Source: Halichondria panicea (Eukaryota > Porifera > Demospongiae > Suberitida > Halichondriidae). From it: a stretch of 64,000 nucleotides of DNA. The first letter of the stretch is position 1, and each line of letters begins with the position of its first letter. Shown here piece by piece: positions 1 to 64,000 of this stretch. The position numbers and the translations under genes were made by a program. The stretch spans positions 2,557,001 to 2,621,000 of the forward strand of contig NC_087392.1 in the NCBI RefSeq assembly GCF_963675165.1. Reading direction: 5' to 3'. Under the pieces are notes generated by a model. That model saw only the letters and a program-made list of their open reading frames with translations. It was not told the origin of the DNA and ran no database searches.

Positions 1-123
1 TTGGGATGTCCCTGCTGATCACAGCATTTTTACTCACTTGTATCGTACAAGCAAGAATACAAGCCTTCTTTTGTTATTACCACGTACCTGGACTGTATTA
101 ATATAAGAGAGTAGGTAACATTC

Positions 124-1197
124 ATGAGCAGTATGGCTGAGACAGAGCAAGTGCCCCTGTTGGTAAGTTTTGTTTTAATTCAAGCTAAAAAACACCAAAT
201 CTATTTATTTTGTTAACCTTTTTCTTAGGAAAATGTCAATGAAATGGCTCTATTTCCTCCTCCTTCATATCAACCCATGGCCAGTCTGCCAGAAGAGACA
301 AAGACAAAGGCAGAAGGTACTATTAAACCTGGTATACACATGTATTATATCATGTCACACACCTTGCCTATATATTTTAATATACATGTACCACAAGAAG
401 TTTCACATGTAAAACACCGTACACACACACATACTTCAGTGTATGAAGCAGACAAAGTGATTCCTCTTCCATCATATGACCAGTCTCAGAAGTACGAGCA
501 AGATGGAGTGCTGGAAATGGAGGAGGATGAAGAACCAGAACCTACACAGAGTCTGTCTGTTATGTCCAAACCTCCAGGAACATGCCTAGACTTCACAATG
601 TTTTTCTTATGTGAGTTACCTTAGTACATGTATGCTGTGTATGTATTTAGAAGGATATACCCCTTAGTATAGTATTATAGTACACCAAGAGCTATACTAC
701 ACATACCTGTGTGTTTCATATTGTAGTGTGCTGTTTCTTTGGACTGGTTGGTTTCATCTTTTCCATCTGTTTCGCATTTACCATTGCTGCTGAGTCCGGG
801 GCTCTGACAGGTCTCGGACTGGCTCTCATCTTCAAGCTCTTTGCGTTTGAGGTGATTATGGGAAGTTGTGTATAGAGTGTTTATGCTATTCACTTTCAGA
901 CCTATGACACTGTGAATTTCTATAATGGAAGCTGTGAGATGTACTATGGCACAACAGACCACACCAAGGAGCAGTGTATGAAGAGACTGTTCTACCTAAC
1001 TCGTCTGCTTTTCTGGTTCATGGGAATATTTGGTGGGTCTAGCATATACCCATAAATACTATTGCACTGCTAACTCCCATTTTGCTTACACAGGATTGTA
1101 CCTCTTCATCAAAGGGTTTCACCGATATGCAGCCTCACGAAAACTACGTATGCAGCTGGTAATCCAATCCCCAAGTGGTTCTGTGGACAGCAGCTAA
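124..1197 (+). CDS. NDFIP1: NDFIP-like NEDD4-family interacting membrane adaptor
   Basis: Six exons can be joined in frame: 124-162, 229-316, 440-610, 727-851, 900-1032 and 1094-1197, giving 219 residues. The cytoplasmic N-terminal half carries PPSY (a PPxY motif that binds WW domains of NEDD4-type ubiquitin ligases) and a second LPSY site, followed by an acidic stretch. The C-terminal half has three hydrophobic segments, beginning at LCCFFGLVGFIFSICFAF, LTGLGLALIFKLFAF and LFWFMGIFGLYLFIKGF, which matches the three-helix layout of NDFIP1/2. The family recruits and activates NEDD4/ITCH-type ligases on Golgi and endosomes; that role is inferred from the family. The start ATG at 124 gives MSSMAETEQ; a second in-frame ATG lies three codons later. 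One of the PPxY motifs usual in vertebrates seems degraded to LPSY. NDFIP1 and NDFIP2 cannot be told apart here. The gene converges on POLR2E, with 212 bases between stop codons. Confidence 0.8.
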
Positions 1198-1409
1198 ACC
1201 AGACATTCTGAATGAACAATGCATGTAACTGCAGTACATTAGTGTATACATGATATCCCTCAGTCTTCTGTTTACATATAATTAAAATACATGTGCTATT
1301 TGAAGCTCAGAATAATTTTCATTGTTAGCATAAATATTACAAACAACTTTGGAAGACAAAGCAGAGTAACAATTAACAGAAAAGGAACAGCATACAAAAG
1401 TGAGCAATC

Positions 1410-2267
1410 TTACTGGACTAGTCTGTATGTGACGTATCTCCCAGCTGTTTCACTGGGCCTGGTGATCCGCACAACCTGTACGAAATATGACATAGTGAGA
1501 TTAACAGAAAGAAGAAGGTTACCTGGCCTCTCTTCAAGCCATAATATCGAGCTATGGGATCACTCTGTTGGATCCTGGGTAGTTGGTGCTCCTTCAACTT
1601 GTAGCGAGCAAGCAACTCCTTTTTCTCATCAGGTGTCATGACAACATGCTCTGGTACCAACTCGTGTGCTATGACATTAATCATCAGCTCAGCTTCTCGG
1701 AAAGTTTCTAGGGTATATTTGGGAGCCATGTCCACTAGTGACTGTTTGGCAGATGGCGTCATTCCAGTTTGAACCACAATAATTGCTCTGGAAATTTTTT
1801 CTTCCTGCATTCGTTGACAGTACCTGAATCAGAATAGTAAACAAGTGTGTGTGTGCACCGTCAATTTTACTGTTTGATGGTCTTGATTCCAACTTTGGCC
1901 TCTTCAGGAAAAAACACAAACATCTGATCTGTGTGGCCACACGTCAGTTTACACATATTGGAGCGGGTGGCTATGGTTTGTTTAATGGTCGTTACCTGTT
2001 GGATCATCATGGTGAGCAACAAGAATAGAAAGCTCGGCACGAGATGGCTTTCCTTCACTGTAAGTGTATGTACCGAATCCGATTGATCAGAGGGGAATTG
2101 TATTTAAAACTATATATATACCTGGGTCGATCTCCAAACACCCGCTTGAATTCGTCTAAAGTTTGATCCAGCTCATCCTGAGTTACCAAATAACCTCTAT
2201 CATGACACATCTGCATGATGGTCTTCCTTATTCTCCACAGATTATATGTCTCAACCTCGTCATCCAT
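1410..2267 (-). CDS. POLR2E: RNA polymerases I/II/III shared subunit RPABC1 (RPB5)
   Basis: Five exons on the minus strand (2122-2267, 1996-2057, 1871-1928, 1523-1823, 1410-1475) close exactly to 210 residues, the length of human RPB5. The protein begins [20 protein letters not shown] and contains the family blocks [81 protein letters not shown] and the C-terminal [16 protein letters not shown]. The first half is the N-terminal jaw domain and the last ~75 residues are the archaeal-type RpoH/Rpb5 assembly domain. RPB5 is part of the lower jaw of all three nuclear RNA polymerases. The identification is close to certain. It lies tail-to-tail with the NDFIP-like gene and upstream of the RAB30-like gene on the same strand. 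Confidence 0.97.
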
Positions 2268-2623
2268 GAGAACTGTCTATTAGTCGGTCAGCACTGGTTT
2301 ATCAGATCAGAGTGCACAGTTTAAAGAGTTTTTTGACCCAAGAGTTTTTTTGTTCATGTGAGTAGCCTCGATTATAGGCCGCTAATAAGCATTTCGGTAT
2401 ACATGTACATGTATAATTATGTCATGTTTATAATAATGTCCAGTGTTTTTGTTGCTTCAATCTCATCAATTCACAAAACATCACAACTTAGTAAATATAC
2501 GAGAAAAAAACATTGCATGTCAATCAGTACAAACAAGGGGATAATCTACATTCAAACATGCGAGGTTATAAAGAAATGCGAAGCAAGTAGTGGAACATCT
2601 AATGTAACTACGTATACTTGCCA

Positions 2624-3572
2624 CTAGCAACATCCACCACCACTATTCCCAGAAGATTGTTCATTCTTTTGTGTCAGCGAGACTGTATTTGGTTGTTTTG
2701 CAGAGCCACCACCCCCACCACTTGAGTGACTCTTTAGCTTCTTGTCGACGTGGGACTCACGAAGGGATTTAGCAAGCTGTAAAAACAACTCGTCAATGTT
2801 ATCAGAGTTTTTTGCAGATGTCTCCAGGAAGGGCATGTCATTCTCTGTCGCAAACTGCCTCCCCAGTTCTGCCTGAATTTCTCGGTCTGTTCGATCGCAT
2901 TTGTTGCCAATTAGTATCCGATGAACGCTATTCCCAGCATACCTCTCCACCTCAGAGAGCCACTCTGGGAGATTTCTAAACGAAGTGGCACAGCCAATGT
3001 CGTACACGAGAACAATGGCATCTGCACTCCGATAGTAGCTCTGTGTGATGGTACGAAATCGCTCCTGTCCAGCTGTGTCCCATATTTGAAGCTGTGAATG
3101 TACGAAACAAATCTTAATAAGGGAATTGATAGATGAAAATGAGTTTTGGCTTTTAATAATGTGATGCCCAAGTTCTAGTGTTTCTTTATGCATATCACCA
3201 GGAGTGTATACACTCCTGATATCGCATAAGTATACACTAAGTTTAATATTAACACTTAAATATTAGGAACACAAACAGTGAAATTACTTTCAATTCTAAA
3301 GACGCAACCACAAAGCACTGGGGCTATCAAAAGGAAGAGATTCTACAATAAAACATGCAGGATATTCTAGCACTACATAATAACATATTTGCACATACCT
3401 TTACAGCGCTACTCCCTATTTGTAGCGTCTTGATGCAAAAGTCAACTCCAATAGTGGGTATCCCGGCAGAAGTGAATATACCATCAGTGTATCGTCTAAC
3501 AATGCTTGTTTTCCCAACTCCAGCATCCCCAATCAATACTATCTTGAAGAGATAGTCGTATTCTGTATCCAT
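2624..3572 (-). CDS. RAB30: Rab GTPase, RAB30-like
   Basis: Two coding exons (3399-3572 and 2624-3091) give 213 residues. The G-domain motifs are complete: P-loop GDAGVGKTS, switch I TIGVDF, WDTAGQERFRTITQSYYRSA, GNKCD and ETSAK. The C-terminus ends GGGCC, a double-cysteine geranylgeranylation signal. The start MDTEYDYLFKIVLIG and the blocks LPEWLSEVERYA and LETSAKNSDN resemble RAB30, a Golgi Rab, more than other Rabs known to me, though RAB19/43 are alternatives. A glycine run precedes the tail. The ATG lies directly after a CAG, so a 5' UTR intron probably ends at 3573. The gene is head-to-head with PCF11. Confidence 0.85.
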
Positions 3573-3969
3573 CTGAGGGAAAACAAAATAATACATGAGA
3601 GACACTTCAGTCACAGCCAAACCTAAAATCTTACATACAGTTACTAATTAAGACTATTAATAAACAGGGCTTAAAAACAACTCATACGTATTACAAGTAT
3701 TCACACCAAATAAAAAGCCAACCTACTTGTCTTTATGTCTTGAAGAGCATCCAAAAAGTTACTTGGTTTTCCTGATAAGACAGTATAGTACAGAATGGTT
3801 GGCTTGTCAAGTCAGCTCATGAACTGATGATTTCCGGTCACATGTGACGTTGACCTTTTGACCTTGGACACGTGAGCTATCTACCTGTCATTCTTCAAAA
3901 TGGCTGCCTGAAGTTGGATTCCTGTTGTCGAGTTATTCATCACTACTGGGTCTTTCAGTGGATGAAATT
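3573..3969. promoter_or_regulatory. Shared RAB30/PCF11 promoter with E-box and DR2 half-sites
   Basis: 397 bases separate the divergent start codons. A near-central cluster holds a perfect 12-base palindrome GTCACATGTGAC (3837-3848, E-box core CACATGTG), two direct TGACCT half-sites (3851-3856 and 3859-3864, spacing 2, equal to AGGTCA DR2 on the other strand), and a CACGTG core at about 3869. The arrangement resembles a bHLH site next to a nuclear-receptor direct repeat. Function is inferred only. Confidence 0.4.
3900..3911 (+). other. Minimal upstream ORF before PCF11 (Met-Ala-Ala-stop)
   Basis: CAAAATGGCTGCCTGA contains an ATG in strong context (A at -3, G at +4) and a stop three codons later. 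It sits 58 bases upstream of the first in-frame ATG of PCF11, with no splice donor between its ATG and stop. If the 5' end of the transcript includes it, it is a minimal uORF. Confidence 0.4.
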
Positions 3970-6900
3970 ATGGCTAAGCTGTCGAGTACTTCGGTTGAAA
4001 AGTCACTGAAGGCATTCAGCGCGTCCCTGGAAGACCTAACGTTCAATTCCAAGCCCATCATAGATGAGTTGACAAGATTCGCCGGGTCCTACAATCAACT
4101 TGCTCCTCAGGTGGTCCAGAGAGTAGAAGAGCATATTCTGGAGGTAGAATGGACACTTTTATGTAGCTATTCTTTTATTTTGTTGTGCAACTATAGTATA
4201 ACCTTTCATGTTCATATCAAAGCCACGTCTATTATTTGTGCTTGCCCGTGTATGTATATGGGAGAAATGCATAGGCTGTATTTGTTAATAATAAAAGTAC
4301 TGGCGAAATAGTGCAATTCTCTCAGTGTATAATGAAAGCAAAAAATAGCACTAATTTGTTTTTGTGTTTTGATTGGCAGGTTCGTCCTGATAAGAAGCTC
4401 CCTTCTCTCTACCTGCTTGATTCCATTCTCAAAAATGTCAAGGGAGAATATTTACAGTTGTTCTCAAAGAACATCGTTCATATTTTCTGTCACTGTTTTG
4501 AGAAATTGGTATGCCGAACTTATTATAATTATACGTATGTGCAGTAAATACATGTATGATTATGTATTCCACATACCTCTCTTGTGCACCGTACCCATAA
4601 GATCAGATTATTCCCCCCTCACAGGTCAATCCGGATTCCCGCAAAGCTCTGTACAAGCTCAGACTGACATGGCCTCAGTACATTGAGAATAGAAAGCTGG
4701 CACTTATTGACAAGCATGTGAAGGCCCTAGACCCAAACTGGCCAGTGACTGCTGTTCAAGAGGACCCTCCTAGCCCGACCATATTCGTAAATCCAAAGTT
4801 CTTAGAGGCGTGTAAAATCTAAATATCTGTGTATGGATGTACATGTATACTGTACCGTAGTCGATGTAAATACAGCACAACTCTAATTATGCAAATCTTT
4901 CGCCCATAATTATGTAGTACCATCATGTAAATTCATTTGTTTTGTGCATAGTCTCATGAACAAATAGGAATTTTTTTCTGGCGCTATAATTACAATAAGC
5001 ATTTGGGAATCCTACATTTAGTTGTACATAGGTTTGTGGTTTGTGTGTATAATATGATAATTGTATTTGTCAACATGAATTGATCATTATTTTGTTGTTC
5101 CTTTCCAACAGCCTTCTGGCAAAAGCAGTAGTGTACCCAACAAGACTAGTTCAAGAAACCATGATCCCATCCCTGTGAAGAATCGCTCATCTCCAAAGCC
5201 TACGATACCTGTCACTGTGGAAGTACCTTCCATTGAGGTAAGAATATGAATAGTTTGGTTTGTTACTTTCCATCTACATAATTAGAAGAAGAGTTCTCCA
5301 AGGAAAGTCCACAGCAAAAAAAAAGAAGTACAATTAACAATTCAAGAAAAACGGAAAAAATTGCTCCAAGAAAAAAAATCTCAAAGGATTAAGCAGCAAC
5401 AAGAAGCCCTGGGTCTTTCACCAGAGAGAAAGGTGAAGGAAATTGTAAGTTACACATGAGTTATAAAGGGGTGTACGTGTATATGAGCTGTCTATATCAG
5501 CCAATTAAAGAGATCTTGGCAACTGGTTTGTGGATAGCCAGTGGGAATGTTGGCAAATATGAAAGCTTTGATCTCAATCACTATTGTCATCTTCCTGCCA
5601 CTACAGAGGAGAGGAGGAGAAAGCTCTCGCACTCCCCCTAGGAGTCGTGACGTTAGTCCCCTCACAGTGCCCTCCCCTCGAGCCAGGAGTGCCAGCCCTC
5701 GCACTATGGCAGACAAAAATTCTGCTAGCACCACTAAGCTTTCAAGTCACCCTGGAAAGGTCAATACTGATACGAAAGAGGTAGGTCCATGTATACCGTC
5801 TTTGGTGTCACACACCTATATCTATGCTTCCTGAAGTGGTAATGATCATCGCGTCTACTTTTGTATAGGTAACCCCTCCACCTGAGAAACGGCCCAAGCT
5901 TGACCCTGACCAAGAGCACAACCCTGAGCCTAAACCAGTTGTCACTGACCCAAAAGAGGTGGCTAGCAATGAAACTGCTAAGATGGACACTGATGCTCCT
6001 AAGATGGACACCGGTGCTACATCATCTGCTGACATAGAACATAGGCCTCTCAAAGGGTCACATTTACAGTTGGACGATATTCCACCTGAGCTATTGCCTA
6101 AGCACCATGAGCTCATTCTAAAACAGGTGAGACCTTGGGAATACTAATGGCCTGGGAAGTGTATGCTACAAGTCCAAGGCAGTATTTCAGACGTCAAAAC
6201 ATTGGTACATCCTTTGCAGATACAGGCACAACTCAACAGTGGTAGTCTGAGTTCAGAACAGCACAGCACGCTCTGTAAGCAATTGGACCATCTCTATGAA
6301 CTACAAAACCAAAAAGAAATGAGCATAGCTAAGACCCAAAAGGATGCTGAACAGACAGTTGATAATAATGATAAACGTAGTGTTCCTTCAGACGAATTCA
6401 TTAGTTTATCTGGCACCAATTCTGATTTACCCTTTTTTGTTGATGCTCATGGTAGTAGTAGTAGTAATAATAATTCTGATTTCGGCCCCAATCAAGATAG
6501 TCACCATGACTACCGTGGTAGACCACGTCCACAGAACAGGTTCTATTCAAGGCGTCCACCTCAAGGTCCATACAGAGGGGACCCCAGACCACCGTTCAGA
6601 GGGAGACATAGACCACCATGGCCCAACAGGAGACCAAGAGGACCCTCTGGCCGTTACTTTAACGAGTTTGATGGACCACCCCCTCACATGGGCCGTGGAA
6701 GAGGTCGCATGATGTCTGGCCCACCCCCACCCAACTGGCAGGAATCACCACAAGGTGTCACTATACAATGTATTAAGTACTTTGATGTGCTGTATGTTGA
6801 ACTGTGTGTTGTAGGTGGAAGCTACCCTCCTCACGGATCTGCTCCACCCCCTTCGGTGGACGTCTCCAATCTTATCAACCAACTGGTAGGCTATGGTATG

Positions 6901-8661
6901 ATTCGATCAGATGGCAGCGCCAAGGGTCAAGATGTCAAGAGTGCTCCAGCTACTGTTCCTACTCTCAGCTTCACACCAGCTACCCTCAAACAGTTAGTAG
7001 ACACATTCTGTATGCGTGTGAAAATTATTAGCACATGTGGTCCATCCTTTAACTGTTGAATTCTGTCTGTCCACCTCTTCCAAAGTCCACACTTGTGCAT
7101 GCATTATGGTTAGATGCTTTTTGCTCCCCTCTAGGAGATACAGTGCTCTCATTGATGTGCTTCACGTTGGGGAGCAGTGTGGCACTTGTGGCATTCGGTT
7201 CTCAAGTAGCTCTAGTGAAGAGTATGAGAAACATCTGGACTGGCATTATAGTCTCAACAGGAGTGAGGGGCAAACTAACACCTCTCGAAACTGGTTTATC
7301 CATCCAGAGGTGAGTACACCCCTTTCACATTGTACACTTGTTTGGTTGCGTGCTCTGTCTAGCATGAAACACCATGTTTTTTTATGACCTGTTTGGCCAG
7401 ATGGATATAATTATTATTATTATTGTGCAAAGGAGTATCGATGGCCTTATACATGTGTTGCTTTATCCTTTACAGGACTGGCTCAAGTTTGAAGAGCTTT
7501 CAGAAGATTCTCAAGAGAAAGGTATAAGTGCATGTGTTGTGTTTCAGGCTAATATACTAGGGGGATAGTCACACGTACAGTGACAGTAGAGTGTATGCAT
7601 TGCCCACAATGTGTCTCTTTGCCATGCATTTTAATTGCTTTTGTACTGTGTGTAAACCATCCTGCCCACTATCCTGTTTCAATACATGTAGCTCATATAT
7701 GCATATACGTAACAGGTTACAGTGCATATACTTGACGCTGGACCTGTTATGTATTTTGTAAGTTTCCATGCATTCCTTTCGGATTAACTTATACCTTTAA
7801 CATTGTCCCCTCTATATGTATCTTCCTGGCAGAGGCCACACTGAAGCCCCCTGGTGAGCCCTTAGAAGAGGAGGAAGTGACAGCTTCTAGTGGAGAGGCA
7901 GTCAGTAGCTGCCTGGTACTTTTAGGGGAGGATAATGAGGTGTGTCTGTAGGTAGCGCAACTATGTTGACTAACAACACATCCAGCCATCACATTGGCTA
8001 TTGTACGTAGCACTCCCATATGCTGTAATCAGTAGCAACAATGTGATTAGTGAACCTTAAAATTACATTGATTTACTTAGTAACTTAGTAACTAGTAAGT
8101 TACCACTGGTAACAGCTGCCCACATAATTGCAAAGGTAATGGACTTTTCTGGTTCACTTAATAGGTGTGTACCATCTGTCAAGAGCCATTGGAACAATTC
8201 TGGGAAGAGGACTTGGAAGAATGGCACTATAAAGACGCAACTAGGATTCAATTATCAGGAAAGGTGACACATTAAATGTTTTTAACACAAGGCTGTATAT
8301 ACACAGTATACAAACTAAAGTTATTGTCCCTGCTGTTGGGGAACTCAAGGAGGGATTCTTACTGTTTGTAATTCGTTTCCTTTTCCCTGCAGCTCTATCA
8401 CACATTCTGCTTTCAAGATGCTAAAGAGGTAAAAAGTCATCACTAACTCACCAACACATGCATTATGCACCACTAATTAATATTCATCCCTGCTTGTGAC
8501 TGATATTTGATATCGTCAGTATACTATCCCCTTACAATGTTTGTTGTGGACACCTATAAACACACTGGGCACTGTAATGTCCCTTGCAGGACGACCTCAA
8601 TGCAAGCAACAACTCGGCGCAACCGTCAAGCCCTGAAGTGAAAGTACTGGACAGTCAGTGA
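3970..8661 (+). CDS. PCF11: PCF11 cleavage and polyadenylation / termination factor
   Basis: A multi-exon gene. The CTD-interaction domain (CID) starts near the N-terminus with SASLEDLTFNSKPIIDELT, continues LPSLYLLDSILKNVKGEYL and FEKLVNPDSRKALYKLR, and ends with the PCF11-type NPKF motif (exons about 3970-4143, 4380-4508, 4625-4808). Then come a Lys/Arg/Gln-rich coiled segment (5285-5442), an acidic Pro-rich part, and an Arg/Gly/Pro-rich region (6520-6755; blocks such as RPPWPNRRPRGPSGR). The C-terminus has the two PCF11 zinc fingers: C-x2-C with HLDWHY (about 7170-7260) and CTICQEPLEQFWEE...WHYKDA with a later H-x3-C (8164-8430). PCF11 binds Ser2-phosphorylated Pol II CTD and CLP1 to couple 3' processing and termination. 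The start at 3970 is the first in-frame ATG. The junction after NPKF is uncertain: a GC|GTGTAA donor joined to an AAAAG|C acceptor keeps frame. The second zinc finger is split over two exons. Confidence 0.9.
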
Positions 8662-9076
8662 ACAATTCAGGGCAATAGCTGCAACTTTTATTTATGGCTG
8701 TGTATTAATTTTGTACTTGTACTATAATTATTCATGCGTAATAATGAATTTCCCTTACAAAGTACAATGATGGTCACATCCTCTGACGCATAAGCCGTCA
8801 TAGTGATTGTGTAATAACTCAGGGGCTTACTCATTTTGACTGCCACCTTCTTCAAGGCCCGTCAAGAATCTCCTACTAGTAGTTCCTTGATGGGTATGAT
8901 CGTGTCTATCTGCTGTAAGTGTTGGAATAGCTAGCTTCTACCATCCATCTCTAGGACTAATGATTCACTGATCAAGTAAACCGGAGCTCTCAATTCGGAT
9001 AGCGTGTGTATTGTGATTGTCTGCTGACTAGCTACAGATCCCGATTGGTCGTTAATTGTAGTGCTAGAGCTGTAGC
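8662..9076. other. Intergenic region between PCF11 and the AFF gene
   Basis: 415 AT-rich bases with no coding signal. No AATAAA was found soon after the PCF11 stop. The 3' half should hold the AFF promoter, but no clear box was recognised. Confidence 0.5.
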
Positions 9077-12000
9077 ATGGAGTCTGATCACAGAAAGAGG
9101 TGAGTAATTCTTAAAAGTACAATAACATGACTGTATTAACAGTTTTGTCATACCAAATGATCCATGTATGTAAACTTAAGTGATAGTTATAGATGATGTC
9201 GATGGTGTTATACTTATTTTTACAGTTGGGATTTGCATCGGCAATAGCATTGCCGATGCAACCAATACCAGTTGAGACTATAATCATATTATCTTGTGGA
9301 ATGTTTTATCTTTCTGTCATCTTCTCCAGTCTATTTGGTTGTTTGTTGGGCGATGGTGGGTGGTGTATTTGTGAAACCTCTTAAGTTTCTTTCATGGCTT
9401 TAAAACACATTCTGTAGTCTGTGTATATGTGATTATGCATATGTGGGCACTTCATTCTCATGTGTGGTGAGATATGATCAACAAGTGAAAATTAATGGTT
9501 CCATAACTAACTGTCTCGGAAAGTGGTAGTTACGGGTCATTAACATGTGTCAGTTTCCAAAGAAACACAATAATTATAGACTCTTGTAGGCATCATTAGT
9601 TCCTAGCTGGTCTGTCCAACACTTTAAAACCTGTTGCATTCATTGTCTCAATGACATTAGCCTTCTCTCGCTTTAGTGGGAGCTTATTGACCTTATATGG
9701 CAATTCTGGTCTTCTATATAATAATAATTATGAGAGCAATGTACAGTACGTACATGTACTGACTCAGAAGTAGAATTGAAGTGAGAATTCTTCCCAAAAA
9801 ATACTTCCCAAAAATGTTACTTACTTGTTGGTATTTGCTTTTTCCTGCTTTAGTACTTACTTAGTACCATCTTAATTAATATTGCTAGTATGCCTGCAGT
9901 TTATGGTTTGCAGCGTTGCAAGCAGGACAACAGTTCAGGGTTGCTCCATTTCCCTTGTCTCTCTCTTTGATATCCTTTGTGACACTTGTATAAACTCTCT
10001 GTGAGCTGTAACACATTGAACCAATTGCTTGTCCCTCGTGCTAAAGGCACTTGAATAGCTAGAGATCCTCCAGGATAGAAGACACATACATGGTACTTAC
10101 AAATTGTGCTGCTTCTTTGAATATAAGGAAAGTTTATATTCACTGCATGTACATGTGGTTAGTAATCCATGTACTCACTCTGAAGTGGCTGTAGTGATTT
10201 TGCCCTTACTTGAATTATTTTTTTAATGCACATTTTTTGGCTAATTTAAAAGTGCTCTTTTCTAAGAAAAGCTCTCTGGTAGCTTAATTGTATTGTTATA
10301 CATACAAAGTAGTAGCTACACTATATATTCATTTGTGGAAAGTTTCACTTCCTCTGTTTGTTTTGGTTGGAGGCCTCCCCCACTAGACAAACAGGGGAAC
10401 TAACAGAAGCTGAAAAGAGTTTCAACATTCGTAATACAACCAAGCACACAGCTGTTATAATTATGTATACGATAGAGATTGTGTTTCATTGTTGCAGCTA
10501 TATAGTGACACTTAGTTCTGTCTGTAATAGTTGTGGTGCATTTGTATTCCAACCCTGTATAGAGTTACACTGTCTACAGCTATTCTCCTAGTGGGCTGAA
10601 TTCACTGTATTATGTGGGAGTTTGTACTTGTAAGCCATTCAAGCTCACTAATGGGGCTGTATCGCGTGCTGGCTGAGATTCTTTGTAAAACCAACCATCT
10701 GCTTTAATAAGAACTCTCCCCTCTTTGTTGATACCCAATGCTACAGTGTTCACATAGCAGGTAGCCATGGGATACAGTGCATGCAGCTGTGCCATAGTGT
10801 GATTATAGCTTGCCTTAATTGTTGTCATCCTCTGATGATCTCCTCGTCAAGTGTGTTTCCACTAAAGACTAGGCATGCTTGACTATTGTTGAGACTTGTC
10901 ACAAATGTGACTTTTAATGTGTGTAGTTATTCACACTCTGTAGCCACCATAGAGCAAATTAAACACTGCACTAACCTCTGATATAAGCTGATAGAAATGC
11001 ATGTTAATGCATGGTTTTTTGAGTGTGTATTGCATGCACACTGCTTTAAATAAACAATGTTGTTTAGCTCTTTTCTATCTAATGGTGCTTATGGTGATTT
11101 GATTGACCAGCTGTCATAGCCAAATAGTCAGTTCCTGTGGGATTTAGATTGCTACGTTTCCTTGGTCACCTAGCTACCTATCTATACGTGTAGTTTCAGC
11201 TTGTTGTCCAAGTTTAATAGTTAACTGTATTAATTTCCAGTTAATAATTCCATTTTTCCAATAATCAGAATCAGCTGATCATGATACGAGTGCATGACTG
11301 TATAATTAGTACTTGACAGTGTAAAGAGGCTACAGCATGTTGACTACTTATGAACTATTGTTCGCAAATGTGTAGTTGTGGGCTTGTACATTTATGTAAC
11401 ATTGTTTTTTTTCCCCACAATAGCAGTGTATAGTGAACTAGTCCCAGGTGTTTGTGGTGTGCTCTTATGTTTTGATAACAACCCAGCAGGTGCTGAGAAA
11501 TTGTTGAGAGGTCTTCGGGAACTGCTACTTTAGCAATTAAACTGTTGATCATAATAATTAAGTGTCACAATTGCTTTAATTTGTATACACACGTGCTATG
11601 TATGCATGTGTAGTCAAATTTACTTCTGCACAACATTCAGATCAAAGGAACTGGAACAACAAAAGAGAAGAAACATGCAGGTATAATAGGGTATGTGTCC
11701 TTTGAACTTTAACCCAGATATTACATAGCAAAATAGACACTCATCCTACTTTGAAGCCATAATACACCCTCACCGATTGTTGTGGCACTTTTGACATTCT
11801 TATAGCCATAATTATTATGCACTTCCTGTTAACCCACCGATGCTTGTAGGAGTTCTTGTTGCACCTTTGTGTATAGACTAGTCCACCCACTTGTTTGTCA
11901 GCATGCAAACACCTTTGTGTGTATATATATAGTCATATAGTGCCACATACAGGCTGGGAACTCAAACAGTAAACCACCACGAGAGCCTCTCTTTGGGAAG

Positions 12001-13478
12001 CCCATTGAGAAAAGGGGTGGTGACGACAGGATACAGGTAAACACTCGCTTTATGAACATTTGTACTTTAGTTGGTTAGTTCTGTGATAATACGTTCAGTT
12101 TACTGATCCAGCTATTGGTATTGCCCTGCTTGTCCTAACGGACACTGAATCTTTTTACTTCTAAACTGATACAACTGTATAATTATATATTTCAGCTGCT
12201 CAGTTCAACTCAGTCTGTTAGCAGCTTACATGCATGTATGTATATAGACTGTAATAAATTATCTGGGTTTGGTCTTACTGCTTTGCCGTTGAGTATCTTT
12301 TGTATTGTATTGTAGGAGATCCTTGGCAGCTACAGAAACTTCCCTTCAAACTGGGAAGCCCAGCAACGATGTTTGGGTGTGGCTGATTCCAACCCCAGCA
12401 CACCACTCGCTCTTAGCAAACAATCCAATCCTTTCAACTCTATCAGTACTGCCTCCTCGTTAACCAGTTCAAGTACAGGGGCTGCCTCGTCAAGACACCA
12501 GGTGGCCGAGCCCCCTACTGGGCAGTCAGTACCCTCCCTGAAGCGAGAAAAAGGCAGCAGGGCAAGCTCCAAGCTTCCCAAACCTGATTCTAGGACTAGT
12601 ACGGGGAGCACTGGCAAAGGGAAGGTGGTCAAGACTGAGGACAAACCTATATTACAAACCAACACACTTCTCGTTAAGAAGCCCAATAAAGCTGCTATTA
12701 AGCCGCACAAAGCTTCTCAGAAGAAGACCTCCCCAAGCAAAACATCTATTCGCAGTAAACCCAAGGTCAAAAAGTCACATTCAAGCTCACAACTTCATAC
12801 TTCATCTGACCTTCCTACATCTGAGCTCCACACTTCGACAATCTCCTCCCACAAACCCAAAAAGCATCTCAATAACGTTCCATCGACTGTACTACAAATG
12901 TCCTCCAGCCCTCTGTCGACTTACAACACGGCGGCATCTTCCATTAAGAGAGTCTCCAGTGCTGGTCCACTGTCTAGTAGGACTGAGGTTAAAATCGAAC
13001 CGACTGACGTGGCTAGTAAGGCAGCAAAGAAGAAAAAGAAAAAGAAGGTGAAGAAGGAATCTTCAGTTGTGGCACCTGTGGTTGCTGAGTCACTTGATGG
13101 TCATGTGATTGCTGAGTCTGCTCCCACCACCTCACTGAGAGTCCAACTGCCAAAACAGAAGAGACCTCTTGAGCTTCAACTTGTGGCCGATACACCTGTC
13201 AGTGTCAGTGAGGTAAATTGCTATATGTACATGTTTGGCAACGAGACAGCTAGTCAGTTGTCTGTAATGCATGTGCTAGCATTGTACATTGTTTACTTGT
13301 TAGTCATAGGATGTGCACCTGTGCCTTCTATGCAGGATACAACAATGGATGCTGAGAGTGTATCCACCATGCTCAAGGTATGCTGAACCGAATAATATTG
13401 TGTTACATATGTATGACATGTACATGTATACCTCACACGCAAACACACACACGCACACACGCACTCACACATAGCACA

Positions 13479-13510
<32 letters not shown>

Positions 13511-16500
13511 CGTAGGAGCTGATGAATCCTCTCCCATCCACCTTGGTCACCCCACTCCCCACTCCAGTCAAAGCCCGCCCCTTCATATTCCCTCCTGCTG
13601 TCCCAAAGCTACCTACAGTTACTGAGATCAGACATTTTGTTGAAACCAAAAGGTGAACCAAATGTTGCAACGTACGCTATGACTCATGCTTTTGTTTGGA
13701 CTGGTCACTAGTTGTTTTCGGTGTTTGCTGTTGCATAACAATGACCTCACATTACCACAGCCGACCGTGCAGCTCTAGCAGCGAAGAGGGATTACAAGAC
13801 TCCAAAAGCAGGGTAAGTTACTCACGAAACTAGTGCATGTATACTCACAGGCTATACTGTTGTGTTAGTGTATGTAGTATGTGCGTGCATACGCCTGTTC
13901 ATGCAATGGGTTTGCATGCTAGTCTCTTTTCATTGCATGCCCATTTTATTGTCTTCGACAATTTGCACATTTTAGTGCACACAATACGTGTGCTAGTGGA
14001 CTAAACTGCAAGGGGAATCTAAGGGAATGTTGTACAACATAACACGACATTGATGTTGTATCACTGTAAACTCCCAGGAAGCTTTGGCGACAGCTATCTC
14101 CACACTAGAAAACAATATGGCAACAGAGACTGATCACACCCACTTACATATGGCCCCACCCCCCCATCAGCGGGTGAGGTCAAGTAGTAGTAGCAGCTCA
14201 AGTGATGATTCATCATCTGATTCTAGCAGTGACGGTGAAACCGAGGAAGATGATTTGGACCTTTTGGTGAGTGTTAGTTAGAATGTGAGATGTTTCTAAG
14301 ATGATCCCTTACCAAATTCAATAATTGCTCACTTTCCTGTAGGATTGTTAACCAATTATCAATCATAGCTCTGCTGTGGCTTGTATGAACTTTGCATTGC
14401 CCTGTTAGTAACACATGTGGTATCCCACAGCTCTCCAACCAGATGTCCGTACCTACTACCACTATCACGCCTATCAAGACGACCCCTCCTCGAAGGATAT
14501 CACAGCAGATCATATCACCGCTAGCACTTGATGAATCTGCTAACCTCTCTCCTGCCCAGAGCAAGACTTTTATGCACTTCCCTCAGACAAGCACAGGGTT
14601 TAACCCTCAAACTAGCACAGGATTTAACCCTCAGACGAGCATTGGATTTATCCCTCAGATGAGCACGGAATTAAACCCTCAGACGACCACTGGATTTAAC
14701 CTTCAGGGTAACGCTGGATTTAAACCTATAAATTCTGAACAATCTAGAGGTGGATTGGAGGCTACTGATGTTGCTATGGACTTTAATGTCAGTGATAGCG
14801 ATAGCAGTTCTGGTTCCAGTTCCGATTCAGGCTCTGAGTCCGATTCCGAGTCTAGTGATTCTGAAGAGGAGTCTGTTGTCCAACCGAACAAAGTTATAAC
14901 TCAATCTAACCATAGAACCAATCTAAACTTGTCTCGAGGCTGTGAGGATGGGTTGATGCCGTTCAACAGCTCCGGGGGATTTTTGGAAGGCACAGATTTC
15001 CTAACTGGATTAAGTAACATTGAAGCACCGTCAAACAGCACAGGTCAATCAATCACTTCACACACAAGCTACCAAGCAGTTGGCTCTGAATCTCTGCAAC
15101 CTTCCGCTGTCACTTCTATTCCCATCACAGTTGATATCACATCTACTGTAGTTAGTCCCACACCTGTACCGGCCCCTGGTATTGATATGCCGGCTGTCAC
15201 TACTCAACTTAAGAGAAAGAACTCGTCTTCCCAGAGAACAGCTAGGAAGGCCCCCAAATTGACAATCAAAGAGGCTGCTACGGCTTTCCAGACTCAAGAT
15301 ACCCGACCCTTGGCCAAGAGAACGATTAGCATCACAAGTTCAGAGTACCACTCGGAAGAGGGGGAAGTATCTTCTGAAACAGAGGATCAGTCCGTCTTTT
15401 CTATGCAATCAACGGTGTCCACTTCAACCAATCAGATCACTCGACCCGGACAAAGTTGCGTAGGGACACAAGGAGTGCCTTCATCTAACAAGGAGCACAC
15501 GGAGAGTTTTGTTGTCCGCTATGCCCTCGCTGAGCTCAAGAGAGTGCCTGATCAGCACAAGCCAAAGGCTAAGGTGGAGCCATTCAGACAGACCACGGAC
15601 AGTCGTACAAGGAGCAGACCCCCTGAATCAGAGCCGATGTCGTCAGATCGCCATGACGATCCCCGTGGCCTAGGACGGGAGAGAAGTGAGGGGCGGAGCA
15701 GAGATGGCTACACCAGTGTCAGTGGCAGCAGGCACAGAGACGAATACAGGTACTGTACATGTAATTATAGTGTGTGCTCTTCTAGACTATTACGTGTGTT
15801 TATATACGTATACATGACTATAATATTGTATGCATCTAAGTGACTGATAAAAGCGTTTAAAGTCCTTGACAACAATTCAATATTGTGTACATGTAAATTA
15901 CTTGCACTGTTATACACCTGCAAGAACACTGTTTGAATGTGGAAGTACATGTACAATAACATATGGTATTTTGTGCCCTCAGTCGCTCTTACCACCGTGA
16001 CCGTTCAAGTGATCGTCCACGCTCTCACCGTGGGGCTAGTCGTTGGGAGCGCGAGTCCTCTCGGGATAGACGCTACCCCCCGGATGATCGGCACCACTCA
16101 AGTGGACGTGGCTGGGACCGTGGCGAGTATGACTACTGGACAGACGATCATAGCGACTACGGAGGTGAAAGGTCACGAGGAAGGGGCGGGCGGTATGGCG
16201 TAGAGAGTCAGAACTACCCTGAGAAGTACATGTCAGAAGCTCGCAGGAAAAAGCACGAGGCTGACAAGATGGTGGGTACCTTTTGGGTGGCTATAATTAT
16301 TATAAGTATGTACTGTTACATGTGCTGCATGTGTGCTGCATGTAATTGGAGATTTCGCTGCTTATACTTCAACCACCCATTGTGATGGGCTAACTGAGCA
16401 TGACTATATTGTTCTGTACGTGATATTAATTATTTTGCATGCAGCCACACAGTGTGGAGAAGGCAAAAGCTTACATGGAGTCAGTGGTCCTGTTTATGAA

Positions 16501-19500
16501 GTATGGTGATGCCACAGAGGTGAGGACGGCTTGAAATACTGTTATCTCGATCTGTACATACTGTTTTATACATACTGGATCGACATGCTCATGCAGAGAA
16601 TTATACAAATTTCGTTCATTCTATAGCAACAAAGTGAGTCCTCAAACACGGGTGCTAAGAAGACTAGCGCCTTCAGAACTTACAGCGAGACTGTTGCAAT
16701 GATAAAGTGAGCTGCTCATGATTTTCTGGGTCTGTTAATTGTGTATGCATGGTGGTGGCAACCAAGTAGCTGAGCAGTTCAAAGAGAATAATTCCCCCAC
16801 TCATAGTGTGTGTGTGTGGTTAGTAGGAACAATAGCGATCATCGTGTTTAGGTCTACATGCCAGTGTACAATCTTTGTTCAGTTTGGCCACTTGCCAACT
16901 TCTACCTCCAAAGCTAACATTGTCCATTGTTTGATGCATATTGGCTGTACAATTTTCTGTATTGGCTTTTTGTATGTACTAGGCTGCCAAATATATTTTA
17001 TCATTCCTTTGATAATTGCAGTTAGGTAAAATTAATATCTAAGACTCTACAATGTACAGTACAAATATATTAACCATTATATCATAATTACATGTATGAT
17101 TGATCTACATGTACTTTAGATCCCACTTGTGTGTGTTTAGCAGGGAATTATGAGCCATAATCTCATAGTTTCCCAGGGAATTATAAGCTTGAGGGCATAA
17201 AGTACAAGTATAATTTTTTTGAATGCACAGAAATGATAATAAAGCTGTAGCTAGCTGCATGATAATTAGCTATGGCTGTTCAGTTTTTTCACTACCAGTT
17301 TCTATAGCGTTTGCTGGGTTGATGGTAGGGTTCACCAGTATCTTTTCTTGTCTCTACGAGGAACACTAAGAGCCAATGATTATAACAGTTCTGGGTCCAT
17401 TGTCACAAGCATGAAAGCATGTCTTCAACTTGTAGTATTTGTCAACTTTGTCCTCCTGACTTCTGTTTCTATCCTGCAGTCATGTTTCAAACAGTAGACT
17501 CCCTGTGTCTTTTTGGGAGGGAACGATAGTGCACTGTAGCATTGCTGCAAGCTGTTCCTTGCTAGCTAGCCGTACATATAAGAACAGTTTACTGAGAAGC
17601 TTGAGCTGGGGGTGGGGCTTGAGTGCAGAGAAAAGAGGAGGCTGGGCTCATTTGTTGCAGAGTGCTTCCTGCACAAGGTGGAGTCACTAGTTGTCCATTC
17701 TAATGTTGAAGCAAGGCCAATGCAAAGGTTTTTTTAGCAGAGAAGCAGAAATCATCTAGCTTGTCAAAACGAGACATTTTCAAAAATAAAGCTGTTGCTA
17801 AGGCTTGCTGCTTTTATAGATACACTTCTTGCCTGAGGCAGCCAATGAAAAGTGGGATCTAAATCAGTTAGCACATGTGCATTCGGTATCTATGGTTATA
17901 GTGTCCCTTATCCCTCGGGCAAAGCCCTCGTGATTGGGACACTATAACACATAGATACCTCATGCCCATGTACATCTATAACATAGTACAACACTCTATA
18001 ATAATTATGTGGCATTAGGTAACTTAGTATCAATCTACCATAATACTATGTTGCCAGGTAATTACCAAGCCTCTAAGTGCCCTGGGAATGAAGTGGTCAC
18101 CCATACACTTGCAAAAGCCATAGGAGCTAATTAACAGTCTCCTCCACATTTTCTGAAGTAATATGCGTGTCTATAATAATTTTCTTAAAATTGATGGTGA
18201 TCGAGAATACGGTACCAGTCTTACAGCCACCCACTTTTGGTCACTGTAGTTCTCTCTAGTTATACACATAATTATTTGTTTTTGGCCGCAGGTACTGTCA
18301 AAACATGGCTAATGACTGCAAGCCTCTAGTTGTTTTGTGGTGAGTTATCTGCAATAATTTTTTTATGTATCGACATCATTATCGATCACTGTGCATTTAC
18401 ATGTGTGGGAGCACACACAGAGACATGCACCTCTTCAACCCTATACATGCGCACACAGAGACATGCACACACAGAGACATGCACCTCTTCAACCCTATAT
18501 ATGTACCATGCACACAATAAATTGCAGTATGAGGTGTCAAAGTGTTCTACTCTGGAGAATGTATCTGATAAAATTGCCTGCAGCTTCAACTATACAACAG
18601 GTACTCACATATGTTATGGTTAGCGCATTAGCACTTCAGGTTATAGTCTTCCTTAAAATTCTTCTTGTTTTCATTCGAAGCTGATTATTCAATGTGTATA
18701 ATAAGTTGTTTCCTAGGCTACAGCTTAGTGCTTGAAATAATGCAATACCTATCCATTACATTTGTAGTTGTGTTGTTTATTATTGGCATATTATACATTA
18801 AGTTATGCTGATTAAGTTGTTTCCCAAGCTCCAGCTCGGTGCTTAAAATATTATAATCACTATCCATTAGTTATGTTGCCATACTCCATTAGCCATACGG
18901 GTGCATATAATAGTATAGTCAGTTGTTTCCCAGGCTACATGTCTAGTGCTGGAAATATTGCAATTATACTATCCATTATGCACTACACATGCAGGAGCTT
19001 CAAGAATACTTTATTCCACCTAAGGTATGTACTGTGTAAACACTTAACAGGGCTTTCAAATCCACCATGTTAGCTAGTTCTAGCTAACATATAATTATTA
19101 TAATATTCTAATAATTAATAATATTCTAGTAAATATAATTATGATGTAGCCATATCTACATGTACGCAGTACGTTCCTGACACTGAAAGTTGTAATTGTT
19201 TTCAGGGCACACAAGGGAAGTCCCCGTATCCAAACAGCTCCTCCCCCCTCCCGTCCCCAGCCAGTGTGGGCAGCACCACCAGCACCGGTAGTGGGGGGTG
19301 GACGGCCACTCAAGACCCCTCCCCTTCCGGCTCAGCCACCGTACCCAAACACATTGTGAACAAGGCCACTGAGCACCTCACTATATCTGGCTATGTCAGT
19401 AACAGCGTGGAGTTGTGGAAGACCAGCGAATCGCTCATGAGCCAGTACAGAGGTGTGTGTTCATTGCCTACATATGTACTGTAATAACTAACTATACATG

Positions 19501-20604
19501 TGCCTTTTGTGAATGTGGCCATGCATACATTCAAAAACATGATCAGTGAGTTTACTGAGATAATTAATAGTTGCTCAATGATCGATCGAGTGGCCAGTTT
19601 TTAGCACAACTGGAGAATGACCACCAGCTTCTTAAATAATGTATGTAATCAGAGTGTGTTATTTAGAAACACAACAAATTTACAGACCCTATTTCCTAAC
19701 ACATGTAATAGTATAGTTTTGACTTCTGTAACTGGAAGTATATAGTCCAATTACCCCCCTCCCACTCTTTGTAGGTCATGATTTCCTGCTACAATAACAT
19801 GATTTAAGCTGTATAATACACAAAGACTGATTGTGATGTATATCCGTTTCATGTGTATAGTCTCTGTGAGGCTGCACTGTTGGCAATACAAACACGATGT
19901 CTCATCACTGGCTTGTTACACGGCGCTCTTGTACAGTAGTAAACACCCACTCATACTTTGTGTATTCTGGGTGTGAGAGCACTAGTCTAGACAACTACGA
20001 GCCTTGAATATCCATATCGAGTAGTTTCATTATTCTTTGATTGGGCAGTATTTGGCTTACCTGATTTCAGTTGCTCCTATTTTGGCTACCCTAACTTTCC
20101 CTTTTTAAGATCGTGTTGCTACAATAGCTGATCACGAGAAACTAAATAGCTGTCATTCAATGAGGTATTATAATTATTCTATGCCTGATCGTCTTTTATT
20201 GTTGCTGCCATTGTTACAGAACTTTGAAGTGTTTATTCTCTTTCTTTGATTTCAGATTACTTCTCGAAGCATGACCACACAGCTAGTCAGAGAATGAGCC
20301 ACCACAGGTACGTGCGTGGCCACATGACTATGCCTCAGGGCATTACGTATGTGCATGCATGATCGAGTGTCGTTTTAATTTACAAGACCTGTTATCAACA
20401 ACTTAATTGCTCTGGCACGTAGATCACAGAAAATCATTTAAACTTGTTTGACATCAAAATAATTTGCAACACCCCAGCAGTTGTTTAGTTTGTGGTATGC
20501 ATATCGTGTGATAATTGCATTCTCTTTTTTCCTGCAGCCCTGTGAGCCATGTTGCTACCTGGAGTGAGAAAGTCTTACGGAATATCAGATATAATAGTTA
20601 CTAG
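9077..20604 (+). CDS. AFF4: AF4/FMR2 (AFF) family scaffold of the super elongation complex
   Basis: About 18 exons, roughly 1,250 residues. Exon 1 (9077-9101) encodes MESDHRKR. After a 2.5 kb intron come short exons encoding an RSKELEQQKRRN block and REPLFGKPIEK...DDRIQEILGSYRNF, equivalent to the N-terminal LFGEPYK/RIQ...LGNY segment by which AFF proteins bind P-TEFb. The middle is disordered: Lys-rich (13018-13060), two Ser/Asp-rich pSer tracts (14180-14265 and 14790-14875), an 8-residue tandem repeat, then an Arg/Asp/Tyr-rich exon (15983-16270). The C-terminal homology domain is spread over small exons: YMSEARRKKHEADKM, VEKAKAYMESVVLFMKYGDA, TSAFRTYSETVAMIK, YCQNMANDC, CMRCQSVLLWRMYLIKL (18527-18600), ELQEYF, then a helix-rich end VNKATEHLTISGYVSNSVELW. 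The family scaffolds P-TEFb, ELL and ENL/AF9. AFF1-4 cannot be separated; the symbol marks the family. Some small-exon joins are inferred. Confidence 0.85.
9102..11636 (+). other. Large first intron of the AFF gene
   Basis: About 2.5 kb, very long for this window. No conserved coding block, structured repeat or second gene was recognised. It could hide an alternative first exon or enhancer, but nothing specific supports this. Confidence 0.5.
13437..13509 (+). repeat. CA-rich microsatellite in an AFF intron
   Basis: An interrupted (CA)n tract ending in a long pure run just before the acceptor CGTAG of the next exon (about 13516). It lies where the polypyrimidine tract should be, so repeat length may affect acceptor strength. 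Its antisense reading gives a spurious CVCVC protein. Confidence 0.9.
14581..14724 (+). repeat. Six-copy 24-bp coding tandem repeat in AFF
   Basis: Six in-frame copies of a 24-base unit encode PQTSTGFN-type octapeptides (PQTSTGFN, PQTSTGFN, PQTSIGFI, PQMSTELN, PQTTTGFN, LQGNAGFK). The first two are the most alike and the last the most diverged. The whole repeat keeps frame inside the disordered centre of the AFF protein. Confidence 0.9.
16709..18291 (+). other. AFF intron between YSETVAMIK and the next C-terminal domain exon
   Basis: About 1.6 kb. It contains a short perfect-stem palindrome (listed separately) but no recognised exon or gene. Confidence 0.5.
17885..17959. mobile_element. 75-bp near-perfect palindrome, MITE-like
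   Basis: The left arm GGTATCTATGGTTATAGTGT and the right arm (17936-17959) are reverse complements except for one inserted base. The centre (CTCGGGC AAA GCCCTCG) is itself self-complementary, so the whole 75 bases can fold into one hairpin. Such short foldback units are typical of non-autonomous DNA transposons; an RNA hairpin within the intron is the alternative. Confidence 0.6.
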
Positions 20605-21058
20605 ACAGTATGGGTAATAAACATTCAACCATGACTCAGGTCTATAAAGTGTTTATGTGCACTTATTTTTGTGTGTCTTTTATGTTTTTCAGTTGCTGTA
20701 ACAGGGGAGTCCTGTATGTATGTATGTATACTGTTCCCATTCTTAAATCATCGAGTCTATTGATTTTTGTTGCTTGTGCAGCTCTAAATTATAAATACAA
20801 ATAATCATTACTGATTCCTTCGATTCGCTAGAATTATGTAGAATGGACATGCACTATGCATGCAGCACATGTACATAATTATTGACATGGGATAAAGTGT
20901 TGCAGCTGTCTTGCCAAACCTCAAAGTTCAATAGTTGCATGCTTACTCAGCACAACCATCAAAGGTCAAAGTGCATAATTACTTTTTGTGCTGTTATTAT
21001 AGTTTCAAGTAAGTATATTAAATTATATAGTCTACACAGTCTTGAAAAGCAGTTCACT
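20605..21058. other. AFF 3' end and gap to the next gene
   Basis: AATAAA occurs at 20616-20621, only 11 bases after the AFF stop codon, so the 3' UTR may be very short. The remaining ~430 bases hold no recognised gene. A CAG just before 21053 suggests a 5' UTR intron of the following gene ends there. Confidence 0.5.
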
Positions 21059-24000
21059 ATGCCAGTTATAGCAAAGACCGAGTACCTACTGAGCCCAGAA
21101 CATCTCCTATCTCGACATCAACATCATGTGTCAGGATTTCACCAGACACCCACACTGCCCCATTCAATCTTATTGAACGGCAATACACTGAATCGTTCTC
21201 TCTTCATCTTCCGTACTCACCACAGGGCCTGTGCAGAGAGGAGAAAAATTGGTCTTAGCTATGAGTTACAAGTGGAAGCTATCCGGACTGGCAAGTTTCT
21301 AGAGAAGATTGACTGCCCACCAACCACAACCAAACACACTCATTCCACTACCAAAGAACCAGAGAAACACTCACAAACTGACCAGGAGACCACTTGTGGG
21401 ACAAAACCTGAACCAATGGTGAGCTTCCCTTTTTCAACAATTTCAAATGATGTCATAGTATGATAAGTATCGTATAACAGTACATGTCAGTCAGGTTCTA
21501 TTTTAGTTAACAGCTATTGTCAAACTTGTAAGAGTGTCCTCTTAACTGTACCTGTGTTGGCGTAGTTTCCCTGGATAAGAGTGCGATATCTAGTACTGGT
21601 AAGCTGCTGCGTGTAATTACCACATCAGTTATTGTTGATTGTATAGCTCTTTGCTGCACGAACCTTTGATCTGACCTTACCTGCTAGTCTCTATAGAAAC
21701 AGACCTCCAATTGTTTTAGGTAGGCGGATTTCTTGGAAATAGCCTACCTAAAATTCTGGGAAATGGCCATAGCCGTAGTGAGGTCATAATTTTGTCTAGT
21801 ACTACATTGTAGTCCGCTGCAATCTTGTCATCTCTGATTTAGCCCATCTCTGATTTAGCCCGAATACTGTGTATGACCCTCTCCCTCTATTACCTTCTTA
21901 CATGAGTTGGGGATCTGACTTAGGGATGCAGTATCTTTTGTTGTTTGAATGTGGATTGTGTGCTTGCATGTTTATTTGCTTGGGCTACCCTGGTAGAGTA
22001 ATTGGCAACCCAACTGTTACTGATGTTTGGTCTGGATTACGGATATTTAACTAATAGGGTGGGCACTACAGCCTCTTGAGAAATTGTATGCAACTGTACA
22101 ATGTAGCGTAATAAAAGTTTCTGTTTCCATGTATGACGGTTTGCACTTAAGTGCTTTTAGTAGATTGCATGTGTTCTCACTTTCGTGAGATTTTTCACTA
22201 CACCTACACAGCATTTTAAACCCAGATTGCTCATTGTATGCAATGTAAGTGCTAATAACATAACTACCATGACTGCGTGCACATTTACGCACATTTTACA
22301 CCGACTAGTTTGTGTAGGCAGGTGGGGTGTTATTGATTTTCCTCCTTATAATTATGACAACCTCTCATTTATTTAGCCTATACTATTGTAAATCTGTTTT
22401 ACAATAGTATAACATTTTCTTCCCGTTATGTGACGGAGTTGATTACATAACCCAAACTTACTTTTACGGCTTTTTGGTTTTCTGCTTCATGGGCCTCTTG
22501 TTGTTACGTACTATGTATGGGTGCCCCTGCACCACTGCCTCATCATCTAGTGAGGTGAGCTGCTTTACCCTAGTGGGATGATCTCATTCTAGCGTGTTGG
22601 GATAGTTCAAGGGCATATTTTAATCCTACATTAGTTGTGGTGATTGAATGTGAGGTCAGAACTTGCTACCATGGACATCATAGGTACAATACATCATAGG
22701 TTCTGTGAGAAAATTGTCAGAGTCTTTGATGTGGCTTTGCCCTTCTGCATCCTTTACTTGCGCATGTGTTTATCACTTTGGCAGCTGCCTCCATAATATC
22801 ATATTTCCTTTTGTACATGCCACAGGTATCATTGTAAAAAATTAGTGGCCCATGCAAGCGTATGTTACTTGTAGTATAAATTGCTGTGCTACAAGTATGT
22901 TGTAATAGCTAAACACAAAATAATCATGCTGTCTCTTTCTTTGCAGGATACTCATCCCTTCAAACATTCTCCTCTGAGTCCACTGACCAATCCAATCTGT
23001 CCACATAAACCACATGATTGCTCCACTGACACCAAGCCGAACTTAAACTGTTCCACTGACTACAACACTGCAATGTTATACAATATGAACGGTGAACGAC
23101 TAACTGGAAAAACTTATAATCACAGCGGCCTTGAAAATAGAGTATTAGTAAAAACTGAACCTGGCACTGAAGAAGCCACACCACATCATTGTGCATCACC
23201 AATAGAAAATCGACCAACAAAACCGACTACTCTGATTCCAAGAGGAAAGAACAACACTGGTCCCCCCAGAACAAAACGGAGAAGATACTCCATCTCAACA
23301 TCTGTCACTCCTCTATCCTCAAGCTACTCTGACGATGCTGGGGATGATCTGAGCCTGTCTGCTGAGGACTGTATATCTGGAGTAATCAGTACACCCCATA
23401 TCAAGCCACTAGAGGAAGGAGATGACATACTAACAACACCATCACCAGCCACAACACCAACACTCAGTAGAAACAAGACGAATGCGCACAGAACTAAAAG
23501 TACTAGTGCAAGAGCTACTCCCTCACCTCCCAATCCCAATGCACTTTCACGCTCGGGGGCAGAGAGTAACAGCAAATTAACTGTGAAAGGAGATTTGGTA
23601 CAAGACTTAGATGAATTCACAAAAATTATGGAGATGGTCACAAAAGAACAGCTAGCCAAAGAAAGACAAGCCACAATCTCAACAACTCAGCAACAAATGA
23701 ACATAACTTCTCAAAGAGCTCGACGAATGACGTCACCTCCCCCCTACTACCCTCCTGGAGCCCAGCCCATCAATGGAGGACCACCCGTATCGCAAACAAA
23801 CTATTTAATGCAGCCACAATTCAAGTATCCAGTGACACCAGTTCCAAGAAGGGTATCGCTACCTGATGGAACTCTAGAGAACAGGCCACTTGCTCGACCT
23901 CACTCTCTAGAAATGCATAAGAATCCACGACCTGTGGCTTTGTCTGGAATTTCTCCCCATTTGGATAGCTCAGAATTGATGAGTCCCGCGCTTTTGTCGA

Positions 24001-24542
24001 CACCTCGTACTTCTACTCCTGGCTACCCTGACCATCCAGGACACTACTCTGTGACTGCACCTGAACACACAACAATGATCACACAGCCTCCGTGCACACC
24101 AACCACCCCTCGTGGCAACTTTTCTGCTTTTTCAAATCAACAACTATTAAAATCCCCTACTCAAGCTCGCCCGTTTTTCCCACAAAATGGAACCTCTTAC
24201 CAATATCAACGAAAACACTCTTTGCCGGCTGGTTTACCTAACTCGACACCGTGGTCTCAAGCACAGCAAACTCACAACTCCCCACAACAAAATGAAGCCT
24301 GCCTACCCAGAGTCCATCCTGGCCTGGAGACGATCACTTCCCACAAGCGACCCCCAACACAAGGCCAGGCCTGGGTCACTGGAGGACAAATGCGAGAAAT
24401 GTCTCTGACATTGCCGCAGTTCTCAAACCACTATTCTGTAGTTGATACTACTCCTGTCCCTAATACAGGTCTTCCTCCAACCCCTATGTTGAACTATCAC
24501 AATCACTCAACTCTCTCTTACAGTCGCCATCACCCACTTTGA
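21059..24542 (+). CDS. Low-complexity nuclear-type protein, candidate Mastermind-like
   Basis: Two exons: 21059-21420 (start MPVIAKTEYLL) and 22948-24542, joined in frame at EPM|DTHPF, about 650 residues. I do not recognise it with confidence. It is rich in Ser, Thr, Pro, Gln and Asn, lacks a globular domain, has basic clusters (TKRRRYS, SQRARRMTS), a probable SUMO site (VKTEP, about 23148) and one predicted helix (QDLDEFTKIMEMVTKEQLAK). Near residue 50 the segment LNRSLFIFRTHHRACAER aligns without gaps to the LxR...RxHHxxCxxR core of the Notch/CSL-binding helix of Mastermind proteins. A short N-terminal exon followed by one huge low-complexity exon is also how vertebrate MAML genes are built. 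This is suggestive, not proof. The true N-terminus may lie in an upstream exon; the open frame extends upstream to 20882. Confidence 0.6.
21714..21753. repeat. Perfect 12-bp-arm inverted repeat
   Basis: TTTTAGGTAGGC (21714-21725) and GCCTACCTAAAA (21742-21753) are perfect reverse complements around a 16-base loop, inside the intron of the Mastermind-like candidate. Confidence 0.8.
22379..22411. repeat. Perfect 14-bp-arm hairpin with 4-5 base loop
   Basis: TATACTATTGTAAA and TTTACAATAGTATA flank a tiny TCTGT loop in the same intron, giving a tight stable hairpin. Confidence 0.8.
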
Positions 24543-24550
24543 TTTGTCTG

Positions 24551-25385
24551 TTCCTCTATAAAATTATATATAGCTATCAGATTTTTAGAATTCTATTCAT
24601 GAGTTTATCTGTTACCCTGTGAAATACAATGTAAAGTTTTGAGGTTTTTCTTACAAATGGATAATTATATAGATCTATAAACAGGTAGCCCAGTACAACC
24701 TGTATACAGATGTCTTGTTCAGTTGTGTTCGTGTACACAAAGAAGGAATTTGCACTATTGCATCAAAGAAAAGGTAATAATTCACATTCATGGACCATGC
24801 AAGAGCTACCAAGGGTTATTAATGCACACAAGTGTGTGTGGTGGATAATGCACACTTGGCTATACCAAGAGTGACTCTCTTACAGTCACCATCACCCTCA
24901 TTCTCTTTGCTATCAAGAGTTCATTACAGGTTATACACGCATACCGTATAGTGCACATTTTCTAGGGGCTTAATTTTCGCAGATTTCGTGGGTTAGCAAT
25001 CCTACACGAAAATTAAGTCCACAAAAATTGTTCTTTATCTGCTATAACGTGCAAGGTGTGGCTTCCGGTAAGCAGTCATTCTGCGAATATTGTGCAACGA
25101 AATGTGCAATGAAATGCTTTTAGAGGCCATTCCACAAAATATAAGCGCCAGTGCCTCAAAAATTGAAAATTTCATACTATAAAATTATGGTATATCAGAT
25201 GTGAAATGAATTAGGTTTGAGGTTTCCTACAAAGGACTATCATAATTATGATAAACAGATAGCCCCACAGATGTCTTGTGGATTGTGTTTGTGTGCCCAA
25301 CAAAGGAGCAAGTTTAACCACTATTGTATTAAGATAATGAGCACACCTGGATAAAGAGCTATACCAAGCATGTGTATATATAACC
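24551..25385 (+). repeat. Diverged direct duplication of gene-flank sequence
   Basis: The segment 24551-24870 recurs at about 25171-25385. Shared pieces in the same order include CTATAAAATTAT, TTGAGGTTT..CTTACAAA/CCTACAAA, AAACAGGTAGCCC/AAACAGATAGCCC, ACAGATGTCTTGT, TTGTGTTCGTGT/TTGTGTTTGTGT, CACTATTGCATCAA/CACTATTGTATTAA and GCTATACCAAG. A third fragment at about 24880 (CTCTCTTACAGTCACCATCA) resembles the coding end at 24513-24535. The copies differ by many substitutions and indels. Confidence 0.7.
24953..25180. mobile_element. Degenerate inverted-repeat element, related to the one at 31980
   Basis: It begins ACCGTATAGTGCACATTTTC and contains the inverted pair CTTAATTTTCG / CGAAAATTAAG (24970-25017). 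Read on the minus strand, the right end (TTTTTGAGGCACTG followed by GCGCTTATATTTTGTGGAA) closely resembles 31960-32003 (TTTTGAGGCACTG then GCGCTTTATTTTCGAGGAA), so both derive from one repeat family. Confidence 0.5.
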
Positions 25386-25467
25386 TCGTCCTAGGTAGAG
25401 TTGTCTCTAAGGTTGCCAATTAACTAGCCTATAGCGAGGCAACTCGGCCTGGGAACCGAGGCTATAG
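25379..25467. repeat. Imperfect 30-bp-arm inverted repeat
   Basis: TATAACCTCGTCCTAGG..GAGTTGTCTC on the left pairs imperfectly with GAGGCAACTCGGCCTGGGAACC..GAGGCTATA on the right. Probably a small foldback element. Confidence 0.5.
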
Positions 25468-26048
25468 TATGGGGAGGAGGTCAAGGATGCTGGCTGGTGG
25501 CCAGTGATCTATTATCTGAGCATATATGATAATAATTATTTTATGGCATAAACACATAAAATGTACTGGGTGATGTAGATCTACAGACAGTCTATACAGA
25601 GTATAATTTGGTAGACCACGAGAGTGATCAGTGCTTTACGCTGCCCAACCTTTTGCTACACACTTGAGTTTTGAGAGTCACATTGAAGGGGATAATCTGA
25701 GGAGATTCACATAGTTACACACAATTATGCATGATCACAGCTCCCACACACTCACACCTGCATATGAAGCGCCCACCACTTATCTTATTAATTTATGGGA
25801 TATGTTCTCACCGCAAGTGCATATAGATGGTTGGGGCCTTATTTTCCTAAAGGTGAGCGATGTTCTTGTACTTCTGGGAAGGACATTACTGGCTTGTGGT
25901 CCGATCTTTGAGGGAGTCTCCCAGTATCCTAGCAATTCTAGGAAAACCTCATCACAGGTTCTGGCTGGGATTCTAGGAAAGAATGTGGAGCAGTTCTGGG
26001 AATTAATGATTACACACCACTCTATACAAATTATCCCATAGAAACCAT

Positions 26049-26519
26049 GAGATCACATAGAACAAAGGATCAGCATAAATCATTATGAGCGCTGTGAAAC
26101 CAGCCCTTCATCATTACCAGACATAAACAATAAGGTTTAAATGCAAATGAGATCACATACAACAAAGGATCAGCATACATCATTATGAGCGCTGTGAAAC
26201 CACTGCTCCATCATTACCAGACATAAACAATAAGGTTTAAATGCAAATGAGATCACATACAACAAAGGATTTAGCAAAAACGTTATAAGAGCTGTGAAAC
26301 CAGCGCTTCATCATTACCAGACATAAACAAGATCACATAGAACAAAGGATTTAGCAAAAAACGTTATAAGAGCTGTGAAACCAGCGCTTCATCATTACCA
26401 GTTTAGTAGCTCAATAACAATTAAAATACATATATCCCATAGCAAATGAGATCACATAGAACAAAGGATGTTATGAGAGCTGTGAAACCAGCGCTCCACC
26501 AATACCAGTTAGCTCAGAT
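26049..26519 (+). repeat. Five-copy minisatellite, ~100-bp unit
   Basis: Copies start at 26049, 26149, 26249, 26331 and 26448 with GAGATCACATAGAACAAAGG (or GATCACATA...). Each contains GCTGTGAAACCA and, in most, TTCATCATTACCAG. The first two units are 100 bases and nearly identical; the third is shortened to 82, the fourth carries an unrelated insert, the fifth is truncated. Units are directly adjacent, without spacers. Confidence 0.95.
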
Positions 26520-26582
26520 ACAGACACACAAACCAAACAGGAAATACCTTCCCAATGGTATAATGTACATTACATGACTCAC

Positions 26583-29299
26583 CCATGGCCCCACAGGTAC
26601 CTGGCTTCACCATTCATCACAAGCAAGCTTCTGGGTGGGAGAAGCAGGGGAACCTTCTTACCATCAGTAGGGTGTTTGAATTCCATCACAACCTGCTCAA
26701 CGACGTTACATGTAAACGCAGTGAAGATGCAGTCATGAATCTGAATGCGTGCAGCAATCAATGCCTGTCTCATACACTAATTTACACAACCCAGTGTTTT
26801 TAAATTAATGCTAGTTTCTGCGTGTGTCTAAATTAACTGGTTTGTACGTGGAGAGACATGTAATGATTGGTACAGACTTTGTGGTATAATGATCGATAGT
26901 TATTGGTGTTTGAGGGGAACAGAATGGCATAGTGTAAAGGTCGGAATACTGAATGGAATGGATCCAGTATGGAAAGGAATATGGAATGAGAGAGCATGCA
27001 TTAACTCTCTTTTTTGGTGGACACAATACATATTGCCATTGTAAGTTTAATAGTTGACTGTGTATATAACCAAGCCTTTGCCATAGAATTCCACACACAT
27101 TGGGTTGCGTAGTCAGCAAAATTCCACATTTATAGTTATACAATAAACTGTTTCTTATTACCACTGTGCAACAGTGTGGCAAGCTGTTGACCCTCTTTCC
27201 TACAGGGTGTCATGTGATGATTACAGCCAGCTACATGCTATCTTGCTTGAGTTTTCGGATTGAGCATGTTATGATATTCAAGTCAATATTTCATGCGAAG
27301 TATCTAGTTTAATCGAATAGCAGAGTTTAAGCTTCAAAATGACCAAGATGGCCTAGTTTGCGCTTTCCTAGCTTGAGTGAATGGTTGAGAATTATATTTC
27401 TAATCTCTTCAACAACACGTACATTTAATTACTATATAGCTACTGAGCAATTGTATAGTGGGTAACTTTTGTTGGGTCAAAATTCATTGAACTTGAACAG
27501 CGGTGATTTTCGTGAGTAAAAATTCCTTACGTGCACTGCATTGTACCAGAGGAGGTATGACAGGCGGGGTGCAGCTCAGGCAATTAGCCTTTGATTGAAC
27601 AATAATTATCCGCCCACTCCCCACCCACGTCGTATGTTTTTGCTGAGAGTAATCAGAGGCTAATTACTTGAGTTGCACCGCGCCTGTCGGACCTCCTCTG
27701 GCATTGTATGCGTTATGGTAAACCACGCCTATGTTTTCGTGGGTAAAATTTGAGGTCAGTTTACCCACGAAAATAACGGTTTTTTTACCCCACAAAAATG
27801 ACCAGCTGTACGGTAGTCCACTTTTTAACTATGTGTCTATAAAAGGCTCCTGTACCACTTTTACAAGTATTAGTCATACTACACCAGTAGTATACAGCTA
27901 CAGAGCACCATCAGCAGCTCTCTTTTTTAATACTATCTTTGTCATTCCATATATCGTTCCAATTCCAGCTTTTACACTATGCCGAACAGAATTGAGTAAT
28001 GCAACAAAAATTGTACATTGCTACCTGTGATCCAAGGCTAAGTGAAATTATTGGACCTTGAAAAACTGAGTGGGTGTCCACATGTGAGGGAATACCTTTA
28101 GGAGAAAGACAAGAGAGTAGATTTGATCATAGATAGAAGAAGCAGATTTTCCATTACTGCACGTAATATACAGTATAGCGGGTAATTTTCGGGGGGCAAA
28201 CTATTTGTGGTCGAGCAATATTTAGTCATTTCGTGGATAATATTTTCGTGGTTGCAGCTTGCTTGCACTGCAGGTAAAGGTAGGCAAGGTCGATTCATTC
28301 GTGGGTAAATATTCGTGGTCAGACCGTCAACCACAAAAACCACGCCTATTTTGCCCCACGAAAATTACCCGACGGTATATGTATACCTGCTCCAGGGTTG
28401 TATCTATTGACAGTGAGTTGGTCTGGGTGGTGTGTGATCAGTCCTTGCTCCATCATCCTGTCCAGTAGAGGGTGAGTGATGGCAGGTAGGCGCCCAGGGA
28501 GAGGGTTGTTGGGGTCAACCAGGTTACTTCCATACAGAAACTCGTAGCCAAAGTGCATAACTTGACGATGTTTCAGAGTTGCCTTTGGTGGAGAGCAGCC
28601 ACCCTCAGTACGTTTTACTACAATGGCTGTTTGTTGAGGTTCGTCATTAGCTGATACTATCCCATGAGTTGTTCTGTTTGGCTGTAATGTTTGCTTTGTC
28701 TCACTCTCAAACGAGAAAAATTTCAGCAACTGATCCTCTTCTTGAATTGACACAAAATCTTCCAGCAGTATAAGTCCTGGAGGGACCTGGCTGCATTCTG
28801 TTCGTTTAGGCACTCCACATCCTAAAATGCTTGATGGTATTTTATTGACATAGCTCATGTAGAGATGTACAGGGGGTCCATGCAACAGGGCAGGGGGGAG
28901 GGACTGAAGAAGGCTCTCGTTGCTCCTACACACTTCTACTATGCACACACCATTCAGTGACACTAGACACTGACTAGCAATTATCGTACTGGTAAATGTG
29001 ACAAATGCATAATCTTTTCCTGATGGAAGGTACAATTGTTTCAAATATCCTTCGGATTGTAATGGGTTTAGCATGTGTTCTAGTACCTCCCTGGGAACTC
29101 CATTCTTCAGACCCCCATTACCAATGAATAAGTGTACAGAGGGTTCTTCTTGAAATCCTATATCTGTCTTAGGCTCTTGCTTCAAGTACTGTGCCTGCTT
29201 TCTCTTCACCTTCCTGTGTACCTTGTCCTTGTCCAAATCCATATTTTGTGGGCGTGGCTGCCTGGGTGATTTTGTGCTGACATCAGCACTCTTGTGCAT
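26583..29299 (-). CDS. ALKBH8: ALKBH8, RRM plus AlkB dioxygenase part (3' end not found)
   Basis: Three exons are visible: 28387-29299, 28025-28095 and 26583-26692. The first has a Lys-rich N-terminus, the RRM ([21 protein letters not shown] ... [10 protein letters not shown]) and the start of the AlkB fold ([41 protein letters not shown]). The small second exon supplies [13 protein letters not shown], with the H-x-D iron ligands, and IISLSLGSQ. The third gives [37 protein letters not shown] in pieces. In animals ALKBH8 hydroxylates and, through a C-terminal methyltransferase, methylates tRNA wobble uridines. Here the distal iron His, the 2-oxoglutarate Arg residues and the whole methyltransferase could not be found before the next gene. 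The last visible exon ends in a normal donor, phase 2. The true start may be the second Met (29242), which better matches the family. Confidence 0.85.
27451..27815. mobile_element. Inverted-repeat element split by another element, ALKBH8 intron
   Basis: The left end GTATAGTGGGTAACTTTTGT and the right end (minus-strand reading TACCGTACAGCTGGTCATTT then TTGTGGGGTAA) are related inverted termini of the same TAYCGTATAGYGGGTAATTTT family seen at 28171 and 50803. It is interrupted by a 155-bp hAT-like insert. Internally GTGGGTAAA and TTTACCCAC also pair. Confidence 0.6.
27546..27701. mobile_element. hAT-like MITE with 45-bp terminal inverted repeats and 7-8-bp TSD
   Basis: CCAGAGGAGGTATGACAGGC at the left pairs over ~45 bases with the right end (...GCCTGTCGGACCTCCTCTGG), with few mismatches. 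GCATTGTA occurs on both sides (27538-27545 and 27701-27708), a target-site duplication of 7-8 bases. CAGAGG/CCTCTG ends and an 8-base duplication fit non-autonomous hAT elements. No transposase is encoded. Confidence 0.8.
28171..28380. mobile_element. MITE with TATAGCGGGTAATTTTCG termini beside an ALKBH8 splice donor
   Basis: Left TATAGCGGGTAATTTTCGGG and right (minus-strand reading TATACCGTCGGGTAATTTTC then GTGGGG) are matching inverted ends. Several internal TTCGTGG/CCACGAA pieces also pair. The right end lies only about six bases inside the intron from the donor of ALKBH8 exon 1 (28386/28387). Confidence 0.75.
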
Positions 29300-29331
29300 T
29301 TTAACAATTAGAGACTAGACATTGAGCTGAG
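29300..29331. promoter_or_regulatory. 32-bp gap between divergent ALKBH8 and DDIAS start codons
   Basis: The two ATGs face away from each other with 32 bases between them (89 if ALKBH8 starts at its second Met). The core promoters and 5' UTRs must overlap the partner's transcript, or one annotated start is too far upstream. Confidence 0.5.
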
Positions 29332-31183
29332 ATGATTGTTTGCACTGTGCTGAGTGTAAGGCCCTACTCTGGACTATATCAGGCGTGTAAAAACTGTCTG
29401 GGGAAAGTTTTGCAACATCAGGAGAGCAAGTAATTTATTGTCTATGGCACTCGACTCATCGTTTAAATAGCCAGAGTTGGCACACCATCACTTTCATTGT
29501 GTTACTGTAGGTGGTGGTGCAGAAAGTGTAGCCGTGTAATCTCCTCCAATGAGGTACATCGACGTTACTGCATTGCCATGGCAATCACAGATCATTCTAC
29601 ACCACCGCAGGATGTCGTAGTGTTTGGGAAGTCGTGTGATCTGATCTTTGGCTGCTCTGCTAGCCACCTAACTGAGTGAGCTAAACATACTTCGTTCGAG
29701 ATGTGTTGCTATAATTATTATCTCCAGCATAAAGAGTAAACTGCTTATCCTTAATAACCCCATATTGAGCACAATTATTATGTTCACGCATAATATTATG
29801 ATGGCACTTTTCACTCCCAGGTATTTGGGTGCTACTCTGAATGGCAACAGTGAAGACAGTGACCAAATTCTTTACAAGGCAATTGAAGCAACTCTCGTTG
29901 GGAATTGTTTTGCCTTTGTGTTCTGCGTACCATCAATAGTCAAGAACCAAACCACTTTGTTAAGTATTACTGAGGGATTCAATGAACGTAACACTGGTGC
30001 TGTAGAGAGAAGGAGGGGGCTCGTTGTCATGACAATCAAGACCATATGCACTGGTTCAGACACAATGCTAAGCAAACTTCAGCGTGAACTTGAGGGTACC
30101 CCCCAACCAACTTCATGTCTGCCCTCACTAGCAGTCAAGAGTCTCCCTCAGAAACGTTCTAAGAGTATCGACGATTCAAACTTTTATGATCATACGTTGC
30201 CAAGTGAATCCTCTCCCTCGCAGCAGTTCTCACGTTTGTTGGAAACATACTCAGAAAGCCAAGAATCATCACCCCACGAAGATGTTATGGCTACCCCAAT
30301 CTCTCAATCCGGCTTCATTCAGCAATGTCATACAAATTATGTGTCACCTTCCACTCTGTCGCTCCTGTTGGACACTTATTCGGAAAGTCCCCCACCACCG
30401 AAGTGTGAATGTGTATCTCAAAGGAGCCAGAAGACAGAAGTGACCACCATCGACTCAGGACATAAGACGGAACCCCTATCCATCATGATAAATTCAAAGG
30501 AGAGCACTTCTCATCCTCAAGCCTTGTCGCAAGTGGAACTTCAAGATTATTTGTCCGAATTGAGCCGAACTGATTGGCTGGTGAGAGAACTGGAATCAGA
30601 CTGGGAGTCCACTCAGAATAAATGTTCGTCACCCTGTATACAACAGCAGTGCACATTTTCACTCAGCAAAGAGATGCTGAGAGAGCTGCAAGAACCATTC
30701 AGTCAGTCAAGAGAAGGCTCACCAAACTGTGACACACCAATAAGTCATTCCAACACTACATCTATGTATAGCTCCCTCTCGTCACAGTTTCGTCTACAAA
30801 CCCAAAACAGTAATTCATCTCCTGAGTTATTTTCTTCCGCCTCTAGTTCATATTCAAGAAAAACTCTAATAGGAGCAGATGCATCTCAACAGTCAATGCA
30901 GACTCCTAGCCAGCTGATGTCTGATTGGAGACAAAGTTCCTCACCAGAGCTATTTGAGTCTTCGTCAAGGGAAGAACAAGACAGTGGAACTGCCACACAG
31001 TTGGTACAAACACCTGCACTGTCAGTAAGAGGGAGAACACATGCTTTGAGGAGAAAGCTGGTCCAAAGAACAGAGACAAATGTGTCGATGTTAGCATCGA
31101 CACATCATACACCTTGTACTCTCAATCAACGTAATTCAACATTAGCTGTAAATCACAACGCTTTCTCTCCTGATATTCTATGA
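29332..31183 (+). CDS. DDIAS: DDIAS-like protein with RPA1-C-type OB fold
   Basis: Three exons (29332-29429, 29511-29675, 29821-31183) close in frame to 541 residues. The N-terminus has a split zinc ribbon, YQACKNCLGKVL then WWCRKCSRVISS, followed by the OB-fold blocks QDVVVFGKSCDLIFGCSASHLT and ILYKAIEATLVGNCFAFVF, which match the replication-protein-A C-terminal-like domain of DDIAS (noxin). The remaining ~400 residues are Ser/Gln-rich and disordered, with repeated LLDTYSESP/LLETYSESQ and SSPELFE/SSPELFS motifs; vertebrate DDIAS also ends in SPELFS. In vertebrates DDIAS protects cells from DNA-damage-induced apoptosis; the biochemical role here is inferred. An RPA1-derived paralogue is the main alternative. 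Confidence 0.75.
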
Positions 31184-31342
31184 AATTACAGCATTAAATA
31201 ATTGATTGTAATTGATGACAGATGAATGTTGCAGCTATAAGATGAAATGATTGTACGATTGTAATCAAGTGATTAAAATAAGCATAATTATGTACATGCA
31301 CGTTAATCAATGAAAATAAATAATTAATGTGCACGCGTTCAG

Positions 31343-34300
31343 TCAACACCTCTCAAAGACCTTATAGAGGTCATGTAGGTCAGCTATCTGTAAGATACTG
31401 CCATCTTCTGCCATTTTTCTTTGCGGAATAAAGTCAGACTTCAGTGCAGGGAAGACAACATGTTCCACAGTCCATTGCCAAGGAGAATGCTTGTACAACT
31501 CCGGGATACAATCTGCTCTCACCTTGAGAAGAAAAACGTGAAAAACACGACTTTTCATTTTGATAGTTCTTACCTCAATCCCTTTCTCTTGTGACCCTTT
31601 GCTCTGACTTGGCACTTCTCCATCAGCAGGGTGCTGTTTGTTACCTGATTGCTCTTGGCTGTCTAACAGGAAAGGGTCATTCCGAATTGAGTAGAAATCA
31701 CTGGTCTCGGCAGCCAACGTCTGGAAACACTCCTTCTCATTGTCCCAGTTAACCTGTACGAACGAAAGGCCTGTAATCGAGGCTAAGCTAAACCTATAGA
31801 CTTCTAAGCACAAATATACTTCAGCTACAAAGTATAAATGCAGCAACAATGTCCTATGGAAATGCACAATAACCAATGTACATGGTTCTGCACAGTAACC
31901 TCATTAGACCACATGTAACAGAAGGCTTATAGCTTAGACCACGATCTAAGAAGGCTTATAGCTATGGTTTTGAGGCACTGTATAGCGCTTTATTTTCGAG
32001 GAACTAAAATGTCATATGATTTCTTAAAATACGCTTTGAGGCCAAACATAGAGGCTTCAAATGACCATACCTCTACAGTAGAAAGGTCTTTACAATACTG
32101 GAAGTAAACAACGATCACAGGAACTAAAATTTCATGGTTTAAGGTCAATCCGCGAAAACTGCAAATTTGTGCCTCGAAAACGCTATTAAATTATTATGAG
32201 TGGTCTACTCAAAATAGTAGTAATAATTACACCTCTGTAAAATAGTAGTAATGTACCTCTGTAGCCAGCCTCACTAGGAACATTGGCAGTTTGTCTAGGT
32301 TAGGGCAGTAGGAAGGAAGGAGGAGGGGGAGACTGTGGACACACCCATCCTGCAACAAAGCATATTTTCTAACTATAGAATGACACGGACATGTACCTTT
32401 CGAACATCTAATGAGAAATAATCTCTGAGCATTTCAGCCTTCGATTTCAAGAAATCAACAATGTACTGAGCAAGTTTCTCCTTGGGTCCATCTTCTTCTG
32501 TCCAGCCTGTCAAATTACGTGTGTAACTGTGGTTGCTACAACACTACAATGATCACATAATTAAACTGCAAATAAAATCACGGTGTAGTATGAACCAGAG
32601 ATTAAAGAGAAGAGGGATATAAAACTGGATCACGTGTACACATAAACTTCTTGCCCAAAATCGGCGTGGCACGTTGTCTTTACTGCAAGTTCTACATGTA
32701 CATGTATGTAAAATACTTTGTGGTACTGTATCTCTAGACTTGCTGCTACATATAAAACATGTAAAGTGGACTGTTGGGAAGTGAAATAGCTCCTCAGCTA
32801 AACTCCAAGAGACAGCTTGTTCGATCACTTTTTTGACTGGTCTTGGAGTAAATTGTATACTAAAAATCGATTATACTTTCAGCATCAGAGCGACCTAGCC
32901 TTTGAGAAAGGCACTGTCCATAGAATACAGCTAACATTAAACCCATCACTGAACCATATGAAAACCAATTTGTTTTCTGCTTCAGTTCCACAAAGGCTAG
33001 TATAGCCAATAAACCAGGGAATCTGGGGTTCTGGATTTTATTGCCACCTTAAAATTTGCCGCCATTTTATAGCAACGAGGAGTGCCTAAACCTTTTACAT
33101 TGAGCACATAAGCTCACATGATCTAGTTCTATATCCCTTTCTCTGTGAACACAGATGATGTTATTGTGTGTCAAGGCAATAAGTCTTTAAGAGTGTGACC
33201 TTACCACTATCCGGGGAGTTCAGAGCAATCATGGCCACGTCATACATTGGAGCTGGAGGCTGTACAGTATAATATGCAAATACACTGATCAAAATCGACA
33301 GAACACTCACTGTTAGAGTCAAATTCCCAAAGTTGGCAAAATCGAATAAGAGTAGCTGATAGAAAAGCTCCTTGCTGAGAAAGAAGGAGATCAGAATAGG
33401 CCATTAATCATTAACTCACTAAGCTAGAGCACTGAAGTGCTAACCCTCGGCTGTTGACATTATAGCAACCAAGGAGTGTTCTGCAATAAATACTGGCTAA
33501 GCAGCAAGTAACAGCAGCTATAGAGGCATGCCGAAACTTTTGAGAATAGAGTTTTAGTAGTGTATGAGACATACATTGTGGACTAGCTCTAGGATACAGC
33601 AAAGTCAGCAAAGAAGCCTGGAGAGTTAGAAATATAGCTCCTGGTATGTTCTGGGGCTAGGATAAGCAAAGAAGCAACAACCACAATCATAATTATGCCT
33701 CGGTGCGCATGCACAAGCGAGGTATACGGTAGTGTGTTTGTGTGTCTGTGTGTGTGTGTAGACTGCTACAGCTGCTCAAGGATGAATCAAGTGCAAGTAA
33801 GAGTTTCTATAGGCTTCTAATCATGTTTACTTGGATTTGCAAAATAATGCTTCGTTCTCGAGTTATGCCTAGTTTTGCTTACTTGGAATGCCATTGTAGC
33901 CTTTTCAGAAGAGGACGTAGCCAAACTTGTTTACCGAGTGTTGCTACTCTACTTAGTAGTTAGCTTTGTACTAGAACGCTAGCTATTGGTAGCTGCAAGA
34001 GTGAGAATAGAGCTGCAAGGCTCTGCTATAATGCAGCCATTAATTTTAGACTTGAACTTTTGGCATCGATCGTTTTTTAACAACAATCATGGTCGATCAT
34101 TACCTACTCTCTGAGTTTTTGCATGCAGCAAAATTAATCATGTCATTCATGTGCTATTAGTAGCTTTATGTATGTAGCTTTGGCATCTCCACCGAGGCAT
34201 CAGCACCTGCGGTGCTTTCATTCTATTAGTGACCCTTTTCCATTGTTTCTGGTACAGGATCACTTCAGCTGCAAATAAGCGCCTCAAATACAGGGCCCCG

Positions 34301-37300
34301 TGTAGCTAGCTCAACATGCAAGAGTAAGCTTCTGGTCGGTTTTATTAGACGACGAAGCTTTAACATCAAAATCTGCCACAATAACTTGTTGTGTGGAAGC
34401 TATGTCCAAGCTGTAAACGCAGCGCTATGGCATCCAGGTGAGTAGACTCAGATGTCACACACAAACAAACAAACAAACCAAACGACTACTATATAACCCG
34501 CTGGCCGCGGCACGGCCTCAGATTAATTACATGTAGATGACACTCACCTTAACTTGGTAAGGTCAACCAGATACAGCTTTGTCTGAATTTAAATGCATGA
34601 TCATACACACAGTAGAACATGTGTCAATGTAAACGCCTACCTGGTGTTGTACTAGAGCTCTGGTCTGGTCGACACAACCTACGAACTTGTGATTCTGAAA
34701 GAGCTCAGTTAAATCTGGAAATGGAACAGTACCACACCAGAGTGTAAATATATCTACAATACATGTATGCAGCACTGCGACAACCAGTAATGTATGACTA
34801 TAGTCTTTAGTTCTTAATGGGTTTGGACCAGTTACAGAAAGAACACCATAATACATTACCTAAGAGTCGAGTTAAAGAATGCACCTCTTCTGTTTGAAAT
34901 CAAACAAAGTTAGCTAGCAACTCTCGTGGTTAGCTTACTTTGTATCTCAAAATTGGTAAAGGCCCCTCACCTGTGTGCTGCTGTCCCCTCACTGCCAGCT
35001 GCAGACTGCGCACACTCGTCAGCCTAATCTCCTTGCGATGAGCCTTCTTTCTAAATGGGCGAAGGACGCCTGACACACCACTGGAGTGCCTCCTCTTCTC
35101 CACCGAGGCAGTGTGCGCTACACCCCCTGATTGGTTGGGTGAGGCATTATCATCCATCGGTTCAGACTGCTCGTCGGAGGGCTGGTTGTGTTGCTGTGTT
35201 GATCCTGGCCCAAAGAAAGCCTCCAGTTTTTGCTCTCTAGAGTCAGTTCTCACCATCTGATATGCATATGTAGGAGTATCTTGTTTTCCTACACACAAAC
35301 AAATTGTGGTGTACGTTCAACACTACTTGAATTGAACAAGAGCAGCAGGAATTGGGTCTATTCTTGTTGGCTAGGCTGATTGTCAGCTATGGCACTACAT
35401 CAAAATTGTCATGGCCTTCTCTTAGCACACGCAACCGTCTCTTTGGTATGGTGTCAGCAAACATGAGGAGCTGAAAATCTCACCTTCTTTACTGGTCCCA
35501 GAAGTACCCTTCTTGTGCAGTGAGTCAGAGAGGGACAGTGCGGTACCTGGTAGTAGCGCCTGGGTGAAGTAGGTCCTGGATGAGTTGCAGCCAAGAAGTC
35601 TCTGCTCAATGCCTTTTTGGATGGCCTCTACAATGCTCTCTTCGTGCAAGAAGTGCACCTCATGCTTAGTGGGATGGACGTTGACGTCAATATTGGCTGG
35701 ACTGATCTCAATGCTGGTACAACCAATGAGAATGAAATAACAGAACTGTCACGATAGGGAATTTGTAGCACCTTAAGTATATGAAGGGGTGAGTTCCTTT
35801 AGGTAGGTAAGCAGCATACACGACCATAATGGCCTTCTTGAGAGCACCACTGTCAACAAGACGATCTGAGCAGAGCAATTTCACTTATTTCAAAACCAAA
35901 TAGAGTCAGTGCGACTTACGATTTATGAACAACAGGAACTGGAGTTTCTTCACAGAGTAGTTGGCATTTGTGACAAGCCCTTGCATTTTAAACCCCAACT
36001 CAGCATCATCACTATCAACCTCAAGCAGCTCCCTACAGTGTGAGTGACTATGTCCTCATAAGCAGACTAACACAACAATTCATAGCGGCATTGGCATGAG
36101 TAGAGCTAATTCAACCAATGTTGGAGCTGAAGATCACATACCTAGCCACAGACGAACCATACAATGAGGATATATTCTCTTTGATGGTACTGCCCTGAAG
36201 GGTCTTGATATCTGCAGCTGTCTCCTCTTGCTGCAACAACATGCACAAACAAGTGCCATTGTAACTGTAAAGAACTCGTGCACACATGCAATAGCAGTAC
36301 CTTTCTGAGTGAGAATGCAACTCCAGAGTTATGGACTGCATACCTGAAAATCACAAATTACATAGTCTCCTCTCTACAATTTGCTTACTTGGTGACAACA
36401 TCGGCAACTCTTCCAAATTCCTCTGAGGGACTTTTGAGTGCTTTTCTCCTAGTGGTCACATTGTAGAACAAGTCCTCGGCCACAATCATTGTCCCACGAG
36501 TGCCAGCACACGGCTTAGGGTCAGCAGTTGCTCCGGATCTAGGTAGAGCTAGCTGACCATCTTTGTACATAGCTCTAAAGAGAGTGCATCGTGCATCGAT
36601 CATCTCAGAGATATAAAATCAAACACTAACTCACTTAAATGCACACTTTGAATCGGCAGTTTTTGAAGTAATGGTAACATGTGCAACATGGCTGATGCTA
36701 GCAAGTGCCTGCAGTGGTTAGGAACAATAACAAGTATGTTCCCTAGTAACCTACCTCTCCTCTGAACCCATAAGTACTGATGCTGGACAGGTCTTCAAAC
36801 TTCCTCAGTTTGCTGGTTGTGAACCTCTCACACACAATGGCCATGTCTTCTCTCTGTGGAGTGGGGAAAGGATAATAGACTATACTACTTGGTGGAAGGT
36901 AGTGCATGAAATGAGTGGTATCTTTATGACACCTGTATCAAAGTTCCTGCTGTTTCTCTCAGCAAATCATGTCTGGCACTGTGTCTATGGTGCATGGTGA
37001 TAAAACTTTTGATTACTTACTACTTACTTTGATTCCACTCCCATTGTCAGCAATCTGTATCAACTTCAGACCACCTGACTTGACAGTCACTTGAATCATG
37101 GTTGAGCCAGCATCAAGACTGTGTGTGAGTCGAGTGAAAGTATCCAACATTGAGCTTATACCGTATGACAAAATTTTAAGTGCAGCTACCTGTTCTCAAG
37201 CATTTCTTTGATCGCATTTGCAGGCCTCTGTATTACCTATATAAAATGGAGGAGAATTGTTGCACTCAAAGTGCAATGCAGACTAGTTATGCAGACTCAC

Positions 37301-37415
37301 TCACCTCTCCAGCTGCAATTCTATTGACAACAGCTTCATCGAGCCTTTGTATTCTCCCAGACTGAGGCTCACACTTAGCCTCACTACTGCTTGCACTGGC
37401 AGAAAAGGGCTCCAT
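31343..37415 (-). CDS. MLH1: MutL homologue MLH1, DNA mismatch repair
   Basis: About 18 small exons. The GHKL ATPase motifs are complete: [53 protein letters not shown] and [15 protein letters not shown]. The transducer part includes [15 protein letters not shown], with the motif lysine. A linker begins [19 protein letters not shown]. The C-terminal dimerisation domain includes [24 protein letters not shown]-like [14 protein letters not shown] and the invariant end [11 protein letters not shown]1 pairs with PMS2 or MLH3 as MutLα/γ. The linker is shorter than in vertebrates. Start ATG at 37413-37415 gives [10 protein letters not shown]. Introns host at least two repeat elements. Near-certain identification. 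Confidence 0.96.
31980..32188. mobile_element. Foldback element in an MLH1 intron
   Basis: TATAGCGCTTTATTTTCGAG at the left pairs with CCTCGAAAACGCTATTA at the right. AGGAACTAAAAT and CACAGGAACTAAAAT occur at both ends as direct pieces. Similar to the repeat at about 25120-25180. Confidence 0.65.
33695..34200. mobile_element. 506-bp element with 11-bp terminal inverted repeats, MLH1 intron
   Basis: The element starts ATGCCTCGGTGCGCATGCAC and ends CACCGAGGCAT, a perfect 11-base inverted terminus. The interior has no long open frame. A TGTGTGTCTGTGTGTGTGT run lies near its left end, and a self-complementary CCTCG...CGAGG pair directly after the terminus. It lies in an MLH1 intron between C-terminal exons. 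Confidence 0.6.
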
Positions 37416-37601
37416 AAGGCATTCTGCATGCACACACAACAAGCTCGGAAAAAGGGAAAGGATCGATATAGGAGTTTCCAATGGCAAAACATTTCTCTAT
37501 TTAGAGCTCATTTAGGCCTATAACCATTTTTGCACTCAAGTGGATCTCAAGAGATCAAGAAGCGCTACATGCCCTACCTATAGTCCACCGATAATAAAAA
37601 T
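37416..37601. promoter_or_regulatory. Shared MLH1/IK promoter region
   Basis: Only 186 bases separate the divergent start codons. A CAG just upstream of the MLH1 ATG on the minus strand suggests a 5' UTR intron acceptor. No specific element was recognised. Confidence 0.5.
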
Positions 37602-40600
37602 ATGCCTGAAGGTAAACTGTTTAGCTTCATACAGACTGTATTACATACCATGTTCCATGTTATTTTGCAGGAGCTCATGAAAGCAATGATGGCAGCAGGT
37701 ACGCTTTGCATCCTACAATTTTGTACTTTCTGTAAAACTACAATAGCTTAAAAAATTAGAGGGATGGACGGATGTGGATGACGTCTTAGTTTACTGCAGT
37801 TTTCCTGATGCAGTTAAGCATCCCTTTGATCTCATCCGCGTTTTGTTTTTTAATTAGTGGAAATGATAGCGTTTATTTAGCTGCTCGAAAAACTCTATTA
37901 TAAGAGACAACCATTCAGACAGGTATTGTTTATAAATAGTATTTACCAGTGCCTCGTGCTGTTATTGGGGAAGTAAGCCGCCTGTTTTTGTTGATTTCAT
38001 GTAATTTTATACTTTTTAACAGTCTTAGTGTTAGAGGATATTTGTTCGTTGAGTGTCTTCTTCTTCCTCAGGGCACACTTGACGAATGATGATTTCCGTC
38101 GACTGCTGATGACCCCAAAGCCCCAGGCTTCTGCTGACTCAGCAGAAAAGCCCCCGAAGAGGCAGCCAGTGGACAGAACACCAGACACCAGGAAGGCCAA
38201 GAAGAAGAGGTGAGAGGTTTGGGTGGTGAGTGTGTATAGCAGTCACGTGCTGCATCCTCCTTCCCTCCAGCTTCCATGCCAAGGTGACAAGAGAGGAAGA
38301 TGAGTGGGAGGCTGCTCTGTCCAAGAAGTACAGAGATAGGGTAAGTGCTGGCAAAGAGTTATGTGGTTATAACCCATATCCTTGTTGTTGGTGCCTTCTG
38401 TTTATTGTATACTTGGTAATAATACGTGTGGTCATTGTACATGTACAGGCCAAGGAGCGTCGTTCTGGAGATAACCCTGACTACAAAGGCAAAGAGGATG
38501 CTCTGTCCATATCTGATATCACCACTTACAAGTCTGTGGCCCCTAACATCGTCGATCCGTGAGTGACACTCGTTTTTGTGCACAGTGTATGTACATGTAA
38601 AGGCTCTGCTGTTGTGTTGCTACTGACATGTACATTGCATTTGGAAAATGTCTCTTATTTCTTAATGTGATTGTTATTATTTGCGCTGCATGTATACAGC
38701 GTCAAGAAACAGACATACATTTAGCATGCATGTACATGTACATCAGGCACTTAATACTAGCATGTGGGTCCCCACAGGAGCTTTGCTGTTGAGGCGAGGA
38801 ATAAAGCAATTCAAGAATCCAAGTTCTTGGGAGGTGACTTACAACACACTCACTTGGTAAAGGGTCTGGACTTTCTGCTTCTGGATAAGGTTAGTGTTTC
38901 TTAGTACGTGCTTTAGTACACTGACTTTGTGCATGGGGTACTGTGTATTCAGTACTGTGCACAGGTAATGGGCATCACGCTGCATTTTAAGAGCTTGCAT
39001 GTACACCAACTCACACAGGTTCGTCAGGAGCATGTGACTCGAGAGCAGGAGCAGGAAGAGATGATGCTATTGGAGAAGAAAAGAGAGAAGGAGAGAGCAC
39101 GAAGGGCGGAACACGAGGACCTCAAAGTTCACACAACATTAGGTACCTAATTCTGCTGTAGCTAATATCACTATTTAAAGTATGCTACTGAACAGTCTTC
39201 TGTCTCGCTCTAGTATACATGACACTGTACGTGTGCTGCTCCATAACAGCTATAAGACACTGAGTCTCACTGTTGCTATCATTCTATTTCTGCTCCTTTA
39301 GGCAAGAATATCTATCGGACATTATTCTTGACGAAGGTGCCGGAAAAGAATGAACTATTTGCACCCAGGAGAATGGTATAGTCCCTAGCTTTCAAAGGTG
39401 CATGATACGGTAGTTTGTGTCCCACCTGTAGGCGTACGTGTACGATCTTGAGGATGAGTATGCCCAAAGTGACATCCCCACCACCCTGATGAGAAGCAGG
39501 GCAGACTGCCCCACACAGCAGGTACATGTGTATGCACTATGTTGCTTGCAGCATAATCGAACTTAAGTGACTACGTACGTATACACACTTGATAGAGTAC
39601 GTATCATTCTCACATTCACCAAACACAGGCAACAACTCTTACAACCAATGACATAGTGATCAACAAGCTGACACAGATCCTCTCTTACCTAAGGCAGGGC
39701 TCAAAAGCAGGTAAAAAAGGAAAGAAGAGAGACAAAGGGAGGTTTCAAGGTGAGTACATGACTTGATTAATCTCTGCGGCTGTACATGACTACGATTAAT
39801 ATTATTTTTAGCTCCTTCTGTGCCTGTGCCAGTGAAGCTTGGACCAGAGGCAAACTTAAGGTACAAGTAACTGGTAATTTGAGCTAGCCTCATGAGTGTG
39901 CATATAATGTACGTAGCATTTTTGGAGATATTGGAGATTACAAGCCTGATCTCAAGTTGAAAGCCAAGTCTGGATCCAAATCTGAGAGTAGCAAATATTT
40001 CAACAAGCAAAGTGATGACAAAGGTACCTTCCCAAGCTATGACTTTTATTGATACGTGATAGAAACTCGTGCATCCCCCGTCCTTCCTTTTATAGCACCC
40101 GGTAGTAGCTCTGCAGTTGATATGGTCAATTCCATCAATACCAAGTATGGAAGTATGGTAAGGGCTCTTATGTAAATAACACAGCACATCATGCGAACCC
40201 CACCCACACCCCTAGTCTGAGATTGAGCCAAGCTATCTGAAGCTACCGTCTGCGGCTCCCCCATTGGCTGAGTCAGAGCCACTCCCTACAGAGACGGAGG
40301 AGGAACCCCCCACCAAGTCAGAGAGTGTCAGTGGACTCAGGGGTCTGGCCATGGACAGTCACTATTCTGAGTGTTACCCTGGGTATGTTGCATTTCAAGA
40401 ACCCTTAGGAGTGTATTTGCACATCGTATATTCTACCTACGTGTGGCATTAATTCGTTAGAGAAAAATTGTCCTGGAGGGATGTACAGTAGATATTTGTA
40501 CTGATAATACCGTCTTCAAAAAGCAAGGCAGAACATTAATTTTTAGCAGATGGGTAATCGTTTCACGGAAACTGGGCGACGACCCAAATAATTCCTGCCC

Positions 40601-42176
40601 CAACTATTCTCCGTTGTGGCCTAGCGTTACAATGGAGAAAAGCCAGGCCAGAAACAAGGCTAAAATGTGTACCACCTCACATGTAACCTGTATTATCTGC
40701 AGTATTACATAAGGAATGTTTGTCTTCCACTCTTCCACTTGATTTCTTGATTACCCTACAGTGGGTTGGGTGACTATGATGCCAACTATGACAGTGATGA
40801 TGATGCTGACTTCTCCAAGATGGACCTCGTGAGACTAATCATTCGCTTTTGGTATAGCTAGTTAATTTTTCTGTCTCGTGTGTAGGGGAACAAGAAAGGA
40901 CCTGTGAAGCGTTGGGATTTTGATAATGAGGAAGACTACGGTGACTATCAGTCCAAGAGAGAAGCCCTTCCCAAGTGAGTAGCTCGCATTGTACTGTACA
41001 TATAGACACACTAGAATGAGAAACTTTCATCGTTGCGCTTGGAGACAAAATACATGTTGCATACTTGCATCCTCTACATCAAAACTTGCATGTTAATTGA
41101 ATCCCGTGGTAAACATTGTACTGAATAGTGAATCCAAACATTAGGATTGATATTAGAGCCAAAATGATATACCATATTAATTGTGGGTAAATGTAGCATT
41201 TGGTGAATAAGGCTAATGAAGAATTGTGAGACACATTTTTATTTTGCCAATATTTCTGCGCATGCGTTGTTGAATGCAAGATGGTTTGAGCCATGCGCAG
41301 CTCCTAAACAAATTTTAATTTGGTGATTGATCCCTACCTACGTAAATTTCCCAAAATTATATTTACATTACCTTAACGTATGATGGTAGGTGAGGCTGCC
41401 TGCATTTAGTAGAGGTGCCGAGACCTACAGCTAGGCCCTGGAATACGTTTTTTCCCCCTATTATTGCAAAGCACTGCCCCAAATTCAGCCTATTATGCTT
41501 GTCAAAGACATTATGCCCCACATTGACGTATTTTGTTCACAGTATTATTAGTTCTCTTGTTATAATTATTGTAACATAAAAGATTCAACATACCGTACTG
41601 TTTTAAATGTACAAAAGCAGCAGAGGATCATTTACTGTGCACCAAACTGACCAAAGTCGCAATTTTTAACCCTACATGTATTATATGTACATGTATGTAC
41701 TCATCCTATTATGCCGGTATAATTTTCCAGGGCCACCTACGGCAGGCATTTTCGTATTTAATCAGCAGTAGAACAGGGACCAATATTCACATCTATCTTT
41801 AGGCTAGTCACATTTTTTATTTGTGTTGTGTGAAATATAAGTACTGACATGTTTTCTGTTGCTGCTCAGGGCTGCATTTCAGTATGGTGTCAAAATGAAC
41901 GAGGGCAGGAAGACTCGGCGCTACGGAGGGGGTCCGGGGGAGAAGAAGAACAAAGAGAAAGCCAAACTGGACAGAGAGTGGCAAAAAATTAGTGCTGTAA
42001 GTTCAGCCATACATACATGTACATGTACACTGTTTTGCCACAAGACGAAATTACATGCTGGAGAACTTTCATGCACTTTAATTTTTTTTCTTCTCCACAT
42101 CCAGATCCTAGACAAGCGTCAGGGTGGCAGCGGTGGTGGGAGCTCTGCCGCCAAGAAACAGAAAATGAACAATTAA
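37602..42176 (+). CDS. IK: IK/RED spliceosomal protein
   Basis: Exon 1 is only ten bases (ATGCCTGAAG, 37602-37611) and joins to exons encoding HLTNDDFRRLLMTPKP, EEDEWEAALSKKYRDRAKERR, ESKFLGGDLQHTHLVKGLDF, NIYRTLFL, RMAYVYDLEDEYAQSDIPTT, NDIVINKLTQILSYLRQGSK, NIFGDIGDYKP-like SIFGDIGDYKPDL, MDLGNKKGPVKRWDFDNEED and EALPKAAFQYGVKMNEGRKT. These are the RED_N and RED_C blocks of IK, a B-complex spliceosome protein that also acts at the spindle checkpoint. The long RE/RD/RED dipeptide run that gave the vertebrate protein its name is absent; a short Lys/Ser-rich linker is there instead. The C-terminus is Lys-rich. The 890-base intron before AAFQYG is the largest. Converges on the sarcoglycan gene. 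Confidence 0.95.
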
Positions 42177-42320
42177 ACTCCCCTTTCAATGATTTTATGT
42201 ACGTGCATGATTAAAAGTGTTTTGTGTATCAATACAACAATTGACAATTTATTTTGTATCAAAATATGCGTGCATGACGATATTGTAAGTAGAGCTGTAA
42301 ATCCCAGCTAAGCGCTATGA

Positions 42321-43389
42321 TCAGTTGCAGATGCCATTATGATTGTCACAGCTACTAGTTGATGGCACCAAATATAGCTCACCACTGGAACAAGCACATA
42401 CTTCGTAGATGCTACCTCCAGAACCTGCTCTCTGTAGTCTGGGTAGATTAATGTTTTGACCGTCTAAGGACACCTGCAGTAGTGCATGGTGTGAGTAGCG
42501 TATTAATATAATTATGTATGGTTGCTCCCGTGTAGATTTTTGTTATTATAGCAGTTATATAGCAGTACAATACTAAACTAACCGCTCCACTTCTTGATGT
42601 GATGGAGATATCGTCGTTAGAAGTTAATTCGATCCCGTTGAACCCGGTACCATCATGAATTCTGACCCCCTGAGATCCGATCAATGTCATCTCCCCTGAC
42701 GGAGACAAAAGCTGCAAATTGTCCCCTGGAACTGATACTATCTGTGCTGTTTCTAGTGGTCCCCCCAGAGTGAGTCCCAGTGCCCCCCTGACGTCCAAAT
42801 GTGCTGCCCCCACAGAGACCCCCTGATGATCAATCCTAAGAGCAGGGGTACCACCAGTAGAGGAGGAAAGCATCTGTAGCAAAGGGGCAGTGATACTGCA
42901 CATGCTATTGCTGAGGCTTAGAGAAGAACTTCCATCCACATTGACATCAATTGCTTCACTTGATTGCAGTAGCAGCGAAGAGCTCTGTAGAGAGAATTGT
43001 ATAAGTGTGTAGGCCTATTGCAGTATGCTATAGACTGTCTTACTTGATCTGCCGATATGGAATTTGCAAACAGGGGGCCTATAAAGTCTGCTTGTCCTTC
43101 CACTCTGATCCCATTGTCTGTAAGTCTTAGTGAGCCCATACCATTCTGCAATTGGTGTTTGATGTTAAAGGGGTAGCTGCTATATCCTGATTATAGCTAG
43201 CTACAAGCAGCTTACCACATTGTAGCGTAGCACCACTAGTATCCATATGGTAAGTCCAAGGTTAACCAGCAAAACAACCACCAGCAACAGAACAAAGAAA
43301 TACAGGCACCTTTTTCTCCAGCCATATACTCCTATTGGGTTGTTGTTCTCTTGTGCATGCAGTTGCTGGACAATCTCTGGCTCATCCAT
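42321..43389 (-). CDS. SGCD: Delta/gamma/zeta-sarcoglycan family protein
   Basis: Four exons (43216-43389, 43044-43145, 42583-42984, 42321-42473) close to 276 residues, near the ~290 of human delta-sarcoglycan. A short cytoplasmic N-terminus with [14 protein letters not shown] leads into one membrane span ([20 protein letters not shown]), then [17 protein letters not shown] and an extracellular beta-solenoid-like region. The C-terminus has the family's cysteine cluster [16 protein letters not shown]...C...GICN. Sarcoglycans stabilise the dystrophin-dystroglycan complex at the cell surface. Delta, gamma and zeta forms arose later, so a pre-duplication member is likely. Head-to-head with AGK, 110 bases between ATGs. 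Confidence 0.9.
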
Positions 43390-43499
43390 TTTGAGCTGCA
43401 GCAAAAAGTGGGCGTTGCTCCTTGTTTACTCCCAACTTAATAATTACACTCGAAACAAGCCGCGGTCAAGGTGGTCCACATGGCATTTCCATTGCAGAG

Positions 43500-45601
43500 A
43501 TGGCAAGGCACTTTAGAAAGCACTGGAAAAAGTATACGTTTGGAAGCATTGTATTTACTCTTGGAGGCTCTTACCTCACAAGAAAATTCAGGTGAGTTCC
43601 TTTATGTCTTATTCCTTCCACCTGTGTGACTACAATCATCTACCCTATGTCTATGATTACATGGCAGGGATAGAAATGTCATTCGCGAGTATTGTGAGGA
43701 AGCCAAAGTGAGCTTTTCATAAAGTTATCACTCATTTACCTACGTTGCTCACAATAGCAATATGGTGAGAAGGGGATCTCTGTTCTCGATAGGCCCAAGA
43801 AAGTGACGGTGTTCCTCAATCCAATGGCTAACAAAATGTGAGGATGTGTACTGAGTATACCAATAATTATTAAAAGTATCATTTTGCAATCAGGGATGCA
43901 AAGATCCAGTTTAAGAAGTATGCTGGACCTCTGTTTCATCTTTCAGGATATGATGTGACGGTTGTGGAGGTATGTGTTTGTATATGCTCACTTCCGTCTC
44001 CATGAGCCATTTAATATAGAGCGAGTATGAGGGACAGATACGAACGCTTATGGGCTACATCGACCCTGAATGTGATGCCATTGTGGTTGCCGGGGGTGAT
44101 GGTACCATTATGGAAGTTGTGAATGGGCTGATGAGACGTTGGGATGTGGTAAGCCAATCTCAGTTCACTGTAAGAATACTGTTTGCATCTGCTGACTATC
44201 CATCTGCAAGTTGTTGTTGATACTCTAGCTTAGCTAGAACAGTGTGAATACCGTATTACTACATGTTTCGTAAGCATCAAACATTTACACCTATGACATA
44301 GTAAAGTTCTAACTGGTACTTGTATGTCATCACGATCCGTGCTGCTGATTTTATTGGCTTATTCGCAAAACATTGTAGTAATACGGTACAATATTATTCC
44401 CATGTACATTCACTATTGCACAGGAGAAGACAAGAACTATTCCAATCGGTATACTCCCACTAGGAAGAGAAAATCGATTTTACAGCAGATTTTTCTCTTC
44501 AAGATTGTCTCTATCGCAAACTAGGTAACAGAATTTTGGTGCTGTCAAAATAATGTTTTAACTTACTTTTCAGGCGCATTAGTGAAGCTGCTATGGACAT
44601 CATACGTGGAGCCACAGTGCCAATACACATGTTACAGCTGGAGGTATACATTGTGATTCTTGTAGCTTAATTATAGCTTTGTATTATTATTATTACAGCC
44701 AGAGAGTGGCAAGACCTTGTTCGCCCTCTCTTCCATTCACTGGGGTGTCTTTAGAGACTCGTTACAGATCAAGGACAGGTGAGGTTATATTAGGTTAATT
44801 ATTGTTGTGTACATATTGACTTTATTCTCAGATTCAAGTTGTTTGGGAAGTTTCGGTTATTGATGTCCCATGTACGGACAGTATTGAGAGTAAGAGAAAG
44901 TGCATGTAGTTTGTTTAAAACCAGCTCATAAAACTCCATTCTCAGGGTTGGCCTGGTGATTATTCCTTACGTCTATGGTTCCCTGCCTCTTCAAGGTCTT
45001 CCTCTGTCGGTACCATGCCTCCTGATAGTCAAGTGGCAAACTCGCCAAATAGTACCACATCAGAGGCATTGAATCAAACTGCTGTGGGACGCAGGAAAAT
45101 TGAACCCACGCGTCTTGTTGCCAGGAGAACCGAGGGCTGGCAGGAGAGACAGCTGGACGTGGTAGGGTTGCACCTTTGTCTAGAGGAGTCAGCCAGCCTA
45201 GAAGAGAGACTAAAGACAGTAGTCTGGCCAGCCGATCTCAAAAAGTGGGACTTCATCAAGCAGGGGTGAGTGTTGTGTCCACCGAATATAGATAGGTAAT
45301 GATCATCAGGCTGTTTTACTCTACAGGACCCCCTCTACATGGTTATTACTATTATTGTAGATTGGAACATTTGTTGGCCTCTATTAATTATTTGTCTTGT
45401 TTCTGCAGGTGGTCTGCTTCCCTCGGGAAAAATGTCCCTCCTGTCCCAGGGACGCTTAGTGTCGACTCATCACAGCTAGTCCTTCACCCACAGTCTGGAG
45501 GTGTGTCTTGGCTCAACATTGACGGGGAGCCGTACGAGGCGATGCCACTTTCTGTAACTGTCCTGCCCAGTGTCATTAGAGTCTTCACCAAACAATCTTA
45601 G
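43500..45601 (+). CDS. AGK: Acylglycerol kinase, mitochondrial
   Basis: Multi-exon. The N-terminus MARHFRKHWKKYTFGSIVFT followed by LGGSYLTRKF matches the basic plus hydrophobic mitochondrial anchor of AGK. The diacylglycerol-kinase catalytic domain shows VTVFLNPMANK, the glycine loop VVAGGDGTIMEVVNGLMRR, and IPIGILPLGRENRF. Later blocks are ISEAAMDIIRGATVPIHMLQL, LSSIHWGVFRDS and the family C-terminus NIDGEPYEAMPLSVTVLP. AGK phosphorylates mono- and diacylglycerol and is a TIM22 subunit in vertebrates. One intron holds a MITE. An out-of-frame ATG in good context lies 20 bases upstream at 43480. Stop TAG 45599-45601. Confidence 0.93.
44249..44388. mobile_element. 140-bp MITE in an AGK intron
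   Basis: TACCGTATTACTACATGTTT on the left and TAGTAATACGGTA preceded by CGCAAAACATTG on the right form ~24-base terminal inverted repeats (the right end reads TACCGTATTACTACAATGTT on the minus strand). It lies between the exons encoding LMRRWDV and IPIGILPLG. Confidence 0.8.
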
Positions 45602-45860
45602 TTAATTATTTCAATTCAGGTCAGAATGACTGTACACCATGAGTACACAATGTACTTGTTTTCCCTACTATGCAAAGCTCAATTATTTTCCTCATTAATT
45701 TTTGTGTGTAATGTTTACCGGCTCTGGTGCTGCCCTTTACTTCTTCCAACAATAATAATAATTTTGTTGATAATTATAATTAAACATCACTGAACGCAAC
45801 AAAAAGACTGATTGATGAGAAATAGCTATACAAACAAAGCCACAGTAACTGGTAAATGCG

Positions 45861-48800
45861 CTATACATCCACTGTAATGCTGGCAGACTGATAACTACTC
45901 TGACCTGCATGACTAGTGTGATACAGTGGGACTCTGCTGTGAGGTGACAACAACTTTGTCTCTGAGCGAGCTCTATTACGAAAGTCCAGAGAGTAGCTAT
46001 TTTGAGACGCTTGAACTTTTTTGATACTGCTCTGGGATTGGTACCTGCCATTGTTGTAGGATTGTTTGTTTCCATAGTGATGGTGAGCGTCTAATGACAG
46101 AGGGGCAGGGCTGATGTCATCACAATCAATATCGTAACTGAGTGGTTGTGACAACAGTTTCTCAAGAGGGTAGGAGAACTGAGATTCGAGATCACTGTGG
46201 ATCACGCAAGATCTAGATTCATGTGAGTTTTCCATAGAGACACTGTCCACACTGCTTGCACTGCCAGTGGCTGCATACCCACTTGCAGTGCTGTTATCAT
46301 CCAGTGAGGCTTGAGAGCCGCTCGACGAGTTCCCTTGTGCTGGATAGTCTGGTTCCATGTTAGTGTTGCTCTGCTTACAACGTCGCTTCTGTGGGTGTGT
46401 GGTGGTGGGGAGGGTATCATTGGACTATAAAAAAAATGTGGCGAATACTTTACTACTACATGTAGCTATTTGTACGAGGACACATATCTGTTTAATCTGT
46501 TTACCAGTTTTGTGTACACATAAATCCGGACCTTTAGCATACAACACAATAAAAGGTCACTTACACTTGAAGTGACGGTCTTGTCCCTGATACCATCAGA
46601 CACATCAGACCTAGAGTTCTTTTTATGTGGCGAGGCAGGAAACCCATGATTGCTCTGTAAATAAATACAAAATAATAAGTATACATATATCGGTGCTAAC
46701 ACGTCACGAGCTTACGTTTCTCTTAGACATCTGCACAGCTTCGCTGTGCATGCCTACAGAAGTATCGGTGCTATCGTTACTGTTCAGATACTCCATAGAT
46801 TTTTCACTCAATCTACTCAGTCTGTCACGGTTCTCAACATGTGATGATCGTAGGGTACTCGAGCTTGATTCAGTTCCAGTTCCATAATCTCCATTCCCCA
46901 TTCCACTATCGGGACTAACACCATGATCAGACTCCACAAAATGAGTTCTACCATCGTTCCTCACATACGCATGAGACCGTGGACTGTGTACTCCATTAAA
47001 GACACGTACCCCCTCTGGAGAGGAAGTGAATGAACTCGACTGTCCCATGCTAGAAAAATCCAGACTGGCAGTGGTGTGATGATGTGGAGGAGGGTGAGGG
47101 ACTGAAAACAACTGGCCATCTGCGAGGGTGGTTTTAGGAGAGAAGACAAGAGGGTGAGGGGGCGAGGGACTGCTATGAAGATTGTCAAGTGAGATTTGTC
47201 GCTGGCTGAGTGGTGCCCCTGCATCCTCCAGACTCCGAATACGACTGACCCTCATATGTGGAGGGAGTTTAGCTGGAAGATGAATAAGGAAACACAATAT
47301 TATAACTTCCGTCATAGCTACGGTCAAATGCGAAACATACAGACGTAATTATCGAATGATACAGATCAGCCCTCAGAGAATAAAGATGAAAGTAGTCAGT
47401 GGTGCCAAAGCTACCAACTACCAATATCACATAATAGGACACCTATGTTTACCTGTGTTGCTGAACATGCGCTGGCTGGAGTGACAGATCCTCAGCGGTG
47501 ATTCGGGGGGAGGGGCACGAGTCAAACTGTTCCGTCTGGCTACTTCACCCCGAGTGGGGAGCGTGTGGTGCGGTCGCTCCAGAGTCCTGGGCCTATCCAG
47601 ACTGACGATCGAGGGTGTCATGGGGGAATAGGAACGGTCATGGCCGAGGGAAACAGAGGAAGAATGATTAGGGAAAAGCTGCCGTCTACTCGCCATGGAG
47701 CTTCTATATGAGAGCTGGGAGCTCGAGCGACGCCCATGAACGGAGTAAGAGTCCTCTTGATCGAAATCAGCTGCTGACTGGGCAAGTTGTCTTGCTGATT
47801 CGGCAAGTGCTGCTGCTATCTCTTTTCTCGTTTCATGGTCATTTTCCACACCCAAATGGACAGTGACATCGACCTAAAGATTAAAAAGAAGTGATTTGCC
47901 ACTGTATGTTTATTAAATTACTCTTGTACATCCCTACACATTGCTACGTACAGTATATATTGTACACATGCTCAAGTAGTGCTCTCACATCGACAAGAGT
48001 TCTCTGTGAGCCAGAGTGAGTGGAACGAACTGACTCCATGGATTGCATGGAGGACGAGGGGGCAGAGTAGAAGGAGTGTCCGTCAGACGGCAGCACCTGA
48101 GGGTGTGTGTTAAATATTGACGGTAGGATGAATAAAGTACCAGCAACACAGTGTAGCCAACAATACTGGGACATTATAAAGCTACAGGGCATTGTGCACA
48201 TGAAACTGAACTGAACTGAAACTGAACTGAACTAATTCTGTGGTCAAAGTACATGGATAAACAAGCAACCGTGGACTCCCATAGTCCAGACACCTACATG
48301 CCCACAGGGCAGAACCTACACATTAATGATCAGTGAGCCAAAATGCCTTTAGTACAAGAAAAGTGATGTGCCAAATATTAGAAACAATAAGCATGGGTGG
48401 GTTTGCAGAGTATGCTGAAAAAGGAGATACAACAATAACGCTGTTCTAATGCTCTTCACAAAAATTAATGTGTTTTCATTCATTTGTGTGAAAAACATGA
48501 AATATTAAAGATTACAATTAAGCTGTTGAGCCATACAACACATGTACTATATAAACATCACTGGTAAGTTTTAAAGTGATATTTGCTGTTCACTAAAGGG
48601 GCCATAGCCAATGGCTGTTTGACCAGTAACTGTACTCTCTCCCATAACTAGTATATGGCACACTAACCTTGATATGTGGATTAGAGGTGGCTCTCTTATG
48701 CCTGTCGTGTCTCCCGCTGTGGCGATAGTGGGACCCCTTCTCACCACTAGACGTGCTCTGTAGGGTAGGGGTAAGCAAGTTGGCAAGTGTAGCAATTTCG

Positions 48801-49555
48801 AGAGCCATTTTTTAACCCCATGTCCCTGATGTTAAAAAAATTTACAGGTATACACTGTATGTACTAAATGTATATCGATATACATGTACATTACTTTGAT
48901 ATGACACTATATATGGTACATGTATACTTGGGGCTGCGTAGTATTTAATCAGTATCAAGTTGTTAGGTGCGTAGGCTCAAAAGACAATAGTACCAAAATA
49001 AGTGTTATACAGTAACTCCTCTAAATGCTCCTAATAAACCCAAATAGACTGGAAGTCAACATCGTAACGAAGGCTAACTAAGACACATAAGGTACATCAT
49101 ATCAAAGAAGTGACATCCACACTAATTGATAAAAGTAGATCAATTAATTAGTCTAGACCACAAAGTCACACACTAACACTGTGTGTGATCAGTACGTAGT
49201 ACGCGAGATCAGCTGCCATGCCACCCACCTCAGTACGCAGTAGCCTGGGGTGGCCTCCTTGACTGGAGCCGTGGGACATGAGCGAGGTGGTAGAGTGGAA
49301 CGCTCGTATCGTCTCATCGCTACTGGAGCTCACATGACCCGAAGAGTGGTTGCGTCGTCTTTTGCCACCCTGACTACGATAGGAGCGTTGAGAAGAGGCA
49401 GCTGACGGTTGGGGGGAGGGGATGGGGGTGGGTCCCACTGAAAGACTGATGGGACTTTCCCCTGCTGCAGAACTACTCCTTGTTGTGTGCTGAGGGAGTG
49501 AGTGTTCGTCCACACTTCGCTGAGGGTGGAGAGAGCGACTGTTCTCAGCACCCCG

Positions 49556-49588
<33 letters not shown>

Positions 49589-52531
49589 AAGACTAAATCT
49601 CCGTCATTGACCTAGCCATGTAAATGTTTGTGTACGATCAAATTAGGTACACCTGTTACCAGAATCATATTACATATACTGTAACCCCACGCCTCCCACT
49701 TCCCCAAGAGTGCAGAGCTATCAATACACTAGCTGGGGTAATGACATTCATAGCACACACAGGATGAGAATCCTGCAATGATGTGTAAACTAAGGAGCCA
49801 GTATATCTAATGACAGAAGTTGAAAGGGCCCACCGATCAATGAACCAGCATAAGAGAGGCTTTGTGGTCTAACACATTAAAGGAAGAAACCTATCAATAG
49901 CTCAACAAGCAATTATATTCTATCTCTCACAATTACACACCAAATCTATGTACTGAATAAAAGTTTCCACTAGCGCTGAGCTAGTAACTATAATGAACCT
50001 CAATCCAGTGACAATCAGCCTTTGTGCACAACATACAATGTAGCACTATGTAATGAAAAGGGCGTACATACTTGTGTACGAGTTGGTACAGGGATGACCA
50101 GTTTCGCATATCAGATATGTAATGAAAAGGGCGTATATACTTGTGTACAAGTTGATACATGACCAGTTTCGCATATCAGATACGCTATACAGATCAGCCT
50201 TTCTTCAAGCATAGCGGTGATAACAGGCAAAGCTCTCAAGTATTACAATATACGTATTAATATCTTTATATGCCCTTGATATGAAGCCACACAGTTCATG
50301 CACTCTTCAGTGGCCAATTCCTACTTGACTATTGACTCCTCATGTGCTCCTGCTATTGATCACCACAACAAAAACAAGGAAGCTACGTGTACTACGTGCA
50401 GTACTTGATTCCTGATTGGCTCACTTACTCAAAACATGGAAGTACACGTAGTTTTTTTTTATTTCCAGGAACTTCGGCTAATTAAAACTTGCATGGCTAC
50501 AAAGCAGGAAATCTTGTTTTGTTCACATTAGAGTCGAGTCAAACATGGATGACTCACCTGTTAAGCTCCAGGGAGAGAGAGTGATGACTTCTCTTCTTCA
50601 CTGTCACCACACACGCACACACAAAGACAGTCACAATGACCACAAACAGCAACACCACAACAAAGATGAACCAATAGTTGGAAAAGAACTCGGCAGCACT
50701 ATATGCAAAAGTGTGAGGGGGGAGGGGCAGTTATTACAATGTTGTACAATACTGAGGGGGGGGCAGACATCATAATAGTGTCTGTGAGTGTGGGCTCGAG
50801 GGTACCGTATAGCGGGTATATTTCGAGGGTATAAACTTTCACGGACTGACCGTTAGAAAGGTTTTCGCGGAATAGCAGCCTTTGGCAGCATGCATGCATG
50901 CGATATTAAATTCGTGGGTATAAATGTTCGCAGTACATGCTTAATCAGCAAAAACTGTGAACATTTTACCTTCGAAATATACCCGCTATACGATATGACA
51001 TGCATGTAGTGAACAAGACGTGATAGTGACTACATAGAGCTAGAGCAGATCGACGAAGATAGTACAGACCTCAGAGGAGGCACGACAGCATCTGTCATCA
51101 CGTGCAAATATGGAATTTCAATCTAACATGCAGTAAATATGCTGAAAGTGCAATGTCAGCATTTTTGCTGCACACATTGATTCAGCAATACTTCCATAGT
51201 TCAGCACGTTGATGTTGTCGTACCTCCTCTGGTGCAGTGTACAAGCGGGGAAAAACAGAAACCCTTGATAAAATACAATTCCTCTAGCCTGGCGTAACAT
51301 CAACTTTTGCAGACAATCATCGTTCAATACAATTAGAACACACACAATATTCAGCATGCTTTGATCAACCCTGAAAAACAGAGCAATTGACCTATAATTA
51401 CTGTAGTCCAAAACAGTAGCAGCTACGTACGGTGCATGCAAAGGGTGATTGTATAGTGAACAGCAGCTGACTGGTTCGCCGGCTTATTAGGCGACAACTT
51501 AACTCTGGGAATCAGAGAGATTTCGCATTCCATTCAAATTGATTCTGATTGATGGTGTTATGGAACAAGCTGGCTATTAGGGTTTGGCATCACACAGGGT
51601 GGGAGAATGTAGTTGCACGGAACAATCACATACACAGCATGCTACGGCATAACAGTTAGTCCAAAACGAATGAAATTCCCTTCACATTATAGTGATTTCA
51701 ATACTCACTCTGTGCTGCTCCCCGTTGATTCAGTAGGTGTGGCCTCCTGTCGTCTGAACACCACCGCCTCTCCTGATAAAGAAACAGTCTAGTCAAACAC
51801 TTTCAGTACACAGTCAGCGTACATGTTTAGTGAACAGTTAGTGTGTTACACAATGCGTGGCTACGATATTAGGCTCTAATTATGAGTTTTTGTCAAGACA
51901 CAGCAAGGTCCATGGATACTATTGCTGTAACAACGTGAACAATTCTTCCACTGCCAAAACTAAAGAGGTGCACTGAAAATCAGATTAGTGTGAGATAATA
52001 ACTGGTCAGCCTACGCCCAAAGTGGGAGCAACCATAATGTACTACATGTAATATAAGAGTGCCTATGTGTGAATTACAGAGTTAACTGACAGAGGTTGGA
52101 CAAAGGGTGGAAACACATGTGACAGTTCAGTACAGCTGTACAAGTTATGGTCATATCTGTTAAATGTTGGTAAACCCAATGAAACAATAGCGTGGGATCG
52201 GGTAAAGAACACACCTGTGCTTACTCATGCATAGGAACAATTCCCTAAGACGAAATTAATGTCCACCACAAATACTTTAAACAAGTTTGCTATTAAAACC
52301 TGGGATCCTAGAACATAATTTATGATCTTCCCTAACAGCTTTACATTCGACATTCGAAGCCATTGATGTAATCACACTAGACACAATACCTTGCTGAGAT
52401 ACTTGACGGAGCCGGAGGTGCTGAAACACATTCTGACGAATAAAAGCTCCTAGTGACAGCTTGAAGCAAACACAGAACACAAAAAGGAGTTTCCAGAGAA
52501 GGGTATTGTGGCAGTTAAAACAGCCCCCCAT
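45861..52531 (-). CDS. Unrecognised single-pass membrane protein with long Ser-rich cytoplasmic tail
   Basis: I do not recognise this gene. Exon 1 (from 52531) encodes MGGCFNCHNTLLWKLLFVFC followed by VCFKLSLG, a signal-peptide-like start. A short exon at about 51715-51773 gives EAVVFRRQEATPTESTGSST. The exon at about 50555-50695 encodes the membrane span NYWFIFVVVLLFVVIVTVF followed by basic KKRSHH. The rest (49.6-45.9 kb) is a long, Ser/His/Pro-rich, mostly disordered tail with a (HT)n run, a basic GGKRRRNHSSGH block, VDVTVHLGVENDHETRKE, a helix EIAAALAESARQLAQSAADF, and many Arg-x-x-Ser sites (RRSSSQLSYRSS, ARRNSLT) suitable for basophilic kinases. Total about 850 residues. A short ectodomain and long phosphorylatable tail fit an adaptor or adhesion protein, but no function is assigned. 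Several exon joins are tentative. Confidence 0.6.
49558..49586 (-). repeat. Coding (CA)14 microsatellite encoding a His-Thr run
   Basis: 29 pure alternating bases. In the reading frame used by the flanking exon they encode alternating His and Thr, flanked by RFSLG and SRGAEN. Any change not a multiple of three bases would shift the frame of the entire tail downstream. Confidence 0.7.
50048..50184 (+). repeat. Two-copy tandem repeat, ~69-bp unit
   Basis: ATGTAATGAAAAGGGCGTAC starts copy 1 and ATGTAATGAAAAGGGCGTAT copy 2 (50117). Both end GACCAGTTTCGCATATCAGA. They lie in an intron of the membrane-protein gene. Confidence 0.9.
50803..50996. mobile_element. 194-bp MITE with TACCGTATAGCGGGTATATT termini
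   Basis: The left TACCGTATAGCGGGTATATT(TCGA) and the right end, TATCGTATAGCGGGTATATT(TCGA) read on the minus strand, match over ~25 bases with one difference. The interior has CATGCATGCATGC and TTCGTGGGTATAAA. Same family as 28171-28380. In an intron of the membrane-protein gene. Confidence 0.85.
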
Positions 52532-52950
52532 GATTAATGGGCCAACACACGTCCCTTGAAAGTTATCTCCCCTCTAGAGAAGGTCTGCATCAGTCTATAC
52601 TATACTGGCTTCACTGCAGCTGAAGTACAGAGTCAAGAATCTTCTGAAGGCTGATCAATTCATAGACATAAACATAGAAGCTAACACTTTTATCCAAGTT
52701 CAGTCAGACAGAGGTAGCCGTTTTTGTTGGGACTCTCTCACAAAACAAAACACTTGAGTGGATCCAGTACAATAGAAATCAGTGACCTCTCACTAGCACT
52801 GTACATGTAGGAGTATTCGCTGATACCGTACCATGACTTGTACCACAGATTAATTGGGTAAACAACAGGCTAGCCTTTGTCTTGATTGGACCGATTACAA
52901 TCTGCGGTTCTAAAAACCGCGAAATTTGCTTTGACAACCAAAAGGTCAAC
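52532..52950. promoter_or_regulatory. Bidirectional region before C2CD3 with E2F-like site
   Basis: 419 bases between divergent ATGs. GCGGTT and AACCGC form a small inverted repeat (52903-52920), and CCGCGAAA at 52917-52924 reads TTTCGCGG on the other strand, an E2F-type core, about 27 bases before the C2CD3 start. Confidence 0.35.
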
Positions 52951-55900
52951 ATGAACGTAAACAAAGCCAAGATGAAGAATAGTGCACAAAGCAGCAAGCG
53001 CATTACAACAGGTATGTTTTGTGTGGGTAGTACAAGTGTTAAATCATTGCGCCTATAGTCTTTGATTGATCTAGGCAGGTGAGTAGATCTCTAGCTAGCT
53101 CTAGATCTAGGCATAATTTATAAACTTTCTATTTAAAGTTCATCATCTCTTAATATTCAAGGTACTCCAAAGAAGAAACAACTAGAGGCCTCTGTGCACA
53201 CTTCCCTTCCTCCTCTTGTGACTGGTCCACTCAGAGGACATGTGAAAGTTAGTCTAGAGCGGGGGATACAGTGGGAATATAGCATAGGACCACCTGCACC
53301 CAAGCTCTGTGTACGACTCAAGTGGTGGGGGGAAAACTCATGTGGCACCATATTTAGGTACCCGATACTGGTTTGTTACATTCACAGTGCACTGTATAGT
53401 ACCCATCTGATTCTGTAGGTCACATCACCTTGTAAAATGTACGTGATCGTATCTACATAATTATGCTCTTATTTTCATTCAGAGTTCCAGTCCACAGGTG
53501 CTCTTCTAATAACAAGGCTTTGGGAGATTGTACTACCCTTGCAGTTTATCAAATTCGCTCTGGGTGGCCACAGTTCAAGTCCTACATTCAAGGTGCGCTT
53601 ATAATCGCATTTCTCTCTTCAAATACAATCCATGACATTGCTTCTATACACACAGATATGGGATCACTCTATGTTCACGTTGGGCTTGGTCACATGACAG
53701 ACGAGTCAATGGTGATTGGTAAAGCTTCTGTTCCTAGCCTATCCAAGCTGTCTCCCACCAACGCACTAACCCTGCAGTCTCCTATTGTCAACTCCAAAGG
53801 TCTCTGTCTTGGCAAGCTAACTGTTAACATATCTATTCAGCCAGTGGAAGTTGCGACTGCATTGAAGAAATCTTCCAAGGTTGAAGATAGTCTTCCAGAA
53901 GTTATTGTTTCCCCGAGTGTGGAACAATTTCAAGGTGGGAGCTCCCCAGAGAATACAAACATTGCTACTCGGAGTACCGAGGAACAAGTGCCGCTGACAT
54001 ACACAGAGGATAATCTTTCAAAAAGCCCGGTACAGCATTCTCCCAGTGAAGACGAGGCAGACAGATCTGATGTAAGCATAGGCCCTCAACAGATGGAGGT
54101 CATCTCAGAGTTGATTGACCGTGGGAATGCACTGAGAAATGAAATGGTTCAGTCACTAGCTGATGGGGTGTCAAAGAGACAACACTGCCCCTCCCCAGTT
54201 ATGGATAACGGGTGAGTTTAAAAGTAATGTAGCCCTCTGCAATTAGTGCAATCCATGAAATCCACGAACTATTATCTCTTCCATTAGTTTTGGTTAAAAA
54301 TCGGCTACGTATTTCGGAGGTACATGTAAGATTTGGTAACTAAGAGGGAAAATGTAACGTCAAGATTAGCTAAATGTTGGGCAAGGTTTGGTTTAGATGT
54401 AGCTAAGCAGTGTCTAAATTAGTATACACTCTTATTTTCCTCAGAGAAGAAGCGATTCTGCACCCCTTACTGTTGACTGGACTCTCTTCAGGCCCTGCAG
54501 CTGATCTCCTCCCCTACAGTGACAACCTCCATGAGCTAGTGTGCCTGGGAATGAGCAGTGACGAAGACGAAGATGACATTGTAGCTGGACTGGATGACAT
54601 CTCTGTCGTGGAACCAGACTACCCTCTCCACAACCAGCACCTGCTTGCCAGGCTACTGTATGAAAATGATGGTAATGAAGATCTCCCAAATTCGGCTAAA
54701 CCTTTTCATACACCTGTGGAAAATGAACATCAGATTGGTAATGGCTTGTCTAATCAAAATGTTGAGTGTCTTGCTGCAGAACAGAACCCCCCATCGCAAA
54801 TCTCACCTGACTCCGAAGCACCTACCCAAAAGTTCACTGCCTCAAAGCTCACTAGCAAGCTGGCTACCAAAGATCCACTATCAGCTGGTTCTAGTTTGAC
54901 AGCTTTCTCGTCTTACCTTGGTTCTGGAGAGAGGTCTCTGGAGGGGTCCATTGTTCGTAGTCTGGGACTGGAGAAACTGACTAATCTGGGCCGTGTCAGC
55001 AGAGCTAGGGTGGCTGTGGAGAGTCTGGAGGTAGAGCCAGGACTAGTGCACAAGGTGCTCAAAGAGAGAAGCAGCAAAGGAACTAGGAAACGGAGTCTCA
55101 TTCCACTGTCGCAAAGCTCTTCTTCATGGTATGTACGTACACGTGATGTATGGTATTCGTGCGCATGTACACTGTGCCTGTATGCCATGCTTATACACAG
55201 TACTTCTTAAATTCCCTTCAGTTCGACGTATTTTGTTGAGTACCAATTCCCGGCAGCCTTTAATGGTGGTACCCACTCTTCAAAACGCCTCCCAGCTACC
55301 CATGAAGTAATGCGAGTTGCGTCAAAGAAAACAGTGGATAATGGTAAGCAGTGTGTGCATATAATTATATTAGAGTGCGTGTATATATTAATTTAATTCG
55401 CCTCTTCAGCTGTGTCCTTCAATCATCAGTCAATGTTTCCGGTATCGTTCAATAGCTCTATCATCCAGAGATGGTGGAACAGTACGCTCATATTTAGAGT
55501 CTACTGTAAAAGGCTCTCAGAGAGAATGGTCAGTCCCCTACAAAGTTATCAAAGTGGCCATTACATGTAGCTTGCCATTAACACAATGCCAATACTATAA
55601 CAATTGCCTCTACACTATTGCAGCCTTTTCTGGTGGGTAAGGCGGTGGTGCCTCTGCGGTCTTGCCTCTCGTCCCCCACCCTCGATCTCCACACACGACT
55701 GGAGGTCAGAAGCTCCACCCTTACAGACGCTGTGAAAAGCCACGTGACTGATGAAGACTCTCTTCTTGGTTATCTACAGGTACATAGTCTGTAGGTAGGT
55801 ACATGTGCATGTACTGTATGCCTACAATTATCAACTGTTGAAAACTTTGTTGCACGTAGTCATAATTATTTGCCTCACTGTACAATCTTCAGGTATTAAT

Positions 55901-58900
55901 TCAGCTGGTCACCAGTGACAAGAAAGCAGCCAAGCCCCCACCACTGACCACTATAATTCCCAACCCTTCAGTGCCTTCTGAGGAAAATGAGACTCCTTCC
56001 AACAATGGTCCACCTGTCAAATTCCAAGAGCCCAAACCACTTGCTCAGAGTATGTGTGCTCATTTATTTCTCATGTCTGTATATGCATAGTGATACAGTT
56101 CTTTACCAAAACTCTTACAGAACGTACATGTAAGAGCATTCTTGTGTATTGTATGTGCATTTTAACACCCTTGTTTGAAGAAAACCCATACCTTGCTTAT
56201 ATACAGTTTATAATGTACAATGTTAAAAGTGTGAAGTATGTCTGTTTTTGTTACCCCAGTGATCAACCCGCCCCCCTCCCCCCTCCAACTGCTACTGATG
56301 ATCCCTGAAGCCACAAACATTTCACTGCCCCACAAGGAGCAAAGGGAGAGCCCAGCTCCAGGCAGATTGGTACCTCCTCAGATTGGAGTGCCCAACCCGT
56401 ACATTGTCTGCAGGTTGTTCTGTGCCAAGCCTCACCCCAGGACAGTGGTACAGTGGGCCACACCCAACCCACAGTTCGGATTCAAGCAGGTGTGTTTAAA
56501 TTAAGCACAAGCTAATGAGGTCATTAGTAGCTTGAGTGCTTTATATGATTTGGCAAATTGGTGCAATTTGTGAGATCTAAGTTAGCAGTTGTAGCTCACA
56601 CACCTTTAATGTATTCTGCAAACCGCTGGCCAATCCTAGTAGTTTGAACCTACCTGCACTAATGATAGTTGTGTACCTGAGAACATACAGTATAGTAAAC
56701 ATCAATTTTCACACGACAAATTGCCCCCTGTAAGCTATGTACATTCACAAGCCTCCTTCCTTGTCAGGTACACCCCCTCTATCTGACCCCTGCACTGATG
56801 GAGCAGGTTTGCAGCAACTTCACAGTGATTGAAGTGTGGCACAGGACTCCCGGGCCCACGACAGATGATGAGGTACATGTACCATAACGAGAGTAGTAGG
56901 TACAGTGTATGATTGTAATGCTCTGGCCAATACTGTTATACTATTATTCAGGGTGGTGATACATTCATTTTATGCAGCTTGTGGGTCTTGTAAAGGTGTC
57001 ACTCCACCAATTCTACCTGGCATTCTCTGACGTGAATGCACAGCATCTGTATAAACAAGCAAAGGTACCGGTAAACTACATAACAGTGAAGCTGTACGTC
57101 TGTTGTATTCTATCCCCCTTTGTGCTCTGGCTGCAGCTTCCAGTAGTGGCTATGGACTCTTATTGTCCCATTGTGAACCCTTTCTGTGGCAATGTCATTG
57201 GACACCTTGCTGTGTTGTGTGCACTTGGAACCAGTGATCAGGTATTCATGAGCATTCTCAATAGATGACCCTTTTCCTGGTTCTCCGTAATTTTTTACTT
57301 CACTATAGATACAGCTCTTGCAGCAGCAGTTTGCTTGTGGCTCATATTCTCTACACAAACATCATGTCCAATCGAGCCATCAGCAGAACAACAAGCCCTT
57401 CACTGACATGTTAGCGTTACCAGGCAACCCTATAAACACACTAGGTATGGTTTACATGTACATTTGTGTTGTAGCTAGCTCTGATATTATTTGGCTACAA
57501 ACTTATCCTTCTCTACTCTATTGTTGCAGCTCATGTGTTTGAAGTGACGATAGAGGGTGTCTGTGACCTCACAGCTTTCAACAACACAGTGTGGGGGGAG
57601 ACGGACTGCTTTGTCCAGTACCACTTCCCCTCTCAGCTACCCCCTCAAGATGACCCTGACTCTGTGACGCCTCTCTTACAGCCATATCGCACTGGAACCA
57701 CACTCTGTGTTCCCAATCCCTCCTTCACACACTCCACACAGCACACCCTTACACTGGCAGTGACGGCACCAATCCAGCAGGAGCTTGTGCACGTATGTGG
57801 GCAGGGACGAGGGGCAAGTGGGCATGGCCTGAGTGGCGGAGTCCCCTTTGAACTCTGGAGGAGGTTCTATTATCCAAACATAAGGGATCAACTCATTGCA
57901 AAGGTTATTCTTGATACATTTACCTGTTGTGTAACGCTGGCATGGGTGTTTGTCCTTACAGACTGTATTGCCGATTGTTAAACTATGTGCCATGGTGTCC
58001 ATGGGAAAGGGACCTAATATCCAGACGTTCTCTTTGCCTTTGAAACTGGTAGCTGAAATAGATACTCAACCGGTGAGTTTTGTTGTTGGTATAGTAGTGC
58101 TGCTCGTCAGTATTCTATTTTGCAGAAAGCTGAGGGAGGCGTGCTAGATGTGACCATACGCTACAAAATTGTGTCCAGTGACAAGCAATCTGGAAAATCC
58201 CCTGAGATCAATGTTCAACAGGAAGGAGTCACCCCTTCTGAAGTTGAAGAGAAGGATAATAAATCAGTAAGCACAACTTTTTAACTTAATCCTGAAACTC
58301 TGTCCTCCCAGAATCAGGAGTCTGGTGATGATGGTGAGAATTCCAGCCTCTCTTCAACTGAACCACCAGCTTCACCTGATTGTCAACAACAGGAAAACCC
58401 TCCCCTTACGATGGAAGAGGCTGCACCACCAGTCCCTGAAGATGTCTTTGAAGCCAGGATTGTTATACACAGTGCTCTTCACCTACAGATGGAGCGTGCT
58501 GTCCTTCCAAGTGTATACGTGACACTCCATCCTCACCCCAATGTAGCTAAAATATCCACCTCGGCTATGTCCAGTGAGCAGGACATGATTTGGGACCACC
58601 TCTGTGTTACCTATGTCCCCAACATGTACCTGCAGCCTCAGGTATTATGGTGCATCATTTTAATGGCTGTTTAATTGATTGATTCTGTTTAGTGCCCTGG
58701 GCTGGAATTCCAGGTGTGGAACAAGTTTCTAGACTCTTCACCAACTCATCAGAAGAGTGGCCCACGAAATGACTATCACATTGGCTGTGTGTACATGGAC
58801 CTGAGCCCCCTGGCATTTGGACTTAGGCAAATCAGTGGGTGGTACAATATTGTCGACTTTGGAGGACAGGTGAAAGGACAGCTGAAGGTATGCATAGTAA

Positions 58901-60543
58901 TATTGGCTCGGTCTGGCAGTATGGATAATGTATCGGTCATTATAGGTCACCGTCAGCCCCACTAGCAGAATCAGCTATCCATCTCGACTGCTCTCTTACC
59001 GTTTAGAAGTATGTAACGATGCACATTATTGTTATAGTGTTTGTATACTTGCACATCCTTGGTAAAAAAGCTGCTACAAAGTATTCATTTAATTTACGTA
59101 TTCAGAGTCCTCCTGAGTCCTACATTGGTAAGACCAGTCTGTTGGAAAGACAGCCGTTTCAGGGTCCACCTCACTCCCTCTACAATGAACAAAAGGCGGG
59201 CGTTCCACAGAGTGAACCTTCTGAATCAAGGACCACTTCAATGCTTCATGAGCAGTTGAGGTACAGTTCTGATACGTGTTTGTAACATAATTATATTGAT
59301 GTGTGTGTTATGCAGGGATAACATAAAAGAGCTTGACATTATCCACAAGTCGCTCCAATCTAAACTGGGAGAGATTGAGAAGTCACCACCATTCTCACAA
59401 GTGCACATATTATCATCAATCCCACGGCAGCAAATCCATTTATGCCCTCGACAAGCTGGAATTACCGATACCGAACATACCTCTACTGAATACATGGCTC
59501 TACCCGAAACAACAATTAGCAAACAAAAAACTGCGGAACACGAGACATTTGTCAGCACAACAACTCAGACTGAAAGAATATATAACTCTTCATTTCACTC
59601 TGCTACACTACCATCAGTTGCCGCACCATCTACCAGTCCTGTCATTGCGCAGTCACCAGCTCCTACTCACAATGAACCAACTGACGATACTATCACAACC
59701 AGTCCACCACACTCTTACGCACCAAGTGACCTCTCGCCTCAGCAAGAAGAGTCCAGCGATATTCCATACTGTCAATACTATAAAGCAGATCGTTTAACCC
59801 CCTATTCGGATTGTCCACAAGAGGACTTGGCTGCTACAGAGGAGAAGTCTTGCTCGCTAACTGATGTAAGCTTGACGAGTGAGAACACTGAGCTATCACG
59901 ACATTCTGTCCTTAATTCAAGTACTGAAGATGATTCTGAGCAAAGCAAACATTCTGAACTACTTAATTCTTGCCCACCACGACCTTTGTCTAGTGAAATG
60001 AGTCATATTGTTGTCGTTCAACCTTCTGATTTGGATTCTTCAGTCCAGGATGATAACCAAACACATGATCACCACCACCCTCCTTACACAACTGAAATAC
60101 TGGACCAATTGCAAACTGACACTATTCCCACTATTTCGCACAAACTTACTCCAGTCAACGTCCCTACGTATACTGATATAACAACCCAACCTTTAACGGA
60201 GATCCAACAACCCACTGCTGTAAAACCTCCCCAATCAAAACCTGAGCCGAGACATTCACGATTTGGACAGCTTCCCAATTTCTTTATGCCTCCGGGGGAA
60301 CTGGAGGAATCCATGAGGAGGTTGCGAACATCAGCGCTCAGTAGGCCCGCCCCCAGAACAAGACCTCAAAAGGAAAACCAGACCACAAGATCTTCAGGAG
60401 GAGCGCAGACTGTGAGCACTCTACAGGAAGTCCAACAGTATCTTGACTCGAGGAAAGTTCAAAGGTTATCTAATGGAACAAAACAGCTGGATATTACTTC
60501 TAATGAGACACAGCGAATAGCCAGAATATTTTCATCTAGGTAA
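52951..60543 (+). CDS. C2CD3: C2CD3, centriolar C2-domain protein
   Basis: A long multi-exon gene. Start MNVNKAKMKNSAQSSKRITT. The N-terminal C2CD3 C2 domain shows TSLPPLVTGPLRGHVKVSL, VRLKWWGENSCGTIFR and VYQIRSGWPQFKSYI. Further blocks follow the family order: EQGNKLRNAM-like IDRGNALRNEMVQSL, a C2 unit FVEYQFPAAFNG...RWWNSTLIFRVYCK, then KVSLHQFYLAFSD with VVAMDSYCPIVNPFCG, FEVTIEGVCDLTAFNNTVWG with ETDCFVQYHFP, RFYYPNIRDQLIAK, and a last C2 with IGCVYMDLSPLAFG and ISGWYNIVDFGGQ. A ~400-residue disordered part follows, and the C-terminus carries PNFFMPPGELEESMRRL and ETQRIARIFSS, as in vertebrates. C2CD3 is required for centriole distal appendages and ciliogenesis; presence fits the ciliated choanocytes or larvae of a sponge. 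Near-certain. Confidence 0.95.
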
Positions 60544-60697
60544 ATCCTAATTTATTTGTACAAAATTAAAGCCATGACTGTGTGTACATGTACATAAAAA
60601 ATAATATATTTAACAATCAGTAATATTTATGTTACAGTGAATCAAAGATTCGTGAACAAAATAAATTTGAGACCTGTGTCTATGCAGTTAACTAGGC

Positions 60698-61791
60698 CTA
60701 CTTGGCTACTGCTTCAATATATTCCTTGGCTTTGGCTAAAACTGGTCCGGCACCTTTCTCTTGTAGCTTATCTGCCAAATCATACCCAATCTTGGTCACA
60801 ATACCACTCAACTCAGAGAAGCCAAGCTCTCGATAACTAATAGGAAGGACAAAGGTAACGACGTCTTTGACTAGGTCTTTGCCATCTAGAGACAACACCG
60901 CTCCATCAATACACAAGGTGTGGTTGTCTGGATCAATGCTCGAGCAAGTCCCCACGGGCACACTGCACCCCCCACCCAACGAATGCAGCAGAGCTCTTTC
61001 TGCAGTACAGCAAGCAACCGTGCACGGGTCATTCAATGGAGAAAGAAGCTTGTTAATGACATCATCATCTGAGCGAGTCTCCACAGCAAGAGCTCCTTGT
61101 CCCACGGCGTACATACACACCGTCGTGTCAAGCTCATGTGAGAGTCTATTTTGCCACCCCATTCTTACGAGACCAGCAGTCGCCAAAACAATGGCGTCAT
61201 ATGTTATGTCTCCATCACCTTCATCCAGTTTTCTTAGTCGAGTGTTCAGATTTCCACGAATATCTTGAAATATCAGATCAGGGTAGTTTCTTTTGAGAAA
61301 TGCGATACGCCTGAGTGAGCTAGTTCCGATAATACTACCTTTTGGCAGTGTGTCAATCCTGAGGCCCTTGTGTTTAGGGTGTAAAACAACTGCATCTGTG
61401 GGGTTATCTCGTTTGTATATCACAGAGATCTGCATGTTGGGAGGGAGAGTTGTGGGAAGGTCCTTGAGCGAGTGGGTGATCATGTCGATTTGGTTGGCTG
61501 CAAGAGCAATTTCAAGCTCTTTAGTGAACAGGTTTGTTTGTCCGATTTTCGGAAGTGCTTTGTCGAGGATCTTGTCTCCTATCGTTTTCATGGTAATCAC
61601 CTCAAAGTTAATTGTGGGATAGAGAGCTGAGAGAGCAGAAATTATGGTTCGTGTCTGGATCATGGCTAGCTCACTAGAGCGGGAACCAACTCGGATCACA
61701 GAAGGTACTCCAGATTCAGCTATAGAATAAATTAATTAAAAATTTGCAAATAATTGCACCAGTGATAGATCTACTTACTTTTGTTGTCCAT
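60698..61791 (-). CDS. HMBS: Hydroxymethylbilane synthase (porphobilinogen deaminase)
   Basis: Two exons: 61779-61791 (MDNK plus one base) and 60698-61719, giving 344 residues against 361 in human. Family blocks: VIRVGSRSSELAMIQT, MKTIGDKILDKALPKIG, FTKELEIALAANQIDM, HSLKDLPTTLP, IGTSSLRRIAFLKRNYPDL, RGNLNTRLRKLDEGD, YAVGQGALAVETR and LGGGCSVPVGT, whose cysteine carries the dipyrromethane cofactor. The third haem-synthesis enzyme, cytosolic, joins four porphobilinogens. Nearly intronless, unlike its neighbours. Tail-to-tail with C2CD3, 154 bases between stops. Confidence 0.97.
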
Positions 61792-62260
61792 GTTTCAGTT
61801 CCAGTACAGAGAGATGGTTGGATCAGAGATAGATCTACTCTGGTATAGGTAAAGGTTGGATGTGAAGATGAATATTGTCAGACACACTGTACTCAGACAC
61901 CAGTATAGAGTAGCAGCAGTGAGTAGATCTAGATCTCAGAGGGAACTCAGAGGTGCATGTCACAGTACAGTACTGTAGATCTATCTCTCAAATGTCTCAG
62001 AGAACTCAGACGTGACATGCAGGTCATGTCACAGTGATAATCTACAGGCCACACTACAACCACATCCGGGCCGCCACGTCCACATGGCCAAACAGGAAAC
62101 AGATTTACGGCTGTGGGTGTGGTAAGTGCCTTGTTGGCCTTTTTATATTTCCAGAATAAACTTCAACCAATAGTTAGCTCCTACTATACTAGCGCCTTGA
62201 ATCTAGATTACCAATGTTAAACATTCGTTGAAGAAGTACTGTGAAGTATTCGAGGCATTA
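61792..62260. promoter_or_regulatory. HMBS upstream region shared with the next gene
   Basis: 469 bases. It contains a diverged direct repeat: GAACTCAGAGGTGCATGTCA (61950s) recurs as GAACTCAGACGTGACATGCA (62000s), each followed by CAGT and ATCTA motifs, with several AGATCT boxes. No coding signal. Confidence 0.45.
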
Positions 62261-62281
62261 TGAGTACACCTGTGAAGAGGG
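62261..62281 (+). CDS. First coding exon of a gene running off the window (possibly UBE2A/RAD6-like)
   Basis: ATGAGTACACCTGTGAAGAG ends at a GTGAGT donor and encodes MSTPVKR. Vertebrate UBE2A/UBE2B begin MSTPARRRLM, so a RAD6-type ubiquitin-conjugating enzyme is a possible identity, but seven residues cannot establish it. The window ends in CACCCACAG, a good acceptor, so the next exon may begin at the first base outside. Confidence 0.3.
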
Positions 62282-64000
62282 TGAGTGCCACTACGTACGT
62301 ACATGTACTAGTAGATCTGCAATCTAACCATAGATAATAGAGTATAGAAATGTCTCTATTATCTATTAAACTTGCAAATCATTGTTTTCCAAGTTATTAT
62401 TGGCTGGCTAACTATGACTATATATATATATATACCCGTACCCTAGAACTGTTACTTATCAGTGTCATCTTTCTGCTGTTCAGTATGTATAAAACTTGTA
62501 AGGTACATGTAAACAAAAACGACGGATGTGGATGATCTTCAATCAGTTGCTGTTCATGAGATTGAAGTTTTGTACGTTTGAATCGTTTCCATCAAACCTC
62601 TTAGCTGCGCCTGCTATTGAGTTGGCACCATTCCTGTATGCATGACGATGTAGCAGTACAAGGGTGTGTATTGTGCACCAATTTCCTTTCTGCATTAACC
62701 AAGGTCTTTCACACCCATTGTGTATTTGTGGCCCTGTTGTCAGTTTTCTATGAAACCTCTAGGTGTCTGGATGATAAAAGCACCCTAGTTTTGAATAGCC
62801 AAAATGAGTAATCACGCTATCACGCTGTCACATCGTTCCTAGATTCAAAGCCGATAAGTGCTTTCCTTATTGTGTCACGTAAGAACACACTGTACATGTA
62901 GGTACATGGGGTGGTGTCAAATGAGTACATGTGTATGGTATGGAAGAGATCACATGTATGTATTAGGTGCTCATGCTAGTGAACAGGTCATGCACACACA
63001 GGGTTCATTTAAACACCCCCCTGGCTTCTGCTTGGGATAACATTTCAGTTTGTTGAGCCATTTGAACCGTTTAACTCTTTGTTTAGAGCCTGAGGGGCAT
63101 GTACATTTGATTGATGTTTTTTATTTCCCACCCTGCTTTTTGGGGAAAACTGTCTGTATAATAGCTTCCTCTTCCTGTGTGTGCCAAGGAAAGTGCAATT
63201 AACCTTTAATAGAGCTATTGTCGCTGATACTTTTGTTGGGAACCAAGGTTAGGAAATATGTTAACCCGAGGTGCGTAGGTGGCCGTACATGTAGTCTGCC
63301 AGTGTGTTGTTTGTTTGTAATTTCTGAGTCTGCTCACCTGACTGTCTATAGCCACAACACAACAAATTATTAACTTCTATGGTATAGATTTTGTTTTTTG
63401 TCTAAGAAGCTTGGAGTGCACGTTGGCTATAGAGGCGGCTTTAATTCGATACACATCCGCACTGCAGCCGCGATTGTTTTCATGCAAAGATTACAGGATT
63501 GTTCGCTGAATCTATTGTGACCCTAGTCCCAGTGCATGTCTTAGCGTTCACATATAATATGAACTTCAGTCTGTTAAGTGCTGCTTTAGGTTTCCATGCT
63601 CATAAGTACTATGCTGCTTTTCGCATTTGTAAAAAACAATTGCGGAGGGCTTAGCACTTTAGTGCTCTAATTATGTAATGAGAGTACAATTTCCTTTTCG
63701 TATAATGACATAGGTTTAGTTATCAGAGTCATGTGTTGTGAACTCATCAACTCTGGCATGAGGTCAGGGTTTACCAGCAATTAAAAATACTAACAGTCCA
63801 TGTCTATAGGCTTGCTCCCATTAGTGATGATGTATTCTCGCAATTAAGATATTGTTTTGTAAACAGTGGATCTATTGTTGCCAAGGCTGATGGCTTAATT
63901 GTGTGTCTAACTGGTTTCCGCAAATAATTTATGTATCATACGAGTACTCTCGGCATTTGAATGTCACATTTATGTAACTATCCCACATGCACACCCACAG
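62282..64000 (+). other. Probable long first intron at the right edge
   Basis: 1.7 kb without recognisable coding sequence. A short (TA)n run lies at about 62420. No inverted-repeat element with clear ends was noticed. The final bases resemble a 3' splice site. Confidence 0.4.

Follow-up and report, generated by a model that had tools for sequence, protein, structure and literature searches.

Genes within the Analyzed Region

The analyzed window, a 64-kb stretch of DNA (C16:2,557,001-2,621,000) on a contig comprising 4.4% of the genome, contains a two-exon candidate gene flanked by an AF4/FMR2 (AFF) family gene and by ALKBH8 (Table 1). The AFF gene was recognized by the AFF4_CHD domain (1.6e-6 on one exon and 1.2e-17 on the joined exons), with the C-terminal homology domain extending from about position 16,220 onward, and it also bears a Ser/Asp/Glu stretch. 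The other recognizable genes of the window are RAB30, MLH1, a sarcoglycan gene, C2CD3 and HMBS, and three or more galactosyltransferase genes, in both orientations, adjoin one another at C16:2.632-2.652 Mb.

In the preliminary description, the DNA was attributed to a sponge-type genome, which agrees with the presence of a multi-exon silicatein gene whose product has Ser in place of the catalytic Cys (GDCGASYAFSA), and points to a siliceous demosponge. Several multi-exon silicatein-like genes were observed (C2:656-669 kb, C6:200-206 kb, and others; Ser for Cys was read in one of them), and uninterrupted cathepsin/silicatein-like copies occur alongside them in the genome.

Table 1. Features of the candidate gene and of its nearest neighbours (positions within the window).
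Feature	Position	Strand	Basis
AF4/FMR2 (AFF) family gene, immediate upstream neighbour, approximate limits	12316..20604	+	Pfam AFF4_CHD
Candidate gene, exon 1 (residues 1-120)	21059..21418	+	Open frame, ATG at 21059, donor ATG/GTGAGC (exon/intron)
Peptide LNRSLFIFRTHHRACAER (residues 44-61), in frame	21188..21241	+	As in the preliminary description; MamL profile match at background level
Candidate gene, intron, phase 0	21419..22946	+	GT...AG; splice signals GTGAGC and TTTCTTTGCAG (acceptor TTTGCAG)
Candidate gene, exon 2 (residues 121-651 and stop TGA)	22947..24542	+	555-aa open frame, composition, motifs
ALKBH8, next gene downstream, approximate limits	26564..29314	-	phmmer to PDB 3thp (alkB homolog 8), 1.7e-27

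Structure of the Candidate Gene and Features of Its Product

The model of the candidate gene, derived from open frames and splice signals, yields a protein of 651 aa encoded by two exons. It reproduces the short N-terminal exon and the giant second exon reported earlier, with splice signals that fit, and the peptide singled out in the preliminary description was found in frame on the plus strand. Codon usage favoured the proposed frame in either exon, although in this weak test the score of exon 1 fell inside the range of random ORFs. The gene is single-copy: a genome-wide protein search (131 Mb, 39 contigs) matched only its own locus, and no paralogues of the protein were found in the 131-Mb genome.

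Exon 2 encodes a tail with 13.4% P, 11.9% T, 10.4% S, 5.8% N and 5.1% Q, so the earlier characterization of this region as Ser/Pro/Gln/Asn-rich holds for Pro and Ser (together with Thr) and fails for Gln and Asn. Judging from this composition, the protein may be largely disordered, and a single-sequence AF2 prediction for exon 1 alone placed residues 41-62 and 68-77 in helices, though the mean pLDDT was as low as 50. No family was recognized in the protein by the Pfam search, the PDB sequence search returned noise only, and no relatives were found in the viral and prokaryote contig collections. Readings of the protein as a CRTC, HMG-box or AFF protein were dropped after inspection by eye, AFF being the separate gene upstream.

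Three kinds of short motifs were distinguished in the protein: VKTEP (residues 188-192, noted already in the preliminary description), a basic KRRR cluster (residues 230-233) and two RxxSLP motifs, RRVSLP and RKHSLP (residues 421-426 and 542-547, 121 apart). Two such RxxSLP motifs, against 0.03 expected, were reached by only 9 of 20,000 shuffles; this pair is the clearest non-random feature of the protein, and it resembles 14-3-3 sites. The KRRR cluster, being of nuclear-localization type, would take the protein into the nucleus, VKTEP is a putative SUMO-modified site, and the two RxxSLP sites, once phosphorylated, might be held by a 14-3-3 dimer, which would control where the protein sits.

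Comparison with the Mastermind Helix

The preliminary description proposed that LNRSLFIFRTHHRACAER aligns with the helix by which Mastermind, a coactivator of Notch, contacts its partners. Among the helix sequences used for comparison, those of human MAML1-3 and fly Mam, the human MAML1 query was verified against the PDB 2F8X chain, and the Pfam MamL-1 profile (PF09596, cut-off 25 bits) gives the four 69-99 bits. The MamL-1 search, which had been suggested as a check, returned nothing at E values up to 10 for either the candidate protein or its helix and zero matches in the six-frame translated genome, and tblastn of the genome with the human and fly MamL helices found none.

A custom HMM built from the four known helices and run unfiltered gave 3.5 bits for the candidate exon, a score equalled or exceeded by 338 of 20,000 shuffles (1.7%). 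The stop-to-stop ORF of the candidate scored 4.3 bits, ranking seventh among the 1596 ORFs of the window (six score higher) and fourteenth among 2790 ORFs in 234 kb; fly Mam, when left out of the profile, still scores 31 bits. In the ungapped comparison, the 18-mer was the top MamL match in the 64 kb with 15.4 bits, and the second place, in the same window, reached 14.6 bits. The score of the 18-mer was reached in 11 of 20,000 shuffles, and that of a 40-residue core in 15 of 3001, although about one match of the 18-mer's quality would be expected when 64 kb is scanned. The alignment was thus not confirmed to rise above chance.

At the residue level, ten positions are the same in all of human MAML1-3 and in fly Mam (R22, L23, R24, R26, R31, C37, R40, Y41, T56 and L59 in MAML1 numbering), and the candidate has, ungapped, T, L, N, S, R, C, R, R, T and F at these sites. 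Five are therefore kept (L23, R31, C37, R40 and T56); the T56 equivalent, located in register 16 residues past the end of the 18-mer, is counted in favour of Mastermind. The changes at I27 and at L59 (the latter one of the ten) are conservative, and the candidate carries T, N, S and R where MAML1 has R22, R24, R26 and Y41. Within 234 kb, a further 20 sites likewise keep five of the ten invariants, and background places reach five to six. MAML1 receives most of its hydrogen bonds from acidic residues of the Notch ankyrin repeats (PMC9118731), and since we infer R22, R24 and R26 to be the partners of such residues, their loss is probably costly. The HH pair, which the preliminary description placed in the core of the Mastermind helix, is not a Mastermind invariant (fly Mam has RQ in its place), and genome-wide the pattern R-x-HH-x2-C-x2-R was counted about 121 times, versus 105 for the reversed-pattern control.

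By these sequence comparisons, the likeness between the candidate and the Mastermind helix is indistinguishable from chance and carries little weight alone. As there is no Pfam MamL-1 match, the profile score is at background level and invariant residues are lost, the sequence argument offered for Mastermind does not hold. Such tests would probably also miss a Mastermind that had diverged as far as nematode SEL-8/LAG-3, so they lower the claim and do not refute it.

Chromosomal Context

In human, CANX presumably adjoins MAML1, TMEM185A is taken to lie between AFF2 and MAMLD1, and AFF4 and AFF1 are assumed to be on the chromosomes of MAML1 and MAML3, respectively. RAB30, C2CD3, ALKBH8 and HMBS, all found in the window, are likewise presumed to be human 11q genes, which would place them with MAML2. 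The published locations of human MAML1, MAML2 and MAML3 are 5q35.3, 11q and 4q (PMC7787167), and Xq27.3-q28 groups AFF2, IDS, MAMLD1 and MTM1 (PMC3643848).

Four families (TMEM185, calnexin, MTM and TBC1D9) were chosen before the search as expected on C16 if this contig is the Mastermind chromosome. The sole genome match of TMEM185 is located on C16, as is calnexin (with calreticulin on C4), whereas the MTM genes lie on other contigs and the best TBC1D9 match on C3. Since C16 represents only 4.4% of the genome, finding two of four families there is about a 1% event in a simple binomial calculation. C16 is thus plausibly the contig on which Mastermind would be expected, without an indication of which of its genes this is; a better MamL match was sought near calnexin (about 45 kb) and TMEM185 (47 kb), and noise only was found. 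The TMEM185 gene region (C16:2.137 Mb) includes a (TG)n repeat some 400 bases long. The adjacency of AFF to the candidate was noticed after the fact and was therefore given only few-fold weight. Taken together, this adjacency, the presence of TMEM185 and calnexin on the contig, and the 11q-type neighbours give weak-to-moderate support for Mastermind that is independent of the alignment, and the position near Mastermind-linked genes is the only thing that keeps this idea alive for the candidate.

Assignment of the Candidate Gene

The candidate is a real gene, present once in this demosponge genome, and we consider it reasonably probable that its Pro/Thr/Ser-rich product is a largely disordered protein with a short helix near the N terminus, most likely a nuclear co-regulator or scaffold; its nuclear location, its control by SUMO and 14-3-3, and any role in transcription are putative. 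Counted against this reading are the rarity of the 18-mer and 40-residue core scores in shuffles and the Mastermind-like chromosomal context.

A very divergent true Mastermind orthologue seems to us unlikely, though less so than the other alternative considered below. Its helix (residues 41-85) is proposed to lie in the groove between the Notch ankyrin repeats and CSL, and its disordered tail would recruit a CBP/p300-type acetyltransferase and so turn Notch targets on. The five invariants kept ungapped, the two conservative changes, the division into a helix in the first exon and a tail in the giant second exon, and the linkage to AFF, TMEM185, calnexin and 11q-type genes all speak for it, as does the presence of CSL in the genome (BTD at C3:4.108 Mb); a search of the genome for the Notch NOD domain, run without a positive control, was empty. 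The background-level profile score, the genome-wide lack of MamL-1 matches, the replaced basic and Tyr residues, and the placement of MTM and TBC1D9 (human MAML-linked families) outside C16 speak against it. So do published surveys, in which sponges have Notch, Delta and CSL but not Mastermind, argued to be dispensable or a eumetazoan addition (PMC2770060, PMC5684314, PMC4335385); its absence was reported for Amphimedon, Homoscleromorpha and glass sponges, with the reservation that divergence may hide it (PMC2770060, PMC5684314; summarized in PMC10970066).

Compared with human MAML1-3 and fly Mam, the candidate shares a short N-terminal helix, here predicted at low confidence and in Mastermind about 45-55 residues long, ahead of a long low-complexity tail, as well as half of the invariant helix residues in an ungapped register and linkage to AFF, TMEM185 and calnexin, and its VKTE site is comparable in kind to the two SUMO sites of MAML1 (PMC7787167). 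It differs in lacking a significant profile match and four of the invariant residues, and in having a tail that is Pro/Thr/Ser-rich, not Gln-rich, and carries two RxxSLP motifs. A precedent is provided by nematode SEL-8/LAG-3, a Mastermind equivalent structurally distinct from the fly protein and functionally similar to it (PMC7787167); SEL-8 was identified by function, whereas the candidate is known here from sequence.

Another animal co-regulator family, unrelated to Mastermind and Notch, whose defining segment has diverged past Pfam recognition, would account for the empty Pfam, PDB and viral/prokaryote searches, this genome being the one animal sequence collection covered. Paired RxxSLP sites are also not known as a feature of Mastermind. 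No specific family can be named, however, and those considered, CRTC and AFF, do not fit, so we regard this explanation as improbable. The candidate is best filed as an uncharacterized, disordered nuclear protein that is probably phospho-regulated, and not as Mastermind.

Possible Significance for the Evolution of Notch Signaling

It is doubtful, in our view, that the candidate represents the Mastermind so far missing from sponges, too diverged for profiles to recognize but still at its ancestral position next to AFF, with the full CSL-Notch-Mastermind switch being older than the split between sponges and eumetazoans. If a sponge Mastermind were true, the origin of the complete canonical switch would be moved back to the earliest animals. 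Without such proof, the gene in the AFF-ALKBH8 interval is still a concrete target that can be sought and tested across sponge genomes.
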